A stretch of 61,020 nt of DNA. Origin: an uncultured Bacillota bacterium. GTDB lineage: Bacteria; Bacillota; Clostridia; Oscillospirales; Oscillospiraceae. The DNA lies in the NCBI GenBank assembly GCA_947649625.1, contig CANSSJ010000004.1:1-61020 (forward strand), written 5' to 3'. Of the stretch, positions 1 to 61,020 are shown one piece after another; within the stretch, counting starts at the first letter, position 1; every line of letters begins with the position of its first letter. The notes under the pieces were generated by a model. That model searched no databases. It saw only the letters and a list, made by a program, of their open reading frames with translations, and was not told where the DNA came from. Both the position numbers and the translations under genes were made by a program.

Positions 1-74
1 GCAAGTCCCTGGAGGAGGTCATCAACAAGCTGTCCATGATGGGCCTGTCGTTGGCGAGTGAGGAGAATAACTAA
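1..74 (+). CDS. rpoA: RNA polymerase alpha subunit, C-terminal end (partial)
   Basis: The first 74 bases encode the last 23 residues of RpoA and a TAA stop; the reading frame begins at base 3. The visible tail (KSLEEVINKL, then GLSLAS) matches the last helix of the alpha C-terminal domain, which contacts UP elements and activators. The gene continues to the left of the window. The rpoA-rplQ order is the standard end of the bacterial alpha operon, which supports the call. Confidence 0.85.
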   Translation, partial: KSLEEVINKLSMMGLSLASEENN

Positions 75-197
75 GCGCCGAATCCCCGAGCAGGGGAGCT
101 TGGACCGGAGCGAGGAGGAGAAACCAAGACGCCGAAGGCGGCTGTTTCGAGTCCGAGACGGAGGGAAAGCGACCCGGTCGCGAGGGGACCGAGGCGT
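75..197 (+). ncRNA. Repeated structured RNA element, copy A (rpoA-rplQ gap)
   Basis: This element starts right after the rpoA stop. I can fold it by eye. A closing stem pairs 75-79 with 193-197. A hairpin pairs 84-87 with 93-96 and has loop GAGCA. A stem pairs 99-103 with 124-128 and encloses a 20-nt purine-rich loop containing AGCGAGG. A hairpin pairs 130-133 with 137-140. A hairpin pairs 175-179 with 187-191 and has a GCGA-starting 7-nt loop. The linker at 153-167 (CCGAGACGGAGGGAA) is unpaired. A second copy lies at 54026-54154 with the same loops but different, still pairing, stems. It could be a cis-regulator of ribosomal-protein operons, a processing site, or a dispersed repeat. I do not recognise a named family. 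The rest of the gap up to rplQ (198-300) shows nothing else clear. Confidence 0.6.
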
Positions 198-307
198 GAT
201 AACTAAGGCAAGGTGTATGTAACGTTCCGCCTTTCCTGCGGCTTTTGCCGTCAGAACTGAACGAATTTAGACTGATCCCGCCACGCGGGGTCGAAGGAGT
301 GTTTCTT

Positions 308-652
308 ATGTCTCAGAAGAACCGTAAACTGGGCCGTACCAGCGACCAGCGCCGGGCCATGCTCCGCGCCATGGTCACCTATCTGCTGGAGAACGGCCAG
401 ATCAAGACCACCGTCACCCGCGCCAAGGAAGTGGCTCCCGTGGCCGAGAAGATGATCACCCTGGCCAAGACCAACACCCTGGCCTCCTACCGCCAGGCCC
501 TGTCCTACATCACCAAGGAGGACGTGGCCAATAAGCTGTTCAAGGAGATCGGGCCCAAGTATGCCGACCGCAACGGCGGCTACACCCGTGTGGTCCGCAT
601 TGGCCCCCGCCGCGGCGACGCCGCCGAGATGGCCATTATCCAGCTGGTGTAA
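308..652 (+). CDS. rplQ: 50S ribosomal protein L17
   Basis: The product is 114 residues, the usual length for bacterial L17, a large-subunit protein near the peptide exit tunnel. The start [10 protein letters not shown] and the following block [10 protein letters not shown] are typical L17 sequence. I chose ATG 308 because GAAGGAG lies just upstream; an in-frame ATG-like codon at 245 would add residues unlike L17. It follows rpoA at the end of the alpha operon, but the two are separated by a structured RNA-like element rather than the usual short spacer. Confidence 0.97.
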
Positions 653-660
653 CAGAAGAA

Positions 661-691
661 AAAATCCCGTTCCAACCGGAACGGGATTTTC
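661..691 (+). terminator. Intrinsic terminator after rplQ
   Basis: An inverted repeat of about 13 bp (AAAATCCCGTTCC and its complement) with a four-base loop ends in TTTT. It sits 8 bases after the rplQ stop and probably ends the alpha operon transcript. Confidence 0.85.
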
Positions 692-717
692 TCATCATAG
701 CTCAGGAGGTGATCCGC

Positions 718-1539
718 ATGAGGATCGTTGACGCGCATCTGCACCTGTTTCCCGCCTCCCCGGACACCGACGCCATGGCCCGGGCCGTGGGGCACGAAAA
801 TTCCACAGATCACCTGCGGAAGGTCTACAAAGAGCTGGGCGTCGTCCACGGGGTGGTGATGGGCAACCGCAGCCTGGACCCCGCCTACCACGACTACCCG
901 GCCGACCTGTTCCACTACTGTATCGGCCTGGACAGCGCCCTGATGGGGCGGGGAGAGAAGCCTGTCCCCGACCTGGCCGAGCGGGTGGAGGAGAATCTCA
1001 GGCGGGAGAACTGCTGCGGGGTGAAGCTGTACCCCGGTTACAACCGGCTGTGGCTGTCCGACCCGGTGTATGAGCCGGTGTATGAGCTGGCCGCCCGGTA
1101 CGACAAGCCGGTGGCCGTCCACATGGGTCTCACCGCCTTCCCCCGGGCCCACCTGAAATACGCCCACCCCCTCACCCTGGACGAGGTGGCCGCCGACCAC
1201 AAGCGGACCCGGTTCGTCATGTGTCACTTTGGCAACCCCTTCCTGGAGAGCGCCGCCGCGGTGGTGGAGAAGAACCCCAACGTGGCCGCCGACCTGTCCG
1301 GCCTACTGGAGGGGCGGGTAGACCTGGACCGCTACTTTCGGGAACAGGCGGGCTACGCCGGACTGCTCACCACCTGGCTCACCGCCATCGGCCGGTGGGA
1401 CGATATCATGTACGGCACCGACTGGCCCATCGTCAATTTGGGGGAATACATCCGATTTGTCCAGCGTCTGGTACCGGAGCGGCATTGGGAAAAGGTATTT
1501 TTTCACAATGCAGATCGAATTTATGGATTGGGACTGTAA
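718..1539 (+). CDS. Amidohydrolase family protein (TIM-barrel metal hydrolase)
   Basis: This 273-residue protein looks like an amidohydrolase-2 (PF04909) enzyme. The family uses one metal ion in a TIM barrel to hydrolyse or decarboxylate small substrates. The N-terminal DAHLHLF carries the metal-binding HxH. Later candidate ligands are the His in AVHMG (about residue 136), the His in MCHFGNPF (about 170), and the Asp in GTDWPI (about 240). AGGAGG at 704-709 overlaps a possible GTG at 709 and is well spaced for ATG 718, so I chose ATG. The substrate cannot be told from sequence. Terminators on both sides suggest a single-gene unit. Confidence 0.8.
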   Translation: MRIVDAHLHLFPASPDTDAMARAVGHENSTDHLRKVYKELGVVHGVVMGNRSLDPAYHDYPADLFHYCIGLDSALMGRGEKPVPDLAERVEENLRRENCCGVKLYPGYNRLWLSDPVYEPVYELAARYDKPVAVHMGLTAFPRAHLKYAHPLTLDEVAADHKRTRFVMCHFGNPFLESAAAVVEKNPNVAADLSGLLEGRVDLDRYFREQAGYAGLLTTWLTAIGRWDDIMYGTDWPIVNLGEYIRFVQRLVPERHWEKVFFHNADRIYGLGL

Positions 1540-1547
1540 GGTCAAAA

Positions 1548-1582
1548 CGGAGCCCCGGAGAAGGAAATTCTCCGGGGCTCCG
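1548..1582 (+). terminator. Intrinsic terminator after the amidohydrolase gene
   Basis: A 15-bp perfect inverted repeat (CGGAGCCCCGGAGAA) with a 5-nt loop lies 8 bases after the stop. The T-run is poor (ATGCGTTTT follows), but the hairpin is very strong. Confidence 0.7.
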
Positions 1583-1833
1583 ATGCGTTTTGATTGGCGG
1601 CCGGGAGGAGGCCCGGCCGCCGGTGCGGAGACAAATATGCACAGGCGGTCTTTCGACCAAGGACAGCATATCACAGCATCCAGGTATTGGCAAGAGGGAA
1701 ATTGTATTATTTTGGGGAAAATTCCGAATAAAACTGGGTTTATGTTAAAAAAAGAACATAAATTATAACATCTGTTTTAGCATAGCCGCGGTGCCGAGAT
1801 TATTGTAGAATTTAGTTGAATTGAGGTGGTACT
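1583..1833. other. Non-coding gap with a second hairpin and an AT-rich promoter region
   Basis: I see no gene here. A GC-rich hairpin (GGCGGCCGG with CCCGGCCGCC) lies near 1599-1624. The last 120 bases are AT-rich and probably hold the promoter of the next gene; an extended -10-like TTGTAGAAT lies near 1803-1811. Confidence 0.4.
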
Positions 1834-2058
1834 GTGGCAAGAGACGCGCTGATTGTTACAATAAAGCACCCCAGGGGAGAGGACGGATATCGAACGTTTT
1901 CCGTCCGACTGAGGGAATCAATAGTCAGCCAGATGGATGATATATCCAGAGAGACGGGACGGAGCCGGAACGAATTGATCGGCCTGTTTCTGGCGTATGC
2001 CCTGGAACATTACACACTGGAGGGAGGTGACGGCAGTGCGCAGCCCAAACGAGCCTGA
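1834..2058 (+). CDS. Ribbon-helix-helix (CopG/Arc-type) small DNA-binding protein
   Basis: The protein has 74 residues. A strand-like segment ([10 protein letters not shown]) is followed by two helices with the turn GRSRNELIG, the ribbon-helix-helix pattern. These proteins bind DNA as dimers and often control their own operon or act as antitoxins. The start is GTG at 1834 with GAGGTGG upstream. It overlaps the next gene by 23 bases, so the two are surely cotranscribed. The same kind of RHH gene plus a small partner is common in gut Clostridia; whether it forms a toxin-antitoxin pair is not shown. Confidence 0.7.
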
Positions 2059-2305
2059 CACACCCAAGGCGCTTTACCACGCGGTCGTGGGGAAAATGGT
2101 GCTGGAGCACATGGAGCGGGTCCACCCTGCGGTAATCTCCCAGGCGGTGGAAAACCGGGCGGTCCAGACCCTGGAGGCCATCCGCTGTGTTCTGGAGAAT
2201 GACAGGCTGACCGATCCGGAGTGTGTCCAGCGGGTGGAAAATCTCATCCGGCTGTTTTTTCAGGAACTGGATATTAAAATTGACCGCTGCGGCGGGCAGG
2301 AGTGA
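2036..2305 (+). CDS. Small helical protein of unknown function, partner of the RHH gene
   Basis: This 89-residue protein is mostly predicted helix and has no motif I recognise. I chose the GTG at 2036 because AGGGAGGTGA at 2021-2030 is well placed. An ATG at 1997 would lie deep inside the upstream gene. The overlap with the RHH gene implies translational coupling, so the two products may work together. A role as a toxin, co-repressor or structural partner would be a guess. Confidence 0.6.
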
Positions 2306-2309
2306 ATGA

Positions 2310-2349
2310 AAAAAGACGGCGTTTTACAAAAAAACGCTGTCTTTTTTTT
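2310..2349 (+). terminator. Intrinsic terminator after the RHH pair
   Basis: AAAAGACGGCGTTTT pairs with AACGCTGTCTTTT (one wobble) and is followed by eight T residues. It closes the two-gene unit 5 bases after the stop. Confidence 0.85.
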
Positions 2350-2406
2350 CGGTTGTATGGTATGATTGTCAGCGTATATTTTGAGCATCAAAAAAGGAGT
2401 ACGACC

Positions 2407-4002
2407 ATGATCACAGTCACCGACCTGAGCCTGAACTACAGCGGCACTCCGCTGTTCTCCCACGTGGATTTGCAGTTCCTCCGGGGCAACTGCTATGGCA
2501 TCATCGGCGCCAACGGCGCCGGCAAGTCCACCTTTTTGAAAATCCTGTCCGGCGAACTGGACTCCACCTCCGGTCAGGTGTCCATCCTGCCCAACGTCCG
2601 CATGTCGGTTTTGAAGCAGAACCAGAACGCTTACGACGCCTACAACGTGATGGACACCGTCATCATGGGCAACCAGCGGCTGTACGACATCGGCAAGGAG
2701 AAGGAGGCCCTCTACGCCAAGGAGGAGATGACCGACGAGGATGGGCTCTTAGCCTGTCAGCTGGAGGAGGAGTACGCCGAGCTGGGGGGCTGGGAGGCGG
2801 AATCGGACGCCAGCCGCATCCTCCAGGGACTGGGCATCGGCACCGAGTACCATTACAACGACATGGCCACCCTGGACCCCCGCCTGAAGGTGAAGGTCCT
2901 GCTGGCCCAGGCGCTCTTTGGAAACCCTGACCTGCTGATGATGGACGAGCCCACCAACAACCTGGACATCGACGCGGTGAACTGGCTGGAGGACTTCCTC
3001 CTGGACTTCGAGGGCACCGTCATCGTGGTCAGCCACGACCGCCATTTCCTGAACACCGTCTGCACCCACATCGTGGATATCGACTACGGCAAGATCAAGA
3101 TGTACGTGGGCAACTACGACTTCTGGTACGAGTCCTCCCAGCTGGTGCAGCAGCTCATCAAGAGCCAGAACAAGCGCAACGAGGAGAAAATCAAGGAATT
3201 GCAGGACTTCATCTCCCGCTTCTCCGCCAACAAGTCCAAGAGCAAGCAGGCCACCGCCCGGCGCAAGCTGCTGGACAAGCTCACCGTGGAGGAGATGCCC
3301 GCCTCCTCCCGCCGCTACCCCTGGGTGGGCTTCTCCCCCGACCGGGAGGTGGGCAAGGACATCCTCTTTGTCACCGACGTGTCCAAGACCATCGACGGGG
3401 TGAAGGTGCTGGACAAGGTGTCCTTCATCGTGGGCCACGACGAGAAGATCGCCTTTGTGGGGGACAACGAGAACGCCCACACCGCCCTGTTCAAGATCCT
3501 GGCCGGGGAGCTGGAGCCCGACGAGGGCACCGTGAAGTGGGGCCAGACCGCCACCTTCTCCTACTTCCCCAAGGACAACACCCCCTACTTCCAGGAGAAC
3601 GACGACGACCTGGTCCAGTGGCTGCGCCAGTTCTCCCCCGACCCCCAGGAGCAGTACCTCCGGGGCTTTCTGGGCCGGATGCTCTTCTCCGGGGACGAGG
3701 TCCACAAGCCGGTGAAGGTGCTGTCCGGCGGCGAGAAGGTGCGGTGCATGCTGTCCCGGATGATGCTGTCCGGGGCCAACGTCCTCATGCTGGACCAGCC
3801 CACCAACCACCTGGACCTGGAGTCCATCGCCGCCCTGAACAAGGGGCTGGAGGCCGTCAAGTGCAACGTGCTGGTGGCCTCCCACGACCACCAGCTCATC
3901 CAGACGGTGTGCAACCGGGTCTTCGACTTCACCGCCGGGGGCAGGCTCATCGACCGGAAGATGACCTATGACGAGTACCTGGAGAGCCAGAAGGTCCAGT
4001 AG
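2407..4002 (+). CDS. ABC-F family ATPase (YkpA/YbiT-like)
   Basis: This soluble protein of 531 residues has two ABC ATPase domains and no membrane segments. That is the ABC-F layout; these proteins act on ribosomes, as translation factors or antibiotic-protection proteins. The first domain has Walker A (GANGAGKST) and Walker B (LLMMDEPTNNLD), but its signature is LDPRL instead of LSGGQ. The second domain has a normal LSGGEKVR signature and LMLDQPTNHLD, but its Walker A is degenerate (GDNENAHTAL). ATG 2407 follows GGAGT; upstream in-frame codons overlap the previous terminator. The two domains thus keep complementary halves of the ATP sites, so one composite site looks intact and the other defective. 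Confidence 0.88.
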   Translation: MITVTDLSLNYSGTPLFSHVDLQFLRGNCYGIIGANGAGKSTFLKILSGELDSTSGQVSILPNVRMSVLKQNQNAYDAYNVMDTVIMGNQRLYDIGKEKEALYAKEEMTDEDGLLACQLEEEYAELGGWEAESDASRILQGLGIGTEYHYNDMATLDPRLKVKVLLAQALFGNPDLLMMDEPTNNLDIDAVNWLEDFLLDFEGTVIVVSHDRHFLNTVCTHIVDIDYGKIKMYVGNYDFWYESSQLVQQLIKSQNKRNEEKIKELQDFISRFSANKSKSKQATARRKLLDKLTVEEMPASSRRYPWVGFSPDREVGKDILFVTDVSKTIDGVKVLDKVSFIVGHDEKIAFVGDNENAHTALFKILAGELEPDEGTVKWGQTATFSYFPKDNTPYFQENDDDLVQWLRQFSPDPQEQYLRGFLGRMLFSGDEVHKPVKVLSGGEKVRCMLSRMMLSGANVLMLDQPTNHLDLESIAALNKGLEAVKCNVLVASHDHQLIQTVCNRVFDFTAGGRLIDRKMTYDEYLESQKVQ

Positions 4003-4005
4003 CTC

Positions 4006-4034
4006 TTTACTTTTCCGGGCCGCTCCTGTATAAT
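4006..4034 (+). promoter_or_regulatory. Promoter of prfB
   Basis: TTTACT and TATAAT are separated by 17 bp, directly upstream of prfB and a few bases after the ABC-F stop, so prfB is probably transcribed on its own. Confidence 0.65.
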
Positions 4035-4072
4035 AAAATGAATCAATATCAGTGAGAAAGTGTGGGAAGCAC

Positions 4073-5194
4073 ATGCTCCAATTTGACGAATACAAGGTAA
4101 AGCTGAACAACCTGGCCCCCGCTTTGAAGGAGCTGGCCCAGGCCCTGGACCTGGAGGGGGCGGAGCGGGAGCTGGACATGCTCCAGGCCGAGTCCGCCGC
4201 CGACGGCTTCTGGGACAACCTGGCCAAGGCCCAGAAGGTGCAGCAGCGCATTAAGAACCTCCAGGACAAGGTGGACAGCCAGAACCGGCGGCAGGGCCAG
4301 TGGGACGACCTGATGGCCCTGTGCGAGATGGGCAACGAGTTTGAGGACGAGTCCCTCATCCCCGAGCTGGAGGAGGGCTTCGCGACTCTGGAGCGGAACA
4401 TGGAGACCGCCCGGCTGGAGACCCTGCTCACCGGGGAGTACGACCGCTCCAACGTGATCCTTACCATCCACCCCGGGGCGGGCGGCACCGAGGCCCAGGA
4501 CTGGGCCCAGATGCTCTACCGGATGTACACCCGCTGGACCGAGCGCCACGGCTTCACCTACCAGATCATGGACTACCAGGAGGGGGACGAGGCGGGCATC
4601 AAGTCGGCCACCATCATGATCGAGGGGGAGAACGCCTACGGCTACCTCCGGGGGGAGCACGGCGTCCACCGGCTGGTGCGGGTGTCCCCCTTCGACGCCA
4701 ACGCCCGGCGGCAGACCTCCTTCGCCTCGGTTGAGGTCATGCCCGACCTGCCCGAGGATGTGGAGGTGGAGATCCGCCCCGAGGACATCGAGATGCAGGT
4801 CTACCGGGCCAGCGGCGCCGGCGGCCAGCACGTGAACAAGACCTCCTCCGCCGTCCGGCTCATCCACAAGCCCACCGGGGTCGTTGTGGCCAGCCAGCAG
4901 GAGCGCTCCCAGTTCCAGAACAAGGACAACTGCATGAAGATGCTCCGGGCCAAGCTGGTGGAGCTGCAAATGCAGGAGAAGGCGGAGAAGATCTCCGATT
5001 TGAAGGGGGTCCAGCTCAAGATCGAGTGGGGCAGCCAGATCAGGTCTTACGTCTTCATGCCCTACCAGATGGTGAAGGACAACCGCACCGCTTTCGAGAC
5101 CAGCAACATCAACGGCGTGATGGACGGCGACCTGGACGGCTTTGTTAACGCTTACCTCACCGCCGAGGCCACCGGAAATTGGGCGACGAAATAA
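4073..5194 (+). CDS. prfB: Peptide chain release factor 2
   Basis: RF2 recognises UGA and UAA stop codons and triggers peptide release. This 373-residue protein has the RF2-specific SPF tripeptide (RVSPFDAN) and the catalytic GGQ (SGAGGQHVNK). I start at ATG 4073, giving MLQFDEYKVKL, which aligns with usual RF2 starts; a GTG at 4052 would add seven residues. The gene reads in one frame from the start, so the +1 programmed frameshift at an early UGA, which autoregulates prfB in many bacteria, is absent. Confidence 0.96.
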   Translation: MLQFDEYKVKLNNLAPALKELAQALDLEGAERELDMLQAESAADGFWDNLAKAQKVQQRIKNLQDKVDSQNRRQGQWDDLMALCEMGNEFEDESLIPELEEGFATLERNMETARLETLLTGEYDRSNVILTIHPGAGGTEAQDWAQMLYRMYTRWTERHGFTYQIMDYQEGDEAGIKSATIMIEGENAYGYLRGEHGVHRLVRVSPFDANARRQTSFASVEVMPDLPEDVEVEIRPEDIEMQVYRASGAGGQHVNKTSSAVRLIHKPTGVVVASQQERSQFQNKDNCMKMLRAKLVELQMQEKAEKISDLKGVQLKIEWGSQIRSYVFMPYQMVKDNRTAFETSNINGVMDGDLDGFVNAYLTAEATGNWATK

Positions 5195-5232
5195 CAGATC
5201 AATGCCCCGCTAAAACAAAGTAGCTTGGAGTG

Positions 5233-5261
5233 TTGACAATTTGAACGTATTCAGCTATAAT
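5233..5261 (+). promoter_or_regulatory. Promoter of the candidate antitoxin RNA
   Basis: Perfect TTGACA and TATAAT boxes are separated by 17 bp. This is among the strongest-looking promoters in the window, as expected for an antitoxin RNA made in excess. Transcription would start near 5268. Confidence 0.8.
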
Positions 5262-5267
5262 AAATCA

Positions 5268-5358
5268 TAGAAAGGGCGCTGCCGGTAAGCGGTTGGCCCC
5301 CCGTTAGTTACAAGAAGTAACCGTGGCTTGGGGAAGCGATGCGGTTACTTCTTTTTGT
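5268..5358 (+). ncRNA. Candidate antisense antitoxin RNA of a type I toxin-antitoxin locus
   Basis: The transcript predicted from the promoter at 5233-5261 is about 90 nt. It ends in an 11-bp terminator hairpin (5312-5322 with 5343-5353) followed by a T-run. Its 3' end overlaps the 3' end of the small toxin gene on the other strand, and the full RNA would be complementary to the 3' part of a longer toxin mRNA. 3'-overlapping antisense RNAs of this kind control small toxins such as TxpA and BsrG in Bacillus. That it acts as an antitoxin is inferred from the layout. Confidence 0.6.
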
Positions 5359-5434
5359 TATTGGCCGCAATAAAGAGACCGATAATGCCAATGATAACCA
5401 GGCTGTATGTAAACATATCAGAGTAAGTCACCAT
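5345..5434 (-). CDS. Small hydrophobic peptide, putative holin-like type I toxin
   Basis: The peptide has 29 residues. It begins MVTYSDMF, has a hydrophobic middle rich in I, L and G, and ends NNKKK. This matches the putative holin-like toxin (Hol_Tox) pattern of Firmicutes: one short membrane helix and a lysine tail. The ATG at 5434 has AAAGGGGG upstream. Its promoter is on the minus strand at 5544-5572, and a convergent RNA overlaps its 3' end. The expected action is membrane damage when the antisense RNA is lost. It is unusually short and easily missed by gene callers. Confidence 0.65.
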   Translation of the reverse strand: MVTYSDMFTYSLVIIGIIGLFIAANNKKK

Positions 5435-5543
5435 AGGGCAGGCCCCCTTTCGTCAGATCAGGGGGCAAGAAGCTGCCCCCTGTCAAGGAGGCCAACCGCA
5501 TACCGTTACGAGCAGCGCTGAAAGATAATTCTTTCCTGTGTCC

Positions 5544-5572
5544 AGCATATCATACCAGTCGACGAAATGCAA
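5544..5572 (-). promoter_or_regulatory. Promoter of the small toxin gene
   Basis: On the minus strand, TTGCAT and TATGCT are separated by 17 bp. The promoter lies about 110 bases before the toxin start, leaving a long 5' leader that contains a hairpin (AGGGGGCAGC and GCTGCCCCCT), as in other type I toxin mRNAs. Confidence 0.55.
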
Positions 5573-5620
5573 TAAAAACTGATTTAAGCGCACAGGCGGC
5601 TTTCTTTTTTTAAAATCCTC

Positions 5621-5649
5621 TTGACTTTTTGCCCGAGCAACACTATAAT
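5621..5649 (+). promoter_or_regulatory. Promoter of the RHH gene at 5685
   Basis: TTGACT and TATAAT are separated by 17 bp, 36 bases before the gene. Confidence 0.75.
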
Positions 5650-5684
5650 TAACTTAATGCAGGAGCAAAAAGTGAGGTGAGCAA

Positions 5685-5861
5685 ATGTCTCCTCGTACAG
5701 GCCGGCCCCGCAAGGAAATTACCAAGAGCGTAAATCTCGGACTGCGTTTGACTGAGGAAACAGCAGAGAAGCTGCAGCACTGTGCGGATATGCTTGGAAT
5801 ATCCCGGACAGAGGTGATTGAAAAGGGAATTGACCTTGTGGAAGAAGGCATAAAAAAATAG
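5685..5861 (+). CDS. Ribbon-helix-helix small DNA-binding protein
   Basis: The product has 58 residues and starts MSPRTGRPRKE. A basic tail is followed by a strand (SVNLGLRLTE) and two helices around GISRTEVIEKGI, the RHH fold pattern. It probably binds DNA as a dimer. GTGAGGTGA upstream supports ATG 5685. It lies next to a type I toxin locus on the other strand, but nothing shows that the two are linked. It may lead a short operon with the next two genes. Confidence 0.65.
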   Translation: MSPRTGRPRKEITKSVNLGLRLTEETAEKLQHCADMLGISRTEVIEKGIDLVEEGIKK

Positions 5862-5969
5862 AGTGCTGGCCGCCGTAGCAAGCAACACCAACACTCTATA
5901 TCAACCAAGCCCGGAGGTCTGGCAAATCTGATTATGCCACACCGCCGGGAAAAAATCAAGGAGGAAACG

Positions 5970-6173
5970 ATGAATATACGAGAAGAATTGATTGATTTGG
6001 ACACAGCAGTCAATCAGGTTTCCAGCGGAATTAACGCGATTGCCGCCATGTCCAGGGGACTGGATCGGGTGGATGATCCCTATGCGGACGGCTTTTATCT
6101 TCTCGCTGACCTTCTGATAGAGGCCGCCCGAAACCTGCGGGAACAGACAGACCGCTGTCTCCAGGCAGTGTGA
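5970..6173 (+). CDS. Small conserved protein of unknown function
   Basis: This 67-residue, mainly helical protein has no motif I can name. A good GGAGG lies 7 bases before ATG 5970. It is 22 bases from the AIM24-family gene downstream and 108 bases from the RHH gene upstream, so the three could share a transcript. Similar short acidic helical proteins are common in gut Clostridia. Confidence 0.55.
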   Translation: MNIREELIDLDTAVNQVSSGINAIAAMSRGLDRVDDPYADGFYLLADLLIEAARNLREQTDRCLQAV

Positions 6174-6195
6174 CAGGTAAAAGGAGCGGATACAT

Positions 6196-6873
6196 ATGCA
6201 GTACAAAATTCAAGGCGAGCCCACCCCTGTAGTCATCTGTGACCTGAACGCCAACGAGACCATGATTACCGAGAAGGGCTCCATGGTGTGGATGTCCCCC
6301 AACATGAAGATGGAGACCTCCGCCGGCGGCCTCGGCAAGGCCTTCGGCCGGATGTTCTCCGGGGAATCCATGTTCCAGAACTTCTACACTGCCCAGGGCG
6401 GGCCGGGGATGATCGCCTTTGCCTCCAGCTTCCCCGGGGCCATCCTGCCTGTGGAAATCACCCCCGACAAGCCCATTGTGGCCCAGAAGTCCGCTTTCCT
6501 GGCCTCGGAGCAGGGGGTGGAGCTGTCGGTCTTCTTCCAGAAAAAGATAGGCGCCGGCTTCTTCGGCGGCGAGGGCTTCATCATGCAGAAGCTGTCCGGC
6601 CGGGGTATGGCCTTTTTAGAGATTGACGGCTACGGCGTGGAGTACACCCTGGGCGCCGGAGAGCAGATGATCGTGGATACCGGAAATCTGGCCATGATGG
6701 ACGCCACCTGCTCCATCGACATCCAGAGCGTCAAGGGGGTCAAAAATGTTCTCTTCGGCGGCGAGGGCCTGTTCAACACCGTGGTCACCGGTCCGGGCCG
6801 TATCCTTCTCCAGACCATGCCGATCAGCGCTTTTGCCGGGGCCATCTCCTCCGTACTGCCCTCTAAAGGTTAA
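6196..6873 (+). CDS. AIM24 / TIGR00266 family protein
   Basis: The protein has 225 residues, all beta-rich and glycine-rich, in the TIGR00266/AIM24 pattern. Examples are runs such as GGEGFIMQKLSGRGM, followed by GDGY-like and VDTGNL segments in the second half. The family is widespread but its role in bacteria is unclear; the mitochondrial relative AIM24 affects inner-membrane organisation. AAAGGAG precedes the ATG. There is no signal peptide or membrane helix, so it is probably cytoplasmic. Confidence 0.8.
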   Translation: MQYKIQGEPTPVVICDLNANETMITEKGSMVWMSPNMKMETSAGGLGKAFGRMFSGESMFQNFYTAQGGPGMIAFASSFPGAILPVEITPDKPIVAQKSAFLASEQGVELSVFFQKKIGAGFFGGEGFIMQKLSGRGMAFLEIDGYGVEYTLGAGEQMIVDTGNLAMMDATCSIDIQSVKGVKNVLFGGEGLFNTVVTGPGRILLQTMPISAFAGAISSVLPSKG

Positions 6874-6880
6874 AATTTCA

Positions 6881-6905
6881 GCCCGCCGTCTCAAAGACGG
6901 CGGGC
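6881..6905. terminator. Bidirectional terminator between convergent genes
   Basis: GCCCGCCGTC and its perfect complement are separated by 5 nt. It lies between the AIM24-family gene and lepA, which converge, and can end both transcripts. Confidence 0.75.
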
Positions 6906-6912
6906 TAATCGT

Positions 6913-8721
6913 TTATTCCTCATCCAGTTTGAGTACAGCCATAAACGCCTCGGTGGGCAGCTGAACGGTGCCCAGGGTGCGCATCTTCTTCTTGCCCTCC
7001 TTCTGCTTCTCCAGGAGCTTCTTCTTCCGGGTGATGTCGCCGCCATAGCACTTGGCCAGCACGTCCTTGCGCATGGCCTTGACCGTCTCCCGGGCGATGA
7101 TCTTGCCCCCGATAGCCGCTTGGACGGGTACCTCGAAGAGCTGGCGGGGGATGTTCTCCTTCAGCTTCTCACAGATGCGCCTCGCCCGGCCGTAGGCCTT
7201 CTCCCGGTGGACGATGAAGCTGAGGGCGTCCACCTGGTCCCCGTTAAGCAGCAGGTCCACCTTCACCAGGTCGCTGGGCTCATAGCCCTCCAGCTCGTAG
7301 TCCAGGCTGGCGTACCCCTTGGTCCGGGCCTTGAGGGCGTCGAAAAAGTCGTAGATGATCTCCCCGATGGGCATGGAGTAGTGCAGCTCCACCAGATTGG
7401 TGTCCAGATACTGCATGTCCTTGAACACCCCCCGGCGGTCCTGACACATGGGCATGATGTTGCCCACGTAGTCCGGAGGGGAGATGATGGACACCTTGGC
7501 GTAGGGCTCCTTGGCCTCGGAGATGGACCCCGGATCGGGGTAGTTGTGGGGGTTGTCCACCCGGACCACAGTACCATCGGTTTTCGTGACCTCGTATATT
7601 ACCGAGGGTAATGTGGTGACAAGGTCCAAATCAAATTCCCGCTCCAGCCGCTCCTGGATGATCTCCATGTGGAGCATCCCCAGAAAGCCGCACCGGAAGC
7701 CGAAGCCCAGGGCCACGGAGGACTCCGGCTCAAAGGACAGGGAGGCGTCGTTGAGCTGGAGCTTCTCCAGGGCGTCCCGCAGGTCGGGGTACTTGGAGCC
7801 GTCCTCGGTGTAGATGCCGCAGTAGACCATGGCCTGGGCGGGGCGGTAGCCGGGAAGAGGTTCGGCTGCCGGAGCTTCCGCCCCAGTGATGGTGTCGCCC
7901 ACGCTGGTATCCTTCACGTTTTTGATGGAGGCGGTAAACCAGCCCACCTCCCCGGCAGTAAGCTCGGGAGCGCTTTCCATCCCAAGAGGCTTGAGATAGC
8001 CGCAGTCCAGCACCTGATAGCTGGCCCCGGAGGCCATCATCTTCACGTTCATCCCTTTTTTCAGGGAGCCCTCCATGATGCGGAAGTAGACGATGACCCC
8101 CACGTAGGGGTCGTACTGGCTGTCGAAGATGAGAGCCTTCAGAGGGGCTTTGGGGTCCCCCTCCGGGGCGGGGATGTTGTGGACGATGTCTTCCAGCACA
8201 GCGGGGATGTTGATGCCCTGCTTGGCGGAAATCTCCGGGGCGTCCAGGGCGGGGAGGGCCAGGACATTCTCGATCTCCTCCTTCACCCGGGCCGGGTCGG
8301 CGGCGGGCAGGTCGATCTTGTTCACCACCGGGAGAATCTCCAGGTCGTGCTCCATGGCCAGGTAGGTGTTGGCCAGGGTCTGGGCCTCGATGCCCTGGGA
8401 GGCGTCCACGATGAGCACCGCCCCCTCGCAGGCCGCCAGGGAGCGGCTGACCTCATAGTTGAAGTCCACGTGGCCCGGGGTGTCGATGAGGTTCAGGTGG
8501 TAGACCTCCCCGTCCTGGGCTTGATAGTCCAGCCGCACCGCCCGGGCCTTGATGGTGATACCCCGCTCCTTCTCCAGGTCCATGTTGTCCAGCAGCTGGC
8601 TCTCCATCTGCCGCTGCTCCACCGCCCCGCACAGCTCGATCAGCCGGTCGGACAGGGTGGACTTGCCGTGGTCGATGTGGGCGATGATGGAAAAATTCCG
8701 GATTTTACTTTGGTCGGTCAT
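6913..8721 (-). CDS. lepA: Elongation factor 4 (LepA)
   Basis: LepA is a ribosome-bound GTPase related to EF-G and acts in initiation and back-translocation. The 602-residue length fits. G1 is AHIDHGKST, switch II is DTPGHVDF, and NKID is the G4 motif; the LepA C-terminal end lies beyond. I use the ATG at 8721 ([10 protein letters not shown]) because AAGGAGG lies just upstream. Its start overlaps the stop of the upstream small gene as ATGA, so the two are translationally coupled. Confidence 0.97.
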
Positions 8722-8984
8722 AGATGTGCCTCCTTGAGGTATCTGTCCCAATCGGGGAGCTGCCGCAGCAGCATGACAGTTTTTTCTTTCAGGGCGCTGT
8801 CCCCCGGCCGATTCAGGATGTAGCGGATATATTCAAAGACCATGCTCTGCTCTTCGTCGTCTAAGCTCTTGATCCAGGCGGAGGTTTCTGTTAAGCATCG
8901 GAGCATATAGCAATGCGGCGGGTCTGGGAGTTCCATTTTTTCGTCATAGACCCGAATCAGCTCCTGCATCCTGTGATTGTCCAT
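8718..8984 (-). CDS. Small protein of unknown function coupled to lepA
   Basis: The likely product has 88 residues, starting MDNHRMQEL at 8984 after GGAGGTGG. It is charged and helical with no motif I recognise. An upstream extension to 9176 would run into a repeat element and gives low-complexity sequence, so I rejected it. The stop overlaps the lepA ATG (ATGA), implying joint translation. Confidence 0.6.
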
Positions 8985-9013
8985 ATACTTCCACCTCCGT
9001 CCCCCCGCAGCGG

Positions 9014-9214
9014 AAAGGCCCCTTTGGAAAGGGGCTCCGCCCGCAGGGCGGTGGGGATTGTGTTCCGCCGCAGGCGAAACGTATGAAATAAATCCAGATT
9101 TGCAAAGTCCTCGTTTACTTCGTATGTTTTGCTTCGCAAAACGCAATCTTCCGCCCCAGTGTGCGCACTGGGGCACCTCCTTTCAAAAGGAGGTTTTGCC
9201 GCCTGCGGGCGGGA
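9014..9214. repeat. MITE/REP-like palindromic repeat R1
   Basis: The 5' part has AAGGCCCCTTTGG then AAAGGGGCT, followed by CCGCCC-GCAGGGCGG and GTGGGGATTGTGTT. The 3' end has CACCTCCTTT then AAAGGAGG and a GCCGCC/GGGCGG hairpin. Both ends are near-palindromes. R4 at 49614-49809 shares both ends, and R2 and R3 share the outer ends. No coding sequence lies inside. Confidence 0.65.
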
Positions 9215-9245
9215 GGGCGGGCGGCCACAGGCCGCCCCTACAGGA

Positions 9246-9959
9246 TCATTTCTTCCCCTGGTCCTTCCGGCCGGCGCTGATGGCGTTGACCCGCTCGCCG
9301 GTGGAGTGGATGATCTGGAAAATGGACTGGTAGAGCACCGGGTAGTCCCGGGCCAGGGCGTCGTGGTTCATCTCGGGCATGGGTCCCTTGACCTTCACAT
9401 GGGCGGCCAGGGCGTCGGCCAGTTCGGCCTCGCAGCATTTCATGTCGGCTTCTGCCAGGCCGGCCTGGAAGTGCCGGGGGGAGACTGAGAAGAAATCGGG
9501 ATTGTTGTCCGGGTTGGCGTCGTAGAGCCGGCGGTACATGGTGTACACGGCGGTGGACAGGTAGCCGGCGGCGGCCTGGATGGCCTCCCGGCTGCCCGTC
9601 CTGCCCAGCAGGCCAAAGAGCACCCCGATGGAGTTGACCAGCAGCTTTTTGCTCAGCAGGGCCAGCACGCCCCCCTTGATGGAGGTGTTTTTCTCGTCGC
9701 TGATGTCGTACAGCTCCTCGGCGGCAATGACTACCCCGTCCCGGTTCAGGGTGCGGCCCAGCAAAAAGTCGGCGGACACGCCGTAGTAGTCGCAGGCCTT
9801 CACCACAAAGGCCAGGCCGGGCTCCCGGACGCCGTTTTCGTAGTGGCTGAGCAGGGCCTGGGAGATGCCAAGGGCATCGGCGGCGGTGCGCTGGCTCACC
9901 TTCTTTTCCTGCCGCAGCAGGGACAGGGAGCGGGAGAATTCCGCATTTTCTGTTTTCAT
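9246..9959 (-). CDS. XRE-family transcriptional regulator with a long C-terminal domain
   Basis: Of 237 residues, about 10-70 form a helix-turn-helix of the XRE type (RQEKKVSQRTAADALG, SHYENGVREP). The remaining 165 residues are helical and unrecognised, possibly for dimerisation or sensing. GAGGTGAG precedes the ATG at 9959. Its promoter at 10000-10028 contains a 13-bp palindrome that could be its own operator. It is divergent from pta. Confidence 0.75.
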   Translation of the reverse strand: MKTENAEFSRSLSLLRQEKKVSQRTAADALGISQALLSHYENGVREPGLAFVVKACDYYGVSADFLLGRTLNRDGVVIAAEELYDISDEKNTSIKGGVLALLSKKLLVNSIGVLFGLLGRTGSREAIQAAAGYLSTAVYTMYRRLYDANPDNNPDFFSVSPRHFQAGLAEADMKCCEAELADALAAHVKVKGPMPEMNHDALARDYPVLYQSIFQIIHSTGERVNAISAGRKDQGKK

Positions 9960-9999
9960 GTTCTCTCACCTCAACGGAAGTGTGCAATACGCTTTGTAT

Positions 10000-10028
10000 A
10001 GTATACCAGAAAGCATTACGTGACGTAA
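10000..10028 (-). promoter_or_regulatory. Promoter and palindromic operator candidate of the XRE gene
   Basis: On the minus strand, TTACGT and TATACT are separated by 17 bp. The -35 box is part of a perfect palindrome, TTACGT-G-ACGTAA, at 10016-10028, a plausible site for autoregulation. Confidence 0.5.
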
Positions 10029-10094
10029 AGAGAAAAATTTAAAAACACCGGGGAATTTTTCACGGTCCCGGAGCAGAAAACTATCCTGCGGCCC

Positions 10095-10123
10095 TTGCAT
10101 TTCCGGCCGGAAAATGCTACCAT
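10095..10123 (+). promoter_or_regulatory. Promoter of pta
   Basis: TTGCAT and TACCAT are separated by 17 bp, 55 bases upstream of the pta start. Confidence 0.55.
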
Positions 10124-10178
10124 GATACTTGAGCATCCGGTGGGAAACACCGATTTTGATTTGGAGGCATGATGCGAT

Positions 10179-11153
10179 ATGTTTGGAAAACTCATTGACA
10201 TCCTGAAGAAAAGTCCCAAGAAGATCGTCTTCACTGAGGGCACCGACCCCCGTATTCTGGAGGCCTCCGCCCGTCTGCTGTCCGGAACATTCCTTACCCC
10301 CATCCTCATTGGCAATGAGGAAGAGATCCGCGCCGCCGCCGAGGACGCCGGCTTTAACATCCGGGGCGCCGAGATTTACGACCCCGAGAACTATGAGAAG
10401 ATGGACGCCATGGTGGAGAAGATGGTGGAGCTGCGCAAAGGCAAGATGACCGCCGACGAGTGCTGGGCCATGCTGAAAAAAGGGAACTACTTCGGCACCA
10501 TGCTGGTGGCTATGGGCATTGCCGACGCCCTGCTGGGCGGCGCCACCTACTCCACCGCCGACACCGTGCGCCCCGCCCTCCAGCTGGTGAAGACCAAGCC
10601 GGGCAACAAGATCGTCTCCTCCTGCTTTATCCTGGTGCGGCCCTACGCCACCGGCGGCAACATGGTGCTGGCTATGGCCGACTGCGCCATCAACATCGAT
10701 CCCAACGAGGACGAGCTGGTGGAGATCGCCTCCGAGACCGTCAAGTGCGCCCAGATCTTCGGCGTGGACCCCAAGGTGGCCTTCCTCAGCTACTCCACCT
10801 TCGGCTCCGGAAAGGGCCCCGTGGTGGACAAGATGCGCAACGCCGCCGAGAAGGCCAAGGCCGCCATGCCCGAGGTGCCCATCGAGGGCGAGCTGCAGTT
10901 CGACGCCGCCGTCTCCCCCCGTGTGGCCCAGACCAAGTGCCCCGACTCCAAGGTGGCCGGCTACGCCAACACCTTTATCTTCCCCGACATCAGCGCCGGC
11001 AACATCGGCTACAAGATCGCCCAGCGCCTGGGCTCCTTCGAGGCCTACGGCCCCATCCTGCTGGGCCTGAACGCCCCCATCAACGACCTCAGCCGGGGCT
11101 GCAATGCCCAGGAGGTCTACTCCATGGCCATCATCACCGCCGCTCTGGCCTGA
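10179..11153 (+). CDS. pta: Phosphate acetyltransferase
   Basis: Pta interconverts acetyl-CoA plus phosphate and acetyl phosphate plus CoA, a key step in fermentative acetate formation. The 324-residue length matches the short, single-domain form. Typical stretches are FTEGTDPRILEAS near the start and GPILLGLNAPINDLSRGC near the end. In-frame TGA just upstream fixes the start at ATG 10179, although GGAGG is 12 bases away, somewhat far. No acetate kinase gene follows. The last 12 codons (11117-11154) are repeated 240 bases downstream. Confidence 0.95.
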   Translation: MFGKLIDILKKSPKKIVFTEGTDPRILEASARLLSGTFLTPILIGNEEEIRAAAEDAGFNIRGAEIYDPENYEKMDAMVEKMVELRKGKMTADECWAMLKKGNYFGTMLVAMGIADALLGGATYSTADTVRPALQLVKTKPGNKIVSSCFILVRPYATGGNMVLAMADCAINIDPNEDELVEIASETVKCAQIFGVDPKVAFLSYSTFGSGKGPVVDKMRNAAEKAKAAMPEVPIEGELQFDAAVSPRVAQTKCPDSKVAGYANTFIFPDISAGNIGYKIAQRLGSFEAYGPILLGLNAPINDLSRGCNAQEVYSMAIITAALA

Positions 11154-11154
11154 T
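11117..11154 (+). repeat. Direct repeat copy 1: end of pta
   Basis: These 38 bases cover the last codons and stop of pta. A copy with a single mismatch lies exactly 240 bases further on, at 11357-11394. Confidence 0.9.
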
Positions 11155-11394
11155 ACAGTGTGACAGCAGAAGGAGCATCCTGCGGGATGCTCCTTTTGAT
11201 TAAGCCATGGAGCAGACCTCGGGGCCCCATCGCAGATGGGGCGGCGCGCAAGCGCCGTAAATTCGGAGCGAAGCGAAGAATTTGCGTAGGGTGGGCTTTG
11301 CCCACCCGAGCGTTAAAATAAACCCAGGGCTCCCACGGGATGCCATCCCGTGGGAACTACTCCATGGCCATCATCACCGCCGCCCTGGCCTGAT
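11155..11394. repeat. 240-bp inserted or duplicated block carrying a second pta 3' end
   Basis: This block holds a terminator (11170-11197: AAGGAGCATCC, loop TGCG, complement, TTTT). It also has a chain of hairpins (GGGTGGGCTTTGCCCACCC near 11289-11307, CCCACGGGA and TCCCGTGGG near 11332-11354). It ends in the second copy of the pta end (11357-11394). I see no gene in it. It looks like either an inserted small element that restored the gene end or a tandem duplication later filled with other sequence. Confidence 0.6.
11170..11197 (+). terminator. Intrinsic terminator 1 after pta
   Basis: AAGGAGCATCC pairs with GGATGCTCCTT around a TGCG loop and is followed by TTTT. It lies 17 bases after the pta stop. 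Confidence 0.8.
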
Positions 11395-11414
11395 TCCAAT
11401 TACAGCACCAATTC

Positions 11415-11441
11415 AGGAGCGCCCCTCGGGGCGCTCCTTTT
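11415..11441 (+). terminator. Intrinsic terminator 2, after the duplicated pta end
   Basis: AGGAGCGCCCC pairs with GGGGCGCTCCT and is followed by TTTT. It sits behind the second pta end as terminator 1 sits behind the first, so it may be the original pta terminator. Confidence 0.75.
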
Positions 11442-11490
11442 CCGTTTCTGACCGATTATCCCTCAAAAACGACCGACTATACCAGAACCG

Positions 11491-11519
11491 TAGACAGGAC
11501 GGGGGCGGGCGGCTATACT
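11491..11519 (+). promoter_or_regulatory. Promoter of the radical-SAM pair
   Basis: TAGACA and TATACT are separated by 17 bp. The spacer (GGACGGGGGC...) resembles that of the MATE gene promoter at 40830-40858. Confidence 0.6.
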
Positions 11520-11541
11520 GGGGAAAAGGGAGGGAAGAGAC

Positions 11542-12444
11542 ATGAAGCTGTCAGCGTTTGCCCATCTGGCCGGATTCGGCGTGAAAACCATCCTGTTTCG
11601 GAAGAAGGACCCCATATTGGGCACCATCATCCTGACGGACAAGTGCAACCTGCGCTGTAAGCACTGCTCGGTGAACAACATCACCGCCGTTGTCCACCCA
11701 TACGGCCAAATACGGGGCGAGATGGAAGAACTGTACGCCATGGGGGTGCGCATCCTGTTTTTCTGCGGCGGCGAGACCTTCCTCTGGCGGGACGGGGAGA
11801 AGGGGCTGCGGGACCTGGTGGCTGAGGCCAAGGAGATGGGTTTTCTCATTGTCAACGTGGTCACCAACGGTACCTTTCCGCTGGACCTGCCCGAGGCCGA
11901 CCTGATCCTTCTCAGCCTGGACGGGGACCGGGAGCGGCACAACGCCATCCGGGGGGACACCTACGACCTGATCCTGGAGAATATCCGTAGGGCCCCCTCG
12001 GACAATATCTGCCTCTATATGGCCATCAACCGGATCAACCAGGGGGCCATCCGGCATGTATGCCGGGCGGCCCGGGAGGAGCCCAACGTCCGGGCGGTCT
12101 CCTTCAACTTCCACACCCCCTATCCGGATACCGAGGCGCTGGCCCTGAGCCGGGAGGAGAAGGCCCGCTGCTGTGCCGTCATTGAGGATATGATGGAGGA
12201 GGGAGCGCCCGTCTTCAACCTGAAAAGTGCCTTCCCCTACCTCATCGACAACCGCTTCCCCACCCCATGCCGCCAGTGTGTGGTGATGGAGGACGGCCGG
12301 CTCAGCATCTGCGGGCGGTGTATCCACGTGCCCGGCCTGTGCCAGCGGTGCGGCTACTTCTTCGTGGCGGAGTACACCGTGCTCTTCCGAGGGAACGTCA
12401 AAATTGTCTGGGAGATGCTGCGCACTTACTTAAAATACATTTAG
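11542..12444 (+). CDS. Radical SAM protein with a C-terminal cysteine-rich end
   Basis: The protein has 300 residues. CNLRCKHC at residues 35-42 is the CxxxCxxC motif that binds the SAM-cleaving 4Fe-4S cluster, and FFCGGE is the downstream glycine motif that contacts SAM. The last 60 residues hold about eight cysteines in CxxC-like pairs (CRQC, CGRC, CQRC), suggesting one or two auxiliary clusters or a zinc site, as in SPASM-like proteins. GGGAGG precedes the ATG. A second radical-SAM gene starts 10 bases after its stop. The substrate is unknown. Confidence 0.8.
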   Translation: MKLSAFAHLAGFGVKTILFRKKDPILGTIILTDKCNLRCKHCSVNNITAVVHPYGQIRGEMEELYAMGVRILFFCGGETFLWRDGEKGLRDLVAEAKEMGFLIVNVVTNGTFPLDLPEADLILLSLDGDRERHNAIRGDTYDLILENIRRAPSDNICLYMAINRINQGAIRHVCRAAREEPNVRAVSFNFHTPYPDTEALALSREEKARCCAVIEDMMEEGAPVFNLKSAFPYLIDNRFPTPCRQCVVMEDGRLSICGRCIHVPGLCQRCGYFFVAEYTVLFRGNVKIVWEMLRTYLKYI

Positions 12445-12454
12445 GAGCGGACCT

Positions 12455-13708
12455 ATGGGAATCATTACAAATGTAACGCGGATGTGGCTCACCCGGTCCG
12501 TAAGGCCCTTCCGATTCACCGGGGAATTTGACCGGACCCTCCCCTATGAGGACTGCGAAAGACTGGGGTTGTACATTCACATCCCCTTCTGCCGGAGCCT
12601 GTGCGATTTCTGCCCCTACTGCAAGACGGTCTACGACGCGGACCTGTGCGGCCGGTACATCGACGCCCTCATCCGGGAGATCCACATGGTGGGAGCCCAG
12701 TCGGGGAGCCAAAAGGAGGTCACCAGCCTGTACTTCGGAGGCGGGACTCCGGCCCTGGCCGCCGGGCGGCTGGGGGAGATCATCGGAGCGGTGGGAGAGC
12801 ACTTTGCCGTCACCCAGGGGATCGGCGTGGAGCTCCACCCAAAGGACGTGACCGTCCCCCTCCTGAAGACCCTGAAAGCGGCGGGCGTGACAAAAATCAG
12901 CATCGGGATACAGTCCTTCCAGGGGAAGTATCAGGACCTTCTGGGGCGGGGGGCGGTGGACCTGCCCGCCCTGTCGGCCGCCCTGGCGCAGGTCCCCTTC
13001 GAGACGGTGTCCATGGACTTCATCTTCGCCCTGCCGGGCCAGACCTTTGAGGACCTGAAGACGGATATCGACCTGGCCTTTGCCCATGGGGCCAATCATG
13101 TGGCCATCTACCCCTTTATCGACTTCACCTTTACCGACAGCCCTGTTCAGGCCATGCCGAAGGGGGAGAAGCGCAGGCTGCTGGACCAAATCACCCATTA
13201 CTGCCTGGAGCGGGGATATGTCCGCACCTCCATCTGGACCTTCTCCAGCCAAGCGGGGGCCTGCTACTCCTCCATGACACGGGATAACTTTCTGGGTTTC
13301 GGCTGTTCCGCCGCCACCCTTCTGCGGGACCGGTTCAAGATCAACACCTTTTCGGTGGAGGCCTACTGCCGCCGCGTTGACGGCGGACAGCTCCCCTCCT
13401 GCCTGACCCTGCGGTTCACCCTCCGCCAGCGGATGGTGTATTACCTGTTCTGGACCGCCTACAGCACCCGGGTGGACGAGAGGGACTTTGCGCGGTTCTT
13501 CGGCGTCCCGCTGAAGAAGATGTACGGCCTGGAGCTGAAAACCGCCAGACTGCTAGGCCTTGTGACGGAGCAGGGCGGCGTCTGGCAGATGACTCTGAAG
13601 GGGGCCTTTTTCTACCACTATTATGAGAATTACTACACCCTGGCCTATATCGACAAAATGTGGGGCGTCCTGCGCCGGGAGGCCTTTCCGGAGCGCATCG
13701 AGCTGTAA
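12455..13708 (+). CDS. HemN/HemW-like radical SAM protein
   Basis: The protein has 417 residues. CRSLCDFC (residues 46-53) is the radical-SAM cluster motif in the HemN/HemW context (LYIHIPFC before it, YFGGGTP after). HemW and relatives handle haem or tetrapyrroles; HemN oxidises coproporphyrinogen III. The sequence is too divergent and too isolated from haem genes to call either. AGGAGCGG precedes the ATG. Co-transcription with another radical-SAM enzyme suggests a two-step modification of an unknown substrate. Confidence 0.75.
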   Translation: MGIITNVTRMWLTRSVRPFRFTGEFDRTLPYEDCERLGLYIHIPFCRSLCDFCPYCKTVYDADLCGRYIDALIREIHMVGAQSGSQKEVTSLYFGGGTPALAAGRLGEIIGAVGEHFAVTQGIGVELHPKDVTVPLLKTLKAAGVTKISIGIQSFQGKYQDLLGRGAVDLPALSAALAQVPFETVSMDFIFALPGQTFEDLKTDIDLAFAHGANHVAIYPFIDFTFTDSPVQAMPKGEKRRLLDQITHYCLERGYVRTSIWTFSSQAGACYSSMTRDNFLGFGCSAATLLRDRFKINTFSVEAYCRRVDGGQLPSCLTLRFTLRQRMVYYLFWTAYSTRVDERDFARFFGVPLKKMYGLELKTARLLGLVTEQGGVWQMTLKGAFFYHYYENYYTLAYIDKMWGVLRREAFPERIEL

Positions 13709-13795
13709 AGGGCGCGGCTCCCCATAAAACCGGGTCAGATGGCCGGAAAAGTGGGGAAAAGGTGTTAAATTTACATATTGTTTACGATTTTCTCC

Positions 13796-13824
13796 TTGAC
13801 GGACCGGGCCGGAAGAGGTATCAT
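13796..13824 (+). promoter_or_regulatory. Promoter of the zinc-ribbon membrane protein gene
   Basis: TTGACG and TATCAT are separated by 17 bp. A 5'-leader hairpin (GGCAGGCG and CGCCTGCC) follows at about 13841-13860. Confidence 0.6.
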
Positions 13825-13886
13825 ATAAACTATATTTTTGGCAGGCGGGCTCGCCTGCCGTCCCTGTTCAGCCAAGGAGGCGCTCT

Positions 13887-14282
13887 ATGATCCGCAACGC
13901 GATCCAGCGGTTTATGTATGGCCGCTATGGGAACGACCAACTGAATCTGTTCCTGATGGGCCTCTATCTGCTGCTCTACCTGGTGTTTATATTTACCAGG
14001 CTGGAACTGCTCTATATGGTCAGCTTCGGTTTGCTGTTTGTGGTGCTGTTCCGCCTGCTCTCCCGCAATATGGAGCGGCGGCGGGTGGAAAACGCCAGGT
14101 TCATGCGGGCGGCCGGCCCGGTCATCAGCTGGCTCCGGCTGCGCCGCAACATGCACCGGGACAAGGAGCATGTCTACTTCAAGTGTCCCAGCTGCGGCCA
14201 GCGGCTGCGGGTCCCCCGGGGGCGGGGCAAGATCACCGTTACCTGCCGGTCCTGCGGCGCCAGCTTCCAGGAAAAGAGCTGA
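13887..14282 (+). CDS. Membrane protein with a C-terminal zinc ribbon
   Basis: The protein has 131 residues. Two hydrophobic segments at about residues 20-38 and 42-58 form a hairpin in the membrane. A basic linker follows, then a zinc ribbon with two CxxCG knuckles (CPSCGQ and CRSCGA), about 20 residues apart, at the end. The function is unknown; the fold suggests binding of nucleic acid or protein at the membrane. AAGGAGG precedes the ATG. Confidence 0.65.
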   Translation: MIRNAIQRFMYGRYGNDQLNLFLMGLYLLLYLVFIFTRLELLYMVSFGLLFVVLFRLLSRNMERRRVENARFMRAAGPVISWLRLRRNMHRDKEHVYFKCPSCGQRLRVPRGRGKITVTCRSCGASFQEKS

Positions 14283-14298
14283 ATATTTCCCCTGATCC

Positions 14299-14330
14299 GG
14301 CCCGCCATTCCCGGCGGGCCGTTGTGTTTT
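14299..14330 (+). terminator. Terminator-like hairpin after the zinc-ribbon gene
   Basis: GGCCCGCC pairs with GGCGGGCC around a 6-nt loop, followed by GTTGTGTTTT. The T-run is imperfect. Confidence 0.55.
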
Positions 14331-14350
14331 GCACGTGGGTGTGGTATACT
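14322..14350 (+). promoter_or_regulatory. Promoter of the flavoprotein gene
   Basis: TTGTGT and TATACT are separated by 17 bp, overlapping the end of the preceding terminator. Confidence 0.5.
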
Positions 14351-14381
14351 CAGAGCACACAGCATAAAGGAGGAACCCTCT

Positions 14382-15770
14382 ATGAACGCCAGATACGACG
14401 TCGTTATCCTGGGCTGCGGCGAGGCGGGCATCTTCGCCGCCTACGAGCTGGCCCATCTCCACCCCGAGCTGAAGGTGCTGGCCCTGGACCAGGGCGCGGA
14501 CATCTACCACCGCAGCTGCCCCATTGTGGCGGGGAAGGTGAAGGAGTGCATCCACTGCCCTGTGTGCCATACCATGTGCGGCTTCGGCGGAGCGGGGGCC
14601 TTCTCCGACGGAAAGTTCAACTTTACCACCCAGTTCGGCGGCTGGCTCACCGACTTCATGGAGCCCGCCCGGGTGATGGAGCTCATCGACTATGTGGACT
14701 CCATCAACGTGGCCCACGGGGCGACCACAGAGGTCTACTCCACCGAAAGCGAGGCCGCCCGGAAGCTGGCCCGCCAGGCCCTGGCCTACGACCTCCACCT
14801 CCTCCAGGCCCGGTGCAAGCACCTGGGCACCGAGAACAACCTGCGCATCCTCACCAACATCTATGAGGGCCTGATGGACAAGCTGGAGTTCGCCTTCCAC
14901 ACCGAGGTGGCCTCCATTGAGAAGGCTGACGGCGGCTACCGCCTGGTTCTGGCCAGGGGAGGCGAGGTGCAGTGCAAGTACCTCATCGCCGCGCCCGGCC
15001 GCTCCGGAGCGGAGTGGTTCTCCAACCAGTGTAAGGCCCTGGGGCTGGAGCTGCTCAACAACCAGGTGGACGTGGGCGTGCGGGTGGAGCTGCCCGCCGT
15101 CATCTTCGAGCACATCACCAACGTGGTGTACGAGTCCAAACTGGTCTACCGCACCAAGCGGTACGGCGACAGCGTGCGCACCTTCTGCATGAACCCCTAC
15201 GGCCACGTGGTGGCGGAGAACGTGGAGGGCATCAACACGGTGAACGGCCACTCCTACGCCGACCCCGCCCTGCGCTCTGAGAACACCAACTTCGCGCTGC
15301 TGGTCTCCAACCGCTTCACCAAGCCCTTCAACGAGCCCTACCGCTACGGCAAGCATGTGGCCTCCCTGTCCAACATGCTGGCCGGCGGGGTGCTGGTCCA
15401 GCGCTTCGGCGACCTGGTGGGCGGCCGGCGCACCAACGAGCACCGCATGGGCAAGTCCACCGTCCGGCCCACCCTCACCGCCGCTGTGCCCGGTGACCTG
15501 TCCCTCACCCTGCCCAAGCGGCAGCTGGACGACCTGATCGAGATGATCTACCAGCTGGACAAGATCGCCCCCGGCACTGCCAACTACGACACCCTGCTCT
15601 ACGGCGCCGAGGTGAAGTTCTACTCCGCCCGCCTCCAGCTCACCGAAGAGCTGGAGACCGCCCTGCCCAACTTCTTCGCCGCCGGCGACGGCGCGGGAGT
15701 CACCAGGGGCCTTGCTCAAGCAGGGGCCTCCGGCGTCCAGGCCGCACGGGCCGTCTGTAAAAGACTGTAA
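14382..15770 (+). CDS. FAD-dependent oxidoreductase with a cysteine cluster (COG2509-like)
   Basis: The protein has 462 residues. The N-terminal VVILGCGEAG is the FAD-binding GxGxxG, and AAGDGAG near the end is the usual second FAD contact. Residues C56, C59, C62 and C66 (ECIHCPVCHTMC) form a CxxCxxCxxxC pattern that could bind a 4Fe-4S cluster. This resembles the uncharacterised FAD-dependent dehydrogenases of COG2509. AGGAGG precedes ATG 14382. The substrate is unknown; a terminator precedes the gene and a repeat follows, so it seems to be transcribed alone. Confidence 0.75.
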   Translation: MNARYDVVILGCGEAGIFAAYELAHLHPELKVLALDQGADIYHRSCPIVAGKVKECIHCPVCHTMCGFGGAGAFSDGKFNFTTQFGGWLTDFMEPARVMELIDYVDSINVAHGATTEVYSTESEAARKLARQALAYDLHLLQARCKHLGTENNLRILTNIYEGLMDKLEFAFHTEVASIEKADGGYRLVLARGGEVQCKYLIAAPGRSGAEWFSNQCKALGLELLNNQVDVGVRVELPAVIFEHITNVVYESKLVYRTKRYGDSVRTFCMNPYGHVVAENVEGINTVNGHSYADPALRSENTNFALLVSNRFTKPFNEPYRYGKHVASLSNMLAGGVLVQRFGDLVGGRRTNEHRMGKSTVRPTLTAAVPGDLSLTLPKRQLDDLIEMIYQLDKIAPGTANYDTLLYGAEVKFYSARLQLTEELETALPNFFAAGDGAGVTRGLAQAGASGVQAARAVCKRL

Positions 15771-15788
15771 GGCCAAAGGTTTGCACCA

Positions 15789-15907
15789 AAAGGCCCCCTT
15801 CGCAAAGGGGGCTGGCACGGCGGAGCCGTGACTGGGGGGTTTCGAGGGGAAACCCTCCGTCATTTGCTTCGCAAATGCCACCTCCCTTTGCGAAGGGAGG
15901 CTTTTCC
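15789..15907. repeat. MITE/REP-like palindromic repeat R2
   Basis: It starts with AAGGCCCCCTTCGCAAAGGGGGCT and ends with CACCTCCCTTTGCGAAGGGAGGCTT, near-palindromic ends that match R3 at 31308-31420. The middle contains CGGCGGAGCCGTG-type hairpins. It has no gene. Confidence 0.65.
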
Positions 15908-15930
15908 TGACGAATAAGAAAGGAGCTTCT

Positions 15931-16692
15931 ATGCGCCCCTGGTTTACCACCGAACAGCTGGACCCCGATACCTATATTATCAGCGAGTACCGCCACTGGG
16001 AGGAGACCCACTGCTACCTCCTCATCGGCACAGACCGCTCCCTGCTTATCGACACCGGGCTGGGTATCTGCAATATTTACGACGAGGTCCGTCCGCTTAC
16101 CGACAAGCCCATTACCGCAATAGCCACCCATATTCATTGGGACCACATCGGCGGACACAAATACTTCCCCGATTTCTACGCCCACCAGGCGGAGCTGCCC
16201 TGGCTCCGGGGGGAGTTTCCCCTGTCCATTGAAACGGTCCGGGAGATGGTACTGGACCGGTGCGACCCGCCTGAGGACTTCGACGTGAACCAATATCAGA
16301 TGTTCCAGGGGGAGCCCTCCCGCATCCTCTACGGCGGAGAAAAACTGGACCTGGGCGGGCGGACCGTCCAGGTCCTCCACACGCCGGGCCACTCCCCCGG
16401 CCATCTCTGCTTTTGGGAGGAGAACCGGGGGGACCTGTACACCGGCGATTTGGTGTATTTAGACACCCTCTTCGCCTACTACCCCTCCACCGACCCGGAG
16501 GCCTATCTGTCCTCTCTGGAGGCCATCGCCGTCCTTCCAGCCCGGCGGGTGCTGCCCGCCCACCATTCCATGAACGTCCCGCCGGACACCCCGGCGAAAA
16601 TGCGGGACGCCCTCCGTCAGCTGAAGAGAAAGGGGAAGCTCCGCCATGGCGCGGGCGTCTTCCAATATGACGGGTGGGGCATCTGGCTCTGA
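15931..16692 (+). CDS. Metallo-beta-lactamase-fold hydrolase
   Basis: The protein has 253 residues. THIHWDHIGGH (H67, H69, D71, H72) is the HxHxDH metal motif. Further ligands are the His in HTPGHSPGH, the Asp in YTGDLV and the His in PAHHS. The family covers many hydrolases and oxidoreductases; nothing here identifies the substrate. AAAGGAG precedes the ATG. Confidence 0.8.
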   Translation: MRPWFTTEQLDPDTYIISEYRHWEETHCYLLIGTDRSLLIDTGLGICNIYDEVRPLTDKPITAIATHIHWDHIGGHKYFPDFYAHQAELPWLRGEFPLSIETVREMVLDRCDPPEDFDVNQYQMFQGEPSRILYGGEKLDLGGRTVQVLHTPGHSPGHLCFWEENRGDLYTGDLVYLDTLFAYYPSTDPEAYLSSLEAIAVLPARRVLPAHHSMNVPPDTPAKMRDALRQLKRKGKLRHGAGVFQYDGWGIWL

Positions 16693-16793
16693 CCTCCGCG
16701 GCGGCAATCCTGCAAAACGCCGGAAGCGCCGCCCAGAATATTCCATACGTCCAGCAGAATCAAAAATTATTTTGTCACCCTCTATGCAATTTT

Positions 16794-16877
16794 TTATCCA
16801 CTTTTCCCACCGGACTTTCCACAGCTTTTCGCCTTGAAACAGAGGGATTCTCCACATTGTCCACAGGGTTTTCCACA
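16794..16877. promoter_or_regulatory. Cluster of DnaA-box-like sites upstream of mnmE
   Basis: Five 9-mers of the form TTnTCCACA or one change from it lie in the same orientation: 16794-16802 (TTATCCACT), 16815-16823 (CTTTCCACA), 16848-16856 (TTCTCCACA), 16857-16865 (TTGTCCACA) and 16869-16877 (TTTTCCACA). A weaker one is at 16802-16810. The flanks are AT-rich for this genome. It could be part of an origin, a DnaA-titration site, or a DnaA-regulated promoter. No dnaA or dnaN lies in the window. The whole 16693-17026 gap has no gene. Confidence 0.55.
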
Positions 16878-17026
16878 TCGGTTATGTCAACCCTTTGAGT
16901 GAGAATATGCACCCATCCGGTTTCCATAATATCTGTCAAGGCTGAATTTTATACAAAGTTTCTCCCGGCGGTATTTTCGCAGGAGAAAGTGAATTTTCCA
17001 CCGCACCGTGAAAGGAGCGCATTTCA

Positions 17027-18487
17027 ATGTGCTTTCATATTGATACCATCGCCGCCATCTCCACCCCCCCGGGACCGGGGGCCATCGGCATCCTGCGCCT
17101 GTCCGGACGGTCGGCTGTTTCCATTGTGGAAAGATGCTTTCAGCCCTTGGGCCACAAGACTTTGCGGGACCACGGTCCCCGGGAGCTGGTCTACGGCGAT
17201 CTGCTGGACAGCGGGGGCGCGCCCATCGACCGGGTGCTGTGCACCTACAGTCTGGGCCCCTCCAGCTACACCGGGGAGGACACGGCAGAATTTCACTGTC
17301 ACGGCTCCCCCATGGTGCTCACGTTGGGGCTGGAGGCCCTGTTTGCCGCCGGGGCGAGGCAGGCGAAGGCCGGGGAGTTTACACGCCGGGCCTTTCTCAA
17401 CGGCCGGCTGGATCTGGCCCAGGCGGAGGCGGTGGGCGACCTCCTGGAGGCCCGGAGCCGGGAGGGAGCCCGCCACGCGGCGGGCCAGCTGGCGGGGGCG
17501 CTGTCCAAAAAGATCGGAGACATTTACTCCGCCCTGGTGGACGTGATGGCCCATTTTCACGCCGTGCTGGACTACCCAGACGAGGACATCGACCCCTTCC
17601 GCCTGGAGGAGCTGTCCCGGACGCTGGAGGAGCAGGAGGGGGAACTGTCCGCCCTCTTGTCCACCTGCGGGCGAGGGAAGCTGCTGCGGGAGGGCGTCCC
17701 CTGCGCCATTGTGGGCCGGCCCAACGCGGGCAAGTCCTCCCTGCTCAACGCCATGCTGGGCTGGGACCGGGCCATCGTCACCGACATCCCCGGCACCACC
17801 CGGGACACGGTGGAGGAGCGGTGCGAGCTGGGGGGCGTCCCCCTGCGGCTCATCGACACCGCCGGCCTGCGGGACACCGCCGACCCGGTGGAGAAGCTGG
17901 GGGTGGAGCGCTCCCGAAAGGCTATGGAGGAGGCCGGGCTGATTTTGGTGCTCATCGACGCATCCCGGCCCGCCCAGGACGAGGATTTTGCCCTCCTCCA
18001 GGAGGCCATGTCCCTGGCCCCCACCGTCCTGGTGTGGACCAAAGGCGATCTGCCCGACGCGCCTGTTCCGTTTGTGTTTCAAGACGCTGCCCGCTTGAGC
18101 GGTGTGATTTCGGTGTTGACCAAAGGAGGCTCCCCCAACGAATCTGCCCCGTTTTTAGACCTGCCGGACGGCGTGTCTGTTGTTGGGGTAAGCGCCAAGA
18201 CCGGCCAGGGCCTGGATTTGCTGGAAGAGGCAGTAGCGGAGCTGTTCCCCAAAGAGGAGACCGTCCCCTACGGCCAGCTCCTCACCAACGCCCGGCAGGA
18301 GGAGGCGGCCAAACGGGCCCGGGAGGCGGTCCGCCGGGCCCGGGAGGCCCTGGCCGCCGGCATCACCCCCGACGCCCTGCTCACCGACGTGGAGGAGGCG
18401 CTGGAGGCTCTGGGGGAGCTCACCGGCCAGAGCGTCCGGGAGGACGTGACCGACCGCATTTTTTCCAAGTTCTGCGTCGGAAAGTGA
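17027..18487 (+). CDS. mnmE: tRNA modification GTPase MnmE
   Basis: MnmE works with MnmG to modify U34 of certain tRNAs. The 486-residue protein has the N-terminal folate-binding domain (1-120), a helical domain, and the inserted G domain with GRPNAGKSS (about 229), DIPGTTRDT, DTAGL (about 277) and TKGD (about 338). The C-terminal catalytic cysteine lies in FCVGK. Between TKGD and VSAKTG is an extra stretch of about 30 residues (348-380) not usual in MnmE and with less GC-biased codons. AAAGGAG precedes the ATG. mnmG is not next to it, unlike many genomes. Confidence 0.95.
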   Translation: MCFHIDTIAAISTPPGPGAIGILRLSGRSAVSIVERCFQPLGHKTLRDHGPRELVYGDLLDSGGAPIDRVLCTYSLGPSSYTGEDTAEFHCHGSPMVLTLGLEALFAAGARQAKAGEFTRRAFLNGRLDLAQAEAVGDLLEARSREGARHAAGQLAGALSKKIGDIYSALVDVMAHFHAVLDYPDEDIDPFRLEELSRTLEEQEGELSALLSTCGRGKLLREGVPCAIVGRPNAGKSSLLNAMLGWDRAIVTDIPGTTRDTVEERCELGGVPLRLIDTAGLRDTADPVEKLGVERSRKAMEEAGLILVLIDASRPAQDEDFALLQEAMSLAPTVLVWTKGDLPDAPVPFVFQDAARLSGVISVLTKGGSPNESAPFLDLPDGVSVVGVSAKTGQGLDLLEEAVAELFPKEETVPYGQLLTNARQEEAAKRAREAVRRAREALAAGITPDALLTDVEEALEALGELTGQSVREDVTDRIFSKFCVGK

Positions 18488-18493
18488 AGAAAC

Positions 18494-18535
18494 CGCCCCG
18501 CTGGACCGAAAGGCTCCGGCGGGGCGAAAATTTTT
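18494..18535 (+). terminator. Intrinsic terminator after mnmE
   Basis: GCCCCGC and GCGGGGC form a stem extended by TGGA/TCCG pairs and are followed by AAAATTTTTT. Confidence 0.7.
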
Positions 18536-18547
18536 TGCGGCGGGGGG

Positions 18548-18594
18548 TTGACAAACCGCCCCGAATGTATTATTGTATTAAGCGCATAATACAA
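18548..18594 (+). promoter_or_regulatory. Promoter and operator of the GntR-ABC operon
   Basis: TTGACA (18548-18553) and TATTGT (18571-18576) are separated by 17 bp. Overlapping the -10 is a perfect inverted repeat, TTGTATTA-N6-TAATACAA, at 18573-18594, a likely binding site for the GntR protein encoded just downstream. Confidence 0.75.
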
Positions 18595-18615
18595 AAAGAG
18601 CAGGAGGTCACCGCC

Positions 18616-18975
18616 ATGGATTGGAAGCTGGACGATGGGCGGCCCATCTGGCCCCAGCTCAGCCAGCAGCTGGCCCGGCGGATCATCGCCGGGGAGTACC
18701 CCCCCGGGAGCAGGCTGCCCTCGGTGCGGGAGCTGGCGGCGGAGGCGGGGGTGAACCCCAACACCATGCAGCGGGCCCTGGCCCAGCTGGAGCAGGAGGG
18801 GCTGGCCCGGGCCGACCGGACGGCGGGCCGTCTGGTCACCCAGGACGCCGCCGTTCTGGAGGCCGCCCGCCTGCGGGAGGCCCAGGCCGTCATCAGGAGC
18901 TATTTCGAGGCCATGTCCGCCCTGGGGTATGACCGGGAGCGGGCGGTGGAGCTGTTGAAGGAGGAATTTCAGTGA
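18616..18975 (+). CDS. GntR-family regulator (YtrA-like)
   Basis: The protein has 119 residues: a GntR winged helix-turn-helix (about 10-75; PLWQ-like start, SVRELAAEAGVNPNTMQRAL recognition helix region) and a short helical tail. This small form is the YtrA subfamily, which normally represses the ABC transporter genes beside it. AGGAGG precedes ATG 18616. Its stop overlaps the GTG of the ATPase gene, and a palindromic operator sits in its promoter. Confidence 0.85.
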   Translation: MDWKLDDGRPIWPQLSQQLARRIIAGEYPPGSRLPSVRELAAEAGVNPNTMQRALAQLEQEGLARADRTAGRLVTQDAAVLEAARLREAQAVIRSYFEAMSALGYDRERAVELLKEEFQ

Positions 18976-19697
18976 GCGACTTTTTGATTGAGTGCCGGGG
19001 GCTGTACAAGTCCTACGGCCTGCGCCCCGCCCTGAGCGGGGTGGATCTGGAGGTGGGGCCGGGGCGGATCGTGGGCCTGCTGGGGCCCAATGGCAGCGGC
19101 AAGACCACCCTCATCAAGCTGCTGTGCGGCCTGCTCCAGCCCACCCGGGGGGAGCTGGCGGTGGACGGCTCAGCTATCGGCCCCTACACCAAGTCGGTAA
19201 TCAGCTATCTGCCCGACCGGATGTACTTCGCCGACTGGATGAAAGCCGTGGACCTCTTCGACCTCTTCCGGGACTTCTACGCCGATTTCGAGTATGAGAA
19301 GGCCATCGCCATGTGCCGTTCTCTGGGGGTGGAGCCGGGGGACCGGCTGAAATCCATGTCCAAGGGCACCAAGGAGAAGGTCCAGCTTGTGCTGGCCATG
19401 TCCCGGCAGGCAAAGCTCTATCTGCTGGATGAGCCCATCGCGGGGGTGGACCCGGCAGCCCGGGATTTCATCCTGCGCACCATTCTGACCAACTACAACG
19501 AGGAGGGCACCGTCCTCATCTCCACCCACCTGATCTCCGATGTGGAGAAGGTGCTGGACGAGGCCATTTTCCTGAAAGAGGGAAAGATCATGCTCCACGC
19601 CACGGTGGACGACATCCGGGAGCGGGAGGGCAAGAGCGTGGACGCCCTCTTCCGGGAGATTTTCCGGGCCCAGCCCATGGAAGGAGGGGGATTCTGA
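18972..19697 (+). CDS. ABC transporter ATP-binding protein
   Basis: The protein has 241 residues. Walker A is GPNGSGKTT; Walker B is LYLLDEPIAGVD; the signature is degenerate (LKSMSKGTKEKVQ instead of LSGGQ), a common feature of YtrB/EcsA-type exporters. The start is GTG 18972, sharing bases with the GntR stop (GTGA). The permease gene follows with a one-base overlap, so this is one exporter operon. The substrate is unknown; YtrA-type systems often respond to cell-wall stress. Confidence 0.88.
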   Translation: MSDFLIECRGLYKSYGLRPALSGVDLEVGPGRIVGLLGPNGSGKTTLIKLLCGLLQPTRGELAVDGSAIGPYTKSVISYLPDRMYFADWMKAVDLFDLFRDFYADFEYEKAIAMCRSLGVEPGDRLKSMSKGTKEKVQLVLAMSRQAKLYLLDEPIAGVDPAARDFILRTILTNYNEEGTVLISTHLISDVEKVLDEAIFLKEGKIMLHATVDDIREREGKSVDALFREIFRAQPMEGGGF

Positions 19698-20467
19698 TGC
19701 TGCTGAAATTGCTCAAATACGACTTCCGGGCCATGTGGAAGCAGTTCTCTTTGGTCTGGGGGGCGGCGCTGGCCCTGGCCCTGGTCAACCGGTTCACCGT
19801 GTTTCGGGACGCGGCCAGCAATGTCACCAGCAATTCCGAACTGTTCATGTTTGCCTTTATGGCTGTAATTATGGCCATGCTGGTCCTTGCCGTCATCTTT
19901 GTGGTCAACCGGTTTTCCAAGGGGCTGCTGGGCAGCGAGGGCTATCTCATGCACACCCTCCCCGTCCGCCCCTGGGAGCTGGTGGCCTCCAAGCTGATCT
20001 GCGGGGCGGTCACCTGGATAGGCTGCGGTGTGGTGGCCGTTGCCTCGGTCTTTGTCATGACCCCCATCAACTGGGCTGAGCTGATACAATTTCCCTTCTG
20101 GGGAGAACTTTTCCGGGGGATCGTAAAACATCCGGACGCCATTGTGCTGGTGCTGGAATTCTGCCTGCTGATCCTCTCGACAACCGTTCAGTCCATCGCC
20201 ATGATCTATCTGGCCCTGGCCGCCGGACACCTGTTTTCCCGCCACCGCCGGCTCATCAGCGTGGCCGCTTTCATTGGGCTGTATATCCTGATCTTCAACA
20301 TATATGGCAGGGTGTTCTCCGTCCGCTTTATTCAGCGGCTGATGAATATCGCCACCGTAAACGTCTACGGCTCCCTGCTCACCGCCAGCGCCATTATGCT
20401 CATTCCCGCCGCCGCCTTCCTGGTCGTGGTGTGCTGGATTCTGGAACACAAGCTGAATCTGGAGTAA
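19697..20467 (+). CDS. ABC transporter permease (ABC-2-like)
   Basis: The protein has 256 residues and about six hydrophobic segments: near 20-40, 52-72, 100-122, 155-175, 195-215 and 230-250. The first 15 residues (LLKLLKYDFRAMWK) are the cytosolic lead-in seen in ABC-2 permeases. Its ATG overlaps the ATPase stop (TGATG). It should form the membrane part of the exporter repressed by the GntR protein. Confidence 0.75.
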   Translation: MLLKLLKYDFRAMWKQFSLVWGAALALALVNRFTVFRDAASNVTSNSELFMFAFMAVIMAMLVLAVIFVVNRFSKGLLGSEGYLMHTLPVRPWELVASKLICGAVTWIGCGVVAVASVFVMTPINWAELIQFPFWGELFRGIVKHPDAIVLVLEFCLLILSTTVQSIAMIYLALAAGHLFSRHRRLISVAAFIGLYILIFNIYGRVFSVRFIQRLMNIATVNVYGSLLTASAIMLIPAAAFLVVVCWILEHKLNLE

Positions 20468-20506
20468 AAGGACTGCCTGAAGCCGCTGGCTTCAGGCAGT
20501 CCTTTT
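20467..20506. terminator. Bidirectional terminator
   Basis: AAAAGGACTGCCTGAAGCC and its perfect complement surround a 3-nt loop. It ends the exporter operon from the left and the long leftward operon from the right. Confidence 0.9.
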
Positions 20507-21707
20507 AAAGTGTCCAGGCGTCCAGGAATTGCTGATGCTGCTCCCGGCTGAAATTGAGGCCGTCGCAGCTCCACACCCCCATCCGGGCGGTGGCGCTGAG
20601 CACCCCGTCCCGCCGGTCCAGCCGGGACAGGAGGAGGGGAAGCTCCCGGCGGAGGGGCTGGAGGTCCCCTTTGGGGAAGACCGTGTATTCCTCCACCGTC
20701 TGGCCGCAAAATACGGTCTTTTTCAGATCCTTGATGTCCACATTCATATAGGTGTCCCGGTCGGCCACCAGCCGGTAGACGGTGGGCTGCTGGTCGTCCA
20801 GCAGCAGGCATACGCACCGGCCCCGCTCCCAGATCAGCTCCAGGGTGAGCCGGAAGGGGTGATACACCGTCTTTTTCAGGCGGCGCACATAGGTCCCCGC
20901 CCCGTTCAGGGTGAACGCCAGCTCCAGCCGGGCCAGCTTTCCGGTGTAAAATCCATTCAGCGCCTCCTCCAGCTCCCGGGCGGTCCAGCCCGCAAAGGGG
21001 ACCGCCTCCGGGGCGGGGCGTTTCTTGGGGAAAAGGGCGTACAGCAGGGACAGGGGGAAGGGCCAGCCCCGGCGGAGGACCTTCACCCCGGTGAGGAAGG
21101 GCAGGCAGGCCCCCGGCCCGGACTCCTTCTCCGGCGGGCGCTGTCCCGCCGCCCGGTCGGGGGCGTTCTCTTCCGGGGAGGAGGGGTCCAGGACGGGCGC
21201 GGCGGGGGCGGGAGCCAGCTGTCCGGCGGAGAGGGCCTCCCGGACCCAGGGGGCGAGCTCGCCGAGAAGGCCCTCCAAAGGCTCCGTTTGAGCGCCCTCC
21301 TCCCCTGCCAGCCAGGGCAGGAGTTTCTCCCGGCCGGCCTTGAACCGCCGGACCAGCCGGGCGGCGTGCCGCTCCGCCTCGCCGGCGTCGGGCACGGCCC
21401 CGGCCTCGAAGGCGTCCTCCACCGAGCCCCGGAAGCACAGCTGATAGCCCCAGCCGCCCCCTTCCCGGCGGTAGAGGAGCAGAGCGGCGCAGTCCAGCTT
21501 GGCGGAGGGGATGCGGGCGGCCATCTCGGGGCAGACGCCCCCCTCAAAGAGGGCGAGCGCCCCCTCCCGGCACTCCGTCCAGCGCAGGGCGGACATATCC
21601 AGCCCATACAGCCGCATGACGGCGTCGGACAGCCCGTCCACCGCGGGCTGGAGATGCCTGAGCCGCTGGTGGGGATAGATCAATACGGTAAAAGAGTTGT
21701 TCATCAT
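20505..21707 (-). CDS. Conserved protein of unknown function (last gene of a leftward operon)
   Basis: The protein has about 400 residues. I do not recognise a family. A central proline- and alanine-rich linker (about 165-215) separates two folded parts; the second contains a beta-rich region (YRLVADRDTYMNVDIKDLKK). No signal peptide or membrane helix. The start is uncertain: GAAAGG precedes two adjacent ATG codons (21707 and 21704), and I chose the first. The start region lies within a few bases of the upstream gene's stop, so the pair is coupled. Confidence 0.55.
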   Translation of the reverse strand: MMNNSFTVLIYPHQRLRHLQPAVDGLSDAVMRLYGLDMSALRWTECREGALALFEGGVCPEMAARIPSAKLDCAALLLYRREGGGWGYQLCFRGSVEDAFEAGAVPDAGEAERHAARLVRRFKAGREKLLPWLAGEEGAQTEPLEGLLGELAPWVREALSAGQLAPAPAAPVLDPSSPEENAPDRAAGQRPPEKESGPGACLPFLTGVKVLRRGWPFPLSLLYALFPKKRPAPEAVPFAGWTARELEEALNGFYTGKLARLELAFTLNGAGTYVRRLKKTVYHPFRLTLELIWERGRCVCLLLDDQQPTVYRLVADRDTYMNVDIKDLKKTVFCGQTVEEYTVFPKGDLQPLRRELPLLLSRLDRRDGVLSATARMGVWSCDGLNFSREQHQQFLDAWTL

Positions 21708-21724
21708 CAGCATCCGCCTTTCCG

Positions 21725-22783
21725 TCACAGGCACAGGGTGTCCAGGATGTTTTGGGCAAAACCCTCCAGCCGCCCCTGAATCCCGGGGAGGGCCAGGGCC
21801 TGTCCGGGGTCGTTGGCCGTCTCGATGAGGGCAAAATTCCGGGGCAGGTAGAAGGACTTGTTCATATTCATGGCGGAGATCACCTGCCGGGCCACCGTGT
21901 CCCCCCCGGAGTAGCCGGACACCACGATGGCGAAGACCGCCTTGTCATAGAACCGGGTCTGGCGGAAGAGGGCGGTGAGCCGGTTGATGAAGGCGGTGAG
22001 GTTGGCGGACAGGGCGTCGTTGTAGTTGGGGCACAGCAGCACCAGGGCGTCGGCGGCCCGGACGGCGGGGTACACCTCGTCCCGCATCACGCCGCCGTAG
22101 AAGCACCCCCCCTGCTCCCCGAAGTGGAGGCACATGGTGTAAGGGCAGCCGGAGCAGTCGGACAGGGTGCCGTTGCGCAGGCCGATCTCATGGACGGCGC
22201 ACCGGTTCCCAAGCATTGCCTGCACCTGGGACCACAGCGCGATGGTGTTGGAGGTGTGGTGGCTGGAGGCGTGGAGGACCAGCACCTGGGGCAGCTCCCT
22301 TTTGGGGAAGGCGAAGCCCTCCACCTGATCGGCAAGCTCCCGGGCGGCGTGGCGGTAGGCCCCCATCAGCTCGGTCCCCAGGTTCCTGGCCTGAACGGCG
22401 AAGTTGGACAGGGAGCCGGTGCCCTCCACCAGAGGCCGGCCCACCAGGGCGCAGCCCGCCATATTCAGGGCCAGAGCCCCCTCGGCGGCGGCGGATTTGG
22501 TGTACAGTTCCCCCGCCCCGTCCACGATGAGTCCGCCGGTGCAACCCCGGAGGAGCCCCGGCTCCTTCCGTAGCCGGGCCAGCATCCGCATGTACTCCAG
22601 ATTGACCCCCGTGTCCCCCAGGGGCAGGGCCAGCAGGAGCCGTTGGCCCTCCAGCCCGGACAGCTCCTCCGCTCTCCGCACTGTGCGGGCCTCCCGGCCG
22701 GCCAGGGCGTGCTTCAAAACGCCGTCCAGCCGCTGGCCCGCCCAGCCGGAATCGGGGGCGGGGTGGATCAAAACAACAGACAT
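21725..22783 (-). CDS. Flavodoxin-fold NAD(P)H-dependent oxidoreductase with N-terminal extension
   Basis: The protein has 352 residues. The second half (from about 170: VLVLHASSHHTSNT, then CSGCPYTMCLHFGEQGGCFY, then DALVLLCPNYNDALSANL) has the pattern of iron-sulfur flavoproteins and NADPH-dependent FMN reductases, including a cysteine cluster that could bind a 4Fe-4S centre. The first 165 residues are an extra domain I cannot name. It starts one base after the stop of the dehydrogenase-like gene. It presumably moves electrons for the same pathway. Confidence 0.65.
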   Translation of the reverse strand: MSVVLIHPAPDSGWAGQRLDGVLKHALAGREARTVRRAEELSGLEGQRLLLALPLGDTGVNLEYMRMLARLRKEPGLLRGCTGGLIVDGAGELYTKSAAAEGALALNMAGCALVGRPLVEGTGSLSNFAVQARNLGTELMGAYRHAARELADQVEGFAFPKRELPQVLVLHASSHHTSNTIALWSQVQAMLGNRCAVHEIGLRNGTLSDCSGCPYTMCLHFGEQGGCFYGGVMRDEVYPAVRAADALVLLCPNYNDALSANLTAFINRLTALFRQTRFYDKAVFAIVVSGYSGGDTVARQVISAMNMNKSFYLPRNFALIETANDPGQALALPGIQGRLEGFAQNILDTLCL

Positions 22784-22784
22784 A

Positions 22785-24071
22785 TCAAATGATCCCCTTC
22801 AAATGCTCCGCCGCCTCCCGGATGTGGCCGAACAGCTCATCGGGGATATGGGGCAGCAGCTCGGTCTCCACCCCGGCGGGGGTGTAGCGGTTTTTGACCC
22901 CCATATACACCCCGTCCAGGAACACCGATCCGCAGTGCCACTCCCCCCGGAGGGTGAGCAGCAGGGACAGCGCCCCGGAGGACAGGGCGGGGGCCACGTA
23001 GGGCTTGAAGCCGATCTTCCGCATTTTCAGGTTGGCGGTAACGGTGAGCCGGGTCAGCTCCTGGGACAGCTCCTCGTCGTAGTGTTCGATGGAGTTGGCG
23101 ATAAACAGCCCCGTCCCGTGGGGGCCGAAGGACCGCCCCCCGGTGAGGAAGGAGGCCAATTTCGGGTCCCGCTTGGCGAAGTAGGCCGCCCGGGCGTTCA
23201 TCACCCCCAGTCCGAAGCCCTGTACCTGCTCGGGCCGCAGGCCCTTGCCGTCCCAGGCGCCGTTTTCGTCCCGGTTGCTCTCCAGATAGGCGGTCTTGGC
23301 CAGGGGATCCACCGGGTCGGACACGGCGCACCACAGGCCCTTGAACTCCTTTTCCCTCGCCATTCTGGCGTAGTGCTTCACGATGCCGGCGTTGGCCTCA
23401 AACTGATACATCCGCACGTCCTTCACTTGGGAGCCCACCGGCGGGATGCCCTTGGAGGCCACAAAGACGAACATGTCGCAGTCAAAGAGCTGGTCCGGCG
23501 TGATGACCTCCACCTCGGGGAACAGGCCGTAATGCCAGGGCAGGCTGATCTGCCCCATCTCAAACTCCCACCGGGCGGTGATCTGGTCGGACAGGTCGCA
23601 GATGCCGATGGAGGAGATCACGTCCCCCCCCAGCAGCTTCAGCCCGGTGAGCAGGGTGGAGCCCACGTCGCCGATGGCCAGGATATTCACCCGCTTCTTG
23701 CCAGAGCCGGGGGACCAGTGGAGCAGTTCCTCCCAGCCCGGGCGGGCGGTGTTGACGGCGGTGAGCCGGCCGTCGGCGATGGCCTGCCGCACGTTCTCGT
23801 CCAGCTCCAGCGGGAGGGCCTCTCCGTTGACCACGGCGCTGGTGGGGCCGTCGTCAAAATCGGGGAGGCGGGAGGCGTCCAGCGCCGCCAGCCCGTGTCC
23901 GGCCAGCAGCTGGCCGGGATGGTTGACCTTGAAGGACCCCCGGCCCAGCACCGGGTCCCCGGGGACGGCGGCGAACAGCCGCCAGCTTCCGGCGGGCTCG
24001 GTCTGGGGCCCGAGGCCCTCCAGAGGGATTAAGGAAGCCAACGCCGCGCCGTTGACATTGTAATAATACAT
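22785..24071 (-). CDS. Lactate/malate dehydrogenase-like Rossmann protein
   Basis: The protein has 428 residues. From about 130 it has a Rossmann-like start (VNILAIGDVGSTLLTGLKL) and resembles the lactate/malate dehydrogenase superfamily. The first 125 residues form an unusual extra domain. I do not see a clear catalytic His-Asp pair of classical LDH, so the reaction is uncertain. It may be an NAD-dependent dehydrogenase that has lost or changed its substrate site. It is the third gene of the operon. Confidence 0.5.
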   Translation of the reverse strand: MYYYNVNGAALASLIPLEGLGPQTEPAGSWRLFAAVPGDPVLGRGSFKVNHPGQLLAGHGLAALDASRLPDFDDGPTSAVVNGEALPLELDENVRQAIADGRLTAVNTARPGWEELLHWSPGSGKKRVNILAIGDVGSTLLTGLKLLGGDVISSIGICDLSDQITARWEFEMGQISLPWHYGLFPEVEVITPDQLFDCDMFVFVASKGIPPVGSQVKDVRMYQFEANAGIVKHYARMAREKEFKGLWCAVSDPVDPLAKTAYLESNRDENGAWDGKGLRPEQVQGFGLGVMNARAAYFAKRDPKLASFLTGGRSFGPHGTGLFIANSIEHYDEELSQELTRLTVTANLKMRKIGFKPYVAPALSSGALSLLLTLRGEWHCGSVFLDGVYMGVKNRYTPAGVETELLPHIPDELFGHIREAAEHLKGII

Positions 24072-24106
24072 GGTGATATCACATCCTGTTGTATAATTTG
24101 CCCCGC

Positions 24107-24619
24107 TTAACGGGCTGCCTGGTCCGCGGGACGGTATTTCTCATACAGCTCATTGAACAGCTCCAGGGAGCCGCGGCAGGTATAGGAAGACCGAGGGGTT
24201 TCCCCCGGCTGGCAGACCCAGTAGCTCAGCTCCATGTCGGACCAGGGTCGCTCGCCGTTTTTTGAGGCAAACTGCAGGTTAAAATTCTCCCCGCTCAGGA
24301 GATAGACGTCACAGACATACAGGGTGCTGCCTCCTGCGCCGATTCCGTATTTGAAAATTTCCTTCAGCCCGCTTCCGGTGTGCTGAAAGGAGTTCAGCGA
24401 TTCAACAAGAGCCCGGATATCCTCCCTGTCCGACACGACCGCTGTATGAAGACCAAGGCGGACGTCGGTGCTGGACAGCTCGATCCGGTCTACCTCGTCC
24501 GGAGAGAACCGCATCATATTGATGTCCCCCCGGAACCAGCCGAACAGCCAGCCGCAAAACAGTAATATGGCGGCCAGTGCGGCGCCGCCGGCAATCAGCC
24601 ATTTCTGTTTCTTTGCCAT
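24107..24619 (-). CDS. Membrane-anchored protein of unknown function
   Basis: The protein has 170 residues. One N-terminal membrane helix (about 8-28) follows MAKKQKW, so the rest faces the outside. The exported part contains three cysteines and mixed strands with no motif I know. I start at the ATG at 24619, with AAAGGAGGGTG upstream. It lies 20 bases after the stop of the 1598-residue gene. Confidence 0.55.
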   Translation of the reverse strand: MAKKQKWLIAGGAALAAILLFCGWLFGWFRGDINMMRFSPDEVDRIELSSTDVRLGLHTAVVSDREDIRALVESLNSFQHTGSGLKEIFKYGIGAGGSTLYVCDVYLLSGENFNLQFASKNGERPWSDMELSYWVCQPGETPRSSYTCRGSLELFNELYEKYRPADQAAR

Positions 24620-24639
24620 AGTTTTCACCCTCCTTTTCG

Positions 24640-27600
24640 TCACTGATTCTGCCGCAGCAGCTGCTCCAAATCGTTCTCTAGGTAGACGGAGGCAGACAGG
24701 GTGGGGTCGTAGTGCAGGCAGGTGCCCTTGTCGGGGCACAGGGGGAGGATGACCGCCTCAGGCAGCCGGGCCAGGGTCAGGTTGCGGCCGTAGAGGATGC
24801 GGTATTCCTGCTCCAGGGTGCGGATGACGTCCAGCGCCCCCTCCAGGCAGGTGCGGGACAGCTCAAACACCGCCTCCCGGGCGCAGGGCTCCTGATAGAC
24901 GGGCTGGGCGTAGGGCAGGATGTGGTTGATGCCGGGCAGCAGGCCGGGCACCGGCGAGCTGGGCCGCCGGACGGTGTTCCCCCCGATGAAGGGGTAGAGG
25001 GTGGCCTCGATGAACCACTGCCGCAGGGTGGGCAGGTAATACACCGAGTCCACCGGCCGCTCCCAGTGGTCCATCAGGTCCTTGCCATAGCCGGACAGCA
25101 CCCCCACCAGCACCATGCGGATGGGCACCCCCTCCTGCCGGAGGATGGGGTCCAGGGCCTTGAAGCGGAAGCCGGGGTGCATCAGGTCGTCCACCAGAAT
25201 CACCGGCCGGTCGAAGGACTTGATGGTCCTGATCTGGCTGGGGATGGGGGCGTAGTAGGGGAAGGGCTCCATCACGCTCTCCGACAGGTCGGGGGAGTAC
25301 ACCCGGTCGGTGTGGATGGTCTTGGTGACCGTGTTGGGCACCGTCTTGCCCCGGAGGAGCTTGCCGTAGGGGACGCACATATTCTCCCCCAGCACCCGGG
25401 GGGTGGTGGGGACGGCGGGGACGTTGTTATAGGCGGTGATCTTCTCCAGCAGCCGCTGGTGGATGATGTCGGCGGACAGGGTGAGCATCAGCGAGCCGGG
25501 GTAGAGCCGGGCCAGGGCCCGCTGGAGGCTCTGGTGGCTGCGGCGGATGGCGGCCAGCACCCGGGGGTTCTGGGCCAGGGGCTCCTGAATGGTGGTCTCC
25601 AGGTTCTGGATGAGGGTGGCGGGGGCGTGCATGTCGGTCTCCCAGATGGGGCGCCCCTCCTCCCGTACCAGGAAACCAGTGCGGATGAGTACGTCCTCCA
25701 GTCGGTCGTCCAGCCTGCCGTCGTGGGGGCAGAACACCCCGTAGACGCAGCCCTCCTCCAGCGACCGGGCCAGCAGCTCGCACAGGAGCAGCTGGTGATA
25801 GTCCTTAAAGTGTTGGCTGACGCTGGCGGACAGGGCGGTGATGAGCAGGGTCTTGCCCGCCGCCCGCAGGCGGATGCGGTTGGCCAGCTCGGTGTCCCCC
25901 AGGGCGGTAAACAGCTGGGAGGTGGTGAGGGAGCGGTAGGCGATATAGCCCAGAATGTCCCCTCTCCCCGCCCGGCGCAGCAGCAGCACCCAGTCGCCCC
26001 GGTCAGAGATGGCCGTGCGCAGCGTCTCCCGGTCGGGCAGGCCGGCGGTGAGGCTCTCCAGCAGCAGGGAGTCGGGCTGGCCCACCCACTGGAACTCCAG
26101 GTCGCCGGCGCCCAGCATGGGCTTTTCCTGGCTGTCCCGAAGGTAGAGGCCGTTCTGGTAGATGAAGTCCTGGATCACCGGGTCAATGAAGTTGGAGATA
26201 TCCCGGTTCAGGTCCACGTTCTCCCGGATGCGGGTGGAGCTGATGTCCTCCAGGTGGGGGGGCAGCTGGAGCTGGATGACCTGGCCGGTGATGGGCAGGG
26301 GAGCGGGCAGCTCGGCCTCCCCCGGCCGGCGGAAGATGACGTGATTCATCCGGCGGATAGAGAAGGGGGCCGGCTCGGCTTTGTAGGCGGAGGCGTTGGC
26401 CACCACGTCGCTGCCCGCCACGATGTACACCTGGCGGTTGGGGAACAGCTCGGTGAGCCGCCGCAGGTCGGCGGGGTTGGCGATATTCACCGGAATATCG
26501 TCGGGGAACAGGTGGACGTGGAAGTCTCCGGCGATGGACAGATTGACGATCTGCCGGCGGATGAGATGGGGCTGGGCCTTCTTGGACCAGGAGAACTCGT
26601 CCACCGCCAGATAGACCTCAAAGCCCAGGTCCCGGATGGCGTGGACGATGCCCTTGTGGGACAGGGTGAAGGGGTCGAAGGTGCCGGGGAAGAAGGCCAC
26701 CTTCCGGGGTTTTTCAAAGGTAAAGGGGCCGTGGTCCAGCCGCCGCAGGGCGATAAAGCGGTTGATGTGGGCCAGGGCGGCCGCCCGGTAGAAGAAGGTG
26801 AGGCCGTCCCGCCGGGAGGAGGACTCCTGGGTGAGGAAGAGCAGCTTCCGGTAGCTGAGGGAGAACAGCCGGGCCTTCTCCTCCATGTCCAGGATGGGAC
26901 TCTCGAAGAGCAGCTTGCCGGTGACCAGCAGGGCCTCCTGGCGCACCGTCTCCCGGTAGTGGGCCAGCCCCTGGAGGAGCAGGCCCAGCAGCTCCTGCCG
27001 CCGCGCCTCATAGACGTGGGCCTTTTCCGGGAAGCGCTGCTGATAGGCGGGGTAGTGCTGGAGGAGGACGGCGATGGTATTCAGCGCCCCGGCCACGGCG
27101 GAGTCGTTGGGGGAGCCCAGCAGGGTCTTGAGCCACAGCACCTGTTCATCCAGCTCACTGGGGTGGAGGTAGAGGGCGGCCTCCCCCAGATACTGGGGGA
27201 TGTATTTGGAGATCTCATACTGGCCCATCTCCAGCCCCTTGCCCAGCTCCACCACCACCTCGTTGCGCTGTTCCCGGCGCAGCAGGGACAGGGTGTGCAC
27301 CAGGGCGGAGCCGGCGGTGTGCCGCACCACCACCCGCTCCGACACCTTCACCAGGTTGGAGAAGTGGGTGGCGATGTGGAGGATATGTCTGTCCAGCCCG
27401 TGCTCCACCTGATCCCGGAGCAGCTCCACGCCGGCCACCTTCACCACCCAGGGGGTGGCGATCTTCAGGTTGTCCAGAAAGACCTCGCTGGTGATGTCGG
27501 TGTGGTACAGGGTGCGCTCCAGGGCGGACACGTCCCGCCCCGCCCGGCGGAGGATGCGGCATTTCAGGAACACGGTGGTCAGCTGGCTGGAGGGGACCTC

Positions 27601-29436
27601 CTCCACCAGATCGGCGATGCGGGCCATCTGGGGGTGACTGCGGGGGAGGTTGCGCACTGTCTCCCGGAGGAACTGGAGGGCGGCGGTCACCAGCCGGGGG
27701 TCCTCCGAGGCGGCGAAGTGGGCGGCAAAGTCCACCAGCTTCTCCCGGGTCTCCTCCCCGTAGTGCTTGGGGGGCAGATAGCGAGCGGCGTCCAGCAGGG
27801 TGAAGGCGGTGTCGTCGTCGGTGTGGGCGGGGTCGTTGTAGTAGCCCAGCAGGGCGTCCAGAAAGCGGGGAATATCGTTGGGCCGAGCGTGGTTCAGCAT
27901 GGACTCCACCACCAGCTTCAGGGTGTAGCTGATGTGGGAGCGCTGCTGGGGGGTGGTCTTGTGGTCGGGAAAGATGATCATGTCCAGATACTGGCCCCAC
28001 AGGGTGAAGGGCACCTCCTCCGCCGGGTCGTTCTGGGCGTGGGCGGGCACCTCCTTGCGGTAGACCAGGTGGAACCGGGCGATGATCTGGCCGATGAGGG
28101 CGCCGGCCTGACGGCGGATGTCGCCCTCACGGTGCATCAGCAGCTCATAGAGGAAGCTCAAGGCCTGGGTCTTCTGCCGTACTGACAGGTAGGTAAAGTA
28201 TTCCTCAAACACATTGAGGTAGGCCCGGAGCTGCTGCCAGCTCTTGGTGGAGCGGGCGGCCTCGATGATGTTGCCGAATTTCTGCTCGTTGGACAGCATG
28301 TGCATCAATTGCAGGTTGTGCTCCACCGACAGCAGGATCAGCCCGTTCAGCGTCTCCTCCTGGCCCATGAGGGCGGGGTCCTTGGCCGGGACGGGCTCCT
28401 GCCGCCGGCCGGTGAGCTCCACGTCCACCCCCAGTCGGCGCATGTAGTCCTCAAAATCGTGGAGCTTGCCGTAGACGAACTCATACCGCCGCCGCTTTTT
28501 CCGGTCCACGTTGTCCAGCTTGGACAAGATCACCTGGAAGGACTGGTCCAGGGGGTAGAGGACCACAATTTCGTTGCCGTCCCTGTCCCGCTCCGACTTG
28601 GAGCGGAAGTCGGCGTAGATGAGCAGCAGGGACTCCACCGACAGGGACTCCAGCTCCAGGTCCCAGGTGGAGTGGTTGGAGGCGATGTGGCTGATGTCCT
28701 CCATCTTCCGGTCCAGCAGCCACTGGTCGGTGTAGTAGTAGTGCAGATAGGGCACCCGCTCCCCGGGGCGGCAGCCGAACTTGCCCACGTCGTGGGCGGC
28801 GGCGGCCCCGGAGATCAGGGCCAGGTCCACCTCCACCCCGGCCCGGGCCAGCCCCCGGGCGGCGGTCATGGCGATGTGGTGGACGCCGGCGATGTGGCTC
28901 AGGGTCTTAAAGGGGGTGAACTCCATCCCCAGCCGCATCAGCTCATAGAGGAACTCCCCCCGCCAGGCGGCCAGGAAGCGGCGGTACTCCCGGGCCTTGT
29001 CGCACTGTTCATACTCCTCTTCGGAGAGGAACCGGAAGTCCAGCATGGGGTCGAAGGGCAAGGCGGCCCGCTCGTGGTCCAGCAGGACCTGGAGCGTCAC
29101 AAGGTAGAACTCCGCCCCCCCGCCGCACCGGTCTGCCTCAGGGGCGAAGCCGCCCTCCGGGAACATGATGTGGCAGACGTACTGGTAAGTGAAGGGCCCC
29201 CAGCCCTTTTCCGGAGGGGCGGGGCACAGCGCGTTCAGTATGGGGGCGCACAGCTCCAGGATATGGGCGCAGCTCAGCCGTTTTCGGATGGGGAACAGAG
29301 CGGCCAGACCGTCGGTCCAGGCGGGGGCCTTCATCAGGTCGGCCGCCGCCCGGCGGTTGGCGGGGCCCCCTCCCGGATGCCGGGCGGCCAGGGAATCCAG
29401 GATCTCGCGGTTCAGCTGGCGGATCATTTTGTTCAT
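24640..29436 (-). CDS. Giant fusion: HD hydrolase, helical repeats, NadD-like nucleotidyltransferase, GNAT-like and phosphoribosyltransferase-like domains
   Basis: The protein has 1598 residues and no membrane helix. Residues 181-216 and 250-255 have the HD-domain metal pattern (H181, H186/H187, H215-D216, H250/H255). Residues about 400-880 are leucine-rich helical repeats of ARM/HEAT type. From about 905 there is a nucleotidyltransferase of the NadD/CoaD class (FFPGTFDPFTLSHKG; later ISSTRIREN). About 1105-1260 resembles a GNAT-type acyltransferase. About 1330-1480 has a PRPP-binding-like motif (VILVDDLMHPG). The start is uncertain between 29436 and 29427; GGGGTGA supports 29436. It heads a five-gene operon. 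I infer a role in NAD or nucleotide metabolism or signalling; the exact reaction is unknown. Confidence 0.7.
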   Translation of the reverse strand: MNKMIRQLNREILDSLAARHPGGGPANRRAAADLMKAPAWTDGLAALFPIRKRLSCAHILELCAPILNALCPAPPEKGWGPFTYQYVCHIMFPEGGFAPEADRCGGGAEFYLVTLQVLLDHERAALPFDPMLDFRFLSEEEYEQCDKAREYRRFLAAWRGEFLYELMRLGMEFTPFKTLSHIAGVHHIAMTAARGLARAGVEVDLALISGAAAAHDVGKFGCRPGERVPYLHYYYTDQWLLDRKMEDISHIASNHSTWDLELESLSVESLLLIYADFRSKSERDRDGNEIVVLYPLDQSFQVILSKLDNVDRKKRRRYEFVYGKLHDFEDYMRRLGVDVELTGRRQEPVPAKDPALMGQEETLNGLILLSVEHNLQLMHMLSNEQKFGNIIEAARSTKSWQQLRAYLNVFEEYFTYLSVRQKTQALSFLYELLMHREGDIRRQAGALIGQIIARFHLVYRKEVPAHAQNDPAEEVPFTLWGQYLDMIIFPDHKTTPQQRSHISYTLKLVVESMLNHARPNDIPRFLDALLGYYNDPAHTDDDTAFTLLDAARYLPPKHYGEETREKLVDFAAHFAASEDPRLVTAALQFLRETVRNLPRSHPQMARIADLVEEVPSSQLTTVFLKCRILRRAGRDVSALERTLYHTDITSEVFLDNLKIATPWVVKVAGVELLRDQVEHGLDRHILHIATHFSNLVKVSERVVVRHTAGSALVHTLSLLRREQRNEVVVELGKGLEMGQYEISKYIPQYLGEAALYLHPSELDEQVLWLKTLLGSPNDSAVAGALNTIAVLLQHYPAYQQRFPEKAHVYEARRQELLGLLLQGLAHYRETVRQEALLVTGKLLFESPILDMEEKARLFSLSYRKLLFLTQESSSRRDGLTFFYRAAALAHINRFIALRRLDHGPFTFEKPRKVAFFPGTFDPFTLSHKGIVHAIRDLGFEVYLAVDEFSWSKKAQPHLIRRQIVNLSIAGDFHVHLFPDDIPVNIANPADLRRLTELFPNRQVYIVAGSDVVANASAYKAEPAPFSIRRMNHVIFRRPGEAELPAPLPITGQVIQLQLPPHLEDISSTRIRENVDLNRDISNFIDPVIQDFIYQNGLYLRDSQEKPMLGAGDLEFQWVGQPDSLLLESLTAGLPDRETLRTAISDRGDWVLLLRRAGRGDILGYIAYRSLTTSQLFTALGDTELANRIRLRAAGKTLLITALSASVSQHFKDYHQLLLCELLARSLEEGCVYGVFCPHDGRLDDRLEDVLIRTGFLVREEGRPIWETDMHAPATLIQNLETTIQEPLAQNPRVLAAIRRSHQSLQRALARLYPGSLMLTLSADIIHQRLLEKITAYNNVPAVPTTPRVLGENMCVPYGKLLRGKTVPNTVTKTIHTDRVYSPDLSESVMEPFPYYAPIPSQIRTIKSFDRPVILVDDLMHPGFRFKALDPILRQEGVPIRMVLVGVLSGYGKDLMDHWERPVDSVYYLPTLRQWFIEATLYPFIGGNTVRRPSSPVPGLLPGINHILPYAQPVYQEPCAREAVFELSRTCLEGALDVIRTLEQEYRILYGRNLTLARLPEAVILPLCPDKGTCLHYDPTLSASVYLENDLEQLLRQNQ

Positions 29437-29564
29437 ACCGTCACCCCATCAGCCGCCCGGAAGTCCAGGACGGCAAAATTATCTCATATTAAGGATAACA
29501 CATTTTCACCCGTTTGGAAAGAGCGAAAAGGATTTTGCCGGGCCGCAGAAGATACCTTCCGCGC

Positions 29565-29593
29565 TTGCAGTTTTTGAGGGATACCGGTATACT
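29565..29593 (+). promoter_or_regulatory. Promoter of the Fst-like toxin gene
   Basis: TTGCAG and TATACT are separated by 17 bp. Transcription would begin near 29600, about 33 bases before the toxin start. Confidence 0.65.
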
Positions 29594-29632
29594 GATTGTG
29601 CTGTCCCCACCCACACCTGGCAGCAAAAGGGG

Positions 29633-29737
29633 GTGGACATCATAGACACCATCTTAAACTTCTTATTGTCGGTTGGAGCAGGTATAACCAGCCACTATAT
29701 CTGCAAGTGGCTTAACCGGCACCGAAAGGGACAGTAA
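29633..29737 (+). CDS. Small hydrophobic peptide, candidate Fst/par-like type I toxin
   Basis: The peptide has 34 residues. It starts at GTG 29633 (read as Met: MDIIDTILNFLLSVGAG), has one short membrane helix and ends basic (KWLNRHRKGQ). The size and layout match Fst-type toxins. The ribosome site (AAAAGGGG) is almost against the start codon, as in tightly controlled toxins. A direct repeat covers the start region (29637-29663), and its partner lies in the opposing RNA (29800-29825). The terminator downstream is shared by both RNAs. Confidence 0.6.
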   Translation: MDIIDTILNFLLSVGAGITSHYICKWLNRHRKGQ

Positions 29738-29752
29738 GCCCGCCCCAGCAAA

Positions 29753-29790
29753 AACAATTCCCGGAGAGTAGCCGCTCTCCGGGAATTGTT
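29753..29790. terminator. Shared bidirectional terminator of the Fst-like locus
   Basis: A perfect 16-bp inverted repeat (AACAATTCCCGGAGAG) has a 6-nt loop. It is followed by a good T-run on the minus strand (TTTTTG) and a weaker one on the plus strand. Confidence 0.85.
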
Positions 29791-29825
29791 CTTTGGGTAA
29801 CATCTAGACACCACTTTTAACTTCT
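29753..29825 (-). ncRNA. Candidate antitoxin RNA of the Fst-like locus
   Basis: From the promoter at 29832-29861 a minus-strand RNA of about 73 nt would start near 29825 and end in the shared terminator. Its first 26 nt (29800-29825) are nearly complementary to the toxin start region (29637-29663): 3 mismatches and one gap. In the known par system of Enterococcus, two convergent RNAs share a terminator and pair through such direct repeats at their 5' parts to block toxin translation. The same layout here is direct; function is inferred. Confidence 0.6.
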
Positions 29826-29831
29826 GCTGTG

Positions 29832-29861
29832 ATTATACCACAGCATGTTCAGTATATGCAA
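29832..29861 (-). promoter_or_regulatory. Promoter of the Fst-like antitoxin RNA
   Basis: On the minus strand, TTGCAT and a perfect TATAAT are separated by 18 bp. Confidence 0.7.
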
Positions 29862-29881
29862 GGGGAAAAGCAAAAATTCCC

Positions 29882-29910
29882 TTGTGTTATTCGACAAAAT
29901 ATGCTACAAT
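29882..29910 (+). promoter_or_regulatory. Possible plus-strand promoter opposing the small RNA
   Basis: TTGTGT and TACAAT are separated by 17 bp. It would drive a transcript antisense to the small RNA at 29923-30008 and running to the terminator at 30075-30114. No convincing gene follows directly. Confidence 0.4.
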
Positions 29911-29922
29911 GATTTCAGAGGC

Positions 29923-30008
29923 AAATAAAAGGGCAGGACGCGGGGTCTAGGCCCCCCGCGTCCCTGTACGGGTGAAGCGAGCACCCACACAACAGCATTG
30001 CTGCACCA
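29923..30008 (-). ncRNA. Candidate small RNA with its own promoter and terminator
   Basis: The minus-strand promoter at 30015-30043 would start an RNA near 30008. It ends in a strong hairpin (CAGGGACGCGGGG and CCCCGCGTCCTG, about 29933-29965) followed by TTTTATTT. An upstream hairpin (GGGTG and CACCC) lies at about 29970-29986. The RNA is about 85 nt and its role is unknown. It lies beside the Fst-like locus. A 20-codon frame rich in Cys starts at its very 5' end but has no room for a ribosome site. Confidence 0.5.
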
Positions 30009-30014
30009 TCTCTC

Positions 30015-30043
30015 ATTATAACGGAAGCCTTCCCCCTTTTCAA
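30015..30043 (-). promoter_or_regulatory. Promoter of the candidate small RNA
   Basis: On the minus strand, TTGAAA and a perfect TATAAT are separated by 17 bp. Confidence 0.65.
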
Positions 30044-30074
30044 GCCCCCGTTTGAGAGTTTGTGTCTGAGATAT

Positions 30075-30114
30075 GCGGTGTGGGGTTATTACGTCCCGTG
30101 CCGCTTTTGTTTGT
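30075..30114 (+). terminator. Terminator-like hairpin on the plus strand
   Basis: GCGGTGTGGG pairs with CCCGTGCCGC (three wobbles) and is followed by TTTTGTTTGT. It could end the transcript from the plus-strand promoter at 29882-29910. Confidence 0.45.
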
Positions 30115-30240
30115 CTCGACGGGAAAACCTGCGGGGGGAGGCCAAACTCCTTACCCTCCTGTGCGCTCCTCCCGCGGGCGGAACCGTTGAGAAAACAGAG
30201 AGACAGCTCCGGAGCTGTCTCTCGGAATGGTTGTGTTGGT

Positions 30241-30393
30241 ATGGCGGACTACAGGGAAATGTACCTGAAGATGTTTCGGGCCAATGAAGAAGCCGTAAAT
30301 CTCCTGATTAAAGCTCAGCGGGAGTGTGAGGAGCTGTATATCTCCTCCGGCGAGGCGGAATCAGAGCCGGAACACTCCGAAACAGAACAGTAA
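30241..30393 (+). CDS. Small acidic protein of unknown function
   Basis: The product has 50 residues and begins MADYREMYLKMF. A helical first part (FRANEEAVNLLIKAQRECEE) is followed by an acidic tail. I know similar short proteins as conserved hypotheticals in gut Clostridia. No strong ribosome site precedes the ATG; an 11-bp hairpin (GAGAGACAGCT and AGCTGTCTCTC) lies about 15 bases upstream. The terminator follows directly. Confidence 0.5.
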   Translation: MADYREMYLKMFRANEEAVNLLIKAQRECEELYISSGEAESEPEHSETEQ

Positions 30394-30396
30394 CGG

Positions 30397-30430
30397 AAAA
30401 AGGCGGCGCCGGGTTCGGCGCTGCCTTTTC
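30397..30430. terminator. Bidirectional terminator
   Basis: GGCGGCGCC pairs with GGCGCTGCC (one wobble), flanked by AAAAA and TTTT. It lies between the small gene and the convergent YihY-family gene. Confidence 0.75.
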
Positions 30431-31283
30431 AATGTCTCAGCCTGTCCTCCATCACCCGGCCCGCCACCGCCCCCAGCAGGAGGATGCAGCCGCACAGGTA
30501 GAGCCACACCAGCAGGATGATGAGGGAGGCCAGCGAGCCGTAGACCAGGGCGTACCGGGAGGACATGCCGATGAACCAGGAGAACACCGCCGACGCAGCC
30601 GCGATGGCCAGAGCGGCCAGCAGGGAGGACAGGATCACCATTCTGTTCCGCATGGCCCGGCGGGGGGTGCCCGCCCGGTAGACCACCAGCACCAGCAGCA
30701 GCACAAAGCAGAACAGCAGCAGGTAGCGCATCCACCGCCACAGTCCCGACAGGGCCTCCAGGGGCAGCAGCTCGGCGATGCGACCGGGCAGGCGCTCTTC
30801 CAGAAGCCAGAAAAACCACTCGCCGGTGAAGATGACCACCACCGACAGATAGATGGTGAGCAGGAACAGGGCGGACAGCAGCACGCTGAGCAGCACACGG
30901 CGGACGATATGGACGTTTTTCGTCCCGTGGAGGCTGTCCAGGGTGGCCAGCAGGGTGCGCAGCCCGGCGGAGGCGGAGATGAGGATGGTGATGATGCTGG
31001 CCAGCAGCAGGGCGTCGGACTGGCTGCCCGCCACATAGCCCAGATAATCCTCCATCACGGCCAGCGCCCCGGCGGGGAGGAGCTGATCCAGAGAGCGGAG
31101 CAGGTTTTCCAGGTCCAGGTGGAACAGGCCGATGAAGTAGTTGACGCACACCAGCAGGGGGAAGAGGGTCAGGATCAGGAAGTAAGACAGGGCCGCCGCC
31201 GACCGGGGGGCCCCGATGGACATGTAGCGCTCCGCCGTCTCCACCACGAAGGAGACCGGGGGAAATGAGAGGATTTTTTTCAC
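30429..31283 (-). CDS. YihY/virulence factor BrkB family membrane protein
   Basis: The protein has 284 residues and about six membrane helices. The N-terminal ALSYFLILTLFPLLV and the later YGSLASLIILLVWLYLCG are typical of the YihY family (PF03631). Despite old names (ribonuclease BN, BrkB), these are inner-membrane proteins of uncertain role. The start is GTG 31283, with AAAGGAGG upstream. Confidence 0.85.
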   Translation of the reverse strand: MKKILSFPPVSFVVETAERYMSIGAPRSAAALSYFLILTLFPLLVCVNYFIGLFHLDLENLLRSLDQLLPAGALAVMEDYLGYVAGSQSDALLLASIITILISASAGLRTLLATLDSLHGTKNVHIVRRVLLSVLLSALFLLTIYLSVVVIFTGEWFFWLLEERLPGRIAELLPLEALSGLWRWMRYLLLFCFVLLLVLVVYRAGTPRRAMRNRMVILSSLLAALAIAAASAVFSWFIGMSSRYALVYGSLASLIILLVWLYLCGCILLLGAVAGRVMEDRLRH

Positions 31284-31307
31284 AGAAAGGCCTCCTTTCG
31301 CGCGCCT

Positions 31308-31420
31308 AAGGCCCCCTTCGCAAAGGGGGCTGTCAGCCGCAGGCTGACTGGGGGTTTAAACCCTCCACCACCGCCTTTAGCGGCGGTCCCCCTCCCTTTT
31401 TCAAGGGAGGCTCTTTTCCT
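31308..31420. repeat. MITE/REP-like palindromic repeat R3
   Basis: The left end has AAGGCCCCCTTCGCAAAGGGGGCTG, identical to R2 over the first 24 bases. The right end has CCTCCCTTTTTCAAGGGAGGCT. Internal hairpins are GTCAGCC-GCAGGCTGAC and ACCGCC-TTTAGCGGCGGT. There is no gene. Confidence 0.65.
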
Positions 31421-31472
31421 GCGGGGGACAAAAATGATTTTACCACATATCCCCGTCGAAACAAATACGAAA

Positions 31473-31498
31473 AAAGCCGTCTGTAGTCAGACGGCTTT
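31473..31498 (-). terminator. Intrinsic terminator of rpsT
   Basis: AAAGCCGTCT pairs with AGACGGCTTT around a 6-nt loop, followed on the minus strand by a T-run. Confidence 0.85.
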
Positions 31499-31512
31499 CC
31501 ATTCGCGCATGA

Positions 31513-31776
31513 TTAAGCCAGCTTGCTCAGCTTGACGGTCATCTTGCTCTTCTTGTTGGCGGCATTGTTGCGGTGCAGCAGACCCCTGGCGGCGGCCTTG
31601 TCCACCGCCTTGACGGCCACCTTGTAAGCGGCATCGGCCTCGCTGCGGTTGCCTTCCGCCACCGCGGCCTCAAACTTCTTGATGTCGGTCTTCAGCGCGG
31701 ATCTCGCGGCCTTGTTCTGCGCGGCCTTGGCCTGAGACACCAGAACGCGCTTCTTGGCAGACTTGATATTCGGCAA
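31513..31776 (-). CDS. rpsT: 30S ribosomal protein S20
   Basis: The product has 87 residues, the normal S20 length. It is lysine- and alanine-rich, beginning PNIKSAKKRV after the start and ending KKSKMTVKLSKLA. The start codon is TTG at 31776: GGAGGAGGTG is 5 bases upstream and the conserved MPNIKSAKK begins exactly there. A non-ATG start is known to regulate S20 in some bacteria (UUG in E. coli). It is divergent from gpr, a common clostridial arrangement. Confidence 0.95.
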   Translation of the reverse strand: MPNIKSAKKRVLVSQAKAAQNKAARSALKTDIKKFEAAVAEGNRSEADAAYKVAVKAVDKAAARGLLHRNNAANKKSKMTVKLSKLA

Positions 31777-31930
31777 ACCAAACACCTCCTCCGATTTTAT
31801 TTTTGATTTTGGGCGGCACAGCGCCCACGCAGATTTGTATTGTACCATCGTTCACAAAAAAAATCAACTGTTTTTTCAATTTTTTTTATTTTCTCCGGAT
31901 AGTTTTTCAAAAGACGCAAAAGCTAGGGGC

Positions 31931-31957
31931 GCATGAAAAATATTCCACTGCATTTTG
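31931..31957 (+). promoter_or_regulatory. Possible sigma-G type promoter of gpr
   Basis: GCATG and CATTTTG are separated by 15 bp, roughly like forespore sigma-F/sigma-G promoters (GnATA, then CATnnTA). gpr is normally made in the forespore, which fits, but the match is imperfect. Confidence 0.35.
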
Positions 31958-31977
31958 TATAGAGGGGGGCACGGTCA

Positions 31978-32868
31978 ATGCGCGTTAGGCGGACCGATCT
32001 GGCCCTGGAGGCCAGGGAGCTGTGGCAGGAGGGGGCAGGAGCGCTCACCGCCCTGCCCGGGGTGGAGGCCCGGGACGGCCTTCGGGAGGGCATCCCGGTG
32101 AACACCGTGAAAATACTGGACCGGCGGGGGGAGGAGGCCCTGGGCAAGCCCCGGGGCGCCTATGTCACCCTCACTCTGGAGGGGCTGGCCAGCCGGGAGG
32201 AGGATATCTTTCAGCGGGCCGTCCAGGCGGTGGCGGGAGAACTGTCCGCCCTGATCCGGGAGGTGCCTCCAAACGGGCTGGTGCTGGTGGCAGGGCTGGG
32301 CAACCGGGCCATCACCCCCGACGCCGTGGGGCCAAAAGTCCACGAAAATGTGCTGATCACCCGCCATCTGGTGCGGCAGATGCCGGAACACTTTGGACAT
32401 CTGCGGCCGGTGGCCTCCCTGGCCGCCGAGGTGATGGGGACCACCGGGGTGGAGAGCGGCGAGATCGTCCGGGCGGTTTGTGAGAAGATACAGCCCGCCT
32501 GCGTGGTGGCGGTGGACGCCCTGGCCTCCCGGTCGTTGAAGCGGCTGTGCAGGACCGTGCAGATCGCCGACACGGGCATCACCCCCGGCTCCGGCGTGGG
32601 CAACCACCGCATGGGCCTCACTCGGGACACCCTGGGCGTGCCCGTTGTGGCCGTAGGGGTCCCCACGGTGGTGGACGGAGCCACCCTGGCCGCCGACCTC
32701 ATGGGCACCGACGACCTGCCCGACCTGAACGAGGGCCGGGACCTGCTGGTCACCCCCAAGGACATCGACAGCCAGGTGAACGACCTGGCCAAGGTCATCG
32801 GCTACGGCATCAGCATGGCCCTCCAGCCGGGTATCTCCCTGGAGGAACTGGACCTGCTGCTGAGCTGA
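31978..32868 (+). CDS. gpr: Germination protease (GPR)
   Basis: GPR degrades small acid-soluble spore proteins at germination. The 296-residue product has the family's conserved stretches (VAGLGNRAITPDAVGPKV, then ADTGITPGSGVGNHR). It is made as an inactive zymogen in the forespore and the N-terminal propeptide is removed later. GGGGGG lies 8 bases before ATG. Its presence shows that the organism forms spores or descends from spore formers. It is divergent from rpsT. Confidence 0.95.
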   Translation: MRVRRTDLALEARELWQEGAGALTALPGVEARDGLREGIPVNTVKILDRRGEEALGKPRGAYVTLTLEGLASREEDIFQRAVQAVAGELSALIREVPPNGLVLVAGLGNRAITPDAVGPKVHENVLITRHLVRQMPEHFGHLRPVASLAAEVMGTTGVESGEIVRAVCEKIQPACVVAVDALASRSLKRLCRTVQIADTGITPGSGVGNHRMGLTRDTLGVPVVAVGVPTVVDGATLAADLMGTDDLPDLNEGRDLLVTPKDIDSQVNDLAKVIGYGISMALQPGISLEELDLLLS

Positions 32869-32928
32869 GAATAACTTTCCAGAATCCGGGCAGACTAAAG
32901 GAAAACACTGGCAAAGGATGTGATCGCA

Positions 32929-33204
32929 ATGGTAAAGGGCATCACCCGGCAGGTGATCCTGGTAAAGTCCCCCGACCCCCGGCTCTTTGAGGAGGCCATC
33001 TTTATCGTCAAGGAGGAGGCCCTGGCCCGGGAGGGGGTAAGCGCCGACAAGGTGCTCCGGGAGGCCCGGCAGGCCGCCGACGGCTATCTCAAACAGGGCA
33101 AGGCCTGGAACCGGCGGCTGGAGCGTGTCCCCGCCCCTGCCTGGGGCGCCCTGGGGGCGGCGCTGGCTTCTGTCGGCTGGGCCCTGTGGCTGTTTCTGCT
33201 GTGA
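32929..33204 (+). CDS. Small protein with a C-terminal membrane helix
   Basis: The product has 91 residues: a soluble helical part (ending near 65) and one C-terminal membrane helix (about 70-90). This tail-anchored shape is clear; the function is not. It is sometimes called translation initiation factor 2 in databases, which the sequence does not support. ATG 32929 is preferred over an upstream GTG because AAAGGATG is better spaced. It lies 60 bases after gpr and may be cotranscribed during sporulation. Confidence 0.55.
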   Translation: MVKGITRQVILVKSPDPRLFEEAIFIVKEEALAREGVSADKVLREARQAADGYLKQGKAWNRRLERVPAPAWGALGAALASVGWALWLFLL

Positions 33205-33328
33205 CCATCGGGCGGCAGGCGCATAGTATGGAGTGCGGGGGCGGTTGGCGGCCCCCGGTCCGGGCGCCTCAGCGGCGTTTCCACCAAGGATAAGAGGTTT
33301 TCTTCTTTTCCTCCTCATAATACTGGCA

Positions 33329-33356
33329 GCCCGGCGGGGAGTCCGCCGGGCCGCTT
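33329..33356. terminator. Bidirectional terminator
   Basis: GCCCGGCGG and its complement have a 5-nt loop and are followed by CGCTTTGTC. It lies between convergent genes. The rest of 33205-33328 shows nothing. Confidence 0.65.
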
Positions 33357-33358
33357 TG

Positions 33359-34477
33359 TCATGTTCTTTTTCGATCCGCGGCCAGCAGGACGGCCAGGAT
33401 GACCAGCCCCGCCGCCGCCAGCAGCAGGCCGTCGGCCCAGGAGCCGCCGCAGGCACGGAGGTAGAGGGTGACGGGATTCCAGCGGATGATGGGCTCCAGA
33501 GCGGGGAAGATGGCGGACAGGTCCAGCAGCATGGGGGACAGGACAATCCCCAGCACCGGGACAAAGGGGACCACCGCGGGCAGGGCGCTCCACACCGGGC
33601 GCAGCCGGGCCATGGCCAGGGCGGCCGCCCCCCAGAACAGCAGGTAGGGGATCAGGGACAGAATACAGTGGACAGGCCTTTCCACCGCCAGCAGGGCCAG
33701 CGCCCCGGCGCAGAGGGCGGGGACCAGAGCCGCCCCCAATCGGGGCAGGAGCAGGGCCAGACCTCCCCGGAGGGGGAGCAGCCGCCGGGCAAAGGGGGCG
33801 TCCAGCCACCGGCCCAGGTCCATGGCGGTGAGCAGGGCCCAGATGAGCAGCAGAATGGCGGTCAGCCCGGAGAGCAGGGCGGACACCCCACTGTCCGCCA
33901 GAGTGAGGGGGTCCAGAGGCCGTCCGTCCGCCGTTTCCATGGAGACCAGCACCCGGTCCTGGTCCAGCAAGACCTCATGGAGCCGGGGGCGGACGTCCTC
34001 CAGCCCCTCCGGGGCGGCAATGCCGCTGTCCAGCAGGTACTCCTCCGCCATGGAGGGGGAGACCAGCTCGGCCACGCAGGCGGAGACCGTCTCCCGCACC
34101 ATGGGGTAGACGGCGGAGCCGGGGCCGGTAAGCAGGGTGAACAGACCGTCTACGTCCAGCCGGGCCAGCCGGGCATCGAAGTCCTCGGGGAGGACCAGGG
34201 CGCAGTCCCACCGGCCCGACGCCACCTGCCCCTCCGCCCGGGACAGGCTGGAGAGGCGGAAGGTGACCACCAGGCCGGAGCGCTCCTCCAGCCGTTCCCA
34301 GAAGGACTCGCCCCCCGACTCCGGGAGGACCACCCCCACCTGGACGGGGGTGGACACCTCCTCCGGGGGGAGGAGGGCCCGGGCCCCGAAGGTGATCAGG
34401 GGCAGCAGCAGGAGCAGGAACCAGCCCCGCCGGCGGGACAGCAGGGCGGTCCTGAACAGGGCAAAGGAAAAATTCAC
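33359..34477 (-). CDS. ABC-2-type transporter permease
   Basis: The protein has 372 residues: one N-terminal membrane helix, a large external domain (about 45-205), then about five helices. That is the ABC-2 exporter permease layout. Its start overlaps the end of the other permease gene by 4 bases. The two permeases probably pair with the ATPase at 37375-38004. Confidence 0.7.
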   Translation of the reverse strand: MNFSFALFRTALLSRRRGWFLLLLLPLITFGARALLPPEEVSTPVQVGVVLPESGGESFWERLEERSGLVVTFRLSSLSRAEGQVASGRWDCALVLPEDFDARLARLDVDGLFTLLTGPGSAVYPMVRETVSACVAELVSPSMAEEYLLDSGIAAPEGLEDVRPRLHEVLLDQDRVLVSMETADGRPLDPLTLADSGVSALLSGLTAILLLIWALLTAMDLGRWLDAPFARRLLPLRGGLALLLPRLGAALVPALCAGALALLAVERPVHCILSLIPYLLFWGAAALAMARLRPVWSALPAVVPFVPVLGIVLSPMLLDLSAIFPALEPIIRWNPVTLYLRACGGSWADGLLLAAAGLVILAVLLAADRKRT

Positions 34478-35682
34478 AGGCCCACCTCCCCGCTATCGGC
34501 CCGGCGGCGGTAGAGAGCCAGGGCCAGGACGGCCAGGACCGCCCCGGAGACGGTCAGACAGATCAGAGCGGAGGGGGAGGGGGCGTATCCCATAGGTCCG
34601 GCGGCCAGCCGGCTCAGCCAGGTGATGGGGGAGAGCCAGCTCAGTTTACGCACCGGGCCGGGGAGCAGCACCGGGGGGACGATACCCCCGGCCAGGGCCA
34701 GAGCGGCCAGGGAGACGGTGAAGGCCAGCAGTCCGCAGCCGGCGGCGCTCCGGGAGACCAGGCAGCACAGGGAGGAGAAAATGGAACAGAACAGGGCCAT
34801 CTCCAGGGCCGCTCCCGCCAGGGGGAGAGAGAATCTACCCCCCGCCAGCGCCAGGGCGGGGAGGAGCAGGGGGAGCAGGAAGACCGTCCCGGCGGCCACT
34901 CCGCCCAGATATCCGGCCAAAACGCCCCGGCCGGCGGCCCGCAGGCGGCGCTGTGGGCGCACCCAGTCCCCGCTGTAGACGGGGACAAACAGGGGGGCGG
35001 TGGACAGTGCGAAATAGGAGAGCAGGGCCAGGGCGTAGTGCAGGGGGACGGGCAGGGCACCGGCGGCCGGGACCTCCCGGGTTTGGAACATGCCCGTCCG
35101 GTCCAGGGCCAGGGAGATGTAGCGCAGGTTGATGTCTACCACCACCTGGTCCCGGGTGAGGCCGGGGGGCGGGGACTCCTGGTAGAGGTCCAGCACGGCG
35201 TAGACTCCGCTTTGGAAGGCGGAGAGAATGTCGCAGGCGCTCTGGCCCACCCACAGCAGCAGCAGGGACTCCAGAGGCCGGTCCCCGGCCACGATGAGGC
35301 GCAGGTCCGGGTTGGTCCCCCACATCACCCCGCGGATGAAGTCCTCCGGCAGGGCCAGCACGGCGGTGACCTCCCCCCGGGCCAGGGCGGCCAGCGCCGC
35401 CCCCTCGTCCATGGAGACGATGCGGCAGTACTGGGCGATATCCTCCATGTCCCCCATGTATTGCTCCAGCTGCCGGGGGACGGCGTCCCCCTCGGGGGCG
35501 GTAATTGCCAAGGTCACGGGAGCGAAGTCCACCCCCTGGGAGAGCAGGACCTCCGCCGCCCGGCCCGCCCCCAGAGGGAGCAGAAGGCACAAAAGGGCCA
35601 GCCCTGCCAGCAGCCAGCGCTGTTGGCAGAGCCTGCCCAGTGTCAGTTTCAGATAAATAGCAAAAAAGCGGAGGGTATCCAT
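34474..35682 (-). CDS. ABC-2-type transporter permease
   Basis: The protein has 402 residues with the same plan as its neighbour: N-terminal helix, external domain (about 45-210), then about six helices. The ATG at 35682 shares a base with the stop of the upstream gene (TGATG), implying coupling. The duplicate permeases suggest a heterodimeric exporter. Confidence 0.7.
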   Translation of the reverse strand: MDTLRFFAIYLKLTLGRLCQQRWLLAGLALLCLLLPLGAGRAAEVLLSQGVDFAPVTLAITAPEGDAVPRQLEQYMGDMEDIAQYCRIVSMDEGAALAALARGEVTAVLALPEDFIRGVMWGTNPDLRLIVAGDRPLESLLLLWVGQSACDILSAFQSGVYAVLDLYQESPPPGLTRDQVVVDINLRYISLALDRTGMFQTREVPAAGALPVPLHYALALLSYFALSTAPLFVPVYSGDWVRPQRRLRAAGRGVLAGYLGGVAAGTVFLLPLLLPALALAGGRFSLPLAGAALEMALFCSIFSSLCCLVSRSAAGCGLLAFTVSLAALALAGGIVPPVLLPGPVRKLSWLSPITWLSRLAAGPMGYAPSPSALICLTVSGAVLAVLALALYRRRADSGEVGL

Positions 35683-37346
35683 CAATACATCATGCCGTAG
35701 AGGAGCTCGGCGGGCAGGCGGGAGGCGAACAGCTGCTCCATCCGGTTGGCCCAGTCCAGGGCATTCTGCTGAGTGTCCAGCACCATCGCCATCAGCTCCT
35801 GCTCATCCATCTGGGTGATGATCTTGGGGTCCTCGACCGCCGCCGAGCCGGGATGGCAGTCCGCATAGTACTCGAAGGACAGGGAGCAGATCTCCATGCC
35901 CACAACCTTAAGGGTGATATCCTCCAGACCCAGCATGATATAGTCGGTCTCCGCGGTGAGCTGGCCTGTCATGTCCAGGGAGCCGGCGCCGGGGATGGAC
36001 AGCTTCCAACTGAAGTTGTCACCGGACTTTTTGGGCTCATAGCGCAGCTCAGAGTTGATGGAGGACAGGGAAGCCGCCTTCAGAGGGTCGCCCTTGACGG
36101 TGGTCTTGTCGGTGAAGACGCCGCTCTTGCCGCCGTGGTCGCCGGTGGATTTTACCGTCATGCTGACGCCGTCGATCTCCAGTTCCAGACTCAGGTCGTC
36201 CACGTACTCCGCGCCGCCGCCCAGGTACAGAGCCAGGGCCACGTCGGAGCCGTCGATCTCGCCCTCGTACAGCACGGCGGACACATAGCCGCCGCTGAGG
36301 CAGACCTCCAGCTCCAGGTCGCCGATCTCGGCGATGGCATCATCCAGGCTGTCGGCCAGCGCGCTATAGGGGTCCAGCTCCTCCAGCGTGTCCATGATCT
36401 CGTCGATCTGGTCCTGGGGCATCCCCATGGACTGGTAGACCTCTTCGTAGAGGTCGTAGTAGCTCATGGCGGACATGACCTCCACCAGGGCGTCCGCATA
36501 GTCCTCCAGGGACTGCTGGGGGAAAGTCACCCGGTAGGCGGTAGTTTTGGTCTCGGTCCCGTTCAGATCCAGAGTCTTTGCCCCGGACTTTTTAACCTTC
36601 GCCGCCTCCCAGAGGGCCTTGTTGGCCTCTTTCAGGTCCTGCTCCAGCTTTTCCGGGTCGATCTTCTCCAGGACCGTATCCACCAGGTCGAAGAGGTTGA
36701 AGCTGATATCCTTCATGGAGTCGTCGCCGCTCATCTTCGCGATATCGGCTCCGAAGGTCTTGGTGTTCACGCCGTAGTGGGTGCCGCCGGTGAGTTGAGG
36801 GGAGTTAAAGTACAGCTCATCATCCTCTGCCTTGATCCAGAAGTTGATCAGCTCCTCCTCGCCCCAGCGGGCCGCCAGCTCGCAGGACATCGTGCGGTCG
36901 GCGCCGCTGAAGTCGGCGCCAAAACCCACCCCCAGGCCGTTGAGGGCGGACAGGTCGTAGCCGATCAGGTCGCTGTTGACGCTCTTCAGCTCCAGCTGCA
37001 TTCGCTGGCTGATGTTCTGGTCCTTCTGCCACTGGGCGGTGTCGGGCAGGTTCAGGGCCTTCTCCGCCTGGGAATAGTCGGCGGCGCTCTTGACAAAGGC
37101 GGCCTCCACCTGCTTCTTGGGGTTGGAGAACAGGCCGCTCATCATGACCACGATCACCGCGGCCACGACCACCACCGCCGCGGCAATGCCAATGATCAGG
37201 CCGGTCTTTTTCTTCTTTCCGCCGCCCACAGGGGCCTCGGGGCCGGCGTATGGGGCGGCACCGGGGATCTCACCGTTCACCGCGCCGCAGTGGGGACAGA
37301 ACCGGGCGTCCTCCCGCATCTCGTTTCCGCAGTTTCTGCAAATCAT
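35682..37346 (-). CDS. Membrane protein with N-terminal zinc ribbon and large external domain
   Basis: The protein has 554 residues. MICRNCGNE and FCPHCGA at residues 1-22 form a zinc ribbon. A lysine patch and a membrane helix (about 48-70) follow. The remaining 480 residues face outside, are acidic and beta-rich, and match nothing I know. Such zinc-ribbon and single-helix proteins are common in Firmicutes, with the ribbon inside the cell. It sits between the ATPase and the permeases of an ABC system, so it may be an accessory or sensor subunit. Confidence 0.65.
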   Translation of the reverse strand: MICRNCGNEMREDARFCPHCGAVNGEIPGAAPYAGPEAPVGGGKKKKTGLIIGIAAAVVVVAAVIVVMMSGLFSNPKKQVEAAFVKSAADYSQAEKALNLPDTAQWQKDQNISQRMQLELKSVNSDLIGYDLSALNGLGVGFGADFSGADRTMSCELAARWGEEELINFWIKAEDDELYFNSPQLTGGTHYGVNTKTFGADIAKMSGDDSMKDISFNLFDLVDTVLEKIDPEKLEQDLKEANKALWEAAKVKKSGAKTLDLNGTETKTTAYRVTFPQQSLEDYADALVEVMSAMSYYDLYEEVYQSMGMPQDQIDEIMDTLEELDPYSALADSLDDAIAEIGDLELEVCLSGGYVSAVLYEGEIDGSDVALALYLGGGAEYVDDLSLELEIDGVSMTVKSTGDHGGKSGVFTDKTTVKGDPLKAASLSSINSELRYEPKKSGDNFSWKLSIPGAGSLDMTGQLTAETDYIMLGLEDITLKVVGMEICSLSFEYYADCHPGSAAVEDPKIITQMDEQELMAMVLDTQQNALDWANRMEQLFASRLPAELLYGMMY

Positions 37347-37374
37347 TTCAATTCCTCCTCTTCCTGTTATGCCG

Positions 37375-38004
37375 TTATGACGTTGCCCTTCCGTTTTCCA
37401 GGGTCAGCACCGCGCCGCACAGCCGCTCCAGCTCCTCGGGGTGGTGGCTGCACCAGATCAGACTGCCGTTGCCGGGCAGATAAACTGTCTCAAGCCAGTC
37501 CAGCAGCTTGGGGACGTAGCCGCCGTCCAGGCCGGAGGCGGCCTCGTCCATCAGCAGCACCTTAGGGCGGTTCAGCAGGGCCATGGCGATGCTCACCCGC
37601 TGGGCCATCCCCCCGGACAGGGCGCGGATGGGGGTTTTCAGCAGGGGCTCCAGCCCCAGCAGGTCCAGCACGTCCCCCGGGAGGGGGCCGGACAGCCCGC
37701 AGGCGCTCTGCCACAGGACCAGCTGCTGTTTGACGGTCAGCTCCCGGGCCAGCTCCGGGCTTTGGGGGACGTAGCCCAGTGCCTCCCGCAGAAAGCGCCG
37801 GTCCCCCAGTACGCTCCGCCCCTCATAGAGGACATCCCCGCTGTCCGGGCCCTCGATCTGGGCGATGAGCCGCAGCAGGGTGGACTTGCCCGAGCCGTTG
37901 TGCCCCGCCAGCCCCAGGCACTGACCCGGGGGCAGGACAAAGCGGATGGGTTCCAGCACCTGCCGCCCGCCGTAGCTCTTGCACAGGCCGCATATCTCCA
38001 GCAT
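37375..38004 (-). CDS. ABC transporter ATP-binding protein
   Basis: The protein has 209 residues. Walker A is GHNGSGKST, the signature is LSGGMAQRV and Walker B is VLLMDEAASGLD (Ala in place of the usual Pro). I start at ATG 38004 (MLEICGLCK); GGAG lies upstream and earlier codons look non-coding. It is the first gene of a four-gene operon with the zinc-ribbon protein and two permeases. The substrate is unknown. Confidence 0.82.
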   Translation of the reverse strand: MLEICGLCKSYGGRQVLEPIRFVLPPGQCLGLAGHNGSGKSTLLRLIAQIEGPDSGDVLYEGRSVLGDRRFLREALGYVPQSPELARELTVKQQLVLWQSACGLSGPLPGDVLDLLGLEPLLKTPIRALSGGMAQRVSIAMALLNRPKVLLMDEAASGLDGGYVPKLLDWLETVYLPGNGSLIWCSHHPEELERLCGAVLTLENGRATS

Positions 38005-38106
38005 GGCTCCGTCTCCCCCTCTGTTTTTTATCAGTATCGCATATTTGGGGGAGAAAATCAAGAGGGGGTCATTTTAAAGAAACCTTAATGAAATCCTCAT
38101 ATTTCC

Positions 38107-38146
38107 TTTAGAGCATTTTGCCAGACTGTATGATATGCTTTAGTAC
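38107..38146 (+). promoter_or_regulatory. Promoter region of the Bce-like exporter
   Basis: Two overlapping candidates exist: TTTAGA-16-TATGAT and TTGCCA-17-TAGTAC. Just upstream, at about 38078-38100, near-direct repeats (CCTTAATGAAAT, CCTCATATTT) could bind a response regulator, as in other Bce systems. Confidence 0.4.
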
Positions 38147-38171
38147 AGTTCGAGGAAAGGAGCAGCTTACT

Positions 38172-38939
38172 ATGGCTGAGATTTTAACAGTAACCGACCT
38201 GAAAAAGGTCTATGGCAAGGGCGGGTCGCTGACCCGGGCCCTGGACGGGGTGTCCCTGTCTCTGGAGGCGGGGGAGTTCGTGGGGGTGATGGGCCCCTCG
38301 GGGTCGGGCAAGACCACCCTGCTCAACTGCGTGTCCACCATTGACCGGCCCTCCGCTGGATCCATCGTCATCGACGGGAAGGAGCTGACCAGATTAAAGG
38401 GGAAGGAGCTGGCAAAATTCCGCCGGGAGCGGCTGGGGTTCATCTTCCAGGACTGCAACCTCCTGGATACCCTCACCGCCTATGAGAACATCGCCCTGTC
38501 CCTGTCCATCATCCGGGCCCCCGCTCAGAAAATCGACCGGCGAGTGCGGGAGATGGCGGAGCTGCTGGGCATCGCTGACTGCCTGGACAAGTACCCCTAT
38601 CAGATGTCCGGGGGCCAGCAGCAGCGTTGCGCCGCCGCCCGGGCTATGGTGACCCACCCGGCCCTGGTGCTGGCCGACGAGCCCACCGGGGCGCTGGACT
38701 CCAAGTCCTCCCAGCTGCTGCTGGACCGGCTGGAGGAGCTGAACATGGAGCTGGGGGCCACCATCCTTATGGTCACTCACGACGCATTCACCGCCAGCTG
38801 CTGCCGCCGGGTGGTCTTCCTTCGGGACGGACAGCTCTTTTTGGAGCTCCACCGCGGCCAGGACAGCCGGAAGGCTTTCTTTCAGAAGATCATCCGGGTG
38901 GTGACTGAGATGGGGGGAGGGATGGCCGATGTTCTCTAA
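38172..38939 (+). CDS. ABC transporter ATP-binding protein (BceA-like)
   Basis: The protein has 255 residues. Walker A is GPSGSGKTT, the signature is MSGGQQQR and Walker B is LVLADEPTGALD, the MacB/Bce type. ATG 38172 has AAAGGAG upstream. It overlaps the BceB-like permease gene by 11 bases. Bce-type pairs confer resistance to peptide antibiotics such as bacitracin and are usually controlled by a two-component system; none lies in the window. Confidence 0.88.
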   Translation: MAEILTVTDLKKVYGKGGSLTRALDGVSLSLEAGEFVGVMGPSGSGKTTLLNCVSTIDRPSAGSIVIDGKELTRLKGKELAKFRRERLGFIFQDCNLLDTLTAYENIALSLSIIRAPAQKIDRRVREMAELLGIADCLDKYPYQMSGGQQQRCAAARAMVTHPALVLADEPTGALDSKSSQLLLDRLEELNMELGATILMVTHDAFTASCCRRVVFLRDGQLFLELHRGQDSRKAFFQKIIRVVTEMGGGMADVL

Positions 38940-40776
38940 GCTGGCCCTGCGCAACGTGCGCCGGTCCTTCCGGGACTACGGGGTGTATCTGCTCACCCTC
39001 ACCTTCGGCGTGTGCCTGTTCTACACCTTCAACTCCCTGGACGGTCAGGGGGCCATGGTCTTCCTGGCCCAGAACAAAAACCCCATCGTGGGAGCCATTA
39101 CCACTCTGATGGATGTGTTCTCCGTCTTTGTGGCGGTGGTGCTGGCCTGCCTCATCCTCTACGCCAACCGCTTCCTCCTCCGCCGCCGCAAGCGGGAGCT
39201 GGGCACCTACCTGCTGCTGGGCCTGAGCCAGGGGCAGGTGTCCCGGCTGCTGTTTCTGGAGACGGGCCTCATCGGGCTCATCTCCCTCATCGCCGGGCTG
39301 GCTTTGGGGGTGGCGGCCAGCTTCGGGATGTCCGCCCTCACCCTGTCCATGTTCGAGATGGACCTGTCCGCCATGCTGGCCGTCAACTTCTCCCCCCGGG
39401 CGGCGGTGAAAACAGCGGTGTATTTCGGCGTCATCTTCCTGCTGGTGATGGCCCTCAGCGGGGTGCAGGTGTCCAAGGCGAAGCTCATCGACCTCATCCA
39501 CGGGGAGCGGAAAAACGAAATCTTAAAGCCCCGGCCCCTGGGGGTGGCGGTGTTCCAGTTTGTGCTGGGGGTCATCTGCCTGCTGGCCGCCTACGCCATT
39601 TTGCTCATCTTCGGCATGGCCCTGTCCATTGCTGTCCCCTTCCTGTGCTTCCCCATGCTGGGGCTGGGGACCCTGGGCACCCTGCTCATCTTCCGCTCCC
39701 TGTCCGGCTTTGTGATGAAGTTCGTCCAGGGCCACCCGGCGCTGTACTTCAAAAACCTGAACGTGTTCACCCTGCGGCAGTGGATCAGCAAGGTCCACAC
39801 CACCTACCTGGCCCAGACGGTGGTGTGCATCCTCCTGCTGCTGGCCATCGGCATCACCGCCAGCTCCCTGGGCCTCAACTCCACCCTGTCCGCCATGACC
39901 GACGGGGAGGCTCCCTTTGATATCACGGTACAGAATCAGTCGGGGGACACCGAGCTCATCGACTTTGACGCCCTCCTCCGGGAGGGGGGCTTCGACCCGG
40001 ACGAGAAGCTGGCCTGGAGCCACGACACACTGTTCTACTACAACGAAAAAGAGGTCACCGGCATCGAGGACGCTAGCGGCGCCATTAAGGTGTCGGACCT
40101 GGACGCTCTGCTGGCCCGCCAGGGAAAGAGCACCTATTCCGGCCCCCTGCCCGCCCTGCTGGAGACGCTGGAGGACCAGCTCACCACCGGGAATTTAAGC
40201 CTGCGGTGCGTGGTCATCCCGGACGACATGGCCCAGCAGCTGGAGGTCCGCCGTCAGGTCTGGTCCGCCGACTACGCCGGGGAAAACAAAGGGGAGACGG
40301 AAACTCAGCTCATCCGGCTGATTACCCCGCTGCGGGAGCGGCTGTCTGTCCGGCCGGAGACCCGGCTGTCCATCTACGGCGACATGATGGGCAGCAAGAT
40401 CCTGGCTCTGTTCCTGGGGCTGTACCTGGGCTTTACCTTCCTGCTGGCCGCCGCCGCCGTGCTGGCCCTCCAGCAGCTGAGCCAGGGGGCGGACAACACC
40501 GGGCGGTACGCCGTCCTCCGCCGCCTGGGGGCGGAGGAGAAGCAGGTGAAGCGGTCCGCCACCCAGCAGGTGGCCCTGGCCTTCCTCCTGCCCCTGGCCC
40601 TGGCCCTGGTCCACTCCGCAGTGGGCATGAAAGCGGCCAACGATATCATCTTCACTGTGGGCAAGGTGGACAGCGCCGCCAGCGCCGCCGTTACCGCAGG
40701 AGTCATTCTGGCAGTCTACGGGGGATACTTCCTGGCCACCGCCCTGGCCTGCCGGAGAATGGCGAGGAACGCGTAA
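38929..40776 (+). CDS. FtsX-like ABC transporter permease (BceB-like)
   Basis: The protein has 615 residues and about ten membrane helices, with a large external loop (about 320-475) between helices 8 and 9. This is the BceB layout; the loop binds the antibiotic or signals to a sensor kinase. NVRRSFRDYGVYLLTL at the start and LIHGERKNE after helix 4 are typical. It overlaps the ATPase gene. Confidence 0.85.
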   Translation: MFSKLALRNVRRSFRDYGVYLLTLTFGVCLFYTFNSLDGQGAMVFLAQNKNPIVGAITTLMDVFSVFVAVVLACLILYANRFLLRRRKRELGTYLLLGLSQGQVSRLLFLETGLIGLISLIAGLALGVAASFGMSALTLSMFEMDLSAMLAVNFSPRAAVKTAVYFGVIFLLVMALSGVQVSKAKLIDLIHGERKNEILKPRPLGVAVFQFVLGVICLLAAYAILLIFGMALSIAVPFLCFPMLGLGTLGTLLIFRSLSGFVMKFVQGHPALYFKNLNVFTLRQWISKVHTTYLAQTVVCILLLLAIGITASSLGLNSTLSAMTDGEAPFDITVQNQSGDTELIDFDALLREGGFDPDEKLAWSHDTLFYYNEKEVTGIEDASGAIKVSDLDALLARQGKSTYSGPLPALLETLEDQLTTGNLSLRCVVIPDDMAQQLEVRRQVWSADYAGENKGETETQLIRLITPLRERLSVRPETRLSIYGDMMGSKILALFLGLYLGFTFLLAAAAVLALQQLSQGADNTGRYAVLRRLGAEEKQVKRSATQQVALAFLLPLALALVHSAVGMKAANDIIFTVGKVDSAASAAVTAGVILAVYGGYFLATALACRRMARNA

Positions 40777-40829
40777 AATTTTGATGAAAATTCCTTCCCC
40801 GAAGGGGAACAAAACCGTCAAAAAGCCGC

Positions 40830-40858
40830 TAGGCAGACGGGGGCCGGATGGCTATAAT
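40830..40858 (+). promoter_or_regulatory. Promoter of the MATE gene
   Basis: TAGGCA and a perfect TATAAT are separated by 17 bp. A small hairpin (CCTTCCCC and GGGGAA, about 40795-40808) just upstream may end the exporter transcript. Confidence 0.65.
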
Positions 40859-40892
40859 AGGGCGGAGATTTTCCAGAAGGAAGGGAACCCCT

Positions 40893-42299
40893 ATGACCAA
40901 GGACCTGACCACCGGCAGCCCTATGCGGCTGATTATTGGCTTCGCCCTGCCCACCCTGTTCGGGATGCTGTTCCAGCAGCTGTACAACATGGTGGACGCT
41001 ATGATCGTAGGTAAGCTGCTGGGCTCCGCAGCCCTGGGCGCGGTGGGCTCCACCGGCTCCATCAACTTCTTTGTGATCGGCTTCTGCATGGGGGTGTGCA
41101 ACGGTTTCGCCATCCCGGTGGCCCAGCGGATGGGGGCCAACGAGCCCTCCAGGATGCGCCGCTACGTGGCTAACGCCGCCTGGCTGTCCATCCTGTTTGC
41201 CCTGGTACTCACCGCGGCCACCGGCCTGCTGTGCCGGCAGATCCTTACCGTGATGCTCACCCCGGCGGACATCTTCGACAACGCCTACGCCTATATTTTC
41301 GTTATTTTTATGGGCATTCCCGCCACCTTCCTCTACAACCTGCTGGCCGGGATCATCCGCTCTCTGGGGGACAGCAAAACCCCGGTGTACTTCCTGGCCC
41401 TGTCCTCCGTGCTGAACATCGCCCTGGACTTTGCCCTGATCCTGGGCTTTCAGGCCGGGGTGGCCGGGGCGGCCATCGCCACGGTGGCCTCCCAGGGAGT
41501 GTCCGGCGTGGCCTGCCTGTGTTATATGGTGAAGAGATACCCCATCCTCCGTATGACGAAAGAGGAGCGGCGGCCGGACCTCCACTCCTGCGGGGTGCTG
41601 TGCGCCATGGGGATCCCTATGGGGCTGCAATACTCCATCACCGCCATCGGCTCCATTGTGCTCCAGTCCTCGGTGAACGCCCTGGGCAGCCTCTACGTGA
41701 CCGCCGTGGCGGCGGGGAGCAAGGTATATCAGCTGCTGGCCTGCCCCTTCGACGCCATGGGGGCCACCATGGCCACCTACTGCGGTCAGAATGTGGGGGC
41801 GTGCAGGCTGGACCGGCTGTCCAAGGGCATCCGTTCCTGCGCCCTGCTGGGGCTGGGCTACTCGGTGATCGCTCTGTGCGCCATGCTCCGCTTCGCCCCC
41901 CAGTGCGCCCTGCTCTTCCTGGACGCCAGGGAGCTGGATGCGGTCGTGCTGGTGGAGCTGACCACCCGGTATATCATCGTCGGCGCCGCCTTCTTCTTCC
42001 CCCTGGCTCTGGTGAATATCGTCCGGTTCTCCATCCAGGGGATGGGCTTCAGCCCCTTCGCCATCCTGGCCGGGGTGCTGGAGATGGCCGCCCGCACCAG
42101 CGTGGGCCTGATTTTGGTGCCCGCCTTCGGCTACACCGCCGCCTGCTTCGCCTCCCCCGCCGCCTGGGTGTGCGCCGACCTGTTCCTCATCCCGGCCAGC
42201 GCCGCCTGCATCGCCAGGCTGCGCCGGCTCTATCCCAACCAGCCGGAGGAGCTTCCAGAGGCCCGACCCGTCCCCTTGAAGGCGGGGGCACACCGCTGA
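40893..42299 (+). CDS. MATE-family efflux protein
   Basis: The protein has 468 residues and about 12 membrane helices. The start PTLFGMLFQQLYNMVDAMIVG and the repeat at the second half (GIPMGLQYSITAIGSIVLQ) are the classic MATE pattern. These proteins export drugs or metabolites using Na+ or H+. I start at ATG 40893 because GAAGGAAGGG lies upstream. The substrate is unknown. Confidence 0.9.
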   Translation: MTKDLTTGSPMRLIIGFALPTLFGMLFQQLYNMVDAMIVGKLLGSAALGAVGSTGSINFFVIGFCMGVCNGFAIPVAQRMGANEPSRMRRYVANAAWLSILFALVLTAATGLLCRQILTVMLTPADIFDNAYAYIFVIFMGIPATFLYNLLAGIIRSLGDSKTPVYFLALSSVLNIALDFALILGFQAGVAGAAIATVASQGVSGVACLCYMVKRYPILRMTKEERRPDLHSCGVLCAMGIPMGLQYSITAIGSIVLQSSVNALGSLYVTAVAAGSKVYQLLACPFDAMGATMATYCGQNVGACRLDRLSKGIRSCALLGLGYSVIALCAMLRFAPQCALLFLDARELDAVVLVELTTRYIIVGAAFFFPLALVNIVRFSIQGMGFSPFAILAGVLEMAARTSVGLILVPAFGYTAACFASPAAWVCADLFLIPASAACIARLRRLYPNQPEELPEARPVPLKAGAHR

Positions 42300-42312
42300 A
42301 ACAAACCAGCAA

Positions 42313-42344
42313 AAAGCGCGCCCCAGGCCGCCGGGACGCGCTTT
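42313..42344. terminator. Bidirectional terminator
   Basis: AAAGCGCG pairs with CGCGCTTT, with further CCC/GGG pairs inside. It lies between the MATE gene and the convergent small RHH gene. Confidence 0.65.
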
Positions 42345-42348
42345 CTGC

Positions 42349-42534
42349 TTATATGATGTTCCACTTGTCCGTCAGAGCCTCCGGGGCATTTTCCACGTGC
42401 CACAGGTAGCGTTTTAATACCTGCCTGACATACCCCGGTGCGGTTTTATTTTTTTGCTCCGCCTGCTCTTTGACGCGTTCGTACAGCTCCAGGGGCATCA
42501 GAACGCTTACGGTTTTCTTGGGGCCGCTTATCAT
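42349..42534 (-). CDS. Ribbon-helix-helix small DNA-binding protein
   Basis: The product has 61 residues. KKTVSVLMPLELYERVKEQA followed by YVRQVLKRYL fits an RHH strand and two helices. I start at ATG 42534 because CGGAGGTGA is 5 bases upstream. It is divergent from an XRE gene across a long palindrome, so the two regulators probably share control. Confidence 0.65.
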   Translation of the reverse strand: MISGPKKTVSVLMPLELYERVKEQAEQKNKTAPGYVRQVLKRYLWHVENAPEALTDKWNII

Positions 42535-42556
42535 ATGAATCACCTCCGGGGTATTT

Positions 42557-42598
42557 TACTGCAAATTGTTGTAAAAGTCAATACAACAATTTGTAGTA
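42557..42598. promoter_or_regulatory. Long palindromic operator between divergent RHH and XRE genes
   Basis: Two 17-bp arms (42557-42573 and 42582-42598) match at 16 of 17 positions and are separated by 8 bp. On the minus strand, TTGACT and TAAAAT with 17-bp spacing lie within it and would drive the RHH gene; TATACT near 42603 serves the XRE gene. Confidence 0.7.
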
Positions 42599-42625
42599 AA
42601 CTATACTCCTTTTGAGGTGAGCCTG

Positions 42626-42844
42626 ATGTATCAGAGAATACGGGATTTGCGGGAAGATTCCGACAAAAACCAGACGGAAATGGCAAAAATGCTGAGCTGC
42701 TCTCAGCAGACGTACAGCAATTACGAATTGGGCCAGCGCACAATTCCTCCCGAAATTCTGATTTCCCTTGCGAAAATCCACAATACCAGCATCGACTATC
42801 TGCTGGGCCTGACCAACGTCCGGGAGCCCTATCCCAGGGCGTAA
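42626..42844 (+). CDS. XRE-family helix-turn-helix protein
   Basis: The product has 72 residues, almost entirely a lambda-repressor-like HTH (RIRDLREDSDKNQTEMAKML, YSNYELGQRTIP). It likely represses from the palindrome upstream. I prefer ATG 42626 to an upstream GTG because GAGGTGA is ideally spaced. Confidence 0.8.
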   Translation: MYQRIRDLREDSDKNQTEMAKMLSCSQQTYSNYELGQRTIPPEILISLAKIHNTSIDYLLGLTNVREPYPRA

Positions 42845-42845
42845 A

Positions 42846-42873
42846 AAACGCCCCCGCCGTCAGGCGGGGGCGT
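42846..42873. terminator. Bidirectional terminator (XRE gene / rpsR)
   Basis: ACGCCCCCGCC and its complement surround a 4-nt loop; a T6 run lies on the minus strand. It ends the rpsF-ssb-rpsR transcript. Confidence 0.85.
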
Positions 42874-42884
42874 GAGCTTGTGAA

Positions 42885-43130
42885 TCAGTCGGTGACGTAG
42901 GGCAGCAGGGCGATCTGACGGGCCCGCTTAATGGCCTCTGTCAGCTGGCGCTGATGCATGGCGCAGGTGCCGGTGGTGCGGCGGGGCAGGATCTTGGCCC
43001 GCTCGGACGTGAACCGGCGCAGCTTGGCGGCGTCCTTGTAGTCAATCTGCTCCACCTTGTCGGCGCAGAAGGCGCAGACCTTGCGGCGCTTGCGGCCCCG
43101 CATGGGCTTGTTGTCGCGTTCCATAGCCAT
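42885..43130 (-). CDS. rpsR: 30S ribosomal protein S18
   Basis: The product has 81 residues. KVCAFC near the start and the block [15 protein letters not shown] are hallmarks of S18. It pairs with S6 in the small subunit. Third gene of the rpsF-ssb-rpsR operon; AAAGGAGG lies upstream. Confidence 0.97.
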
Positions 43131-43165
43131 GAGATTAACCTCCTTTTACGACCATTTGGTCAAAG

Positions 43166-43669
43166 TCAAAACGGCAGGTTGCCGTCGTCTGTCGAGAGCT
43201 CGGCGAACTGGTCGCCGTCCGCGGGGGGGGCGCCGAAGCTGCCGAAGGGGTCGGAGGGAGCGGCGGGCGCGGGGGAATAGCTCCCACCCTGATTGTAGCT
43301 TCCGCCCTGGCTGTAGCCGGGGGAGTAGCTTCCGCCGTCGCCGTCGCGCTTGGAGTCGCCGAAATAGATCTGGTCGGCGACAACCTCAGCGGAGCGGCGC
43401 TTGTTGCCCTCCTTGTCGGTCCAGTCCCGAATCTGGAGCCGGCCCTCCACCACGGCCATGCGGCCCTTGGAGAAGTAGCGGCTGACAAACTCGGCGGTCT
43501 GGCGCCAAGCCACCACGTCGATAAAGTCGGTGGCCCGCTCGCCGGTGGACTTGTCCTTGAAATCCCGGTCAACGGCCAGGGAGAAGGAGGCCACCGGGGT
43601 GCCGGTCTGGGTGCGCCGCAGCTCCGGGTCTCGGGTGAGGCGGCCCATAATGAAGATTTTGTTCAGCAT
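43166..43669 (-). CDS. ssb: Single-stranded DNA-binding protein
   Basis: SSB coats single-stranded DNA in replication and repair. The 167-residue protein has the OB fold (about 1-105, MLNKIFIMGRLTRDPE), a glycine/serine/tyrosine-rich linker and the acidic tail DDGNLPF that recruits partner proteins. It is the middle gene of the operon. Confidence 0.97.
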   Translation of the reverse strand: MLNKIFIMGRLTRDPELRRTQTGTPVASFSLAVDRDFKDKSTGERATDFIDVVAWRQTAEFVSRYFSKGRMAVVEGRLQIRDWTDKEGNKRRSAEVVADQIYFGDSKRDGDGGSYSPGYSQGGSYNQGGSYSPAPAAPSDPFGSFGAPPADGDQFAELSTDDGNLPF

Positions 43670-43681
43670 TGCCGCGCCTCC

Positions 43682-43978
43682 TTACTCGTCCTTGCAGACG
43701 ATCATGGAGCGCATCACGCCGTCGGTGATCCGGAAAATACGGTCCAGCTCAGCGGGGACGGCGGCGGCGGCGGTGAAGGTCATCAGCACGTAGTAGCCCT
43801 CCATCAGGTCCTGGATGGGATAGGCCAGCCGGCGCTTGCCCCACTCGTTGACCTCGGACACGGAGCCGTTGGCCTCGACCACGCCCTTGAACCGCTCCAC
43901 CAGAGCGGCGATCTGCTCCTCGCTCAGGTCGGGCTTCAGGATGTAGACCGCCTCGTAGTTCGCATTGATTTTTGCCAT
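43682..43978 (-). CDS. rpsF: 30S ribosomal protein S6
   Basis: The product has 98 residues. NANYEAVYILKPDLSEEQ at the start and RRLAYPIQ are typical S6. I start at ATG 43978, with AAGGAGG upstream. First gene of the operon; its leader has a structure that may bind S6:S18. Confidence 0.97.
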   Translation of the reverse strand: MAKINANYEAVYILKPDLSEEQIAALVERFKGVVEANGSVSEVNEWGKRRLAYPIQDLMEGYYVLMTFTAAAAVPAELDRIFRITDGVMRSMIVCKDE

Positions 43979-43996
43979 GTTTTTGCACCTCCTTAT

Positions 43997-44040
43997 GGAC
44001 ATATGGCCCCCGGTTCTGCCCCGGGAGCAAGGATATGCCC
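43997..44040 (-). promoter_or_regulatory. Candidate S6:S18 autoregulatory leader hairpin
   Basis: In the rpsF leader, GGGCATATCC pairs with GGACATAT across an asymmetric loop, and CTCCCGG pairs with CCGGGGG. An S6:S18-binding motif with an asymmetric loop is known in rpsF leaders of many bacteria. The position and shape fit; I could not check the exact consensus. Confidence 0.5.
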
Positions 44041-44065
44041 GCCTTTTATAAAGACAGGCTTACCT

Positions 44066-44093
44066 ATTATATCCGAATCTGCCCGGTTGTCAA
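44066..44093 (-). promoter_or_regulatory. Promoter of rpsF-ssb-rpsR
   Basis: On the minus strand, perfect TTGACA and TATAAT boxes are separated by 16 bp. Confidence 0.75.
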
Positions 44094-44307
44094 GAGGGTT
44101 TTCGGTTTTTCAGGGGTTTTATTGTGTTTCCGCCGCCGGAAAGGGGATGGACGCGGAGGGAATTTTGTTGTAGAATAAAGAGACAGACTAAAATCCCAAT
44201 TCCTTTTCCGCTTCCCGCCCCGCAGGGGCGGGAAGCACAAGGACTGTTTTCGCAAAAGAAACGCAAAAACGATGGGGAGATCAATTAAGAAAGGGGGCGG
44301 TTGGGAG

Positions 44308-45258
44308 TTGTCCGAGACACTTTTTCCCGGTCAGGCGCTGGCCATGACGGTCCAGGCGGCCGACCGGCTTTTGAAGCTGGACAGCGGCGACGCCGCCCTG
44401 CTCTACCTGCACCTGCTCCGCCGGGGCGGACTGGAGGGGCTGCGGTGGCCGGAGGCCCGTCTCCAGACGGCCCTGGAGGGACTGCGGGCCCAGGGGCTGG
44501 CCCCCAATGAGCCTGTACCCGCCCCGGAAGCCCCCGTTCCAGAGGCCCCGCCCCCGGAGTACTCCACCGAGGACATCACCCAGGCCCTGGCGGACAGCAC
44601 CTCCACCTTCCCCGCTCTGGCGGGCGAGGTGGAGCGGCGGCTGGGCAAGCGGCTGTCTGCCGCCGATCTGAAATCGCTGTACACCCTCTATGACCATCTG
44701 GCCCTCCCGACAGAGGTGATCCTCATGCTGACAGGGTGGTGCATCGAGGAACAGGAGCGGAAATACGGTCCGGGCCGGAGGCCCTTCCTGTCCCAGATCA
44801 AGCGGGAGGGCTTTATCTGGGCCCGTCGGGGGGTGGACACCATGGAGCGGGCCGAGGAGCATGTGGCCCGCCTCACCCGGCTGCGCTCCCGGGAGGCGGA
44901 GGTGCTCCGCCTGCTGGACATCTCCCCCCGCCCCCTGGTCCAGCGGGAGAAGGACTACATCGCCGCCTGGGACGGCATGGGCTTTGATGACGAGACCCTC
45001 CGCATGGCCTACGAGCGCACGGTATTAAAGAAGCAGTCCATGGACTGGGGCTATATGAACGGCATCCTCCGCCGCTGGCACGAGAAGGGGCTGCACACCG
45101 CCGCCGCCGTCCGCACCGGCGACCGGGACCCCAGGCCCGTCCGGGCGGGGGGACAGAAGACGCCCCCGCCTCCCTCCGCCGGGCAGGAGCAGCGGGCCCG
45201 GGAGGATATGGAGCGGATGCGCCGGCTGATGGAACAGATGAAACAGGAGGGAAGCTGA
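44308..45258 (+). CDS. DnaD-domain replication protein
   Basis: The protein has about 316 residues. Two DnaD-like helical domains are visible (about 110-200 and 205-280; the second includes DYIAAWDGMGFDDETLRMAYE and YMNGILRRW). DnaD proteins help load the replicative helicase in Firmicutes. The C-terminus is basic and proline-rich. I chose TTG 44308 because AAAGGGGG lies 10 bases upstream; an ATG at 44272 has no visible ribosome site but remains possible. It precedes a DnaC-like gene by one base. Confidence 0.78.
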   Translation: MSETLFPGQALAMTVQAADRLLKLDSGDAALLYLHLLRRGGLEGLRWPEARLQTALEGLRAQGLAPNEPVPAPEAPVPEAPPPEYSTEDITQALADSTSTFPALAGEVERRLGKRLSAADLKSLYTLYDHLALPTEVILMLTGWCIEEQERKYGPGRRPFLSQIKREGFIWARRGVDTMERAEEHVARLTRLRSREAEVLRLLDISPRPLVQREKDYIAAWDGMGFDDETLRMAYERTVLKKQSMDWGYMNGILRRWHEKGLHTAAAVRTGDRDPRPVRAGGQKTPPPPSAGQEQRAREDMERMRRLMEQMKQEGS

Positions 45259-45259
45259 G

Positions 45260-46264
45260 ATGCCATACGACGCCAATGTGCTGCGCCGGGCCTCCCGGCG
45301 GCTGGAGGAGGAGAGCCGCCGGCGCAGGGAGGAGACCGAGCGGGCGCGGCTGGAGGCCTACCGCAGGGAGCCCCGGCTGGAGCGGCTGGACCGCCGCATC
45401 CAGGGCACCATGGCCGGGCTGGTGGCCGCCGCCCTCCGCCAGGGGGGCAACGCCGCCGCCGCCGTTCAGGCGGTGCGGGAGGAGAATCAGGACTTGCAGA
45501 GGGAGCGGGCCGTCCTGCTGGGGGGACTGGGCCTGCCCGAGGACGCCCTGGACGACAGGCCCGCCTGTCCCCTGTGCCGGGACACCGGCTGGCAGGGGGC
45601 GAAGATGTGCCGGTGCCTGAAGGAGCTGTGCGCCCAGGAGCAGATCAAAGAGCTGTCCAAGCTGCTGGACCTGGGGGAGCAGTCCTTCGACGCCTTCCGC
45701 ATGGATTACTACAGCCAGACTCCCTGGCCCGCCCACGGAAACTCCCCCCGGGGGAATATGGAGCTGGTCTATGACGTGTGTTTGAACTACGCCACAAAAT
45801 TCGGCCGCTTCGCGCTGAAAAACCTGTTTCTCTCCGGACCGCCGGGGCTGGGCAAGACCTTTTTGTCCGCCTGCGTCGCCCGCACCGTGTCGGAAAACGG
45901 CTTCTCCGTGGTCTACGACACCGCCGGGAACGTCTTTGCCCAGTTTGAGGCCCGGAAGTTCCTCCGGGACAGCCCCGACGGCCTGGACGCCCGGGACGAG
46001 ACCCGCCGTTACCTCAACTGTGACCTGCTCATCCTGGACGACCTGGGCAGCGAGTTGACCACCCAGTTTACCCAGTCCGCCCTCTATGAACTGGTGAACA
46101 CCCGGCTGGTGGGGGAGAAGCACACCGTCATCTCCTCCAACCTGTCCATGGAGGAGGTGGCCCGGCGCTACGCCCCCCAGATCGCCTCCCGGCTGGAGGG
46201 GGAGTACCACGTCCTCCACTTCTTCGGCGACGATATCCGGCTGGTGAGAAAGAACCGGATCTGA
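45260..46264 (+). CDS. DnaC/DnaI-like helicase loader ATPase
   Basis: The protein has 334 residues. A basic helical N-terminus is followed by a zinc-binding-like region (CPLC...CRC, about 100-120) and an AAA+ domain with Walker A GPPGLGKT (about 195) and Walker B LLILDDLGSE. The final part (YAPQIASRLEGEY) is typical of DnaC/DnaI. It loads the replicative helicase with the DnaD protein encoded just upstream. Confidence 0.88.
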   Translation: MPYDANVLRRASRRLEEESRRRREETERARLEAYRREPRLERLDRRIQGTMAGLVAAALRQGGNAAAAVQAVREENQDLQRERAVLLGGLGLPEDALDDRPACPLCRDTGWQGAKMCRCLKELCAQEQIKELSKLLDLGEQSFDAFRMDYYSQTPWPAHGNSPRGNMELVYDVCLNYATKFGRFALKNLFLSGPPGLGKTFLSACVARTVSENGFSVVYDTAGNVFAQFEARKFLRDSPDGLDARDETRRYLNCDLLILDDLGSELTTQFTQSALYELVNTRLVGEKHTVISSNLSMEEVARRYAPQIASRLEGEYHVLHFFGDDIRLVRKNRI

Positions 46265-46283
46265 TGAAACAGGGGGGATTTTC

Positions 46284-46820
46284 TTGCGGCTCAAATTGAA
46301 TTTGGATGACATTATTGTTCAGCTTGAAATTCGGGGATATCGGGATTGGAGCCCCGGTGAAGCAATAGATTGGAAACATGACTGGTGTGAAACAGATTAC
46401 TCCTTTGTCTCTGAGCCGTGGCTTAACTATAGAGTGGAACATGACGACGGGGTCATTTTATCCGACGAGGTCAGGGTGCTTTACAGCGCGCTTGACCAGC
46501 TGTTGTGCGGAAAGCTGAAAAAGAGGACAGAGATCGAATTTGCGGAACCGGATTTTTTCTTTGTCCTTCAGCCAAAGTGGAATTTGTGGTCCAGACCAGG
46601 GACGATTTATGTCAGACCGGGCTGTGAAACCGTTGATATATCCGCAGAGTGGAGGATTTACATTGGAGCTTCGGGGCCCATCTCCAATTACCTCTCGGTT
46701 GCGATATATCGCAATGACATAATAAATCTCAAAAATTATCTCGGACTTGTGTCTGGAAAGCTCAGCGAGACCGACCCCGAAATCGCTAGGATGATAGAGA
46801 CGGAGACCCTAATTATGTAA
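46284..46820 (+). CDS. WapI-like immunity protein (putative)
   Basis: The protein has 178 residues. DWCETDYSFVSEPWLNYR and IEFAEPDFFFVLQPK fit the WapI-type immunity pattern as I recall it. The base composition is clearly more AT-rich than the flanking genes and codon use differs. The start is TTG 46284, with AGGGGGG upstream. It lies 24 bases before a PBECR-type nuclease gene. The pair looks like an imported immunity and toxin cassette. Confidence 0.5.
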   Translation: MRLKLNLDDIIVQLEIRGYRDWSPGEAIDWKHDWCETDYSFVSEPWLNYRVEHDDGVILSDEVRVLYSALDQLLCGKLKKRTEIEFAEPDFFFVLQPKWNLWSRPGTIYVRPGCETVDISAEWRIYIGASGPISNYLSVAIYRNDIINLKNYLGLVSGKLSETDPEIARMIETETLIM

Positions 46821-46844
46821 TTTCAAGTTCGTGGAGCGGCCCTT

Positions 46845-47222
46845 ATGATAAAAATATGCGATTTGAATATAGCGCTTTATCAGTGCGTTTCGCCGGATAT
46901 CCGAACGAGCGAGGTTATCATCACCGAGGAGCGGATCAAGCATATACAGGAACATCACCCTGACGATTATGAAAAATATTGTTCCTATATACCGCTGATT
47001 ATCGCGGACCCGGACTATATTGTGGAGGCAAACAAGGCAAATACCGCTGTTTTATTAAAAGAGTTCACAGAGAACGGAGAAAAATTTAAATTGATTCTTC
47101 GTTTGAAAACTCCGGATGTGCCAAAGGAGTATAAAAATTCTGTCATCAGCTTCTGGTGTATCGGAAAGACCACATGGGAAAAGACGATCCATAACAAAAA
47201 AATTCTTTACAAAAGAGAATAA
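46845..47222 (+). CDS. PBECR-type nuclease domain protein (putative toxin)
   Basis: The protein has 125 residues. The core ITEERIKHIQEHHPDDYEKY followed by ADPDYIVEAN and SFWCIGKTTW fits phage Barnase-EndoU-ColicinE5/D-RelE-like (PBECR) nucleases, which cut RNA. It stands alone, without the delivery domains of polymorphic toxins, so it may be a free-standing toxin or a trapped toxin tip. It is AT-rich and lies next to a possible immunity gene. Confidence 0.55.
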   Translation: MIKICDLNIALYQCVSPDIRTSEVIITEERIKHIQEHHPDDYEKYCSYIPLIIADPDYIVEANKANTAVLLKEFTENGEKFKLILRLKTPDVPKEYKNSVISFWCIGKTTWEKTIHNKKILYKRE

Positions 47223-47234
47223 TGCGGTTATAAT
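47206..47234 (+). promoter_or_regulatory. Promoter of the lspA leader RNA
   Basis: TTTACA and a perfect TATAAT are separated by 17 bp. The start point (about 47241) falls at the first base pairs of the structured leader. Confidence 0.7.
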
Positions 47235-47238
47235 TGAC

Positions 47239-47364
47239 ATATAGAGTTAAGAGGGATGGCTTTGAGGTGAAAAGTGCGTCGTCATACGCCGCATGTCTCA
47301 GGGCAATGGGCAAAAGAGATGCCGGGAGTGACGCTCCGGCCAAAGCCGTCTCGTTTCTCTATAT
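47239..47364 (+). ncRNA. Structured leader RNA upstream of lspA (candidate riboswitch, attenuator or small RNA)
   Basis: An 8-bp perfect stem pairs 47239-47246 with 47357-47364. After an asymmetric internal loop, a 10-bp stem pairs 47255-47264 with 47341-47350. Inside are hairpins at about 47274-47293 and 47321-47340 (GCCGGGAG, CTCCGGC). It starts at a strong promoter and is followed within 15 nt by an intrinsic terminator, then lspA. I checked it by eye against common riboswitch cores and 6S RNA and found no convincing match. Confidence 0.5.
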
Positions 47365-47378
47365 CAGAACCAGATAAG

Positions 47379-47409
47379 AGGGGCCGCAGAGATGCGGCCC
47401 CTGCTTTTT
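47379..47409 (+). terminator. Intrinsic terminator between the leader RNA and lspA
   Basis: AGGGGCCGCA pairs with TGCGGCCCCT around GAGA and is followed by GCTTTTT. It lies 17 bases before the lspA start, the right place for attenuation or for ending a separate small RNA. Confidence 0.85.
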
Positions 47410-47425
47410 GACGGAGGAACCACCC

Positions 47426-47917
47426 ATGATCTACGCAATCATCGCCGCGGCCCTGGTGGCTGTGGACCAGCTTGTCAAATACCTGGTGATGACCAACATC
47501 CCCCCGGGGGAGCATGTCCCCTTCATCCCCTATATCGTGGAGTTGACCTATGTGACCAACACCGGGGCGGCCTTCTCCATCTTCTCAGAACACACCTGGA
47601 TGTTGGCCATCGTCTCGCTGGTCATGTCCGTCGTACTGGCGCTGGCCCTGTGGAAGGGCCTGTTCAAGCACCCTCTGGGCAGGCTGGCCCTGACCCTGCT
47701 GCTGGCAGGGGCGGTGGGCAACCTTATCGACCGGGCCTTCCGGGGCTTTGTGGTGGATATGTTCAACGTGCTGTTCATGCGCTTCGCCGTGTTCAACGTG
47801 GCCGACATCTGCGTGGTGGTGGGGGGCATCGCCGCCGGGCTGTACTATCTGTTTCTGTGGGACAAGCTGGAGCCCCACGAGGAGCGTGCAAATGACGACG
47901 CTGAAGCTGACCGCTGA
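47426..47917 (+). CDS. lspA: Lipoprotein signal peptidase (signal peptidase II)
   Basis: LspA removes signal peptides from lipoproteins in the membrane. The 163-residue protein has four membrane helices. The catalytic Asp pair lies in GNLIDRAFRG and FNVADICVVVG, and TNTGAAFS is also conserved. ATG 47426 has GGAGGAACC upstream. It overlaps the pseudouridine synthase gene by 26 bases, a common pairing in Firmicutes. Confidence 0.96.
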   Translation: MIYAIIAAALVAVDQLVKYLVMTNIPPGEHVPFIPYIVELTYVTNTGAAFSIFSEHTWMLAIVSLVMSVVLALALWKGLFKHPLGRLALTLLLAGAVGNLIDRAFRGFVVDMFNVLFMRFAVFNVADICVVVGGIAAGLYYLFLWDKLEPHEERANDDAEADR

Positions 47918-48800
47918 CCGGGAGGGGGAGCGGGCCGACGCGTTCTTGGCCCGGCTGGTCCCCGGGCTGACCCGCTCCGGGGCCCAGAAGCTGCTGGAGC
48001 GGGGGGCGGTCACCTCCGCCGGGAGGCCGGTGCGGAAAAACGACCGGCCCGCTCCCGGCCAGGTGCTGGAGGTGGCCCTCCCCGACCCGGAGCCCGTTGA
48101 TGTCCTTCCCCAGAATATCCCGCTGGATATCGTCTATGAGGACGGCGACGTGATCGTGGTCAACAAGCCGGTGGGGCTGGTGGTCCACCCCGCCCCCGGC
48201 CATCCCGACGGCACGTTGGTCAACGCTCTGTTGTATCACTGCGGAAATTCACTGTCTGGAATTAACGGCCAGCTGCGCCCCGGCATCGTCCACCGCATCG
48301 ACCGGGACACCTCCGGCCTCATCATCGCCGCCAAAAACGACCGGGCCCACCTGGCCCTGGCCGCCCAGCTCCAGGACCACAGCCTGGCCCGAACCTATGA
48401 GGCGGTGGCGGTGGGCGGGTTCACAGAGGACAGCGGCACGGTGGACGCCCCCATCGGGCGGCACCCGGTGGACCGGAAGAAGATGGCCGTCGACCGCAGA
48501 AACGGCCGGGAGGCGGTGACCCATTGGGCCGTTCTGGCCCGGTATCCGGGGTATACCCATGTACAGTGCCGCCTGGAGACCGGCCGCACCCATCAGATCA
48601 GGGTCCACCTGGCCTCCATCGGCCACCCCCTGCTGGGGGACACGGTGTACGGGGCCAAGAAGCCCGTCCCCGGGCTGGCGGGACAGTGTCTCCACGCCCG
48701 GCGGCTGCGGTTCGTCCACCCCACCACCGGGGAGATCGTGGAGCTGGAGTGCCCTCTGCCGGAGTGGTTCCAGGAGGTTTTGCGGAAAATTGACCGGTAA
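47892..48800 (+). CDS. RluD-family pseudouridine synthase (YlyB-like)
   Basis: The protein has 302 residues: an S4 RNA-binding domain (about 8-65) and the catalytic domain with HRIDRDTSGL, whose Asp is the nucleophile. It makes pseudouridine in rRNA, probably 23S. ATG 47892 lies inside the end of lspA with GGAG upstream. This is the usual lspA-rluD (ylyA-ylyB) neighbourhood. Confidence 0.92.
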   Translation: MTTLKLTADREGERADAFLARLVPGLTRSGAQKLLERGAVTSAGRPVRKNDRPAPGQVLEVALPDPEPVDVLPQNIPLDIVYEDGDVIVVNKPVGLVVHPAPGHPDGTLVNALLYHCGNSLSGINGQLRPGIVHRIDRDTSGLIIAAKNDRAHLALAAQLQDHSLARTYEAVAVGGFTEDSGTVDAPIGRHPVDRKKMAVDRRNGREAVTHWAVLARYPGYTHVQCRLETGRTHQIRVHLASIGHPLLGDTVYGAKKPVPGLAGQCLHARRLRFVHPTTGEIVELECPLPEWFQEVLRKIDR

Positions 48801-48816
48801 TTGGCAAAAACACCAC

Positions 48817-48845
48817 TTGACAACCCCGCAAAAACCGGATAAGAT
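48817..48845 (+). promoter_or_regulatory. Promoter of the T-box operon
   Basis: A perfect TTGACA and TAAGAT are separated by 17 bp, just after the pseudouridine synthase gene. Confidence 0.7.
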
Positions 48846-48864
48846 ATGGGGCACATATGGAAAA

Positions 48865-49115
48865 TGCGCAGAAAAGGACGAGTACCCGCCCCCGAGACGC
48901 AAAGAGAGCCGCCGTTTGGTGCGAGGCGGACGGGAGGGAGCGGCGAAGATCACCTTGGAGCTGAGGGCTGAACGGCAGAAGTAGGCCCCTCCGGACGCCC
49001 CCGTTACCGGGCAGCTTTTGAGTGGCCGAGGATTTACGCCCCGGCAAAAAGAGTGGTACCGCAGAGGTTTGCGCCTTTGTCTCTTTACGGGGACAGGGGC
49101 GCTTTTATTTTAGCT
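48865..49115 (+). promoter_or_regulatory. T-box leader with isoleucine specifier (AUC)
   Basis: Stem I begins near GGACGAGTA and the AGAGAGCC bulge. The specifier loop around 48944-48953 reads CGAAG-ATC-ACC, so the specifier codon is ATC (48949-48951), isoleucine. The T-box itself (AGAGTGGTACCGCAG) is at 49049-49063, and the intrinsic terminator at 49071-49110 has a 13-bp stem and a T-run. Uncharged tRNA-Ile would favour the antiterminator. The next synthetase gene is ileS at 50096, so the target is matched. Confidence 0.9.
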
Positions 49116-49130
49116 TTGGAGGTGTGTTTC

Positions 49131-49577
49131 ATGTCAGACTATGCAGTTAAGATCATTCCCAAATCCCCTCAGATGGAAATAGCGGATGCGGCTTTGGATT
49201 CAGCGGTGCGCTGTTTGGAAAGCAAGCTGGCCGCCGGCGGTATAGAGGCCCACAGCTATGACACCCCCGCCTTTATCGACTGTGGGAGCAATCTGGAGGA
49301 GATACGTTGTCCCCTGTGCGGGGAGGAGCTGTCCTTCGACTGGTGGGGCGAGGCTATGGACACCGCCGCCGGGGATGGGTTCGCGTCGCTGGAGGCTACC
49401 CTGCCCTGCTGCGGGGAGAAACGTTCATTGAACGATCTGGATTATCATTTCCCCTGCGGGTTTGCCCGCTGGGAGATCGTAGTCATGAACCCGGCGGAGG
49501 AGATCAGCCCCGGCTGTATCGTGGAACTGGAGACAATATTAGATACCCCCGTGCGGCTGATACACGCGCATATATAG
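49131..49577 (+). CDS. Unknown protein with CxxC motifs, first gene of the T-box operon
   Basis: The protein has 148 residues. CPLCGEEL (about 59) and PCCGEK (about 91) suggest a zinc ribbon; the rest is unrecognised. GGAGGTG precedes ATG 49131. It is directly under the isoleucine T-box, so it would rise when isoleucyl-tRNA falls. Whether that is useful or an accident of insertion is unknown. Confidence 0.55.
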   Translation: MSDYAVKIIPKSPQMEIADAALDSAVRCLESKLAAGGIEAHSYDTPAFIDCGSNLEEIRCPLCGEELSFDWWGEAMDTAAGDGFASLEATLPCCGEKRSLNDLDYHFPCGFARWEIVVMNPAEEISPGCIVELETILDTPVRLIHAHI

Positions 49578-49613
49578 CGGGCGGAACGACTGGAACGTTT
49601 AGGGGGAATACCC

Positions 49614-49809
49614 AAGGCCCCTTAGGCAAAGGGGCTCCGCCCGAAGGGCGGTGGGGATTGTGTTTCGCGAGGCGAAACATACGGAGTAAATAAGTTTTCC
49701 GAGAACTGAATTGCTTCGCACATTTCGCCTGCGACGAAATACAATCCTCCGTCATGGCTTTGCCGTGCCACCTCCTTTGCCAAAGGAGGCTTGCCGCCCA
49801 CGGGCGGGA
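49614..49809. repeat. MITE/REP-like palindromic repeat R4 within the ileS operon
   Basis: The left part matches R1 (9014-9214) over about 50 bases (AAGGCCCCTTNGGNAAAGGGGCT, then CCGCCCG-AGGGCGG, GTGGGGATTGTGTT). The right end has CACCTCCTTT-GCC-AAAGGAGG and GCCGCC-GGGCGG as in R1. It separates the two small genes. The hairpins could shape transcription or mRNA decay within the operon. Confidence 0.65.
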
Positions 49810-49834
49810 CGGGAGAGCAAAGGAGGAACGCTTT

Positions 49835-50062
49835 ATGAACTGCCCCAACTGCGGGAAAGAGATGGAGGCCGGCTGGATGATACCGTATAAAAACTGCTTC
49901 CTGGAATGGGCACCTGGCCGCTGGCAAATCCAATTACCCCTTCCCAGAAAGGACCGGGTGAAGCTGCGCTCCACCGAACCCCGGGACACCGCCTTCGATT
50001 TCCCCGAATATCCCGCCCTGATCTGCCGGAGCTGCAAAACCGTTCTGTTTCAATATCAATAA
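49835..50062 (+). CDS. Small zinc-ribbon protein (PF20097-like)
   Basis: The product has 75 residues. CPNCGKEM at the start and CRSCKTVLF near the end form a zinc ribbon; the middle has a tryptophan. It resembles the short PF20097 (DUF6487-type) proteins of Clostridia. AAAGGAGG precedes ATG 49835. It lies 33 bases upstream of ileS. The function is unknown. Confidence 0.6.
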   Translation: MNCPNCGKEMEAGWMIPYKNCFLEWAPGRWQIQLPLPRKDRVKLRSTEPRDTAFDFPEYPALICRSCKTVLFQYQ

Positions 50063-50077
50063 ACAACATTATATAAT
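50048..50077 (+). promoter_or_regulatory. Possible second promoter of ileS
   Basis: TTTCAA and a perfect TATAAT are separated by 18 bp, ending 18 bases before the ileS ATG. If active, it would let ileS escape T-box control in part. Confidence 0.4.
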
Positions 50078-50095
50078 ACCAGGAGGAACACAAAA

Positions 50096-52882
50096 ATGGA
50101 CTACAACAAGACCATCAACCTGCCCAAGACCGACTTCCCCATGCGGGCGGGGCTGCCCGCCCGTGAGCCCGACATGCTGAAACGCTGGGAGGACATGGAC
50201 CTCTACCACGAGCTGCTGAAAAAGAACGAGGGCAAGCCCCTGTACTCCCTCCACGACGGCCCTCCGTTCAGCAACGGCGCGCTCCACATGGGCCACGCCC
50301 TGAACAAGTCCATCAAGGACTTCATGACCCGCACCGCCGCCATGCGGGGGTATCTCACCCCCTACATCCCCGGCTGGGACAACCACGGGATGCCCATTGA
50401 GTCGGCCATCATCAAGCAGAACAAGCTCAACCGCAAGGCCATGTCGGTGCCCGAGTTCCGCACCGCCTGCCACGAGTTCGCCCAGCACTATGTGGACGTA
50501 CAGCGGGAGGGCTTCAAGCGCATGGGCGTCATCGGTGACTGGGAGAACCCCTACCTCACCATGTCCCCCTCCTTCGAGGCGGAGGAAGTGAAGATTTTCG
50601 GGGCCATGTACAAAAACGGCTATATCTACAAGGGCCTCAAGCCGGTGTACTGGTGCCCCCACGACGAGACCGCCCTGGCCGAGGCGGAGATCGAGTACCA
50701 GGACGACCCGGTCACCACCGTCTATGTGAAATTCCAGGTGAAGGACGACCAGGGCAAGCTGGGGCAGTACGGGGACGTGTCGAAGATGTACTTTCTCATC
50801 TGGACCACCACCATCTGGACCCTCCCCGGCAACCTGGCCATCGCCCTCCACCCCCGGGACAGCTACGTGCTGGTGAAGGCGGACAACGGCGAGATGTATA
50901 TCCTGGCCGAGGCCCTCCGGGACAAGGTGATGAAGGTGGGCGGCATCGAGAATTACGAGACCGTCGCCACCTTCACCGGCTCCGACTTCGAGTATATGTT
51001 GGCCCAGCACCCCTTCCTGGACAAGACCAGCCAGCTGTGTACCGCCGAGTACGTCACTATGGACAGCGGCACGGGCTGCGTCCACACCGCCCCCGGCTTC
51101 GGCGCGGACGACTACGAGACCTGCAAGCGGTACAAGATCGAGATGGTGGTGCCCGTGGACGACCGGGGCCGCCACACCGACTACGCCGGCAAGTACGCCG
51201 GCATGAAGACCGAGGAGTCCAACCCGGTCATCCTGGCCGACATGAAGGAGAGCGGGGCCCTGTTCGCCAGCGAGGACATCGTCCACTCCTACCCCCACTG
51301 CTGGCGGTGCAAGCACCCCATCATCTTCCGGGCCACCCCCCAGTGGTTCTGCTCGGTGGAGTCCTTCAAGGACGCGGCCATGGCCGCCTGCGAGGACGTG
51401 CGCTGGGTGCCCGGCTGGGGCATCGACCGGATGAAGTCCATGATCCAGGAGCGGGCCGACTGGTGCATCAGCCGCCAGCGCCGCTGGGGCCTGCCCATCC
51501 CGGTTTTCTACTGCGCAGACTGCGGCAAGCCCATCTGCACTGACGAGACCATCGCCGCCGTGTCCAAGCTGTTCGGCGAGAAGGGTTCCAACGCCTGGTA
51601 TGAGATGGAGGCGGCGGACATCCTGCCCAAGGATTTTGTTTGCCCCCACTGCGGCTCCAAGAGCGGCTTTACCAAGGAGGAGGACACCCTGGACGGCTGG
51701 TTCGACTCCGGCTCCACCCACTTCGCCTCCATGCAGAAGGACCAGGGCTTCTGGCCCGCCACCGTCTATATGGAGGGCCTGGACCAGTACCGCGGCTGGT
51801 TCCAGTCCTCCCTGCTTACCGCCGTGGGCGCGCTGGGCAAGGGTGCGCCCTTTAAGGAGTGCGTCACCCACGGCTGGACGGTGGACGGCGAGGGCAAGGC
51901 CATGCACAAGTCTCTAGGCAACGGCGTGGACCCCGCCGACATCTTCAAGAAGTACGGCGCGGACCTGATCCGCCTGTGGGCGGGCTCCGCCGACTACCAC
52001 GTGGACGTGCGCTGCTCCGACGCCATCTTCAAGCAGCTCAGCCAGAACTACCTGAAATTCCGCAACACCGCCCGGTACTGCCTGGGCAACTTGGACGGCT
52101 TCGACCCCAACAACTTAGTGGCCCCCCAGGACATGCTGGAGCTGGACCGCTGGGCCGTCACCAAGCTGAACGGCCTCATCGAGAAGTGCTTCGCCGCCTA
52201 TGACAACTACGAGTTCCACGTGGTGAGCCACGCCATCAACGACTTCTGCGTGGTGGAGCTGTCCTCCTTCTATCTGGACATCATCAAGGACCGGCTGTAC
52301 TGCGAGGAGAAGGACGGCACCCTCCGCCGCTCCGCCCAGACCGCCCTGTGGATGATCCTGGACACCATGACCAAGCTGTTCGCCCCCATCCTGGCCTTCA
52401 CCTGCGATGAGATCTGGCTGGCCATGCCCCACCGCGACGGCGACGATGGACGGAACGTCCTGCTCAACGAGATGAACCAGCCCTTTACGGAGTACGCTCT
52501 GGACAAGGACGCTATGGAACTGTGGGGACAGCTCATCTATCTGCGAGACAATGTCAATGCAGTGCTGGAGGGGGCCAGAAACCAAAAGCAAATCGGCAAG
52601 AGCCTGGAGGCCGCTGTCTCCGTCACCCTGCCCGAGGACTTCGCCTGGGTGGACCGCATGGACAAGGAGATGCTGGCCGACCTGTTCATCGTCTCCCAGG
52701 TGGGGACTTCCCGGAGTCAGGATGACCCTATGGGTGGACAGACGCTGAGCTTCCGTGTGTTCCCCGCTCAGGGCCAGAAGTGTGAGCGCTGCTGGAAGGT
52801 CCTGCCCACTGTGGGCTCCGACTCCAAGCACCCCACCCTCTGCCCCCGGTGCGCGAAAGTTGTGCCCGCAATCGAAATCTGA
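50096..52882 (+). CDS. ileS: Isoleucyl-tRNA synthetase
   Basis: The protein has 928 residues. The HIGH motif is HMGH (SNGALHMGHALN, about residue 64). The KMSKS motif is replaced by AMHKS (GKAMHKSLGN, about 600). The editing domain (about 200-395), anticodon-binding domain and C-terminal zinc site (CERCW, CPRCAK) are present. AGGAGG precedes the ATG. It is the target of the isoleucine T-box 1 kb upstream, with two small genes and a repeat in between. Confidence 0.96.
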   Translation: MDYNKTINLPKTDFPMRAGLPAREPDMLKRWEDMDLYHELLKKNEGKPLYSLHDGPPFSNGALHMGHALNKSIKDFMTRTAAMRGYLTPYIPGWDNHGMPIESAIIKQNKLNRKAMSVPEFRTACHEFAQHYVDVQREGFKRMGVIGDWENPYLTMSPSFEAEEVKIFGAMYKNGYIYKGLKPVYWCPHDETALAEAEIEYQDDPVTTVYVKFQVKDDQGKLGQYGDVSKMYFLIWTTTIWTLPGNLAIALHPRDSYVLVKADNGEMYILAEALRDKVMKVGGIENYETVATFTGSDFEYMLAQHPFLDKTSQLCTAEYVTMDSGTGCVHTAPGFGADDYETCKRYKIEMVVPVDDRGRHTDYAGKYAGMKTEESNPVILADMKESGALFASEDIVHSYPHCWRCKHPIIFRATPQWFCSVESFKDAAMAACEDVRWVPGWGIDRMKSMIQERADWCISRQRRWGLPIPVFYCADCGKPICTDETIAAVSKLFGEKGSNAWYEMEAADILPKDFVCPHCGSKSGFTKEEDTLDGWFDSGSTHFASMQKDQGFWPATVYMEGLDQYRGWFQSSLLTAVGALGKGAPFKECVTHGWTVDGEGKAMHKSLGNGVDPADIFKKYGADLIRLWAGSADYHVDVRCSDAIFKQLSQNYLKFRNTARYCLGNLDGFDPNNLVAPQDMLELDRWAVTKLNGLIEKCFAAYDNYEFHVVSHAINDFCVVELSSFYLDIIKDRLYCEEKDGTLRRSAQTALWMILDTMTKLFAPILAFTCDEIWLAMPHRDGDDGRNVLLNEMNQPFTEYALDKDAMELWGQLIYLRDNVNAVLEGARNQKQIGKSLEAAVSVTLPEDFAWVDRMDKEMLADLFIVSQVGTSRSQDDPMGGQTLSFRVFPAQGQKCERCWKVLPTVGSDSKHPTLCPRCAKVVPAIEI

Positions 52883-52888
52883 CCATGA

Positions 52889-52917
52889 AAAATCCGGCCC
52901 ATCGGGCCGGATTTTTT
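52889..52917. terminator. Intrinsic terminator after ileS
   Basis: AAATCCGGCCC pairs with GGGCCGGATTT around a 3-nt loop, followed by TTT. It overlaps the end of the convergent RHH gene. Confidence 0.9.
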
Positions 52918-53074
52918 ACGCTTTCTTTCCGTTTCCTTTGGATTCCAGGTATGCCTCCATTACTTCCACAACCAAGGTGGAGACGCTTTTCATCTCGCTC
53001 TTGGCCTGGGCGGTCAGTCGAGTTTTCAAATCTTTTGTCAAACGGATTCCCAATTGGGCGTCAATTTTCGGCAT
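52916..53074 (-). CDS. Ribbon-helix-helix small DNA-binding protein
   Basis: The product has 52 residues, starting MPKIDAQLGIRLTKDLKTRL, with an RHH strand and helices. The ATG at 53074 has GGGAGTGAG upstream. It resembles its neighbour at 53126-53281 in length and in the run of KxRL-AQA-E residues, so the two are probably duplicates. It is shorter than most gene-calling limits. Confidence 0.65.
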   Translation of the reverse strand: MPKIDAQLGIRLTKDLKTRLTAQAKSEMKSVSTLVVEVMEAYLESKGNGKKA

Positions 53075-53095
53075 GGTTCTCACTCCCTTTCGTCT

Positions 53096-53124
53096 ATTAT
53101 AATGCCGAAACGCCCGTTTGTCTA
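53096..53124 (-). promoter_or_regulatory. Promoter of the RHH gene at 52916-53074
   Basis: On the minus strand, TAGACA and a perfect TATAAT are separated by 17 bp, squeezed between the two RHH genes. Confidence 0.65.
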
Positions 53125-53125
53125 T

Positions 53126-53281
53126 TTATTCCGCTTCTTTTTCCTGTTTGTCCAGATATTCTTCCATTACTTTGCGGATCATGTTGGCAACAGGGCGGCG
53201 CTCCTTCTCTGCTTGGGCCTCCAGCCGCGCCTTGAGCTCGTTCGTGACACGGATTGCAACCTGTGTTTCAGTCTTTGCCAT
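53126..53281 (-). CDS. Ribbon-helix-helix small DNA-binding protein (Arc/TraY-like)
   Basis: The product has 51 residues. ETQVAIRVTNELKARLEAQAE then PVANMIRKVMEEYL is a textbook RHH. The ATG at 53281 has AAAGGGGTG upstream. Its promoter (53309-53337) shares -35 bases with a divergent promoter, so binding there could control both directions. Confidence 0.7.
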   Translation of the reverse strand: MAKTETQVAIRVTNELKARLEAQAEKERRPVANMIRKVMEEYLDKQEKEAE

Positions 53282-53308
53282 ATAATGCACCCCTTTGAAT
53301 AACATAAT

Positions 53309-53360
53309 ATAACAAAGGTATGTTGTGCTGTTGACAAACTGTATATAACTTTGGTATTCT
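53309..53360. promoter_or_regulatory. Overlapping divergent promoters
   Basis: On the plus strand, TTGACA (53331-53336) and TATTCT (53355-53360) have an 18-bp spacer. On the minus strand, TTGTCA (53332-53337) and TGTTAT (53309-53314) have a 17-bp spacer. The two -35 boxes occupy the same bases, so the promoters compete. Confidence 0.6.
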
Positions 53361-53405
53361 AAGATATCCAAGTTATGATAGAAAAATAAAAAGGAGGAGA
53401 TTCTC

Positions 53406-53570
53406 ATGGAAAACAAAGAAAGCAAACTTACCACGGAACAGTACCACACTCTGTACCTGCGGGCCTTCTCCCGTCTGGAGGACATCGCCCGCCAGACAGA
53501 ACGGGCCATGCGGGAGCTGGAAGAGCTCCAGCTGAGCATGGGCGACCCGCCCGACTTGGAGCGAACATAA
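53406..53570 (+). CDS. Small helical protein of unknown function
   Basis: The product has 54 residues, starting MENKESKLTTEQY. It has a single long helix (LYLRAFSRLEDIARQTERAM, then ELEELQLSMG). AAGGAGG lies 8 bases before the ATG. It is divergent from an RHH gene, which may control it. I know similar short proteins as conserved hypotheticals of gut Clostridia. Confidence 0.55.
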   Translation: MENKESKLTTEQYHTLYLRAFSRLEDIARQTERAMRELEELQLSMGDPPDLERT

Positions 53571-53598
53571 AATTTTTCTTAAAACCTGGGATTTTCCC

Positions 53599-53627
53599 TT
53601 TACATCAGGAAAAAACTATGATATATT
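53599..53627 (+). promoter_or_regulatory. Promoter of rpsO
   Basis: TTTACA and TATATT are separated by 17 bp, about 130 bases before the rpsO start. Confidence 0.6.
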
Positions 53628-53669
53628 ATCCGGGCACGATATGTATGTGCGCCGTCCGCCGCTTGGTTT

Positions 53670-53718
53670 CGGGATATGGCCCGCGCGGGTGCGCGGGGAC
53701 ACACCCGCCCGATACCCG
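53670..53718 (+). promoter_or_regulatory. Structured rpsO leader
   Basis: GCGGGTG pairs with CACCCGC (53685-53691 with 53702-53708), and CGGG/TAT pair with ATA/CCCG outside it. S15 autoregulates through its leader in several bacteria, with differing structures; this is a candidate. Confidence 0.4.
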
Positions 53719-53755
53719 GCCCCTGGACAGAACATTTTGAAAGGTGGAATTTCCC

Positions 53756-54022
53756 ATGATCCGCAAGGACGAAAAGACGGCCGTGATCGAGGCCAACCGC
53801 ACCCACGAGACCGACACCGGCTCCCCCGAGGTGCAGATCGCCATTCTCACCGCCCGCATCAACGAGCTGACCGAGCATCTGAAGGTGCATATCCACGACA
53901 ACCACAGCCGCCGCGGCCTGTACAAGATGATCGGTAAGCGCCGCAAGCTGCTGGACTACCTGGCGAAGAAGGACATCGAGCGCTACCGCGCCATCATCGC
54001 CAAGCTGGGCATCCGTAAGTAA
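53756..54022 (+). CDS. rpsO: 30S ribosomal protein S15
   Basis: The product has 88 residues, the normal length. The block [18 protein letters not shown] and [20 protein letters not shown] are hallmark S15 sequence. S15 binds 16S rRNA early in assembly. I chose ATG 53756 because AAAGGTGG lies upstream and an in-frame GTG at 53744 would add four extra residues. It precedes pnp, the usual order, but a structured element lies between. Confidence 0.97.
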
Positions 54023-54025
54023 GAA

Positions 54026-54154
54026 GCGCAGCGTCCGAGCCGTCGTGAGCAGCGACCCTGGACTGAAGCGAGGGATACAAACCAGGAAACGCGGAGCGTT
54101 TCTGTTTGTGTCCCGAGACGGAGGGAAGGGGAGCGTTGCGAACAGGCGAGGCGT
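54026..54154 (+). ncRNA. Repeated structured RNA element, copy B (rpsO-pnp gap)
   Basis: This is the second copy of the element at 75-197. The closing stem pairs 54026-54029 with 54151-54154. A hairpin pairs 54042-54046 with 54052-54056 and has the same GAGCA loop. A stem pairs 54057-54061 with 54082-54086 and encloses a 20-nt loop of the same length containing AGCGAGG. A hairpin pairs 54088-54092 with 54096-54100. The linker CCGAGACGGAGGGAA is identical (54113-54127). A last hairpin has the loop GCGAACA. Stem sequences mostly differ from copy A but still pair. After it, a 10-bp hairpin (CATAGGGCGG) lies at 54169-54201; the rest up to pnp shows nothing. Confidence 0.6.
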
Positions 54155-54334
54155 AACCACGATTGCCGCATAGGGCGGGCGTTTTCGCGCTCCGCCCTAT
54201 GTTCGCATATACCCCCGGCGGCTTTTCGGTCCATTTAGCAGTTGAACCTGGGCTTGGAAAACATTCCAAACCCGTATTCAAGTGCTAAAGGGCAGGAAGA
54301 TGCTCCGGGGAAACCAATGAAAAGGAGAATCCAC

Positions 54335-56485
54335 ATGTCAACGATTATCAAGCACAAGCAGTTCCCCAAGTTCAAGAGCTGGACCATGGATCTGTGCGGC
54401 CGTCCCCTCACCATCGAGGTGGGCAAGGTGGCCGAACTGGCCTCCGCCTCCGCCCTGGTGAAGTACGGCGAGACCACCGTGATGGTGGCCGCCACCGTCT
54501 CCCCCCGCCCCCGGGACGGCATCGACTTCTTCCCCCTGTCCGTGGAGTTTGAGGAGAAGCTGTACGCCGTGGGCCGCATCCCCGGCTCCTTCATGCGCCG
54601 CGAGGGCCGGCCCTCCCTGCCCGCCGTGCTGGCCAGCCGCCTCATCGACCGGCCCATGCGCCCCCTGTTCCCCTACGACTTCCGCAACGACGTGTGCATC
54701 CAGTGCACCGTCATGAGCGTGGACTACGACTGCTCCCCCGAGGTGGCCGCCATGATCGGCGCCTCCGCCTGCGTGAGCTACTCCGAGATCCCCTTCGCCG
54801 GCCCCATCGGCTGCCTGGAGGTGGGCTTCTGCGACGGCCAGATCGTCCTCAACCCCAACCAGGAGCAGCGCAAGACCAGCCGGATGGACGTGACCGTGGC
54901 CGCCACCCGGGAGAAGGTGGTCATGATCGAGGCCGGGGCCGACGAGATTCCCGACGAGATCATGTATGCCGGTATCGTCAAGGCCCACGAGGAGATCAGG
55001 AAGCAGATCGACCTGATCGACCAGATTGTCCGGGAGATCGGCAAGCCTAAGATGGAGTACGACCACGCCCAGTTCAACCAGGAGCTCTTTGACGATATCG
55101 TGGCCAACTTCATGGACGAGGCCAAGGCCGCTATGGACACCGACGACAAGACCGTCCGGGAGAAGCGCTGGAACGAGATGATCGAGCACTGGCACGAGAA
55201 GTATCTGGAGCAGTACCCCGACATGGACCAGTACCTGGAGGAGTTCACCTACAAGTTCCAGAAGAAGATCGTCAAGGCCTGGCTGCTGGAGGGTCACCGG
55301 GTAGATGGCCGGGCTCAGAACGAGATCCGCCCCCTGGCCGCCGAGGTGGGGGTCCTGCCCCGGGTCCACGGCTCCGGCCTGTTCACCCGCGGCCAGACCC
55401 AGGTGCTCTCCGTGTGTACCCTGAACACCCTCTCCGCCGCCCAGAAGCTGGACACCATCTGGGAGGAGACCGAGAAGCGGTATATGCACCACTACAACTT
55501 CCCCCCCTACTCCGTGGGCGAGGCCCGGGCTCCCCGGTCCACCAACCGCCGGGAGTACGGCCACGGCTTCCTGGCCGAGCGGGCCCTGGCCCCGGTGCTC
55601 CCCTCTGAGGAGGAGTTCCCCTACGCCATCCGCGTAGTCTCTGAGGTGCTGTCCTCCAACGGCTCCACCTCCCAGGGCTCCATCTGCGGCTCCACCCTGG
55701 CCCTGATGGACGCCGGCGTGCCCATCAAGGCCCCGGTGGCCGGCATCTCCTGCGGCCTGATTCAGGACGATAACGGCGGCTTTACCACCTTCATCGACAT
55801 CCAGGGCGTGGAGGACTTCCACGGTGAGATGGACTTCAAGGTGGCGGGCACCAAGGCCGGCATTACCGCCATCCAGATGGACCTGAAGAATGACGGCCTG
55901 ACCCATGAGATCATCAAAGAGGCCCTGGATATCACCCGCGACGCCCGGTTCGCCATCCTGGATGAGGTCATGCTGCCCTGTATCTCTGCCCCCCGGGCCG
56001 AGGTGAGCAAGTGGGCCCCCAAGATGATTACCATGAAGATCGACCCCGACAAGATCCGTGAGGTCATCGGTAAGGGCGGCTCCGTCATCCAGAAGATCAC
56101 CGCCGAGTCGGGCGCCCAGATCGACATCGAGGACGACGGCACCATCCACATCGCCTCCCCCGACGCCGCCTCCTGCGACGCCGCCAAGAAGATGATCGAG
56201 ACCATCGTGTTCGTCCCCCAGGTGGGCGAGCTGTACTACGGCAAGGTGGTGCGCATCCTCCAGTTCGGCGCCTTCGTGGAGCTGGCCCCCGGCAAGGACG
56301 GCATGGTCCACATCTCCAAGCTGGCCGAGCGCCGGGTGGAGAAGGTGGAGGACGTGGTCAATATCGGCGACATGATCTGGGTGAAGGTCACCGAGATCGA
56401 CGAAAAGGGCCGGGTCAACCTGTCCTACAAGGACGCCCTCCGGGAGATCAAGGCCCGGAAAGAGGCCGGAGAGCCCATCAAATAA
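54335..56485 (+). CDS. pnp: Polyribonucleotide nucleotidyltransferase (PNPase)
   Basis: PNPase degrades RNA from the 3' end using phosphate. The 716-residue protein has two RNase PH-like domains (about 10-230 and 320-545), a KH domain (IGKGGSVIQKITAESG, about 570) and an S1 domain (about 630-700). AAAGGAG precedes ATG 54335; upstream in-frame codons are not PNPase-like. In many bacteria pnp is cotranscribed with rpsO and autoregulated in the spacer, which here carries the structured element. Confidence 0.97.
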   Translation: MSTIIKHKQFPKFKSWTMDLCGRPLTIEVGKVAELASASALVKYGETTVMVAATVSPRPRDGIDFFPLSVEFEEKLYAVGRIPGSFMRREGRPSLPAVLASRLIDRPMRPLFPYDFRNDVCIQCTVMSVDYDCSPEVAAMIGASACVSYSEIPFAGPIGCLEVGFCDGQIVLNPNQEQRKTSRMDVTVAATREKVVMIEAGADEIPDEIMYAGIVKAHEEIRKQIDLIDQIVREIGKPKMEYDHAQFNQELFDDIVANFMDEAKAAMDTDDKTVREKRWNEMIEHWHEKYLEQYPDMDQYLEEFTYKFQKKIVKAWLLEGHRVDGRAQNEIRPLAAEVGVLPRVHGSGLFTRGQTQVLSVCTLNTLSAAQKLDTIWEETEKRYMHHYNFPPYSVGEARAPRSTNRREYGHGFLAERALAPVLPSEEEFPYAIRVVSEVLSSNGSTSQGSICGSTLALMDAGVPIKAPVAGISCGLIQDDNGGFTTFIDIQGVEDFHGEMDFKVAGTKAGITAIQMDLKNDGLTHEIIKEALDITRDARFAILDEVMLPCISAPRAEVSKWAPKMITMKIDPDKIREVIGKGGSVIQKITAESGAQIDIEDDGTIHIASPDAASCDAAKKMIETIVFVPQVGELYYGKVVRILQFGAFVELAPGKDGMVHISKLAERRVEKVEDVVNIGDMIWVKVTEIDEKGRVNLSYKDALREIKARKEAGEPIK

Positions 56486-56495
56486 GTGGTTTTTA

Positions 56496-56524
56496 AGCGG
56501 GACGGTTCGCCGTCCCGCTCTTTT
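56496..56524 (+). terminator. Intrinsic terminator after pnp
   Basis: AGCGGGACGG pairs with CCGTCCCGCT around TTCG and is followed by CTTTT. Confidence 0.9.
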
Positions 56525-56741
56525 ATTGGAACAACTCATAAATTTGGCACCCAAAGACCTTTGCCAGAGCAAGGGCGTGGCCCACGTCCATCTCTGGCGG
56601 AAGGATGTTCCGCTCCAGGGATTCCAGCATCTCCAGCGGCACGCCGCTGCGCCGGGACAGCTCTAAAAGCGACAGCCCTGCTGTATCCCGCCGCTGGTGT
56701 ATATTTTGGCAAAAAATGTGGACATCGTTTTGAACACTCAT
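56523..56741 (-). CDS. XRE-family helix-turn-helix protein
   Basis: The product has 72 residues. IHQRRDTAGLSLLELSRRSGVPLEMLESLER is an HTH with a slightly unusual turn. I start at the ATG at 56741, after GGAGGTAACAAC. It is divergent from another XRE gene across two near-identical operators, a switch-like arrangement. Confidence 0.7.
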   Translation of the reverse strand: MSVQNDVHIFCQNIHQRRDTAGLSLLELSRRSGVPLEMLESLERNILPPEMDVGHALALAKVFGCQIYELFQ

Positions 56742-56767
56742 GTTGTTACCTCCTATCAATGCCATTA

Positions 56768-56810
56768 TAGAACCTATAAGTTCTAAAGTCAATAGTACCT
56801 ATAGGAACTA
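56768..56810. promoter_or_regulatory. Tandem palindromic operators between divergent XRE genes
   Basis: Two 18-bp near-palindromes (56768-56785 and 56793-56810; consensus TAGnACCTATAnGnnCTA) lie 25 bp apart, start to start. On the minus strand, TTGACT and TATAAT with 17-bp spacing bracket the first one. Confidence 0.7.
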
Positions 56811-56840
56811 TGATAGACTTTTGATTAGGAGGAAAAGTCT

Positions 56841-57062
56841 ATGGAATACTATGAGCGTTTAAGACAGGCACGAGAAGATGCAGACCTAACGCAGACTCAA
56901 GCTGCTGAATTGCTTCAAATGACCCAGAGCTATTACAGCCGTATGGAGTTGGGCAAAAAACCTTTTCGGGTTGACCAAATAGCAAAATTGTGCGAATATT
57001 ACCATATATCTGCGGATTATATTTTGGGATTGCCGAAAGGTATGAAATGGCCGCGAGACTAA
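56841..57062 (+). CDS. XRE-family helix-turn-helix protein
   Basis: The product has 73 residues and is an HTH almost end to end (LRQAREDADLTQTQAAELLQ, YYSRMELGKKPF). AGGAGG precedes ATG 56841. It is more AT-rich than most genes here. It lies next to a mobile element and could belong to its cargo or to the host. Confidence 0.8.
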   Translation: MEYYERLRQAREDADLTQTQAAELLQMTQSYYSRMELGKKPFRVDQIAKLCEYYHISADYILGLPKGMKWPRD

Positions 57063-57088
57063 TTAAGAAAGCAAAGCAAACATGCAAT

Positions 57089-57137
57089 TCCCCGCCCTTG
57101 GGGCAACTCCCGTAAGGAAGTTGCCCCAAGAACGGGG
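57089..57137 (+). terminator. Strong hairpin near the end of the mobile element
   Basis: CTTGGGGCAACT pairs with AGTTGCCCCAAG, with CCCCG/CGGGG outside it. It can end the XRE transcript. The 57063-57181 gap is where the left end of the mobile element should lie; I cannot fix the exact junction. Confidence 0.6.
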
Positions 57138-57181
57138 GGCAGTAAAAAGCGAGTTATCTATTTGGGACGGCGTAGCTTCGG

Positions 57182-58915
<1,734 letters not shown>

Positions 58916-58917
58916 TT

Positions 58918-58946
58918 ATCATACCACACCCGGCGCAAAACTTCAA
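58918..58946 (-). promoter_or_regulatory. Promoter of the recombinase gene
   Basis: On the minus strand, TTGAAG and TATGAT are separated by 17 bp. Confidence 0.6.
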
Positions 58947-58950
58947 CACT

Positions 58951-59223
58951 TTACAGTGCGATATTTTGGTTGAGAATGCGGCTGACCTTTCCTTCTGCGG
59001 TTTCGGCGGCGTCCTTGTTAAAATAAGCGTTGACGGTATAGATTGTCCCGTCAATCTCCCGCTCAAAGCTGATGGGGTGGGGGTATTGGTGCTTTTTCAG
59101 CCAGTCCAGCCGGTCAGCGTGGGACAGTCCGGCGAGAAAAACTGCCGTTTCATCAACCTTTTTCATCGCTTCATCATATATTTCTGCTTCTCTCTCGGTC
59201 AATTCAAGTATTATCGTGTCCAC
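58951..59223 (-). CDS. TnpW-like transposon protein
   Basis: The protein has 90 residues and matches small TnpW proteins of Tn4451-like elements (start LELTEREAEIYDEA, then HQYPHPISFEREIDGTIYTVN). Its role is unclear; it may assist excision. The start is GTG 59223, which lies inside the end of the relaxase gene (13-base overlap). Confidence 0.7.
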   Translation of the reverse strand: MDTIILELTEREAEIYDEAMKKVDETAVFLAGLSHADRLDWLKKHQYPHPISFEREIDGTIYTVNAYFNKDAAETAEGKVSRILNQNIAL

Positions 59224-60602
59224 CTGGCAACGCTCCTTCCCCTGTGCTTATCCTGAGTTCGGCCCATGCGCTGGGCCTGCATCTCCTGTTCCAGCTTTAA
59301 GTTCTCTTTCAGCCTATCGCTCCGGGAGAGTACACCTTCGGCAGTTTTGATATCCTGTCGGCAAATGGCCATCGCCGCCGTCAGCCGGTCACGCTGGGCC
59401 TTGATTTGGGCGATCTCCGCCCCATCATCACAGCGGCGCAGGCGGTTATAGCATCTCTGGCGGGCGACTCCCAACTCTTTCATTTCGGCCTGTTTTCCGC
59501 CGATAAAGTCTGCAACAGCTTCCGCTGTGTCCAGCTTTTCCCGGCAAATCAACTGTGTCTGTCGGCTGATAGTGTCCAGGCGGCGGCACTCCTCCCGCAG
59601 CTCCGGAGAGAGCGGACGGTGGCTGCTCCCTTTCGGCAGGATGCCCAGGCAGTAGCAATAGTGGAGATACAGGCCCCGGAAACCGCCGACCTTCTTCACT
59701 GTGCTGAAAGAGTCTTTTAACTGTAAGTGCCTGGGTTGTGGCCGCTGGATGTGGACAGGCTTGTACCGCTGATAGCCCAGGTCATAGGCGTACCGCTGGC
59801 GGTTTTCCTTAATGCGCTCCTGGAGGGCTGGGAGGTCATAGTCCTCCCCCAGCCGGTACAGTCGCACCGCCTTTTTGCTCCCGATCTGCCGCAGGGTGGC
59901 GTACTTGTGGGCGGGGTTGGCGTCCAGTTCGTAGCCCTGCTCCCGGAGGGCTTTCCGCAGGTCGTTGCCGTCCACGCTGACCTTGAGGGCGGCGTCCAGG
60001 GCCTCCCGCATCAGGTTGTACTGGGTGGGTTCGCCGTTCTTTTCAGCAAAGTAAATGCTCCGGGGCGTTTTTCCTTTCGGATTTTTGATGGTGGAAAGCT
60101 GGTATTCCTTGCATAAATCGTCCGATAACTGGCGAAACTGATAGTAGGCCCGCTTGCCGCAGTTGAATTTTCTGCCGTCCCACAGGCCCACGGAATTGAC
60201 GACAAAGTGGTTATGATAGGTGCCGGTGTTGAAGTGGGTGGCAACAAGCACCTGATAATCATCGCCCCACATCCGCTTTGCCAGTTCCACCCCAAGTTGG
60301 TGGCACAGCTCCGGGGTGACTTCGCCGGGTTTGAAGCTCTGATAGGCATGATAGGCCACGTTACCGCCGGTTTTGCCAAACCGCTCCTTGACTGCCTGCA
60401 TTTCCTGAAAGGCGGTGTCCCGGTTGCAGTTCACGCCGGTGACGAACATAACCCGTTCCTCACCCTCAACGGTCTTTTCCCTGTTGTCGGCGTAATGGAG
60501 AACTTTTTGTAAATCTGAGTAAATGGTCTTATCCGGGTTTTGGGCGTAATCCACCACACGGGCCAGGCTGTCCTTGACAGGCCAGATTTTAGTTACTGCC
60601 AT
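59211..60602 (-). CDS. Relaxase/mobilization protein (MobA-type)
   Basis: The protein has 463 residues. The first 190 residues are a relaxase domain, with Tyr candidates near the start (VVDYAQNPDKTIYSD) and the histidine motif HFNTGTYHNHFVVN. It nicks the element's oriT and leads the strand to a recipient, using a helper conjugation system. I start at ATG 60602; GAGGAAACGG lies upstream. It overlaps mobC by 14 bases. Confidence 0.85.
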   Translation of the reverse strand: MAVTKIWPVKDSLARVVDYAQNPDKTIYSDLQKVLHYADNREKTVEGEERVMFVTGVNCNRDTAFQEMQAVKERFGKTGGNVAYHAYQSFKPGEVTPELCHQLGVELAKRMWGDDYQVLVATHFNTGTYHNHFVVNSVGLWDGRKFNCGKRAYYQFRQLSDDLCKEYQLSTIKNPKGKTPRSIYFAEKNGEPTQYNLMREALDAALKVSVDGNDLRKALREQGYELDANPAHKYATLRQIGSKKAVRLYRLGEDYDLPALQERIKENRQRYAYDLGYQRYKPVHIQRPQPRHLQLKDSFSTVKKVGGFRGLYLHYCYCLGILPKGSSHRPLSPELREECRRLDTISRQTQLICREKLDTAEAVADFIGGKQAEMKELGVARQRCYNRLRRCDDGAEIAQIKAQRDRLTAAMAICRQDIKTAEGVLSRSDRLKENLKLEQEMQAQRMGRTQDKHRGRSVARWTR

Positions 60603-60894
60603 CGTCCGTTTCCTCACTGGTATAAGCCGTCAGAATCAGCCCCGCCAACTCGTCCAGTTGGGCCGCTGTCCGCTCCATCGGCTGGGTGGTGAGATTATCC
60701 CGCAGGACGTTTACCTGCTGATAGAGGGTCTGGAATCGCTGGCGGGGGAACGCCGCCGCAGGTTTCCCCGTGCCTACCCGCCGGAGATACCCGGACAGGG
60801 ACAGGCCGCACCGTCTGGCCTGACGCTCCAGCTTCCGCTTTTCCTGCTCAGTCACTCGCACTTGGATGGCTGTCGTTCTCTTTCTGTCGGTCAT
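60589..60894 (-). CDS. mobC: MobC-like relaxosome protein
   Basis: The protein has 101 residues. An RHH-like start (TAIQVRVTEQEKRKLERQARRCGLSLSGYLRR) is typical of MobC, which helps the relaxase open oriT. ATG 60894 has AAAGGAGCGG upstream. It precedes and overlaps the relaxase gene. Confidence 0.8.
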   Translation of the reverse strand: MTDRKRTTAIQVRVTEQEKRKLERQARRCGLSLSGYLRRVGTGKPAAAFPRQRFQTLYQQVNVLRDNLTTQPMERTAAQLDELAGLILTAYTSEETDDGSN

Positions 60895-61020
60895 GCTGAT
60901 CCGCTCCTTTCTGGCCGGGGTTACAGGGGCAGAGCCCCTTTCGGCGCAAAGCGCCGCCCGCTTTGGGGGTGCCCCCGGCAACACAAAAGCTATGCTCGCT
61001 ACCCCACAAGACAGGGCTGC
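60895..61020. other. Candidate oriT region upstream of mobC
   Basis: Several hairpins lie here (AGGGGC-AGA-GCCCCT; GGCGC-AAA-GCGCC; GGGGGTGCCCCC). In small mobilizable elements the oriT lies just before mobC. No nick site was identified. The window ends inside this region. Confidence 0.4.

Follow-up and report, generated by a model that had tools for sequence, protein, structure and literature searches.

ERIC, also called IRU, is a 127-bp intergenic palindrome of enterobacteria, and, according to the accessible part of PMC2229807, it is co-transcribed with its flanking genes and has an orientation-dependent effect on the upstream mRNA. The same part of that paper describes a proposal that NEMIS RNA is processed by RNase III. 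REPs are 20-40 bp long, and one of their ends bears a GTAG or CGTC tag (PMC3733652, available portion). In E. coli, ribosome stalling is reported for the subset of REPs which lie no more than 15 nt from a stop codon (PMC12306157, whose available portion cites earlier work for this). In the cip-cel operon of Ruminiclostridium cellulolyticum, the available portion of PMC10311766 describes intergenic stem-loops which stabilise transcript ends and guide cleavage. Candidate structured RNAs have also been collected from the human microbiome, and some of them are palindromic and some lie near ribosomal protein genes (PMC8040213, main text).

In this study, we followed up two elements in a 61,020-nt stretch of DNA from an uncultured member of the Oscillospiraceae (the window). 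A sequence-only reading had pointed to two related structured elements near rpoA and rpsO, each starting close to a stop codon, and both observations hold: copy 1 starts on the TAA of rpoA, copy 2 starts 5 nt past the TAA of rpsO, and two covariance models (CMs), R1 built from seven copies of the source genome and the broader R2, place them within the boundaries given in Table 1. The relatedness of the two copies is beyond chance, with CM scores of ~2e-30 for copy 1 and ~1e-28 for copy 2, both of which belong to the training set of the model. Their GC contents are 0.65 and 0.62, and their fold z-scores are -2.4 for copy 1, with 2 of 200 shuffles folding as well, and -3.9 for copy 2, with 0 of 200. 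R2 finds no further element in the rest of the window. The sequence AACTAAGGC at the 3' end of copy 1 repeats AACTAAG of the 5' flank of this copy, and, judging from the letters, it could be a target duplication or the remnant of a second copy.

Table 1. Coordinates of the two element copies and of other features in the window
Feature	Position	Strand	Basis
Element copy 1 (between rpoA and rplQ)	72..203	+	CM R1 134.7 bits, R2 123 bits; blastn family
rpoA stop codon TAA, the first three bases of copy 1	72..74	+	sequence; orthologous gaps
Outer stem GCGCC of copy 1, partner GGCGT at 193-197	75..79	+	MFE fold; pair counts
Purine-rich internal-loop strand GGACCGGAGCGAG, conserved, copy 1	102..114	+	alignment of copies
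Apical hairpin CGCC-GAA-GGCG, copy 1	130..140	+	fold; helix 11 in pair counts, 95.2% paired
CGAGACGGAGGGA, facing strand of the GGACCGGAGCGAG internal loop, copy 1	154..166	+	alignment of copies
Outer stem 3' side of copy 1	193..197	+	MFE fold; pair counts
AACTAAGGC at and just past the 3' end of copy 1	201..209	+	sequence; flank comparison
Skipping-rope RNA RF02924	47257-47348	+	49.1 bits
T-box leader RF00230	48860-49087	+	119.5 bits
rpsO stop codon TAA	54020..54022	+	sequence
Element copy 2 (between rpsO and pnp)	54028..54160	+	CM R1 127.9 bits, R2 129.8 bits
Hairpin upstream of pnp	54234..54289	+	ortholog comparison of 30 loci; motif in 29/30

The element forms one long rod instead of a series of hairpins. 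Single copies fold over their whole length, and RNAalifold gives one rod for seven copies. In an alignment of 86 matches (84 distinct), which was fitted to the rod and thus favours it, the 37 rod pairs are standard in 93.9% of 3011 cells as compared to 72.7% after shuffling, the covariation score is 0.523 as compared to 0.164, and 34 of the 37 pairs show two-sided change. This agrees with the earlier suggestion of selection on RNA shape. The three local hairpins by which that suggestion had been made (CCCC/GGGG, CTTGG/CCAAG, and CGGTC/GACCG) are paired in 74.3% of cells in the same alignment, as compared to 71.4% after shuffling, with a covariation of 0.164 vs 0.142. None of 500 shuffles reaches 74.3% and three reach a covariation of 0.164, and partners slid out of register are paired in 25-55%. 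We rejected these hairpins in favour of the rod (93.9% vs 74.3% paired), which does include the fourth proposed pair, the apical CGCC/GGCG. Changes in the stems which keep pairing do occur. The loops and linkers described as kept are indeed conserved, and most of them turn out to be the purine-rich sides of internal loops which alternate with short helices along the rod. In the modelled fold, tandem G.A pairs could form across these purine-rich sides.

The ends of the element read NAAGCG...GCGTGAN and include conserved mismatched positions. The typical length is ~130 nt, with variants of 39-46 nt, 63-88 nt, and 182-186 nt. The 39-46 nt variants keep both ends, and, from their sequences, the shortest forms seem to have arisen by deletion between GTCGTGAGCA and GTCGCGAACA, two strands which resemble each other. 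The bases flanking AAGCG and GTGA show a T..T and G..C dependence, which could come either from pairing or from target duplication. The ratio of G.T to A.C in the stems is 226:81 in copies in sense orientation and 30:11 in antisense copies. This similarity indicates a strand preference independent of local transcription, which could also be explained by selection acting on a DNA intermediate, single-stranded and folded.

The covariance-model search of relatives proposed in the sequence-only reading brought up many further copies. Using copy 1 as a query, blastn finds seven further places in the 2.24-Mb draft genome from which the window comes, four strong (E 1.7e-57 to 8.1e-15) and three weaker (E 0.001 to 0.047), copy 2 being among the latter. 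R1 counts eight copies in this genome and matches 43 of the 64 genomes of the genus (E up to 1e-3), and a dispersed RNA repeat, offered before as one option among several, is supported. Beyond the genus, R1 matches 40 of 300 sampled genomes of the family, in 18 of 106 genera (E up to 1e-4), and three of 391 genomes of the class, two of which are from the same family and include the window's own genome. In the order, R2 matches 12 of 295 genomes, two of them in other families. Seven distant stretches from these two genomes and the class-level one (L300-L306) have the rod form, with similar ends, differing outer stems, and a GAGCAG or GAACAG strand. R2 matches six of the seven. The exception is L303 (G818:C11), which was in the genome search list, yet R2 finds nothing in this locus at E up to 0.01.

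A pattern scan of named genomes found at least 119 stretches. Among the 80 stretches listed, those with informative names are nearly all from Oscillospiraceae and related Clostridia, and the carriers named among these matches are Pseudoflavonifractor, including Pseudoflavonifractor phocaeensis, Flavonifractor, Intestinimonas, and uncultured relatives. One pattern match in a Planctomycetota genome (L098) has no CM match and was ruled out as a copy. As the sequence-only reading had supposed, the element corresponds to no named family in Rfam 15: at gathering scores, a scan of the window gives only the T-box leader and the skipping-rope RNA of Table 1, both away from the copies, and searches with both copies (E up to 5) and six distant loci (E up to 1) give weak matches below the gathering scores, which we take as chance. 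We also found no published description naming the element, albeit supplementary tables could still hold one, and the family is apparently unnamed.

The element is present in phage contigs as well. A single query, the element of L051, has no blastn match among isolated phages (INPHARED) and plasmids (PLSDB). In IMG/VR, eight stretches match the pattern, and the CM confirms five of them (L307, L308, L310, L311, L312), of which L308 and L310 are the same sequence. The IMG/VR contig of L312 carries terminase, portal, and major head genes. There, the TAA of the major head protein gene marks the start of an array made up of two full copies and one short copy, and the reading frame of the neighbouring gene reaches its TGA within a tandem pair, in the first of the two copies. 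Over ~3 kb of this contig (L312:1900-4727), four CM matches were found together with one copy and a short form recognised by eye.

The element looks mobile, with near-identical copies at unrelated loci, filled and empty orthologous sites, and tandem and short forms. Pairs of copies within the source genome are 99% identical at sites by murE and rpiR-type genes, 95% at sites by rpoA and RNase-type genes, and 94% at dnaK and rimP sites, and the 60-nt flanks of such pairs are unrelated, with 37-61% identity under forced global alignment. We sampled orthologous gaps from 30 of 54 genomes for rplQ, 30 of 52 for rpsO, and 30 of 57 for dnaJ, and scored presence by eye; the rplQ locus L216 and the dnaJ locus L268 could not be parsed. 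In the rpoA-rplQ gap, a full-length copy is present in four genomes (L193, L194, L203, L209), a longer related form in L217, and short remnants in at least three (L201, L205, L222), and no element is seen by eye in most of the remaining genomes. After rpsO, the window genome, L230, L233, and L243 have a filled site, as does L242 with a longer form; L232 and L252 hold short forms there, and the site is empty in all the others of the 30 loci. Eight relatives (L224, L226, L227, L229, L236, L237, L245, L248) have a filled second site in the same gap, in a hairpin loop before pnp. In the dnaK-dnaJ gap, five of the 30 genomes have a copy at the same place.

Two or more copies form arrays at 34 of 210 sites. 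The bases before a following copy or fragment match the 5' flank of the first copy over 2.07 nt on average as compared to 0.99 nt after shuffling (61 cases, from which 31 internal or contig-start copies are excluded), and none of 5000 shuffles is as high. At 35 of the 206 sites which had sufficient downstream sequence, out of 210, a stretch of 12-46 nt just downstream resembles the element's own 5' arm; the controls are 3.8% using other arms and 0 of 206 with random sequence. Between the filled rpsO site of the window and the empty one of L227, any duplication is at most 1 nt. Across 283 loci, paired ends span ~30 to 330 nt and no gene-carrying form was found; the two longest spans rest on weak end matches, and 12 five-prime ends have no partner. 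As a candidate mobiliser, PF01797 (RAYT, Y1 tyrosine transposase) was rejected: the source genome has none despite its eight copies, and across the genus 16 of the 25 genomes which have PF01797 carry elements, as do 27 of the 39 genomes lacking it, so that no association is seen.

These data bring up a serious rival to any role in the transcript, namely that the element is a purely selfish palindrome, recognised as a folded single strand, whose fold serves its own mobility as DNA. Its placement at stops would then come from a target preference, for AAGCG-like sites and TAA, and from the removal of harmful insertions. The presence/absence polymorphism and the recent copies fit this, as does a strand preference which is the same in sense and antisense copies. 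Furthermore, conserved facing G.A positions keep the two ends from being identical inverted repeats in double-stranded DNA, and TAA is over-represented at element-adjacent stops (58 of 84, compared with 564 of 1143). Some empty rpoA sites, L206 and L208 among them, already contain AAGCG, but empty rpsO sites such as L227 do not have it at that place. A target motif alone predicts insertion into both strands of intergenic DNA and no peak at stop codons, in contrast to what was observed. Taken together, we regard a purely selfish element as possible, though on balance doubtful.

The peak at stop codons was seen as follows. From 265 CM rows we obtained 252 unique copies at 210 sites, and, after exclusion of 40 sites lacking one or both neighbours, 170 sites representing 117 distinct loci. 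The sites came from CM and pattern matches, and strong matches are therefore over-represented; neighbouring genes were called with a simple codon-usage gene finder and not taken from curated annotation. None of the 210 sites is inside a predicted gene. The upstream and downstream genes are on the same strand as the element at 129 of the 170 sites; the arrangement is same/opposite at 17, opposite/opposite at 18, and opposite/same at six. The element starts between -3 and +6 nt of a same-strand upstream stop at 76 of 170 sites, as compared to 10.1 +/- 2.9 expected under uniform placement within the gap and random orientation, a peak of ~7-fold. When one site per upstream-gene cluster is taken, ~41 of 105 are near stops vs 6.5 expected, and ~90 of 105 are on the same strand. 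The stop-codon placement is unusual and well supported. At 23 of the 76 stop-adjacent sites, or 27 of 84 if single-neighbour sites are counted too, the stop codon is itself the first three bases of the element. At 22 further sites, a number which depends on the gene finder, the upstream frame is predicted to continue into the element and to terminate there, in 15 cases at a TGA which lies 8-21 nt from the element's start. Three genomes (L042, L048, L185) show this for one and the same upstream gene, whose product ends in ...FKLQ and whose stop codon is supplied by GCGCTGA of the element. The same-strand upstream stop is more than 6 nt away at 48 of 170 sites, and more than 15 nt away at 47 of these, and the upstream gene is on the opposite strand at 24 of 170.

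The stop-adjacent upstream genes are of many kinds. The 81 upstream proteins analysed, out of 84 near-stop genes (L022, L233, and L243 were left out), match 78 Pfam families in all, and the 25 families shown include HSP70, S10, GyrB, RpoA, L1, S15, and EF-P as well as ATP synthase F, enolase, GrpE, and phage tail sheath. Genes with codon usage of the highly expressed type are over-represented upstream of the element, with a median codon-bias percentile of 0.82, the median downstream being 0.67, against a background of 781 genes pooled across species. Paired with their own downstream genes, upstream genes show no excess codon bias (34 of 65 pairs, p 0.28).

The element is very probably not a sensor of ribosomal operons. 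The sequence-only reading had tied it to operons for ribosome or RNA functions, and had considered sensing of ribosome assembly or growth rate, and a conserved cis-regulator of ribosomal-protein operons would account for the copies after rpoA, rpsO, and the S10 and L1 genes. However, the same operons of many close relatives do not contain the element, unrelated gene families lie upstream of it, as the 78 Pfam families for 81 proteins show, and copies are found in a phage structural operon. Neither the restriction to such operons nor the sensing role is supported, and we consider a regulator of this kind extremely unlikely. A stable GC-rich hairpin after a gene could also be an intrinsic terminator or attenuator, but by inspection of the listed flanks a U-tract is as a rule absent past the 3' end, co-directional genes lie on both sides at most sites, and a separate palindrome follows the element in the rpsO gap, which makes a terminator very unlikely.

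Our preferred reading, in which we have somewhat more confidence than doubt, is that the element is an ERIC/REP-like non-autonomous mobile palindrome which settles at stop codons and, transcribed together with its neighbours, works as an RNA rod between cistrons. Its action in the transcript is argued from its orientation, operon context, and stop abutment; fewer than half of the sites start at a stop, and the strand preference in the stems is independent of local transcription, both of which speak against such a role. We infer that RNA is the functional form, that it has an effect on the mRNA, and that a mobilising enzyme exists. The element, also seen in phage contigs, would copy itself within and between Oscillospiraceae genomes, and its sites are largely in operons of well-expressed genes, oriented with transcription and often abutting or overlapping the upstream stop. 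Co-transcribed with the operon, it would fold into a single rod of helices alternating with purine-rich loops. At the stop codon, the rod would most likely shield the upstream cistron from 3'-5' exonucleases and/or give a processing site, and separate terminating ribosomes from the next start.

An alternative effect on the message is that the rod stalls the terminating ribosome and lowers upstream expression, as a translational regulator like stop-proximal E. coli REPs. The rod starts at or a few nt past the stop, with the same spacing as that given for ribosome-stalling REPs in the available portion of PMC12306157, but the upstream genes are mostly of housekeeping and highly expressed types, where a stall would be costly, and we consider this quite unlikely.

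Returning to the mobile palindrome acting as an intercistronic rod, a bolder version, fairly improbable but worth stating, is that insertion is guided by translation stop codons. The 5' end of the element would take over, abut, or supply the host stop, giving junctions such as TAA|GCG, TAG|AAGCG, TAA|GAAGCG, or a TGA lying a few bases into the element. As intercistronic RNA rods which disturb their surroundings little, copies might thereby spread among operons of highly expressed genes, bacterial and phage alike. The element would move as a folded single strand, and the machinery for this, as yet unrecognised, would also make precise tandem copies which carry a few bases of the target.

Other features near the copies were also observed. 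The hairpin TTTAGCAGTTGAA...TTCAAGTGCTAAA before pnp is present in 29 of 30 loci (L223-L252) and has no credible Rfam match. Its loop is highly variable, with several unrelated palindromic repeats inserted there, and it holds the element in relatives and no element in this genome. This hairpin may be a leader regulator of pnp and an insertion hot spot. Past copy 2, at 54169-54201, lies the palindrome CATAGGGCGGGCG...CGCTCCGCCCTATG, and similar palindromes are seen by eye in most of the rpsO-pnp gaps examined. At L054, L060, and L069, element copies adjoin a GGGTGGAACCGTG-like sequence, a putative T-box, one of them in the opposite orientation. In eleven dnaK-dnaJ gaps (L254, L257-L259, L264, L265, L267, L271, L280-L282), other families of palindromic or direct repeats seem by eye to be present, and therefore several competing intergenic repeat families may exist in these genomes.

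If the preferred reading holds, gut bacteria of a large group which has received little study have an ERIC/REP-like system of their own, with a link to stop codons far sharper than random placement gives. It would also offer testable ideas, a mobile palindrome tuning mRNA ends and termination in the most-expressed operons, and translation termination itself marking the insertion site. The covariance model could let annotators name many unexplained intergenic stretches. As a caution, a ribosomal-protein neighbourhood alone is weak evidence for a ribosomal-protein regulator.

In comparison with described systems, the element is like ERIC/IRU in its similar size, long stem-loop, intergenic position, many copies, and non-autonomous nature. 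By description, it is set apart as follows: its hosts are Oscillospiraceae, it is GC-rich with no TA termini, and it has conserved purine-rich internal loops, stop-codon abutment, and tandem arrays. Among the features that define ERIC and MITEs, it is non-coding, about 100-200 bp, and dispersed, with a long stem-loop, but it is neither A+T-rich nor bounded by terminal inverted repeats ending in TA. Like E. coli REPs, it is a palindrome found after genes, and in both cases a subset lies within 15 nt of a stop; unlike REPs, it is ~130 nt long with different ends, and no tyrosine transposase was found in this genome. With NEMIS/Correia, RUP, YPAL, and similar MITE-like repeats of bacteria it shares a small size, non-coding nature, and folded transcripts. 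Most of those have TA terminal inverted repeats and target duplications, whereas in this element mismatches are conserved between the facing ends and signs of duplication are partial. The cip-cel stem-loops are likewise intercistronic in a clostridial operon, but, in the available portion of PMC10311766, they belong to one operon and not to a dispersed mobile family. Unlike a ribosomal-protein leader, the element is not conserved in position within the same ribosomal-protein operon. The main text of PMC8040213 names neither Flavonifractor nor Oscillibacter, and one of the models in its supplement could equal this family. A role at message ends draws precedent from stop-proximal REPs, ERIC effects, and clostridial stem-loops, as described in the available portions of PMC12306157, PMC2229807, and PMC10311766. 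The element is apparently a new family of a known kind, the bacterial mobile palindromic repeat.
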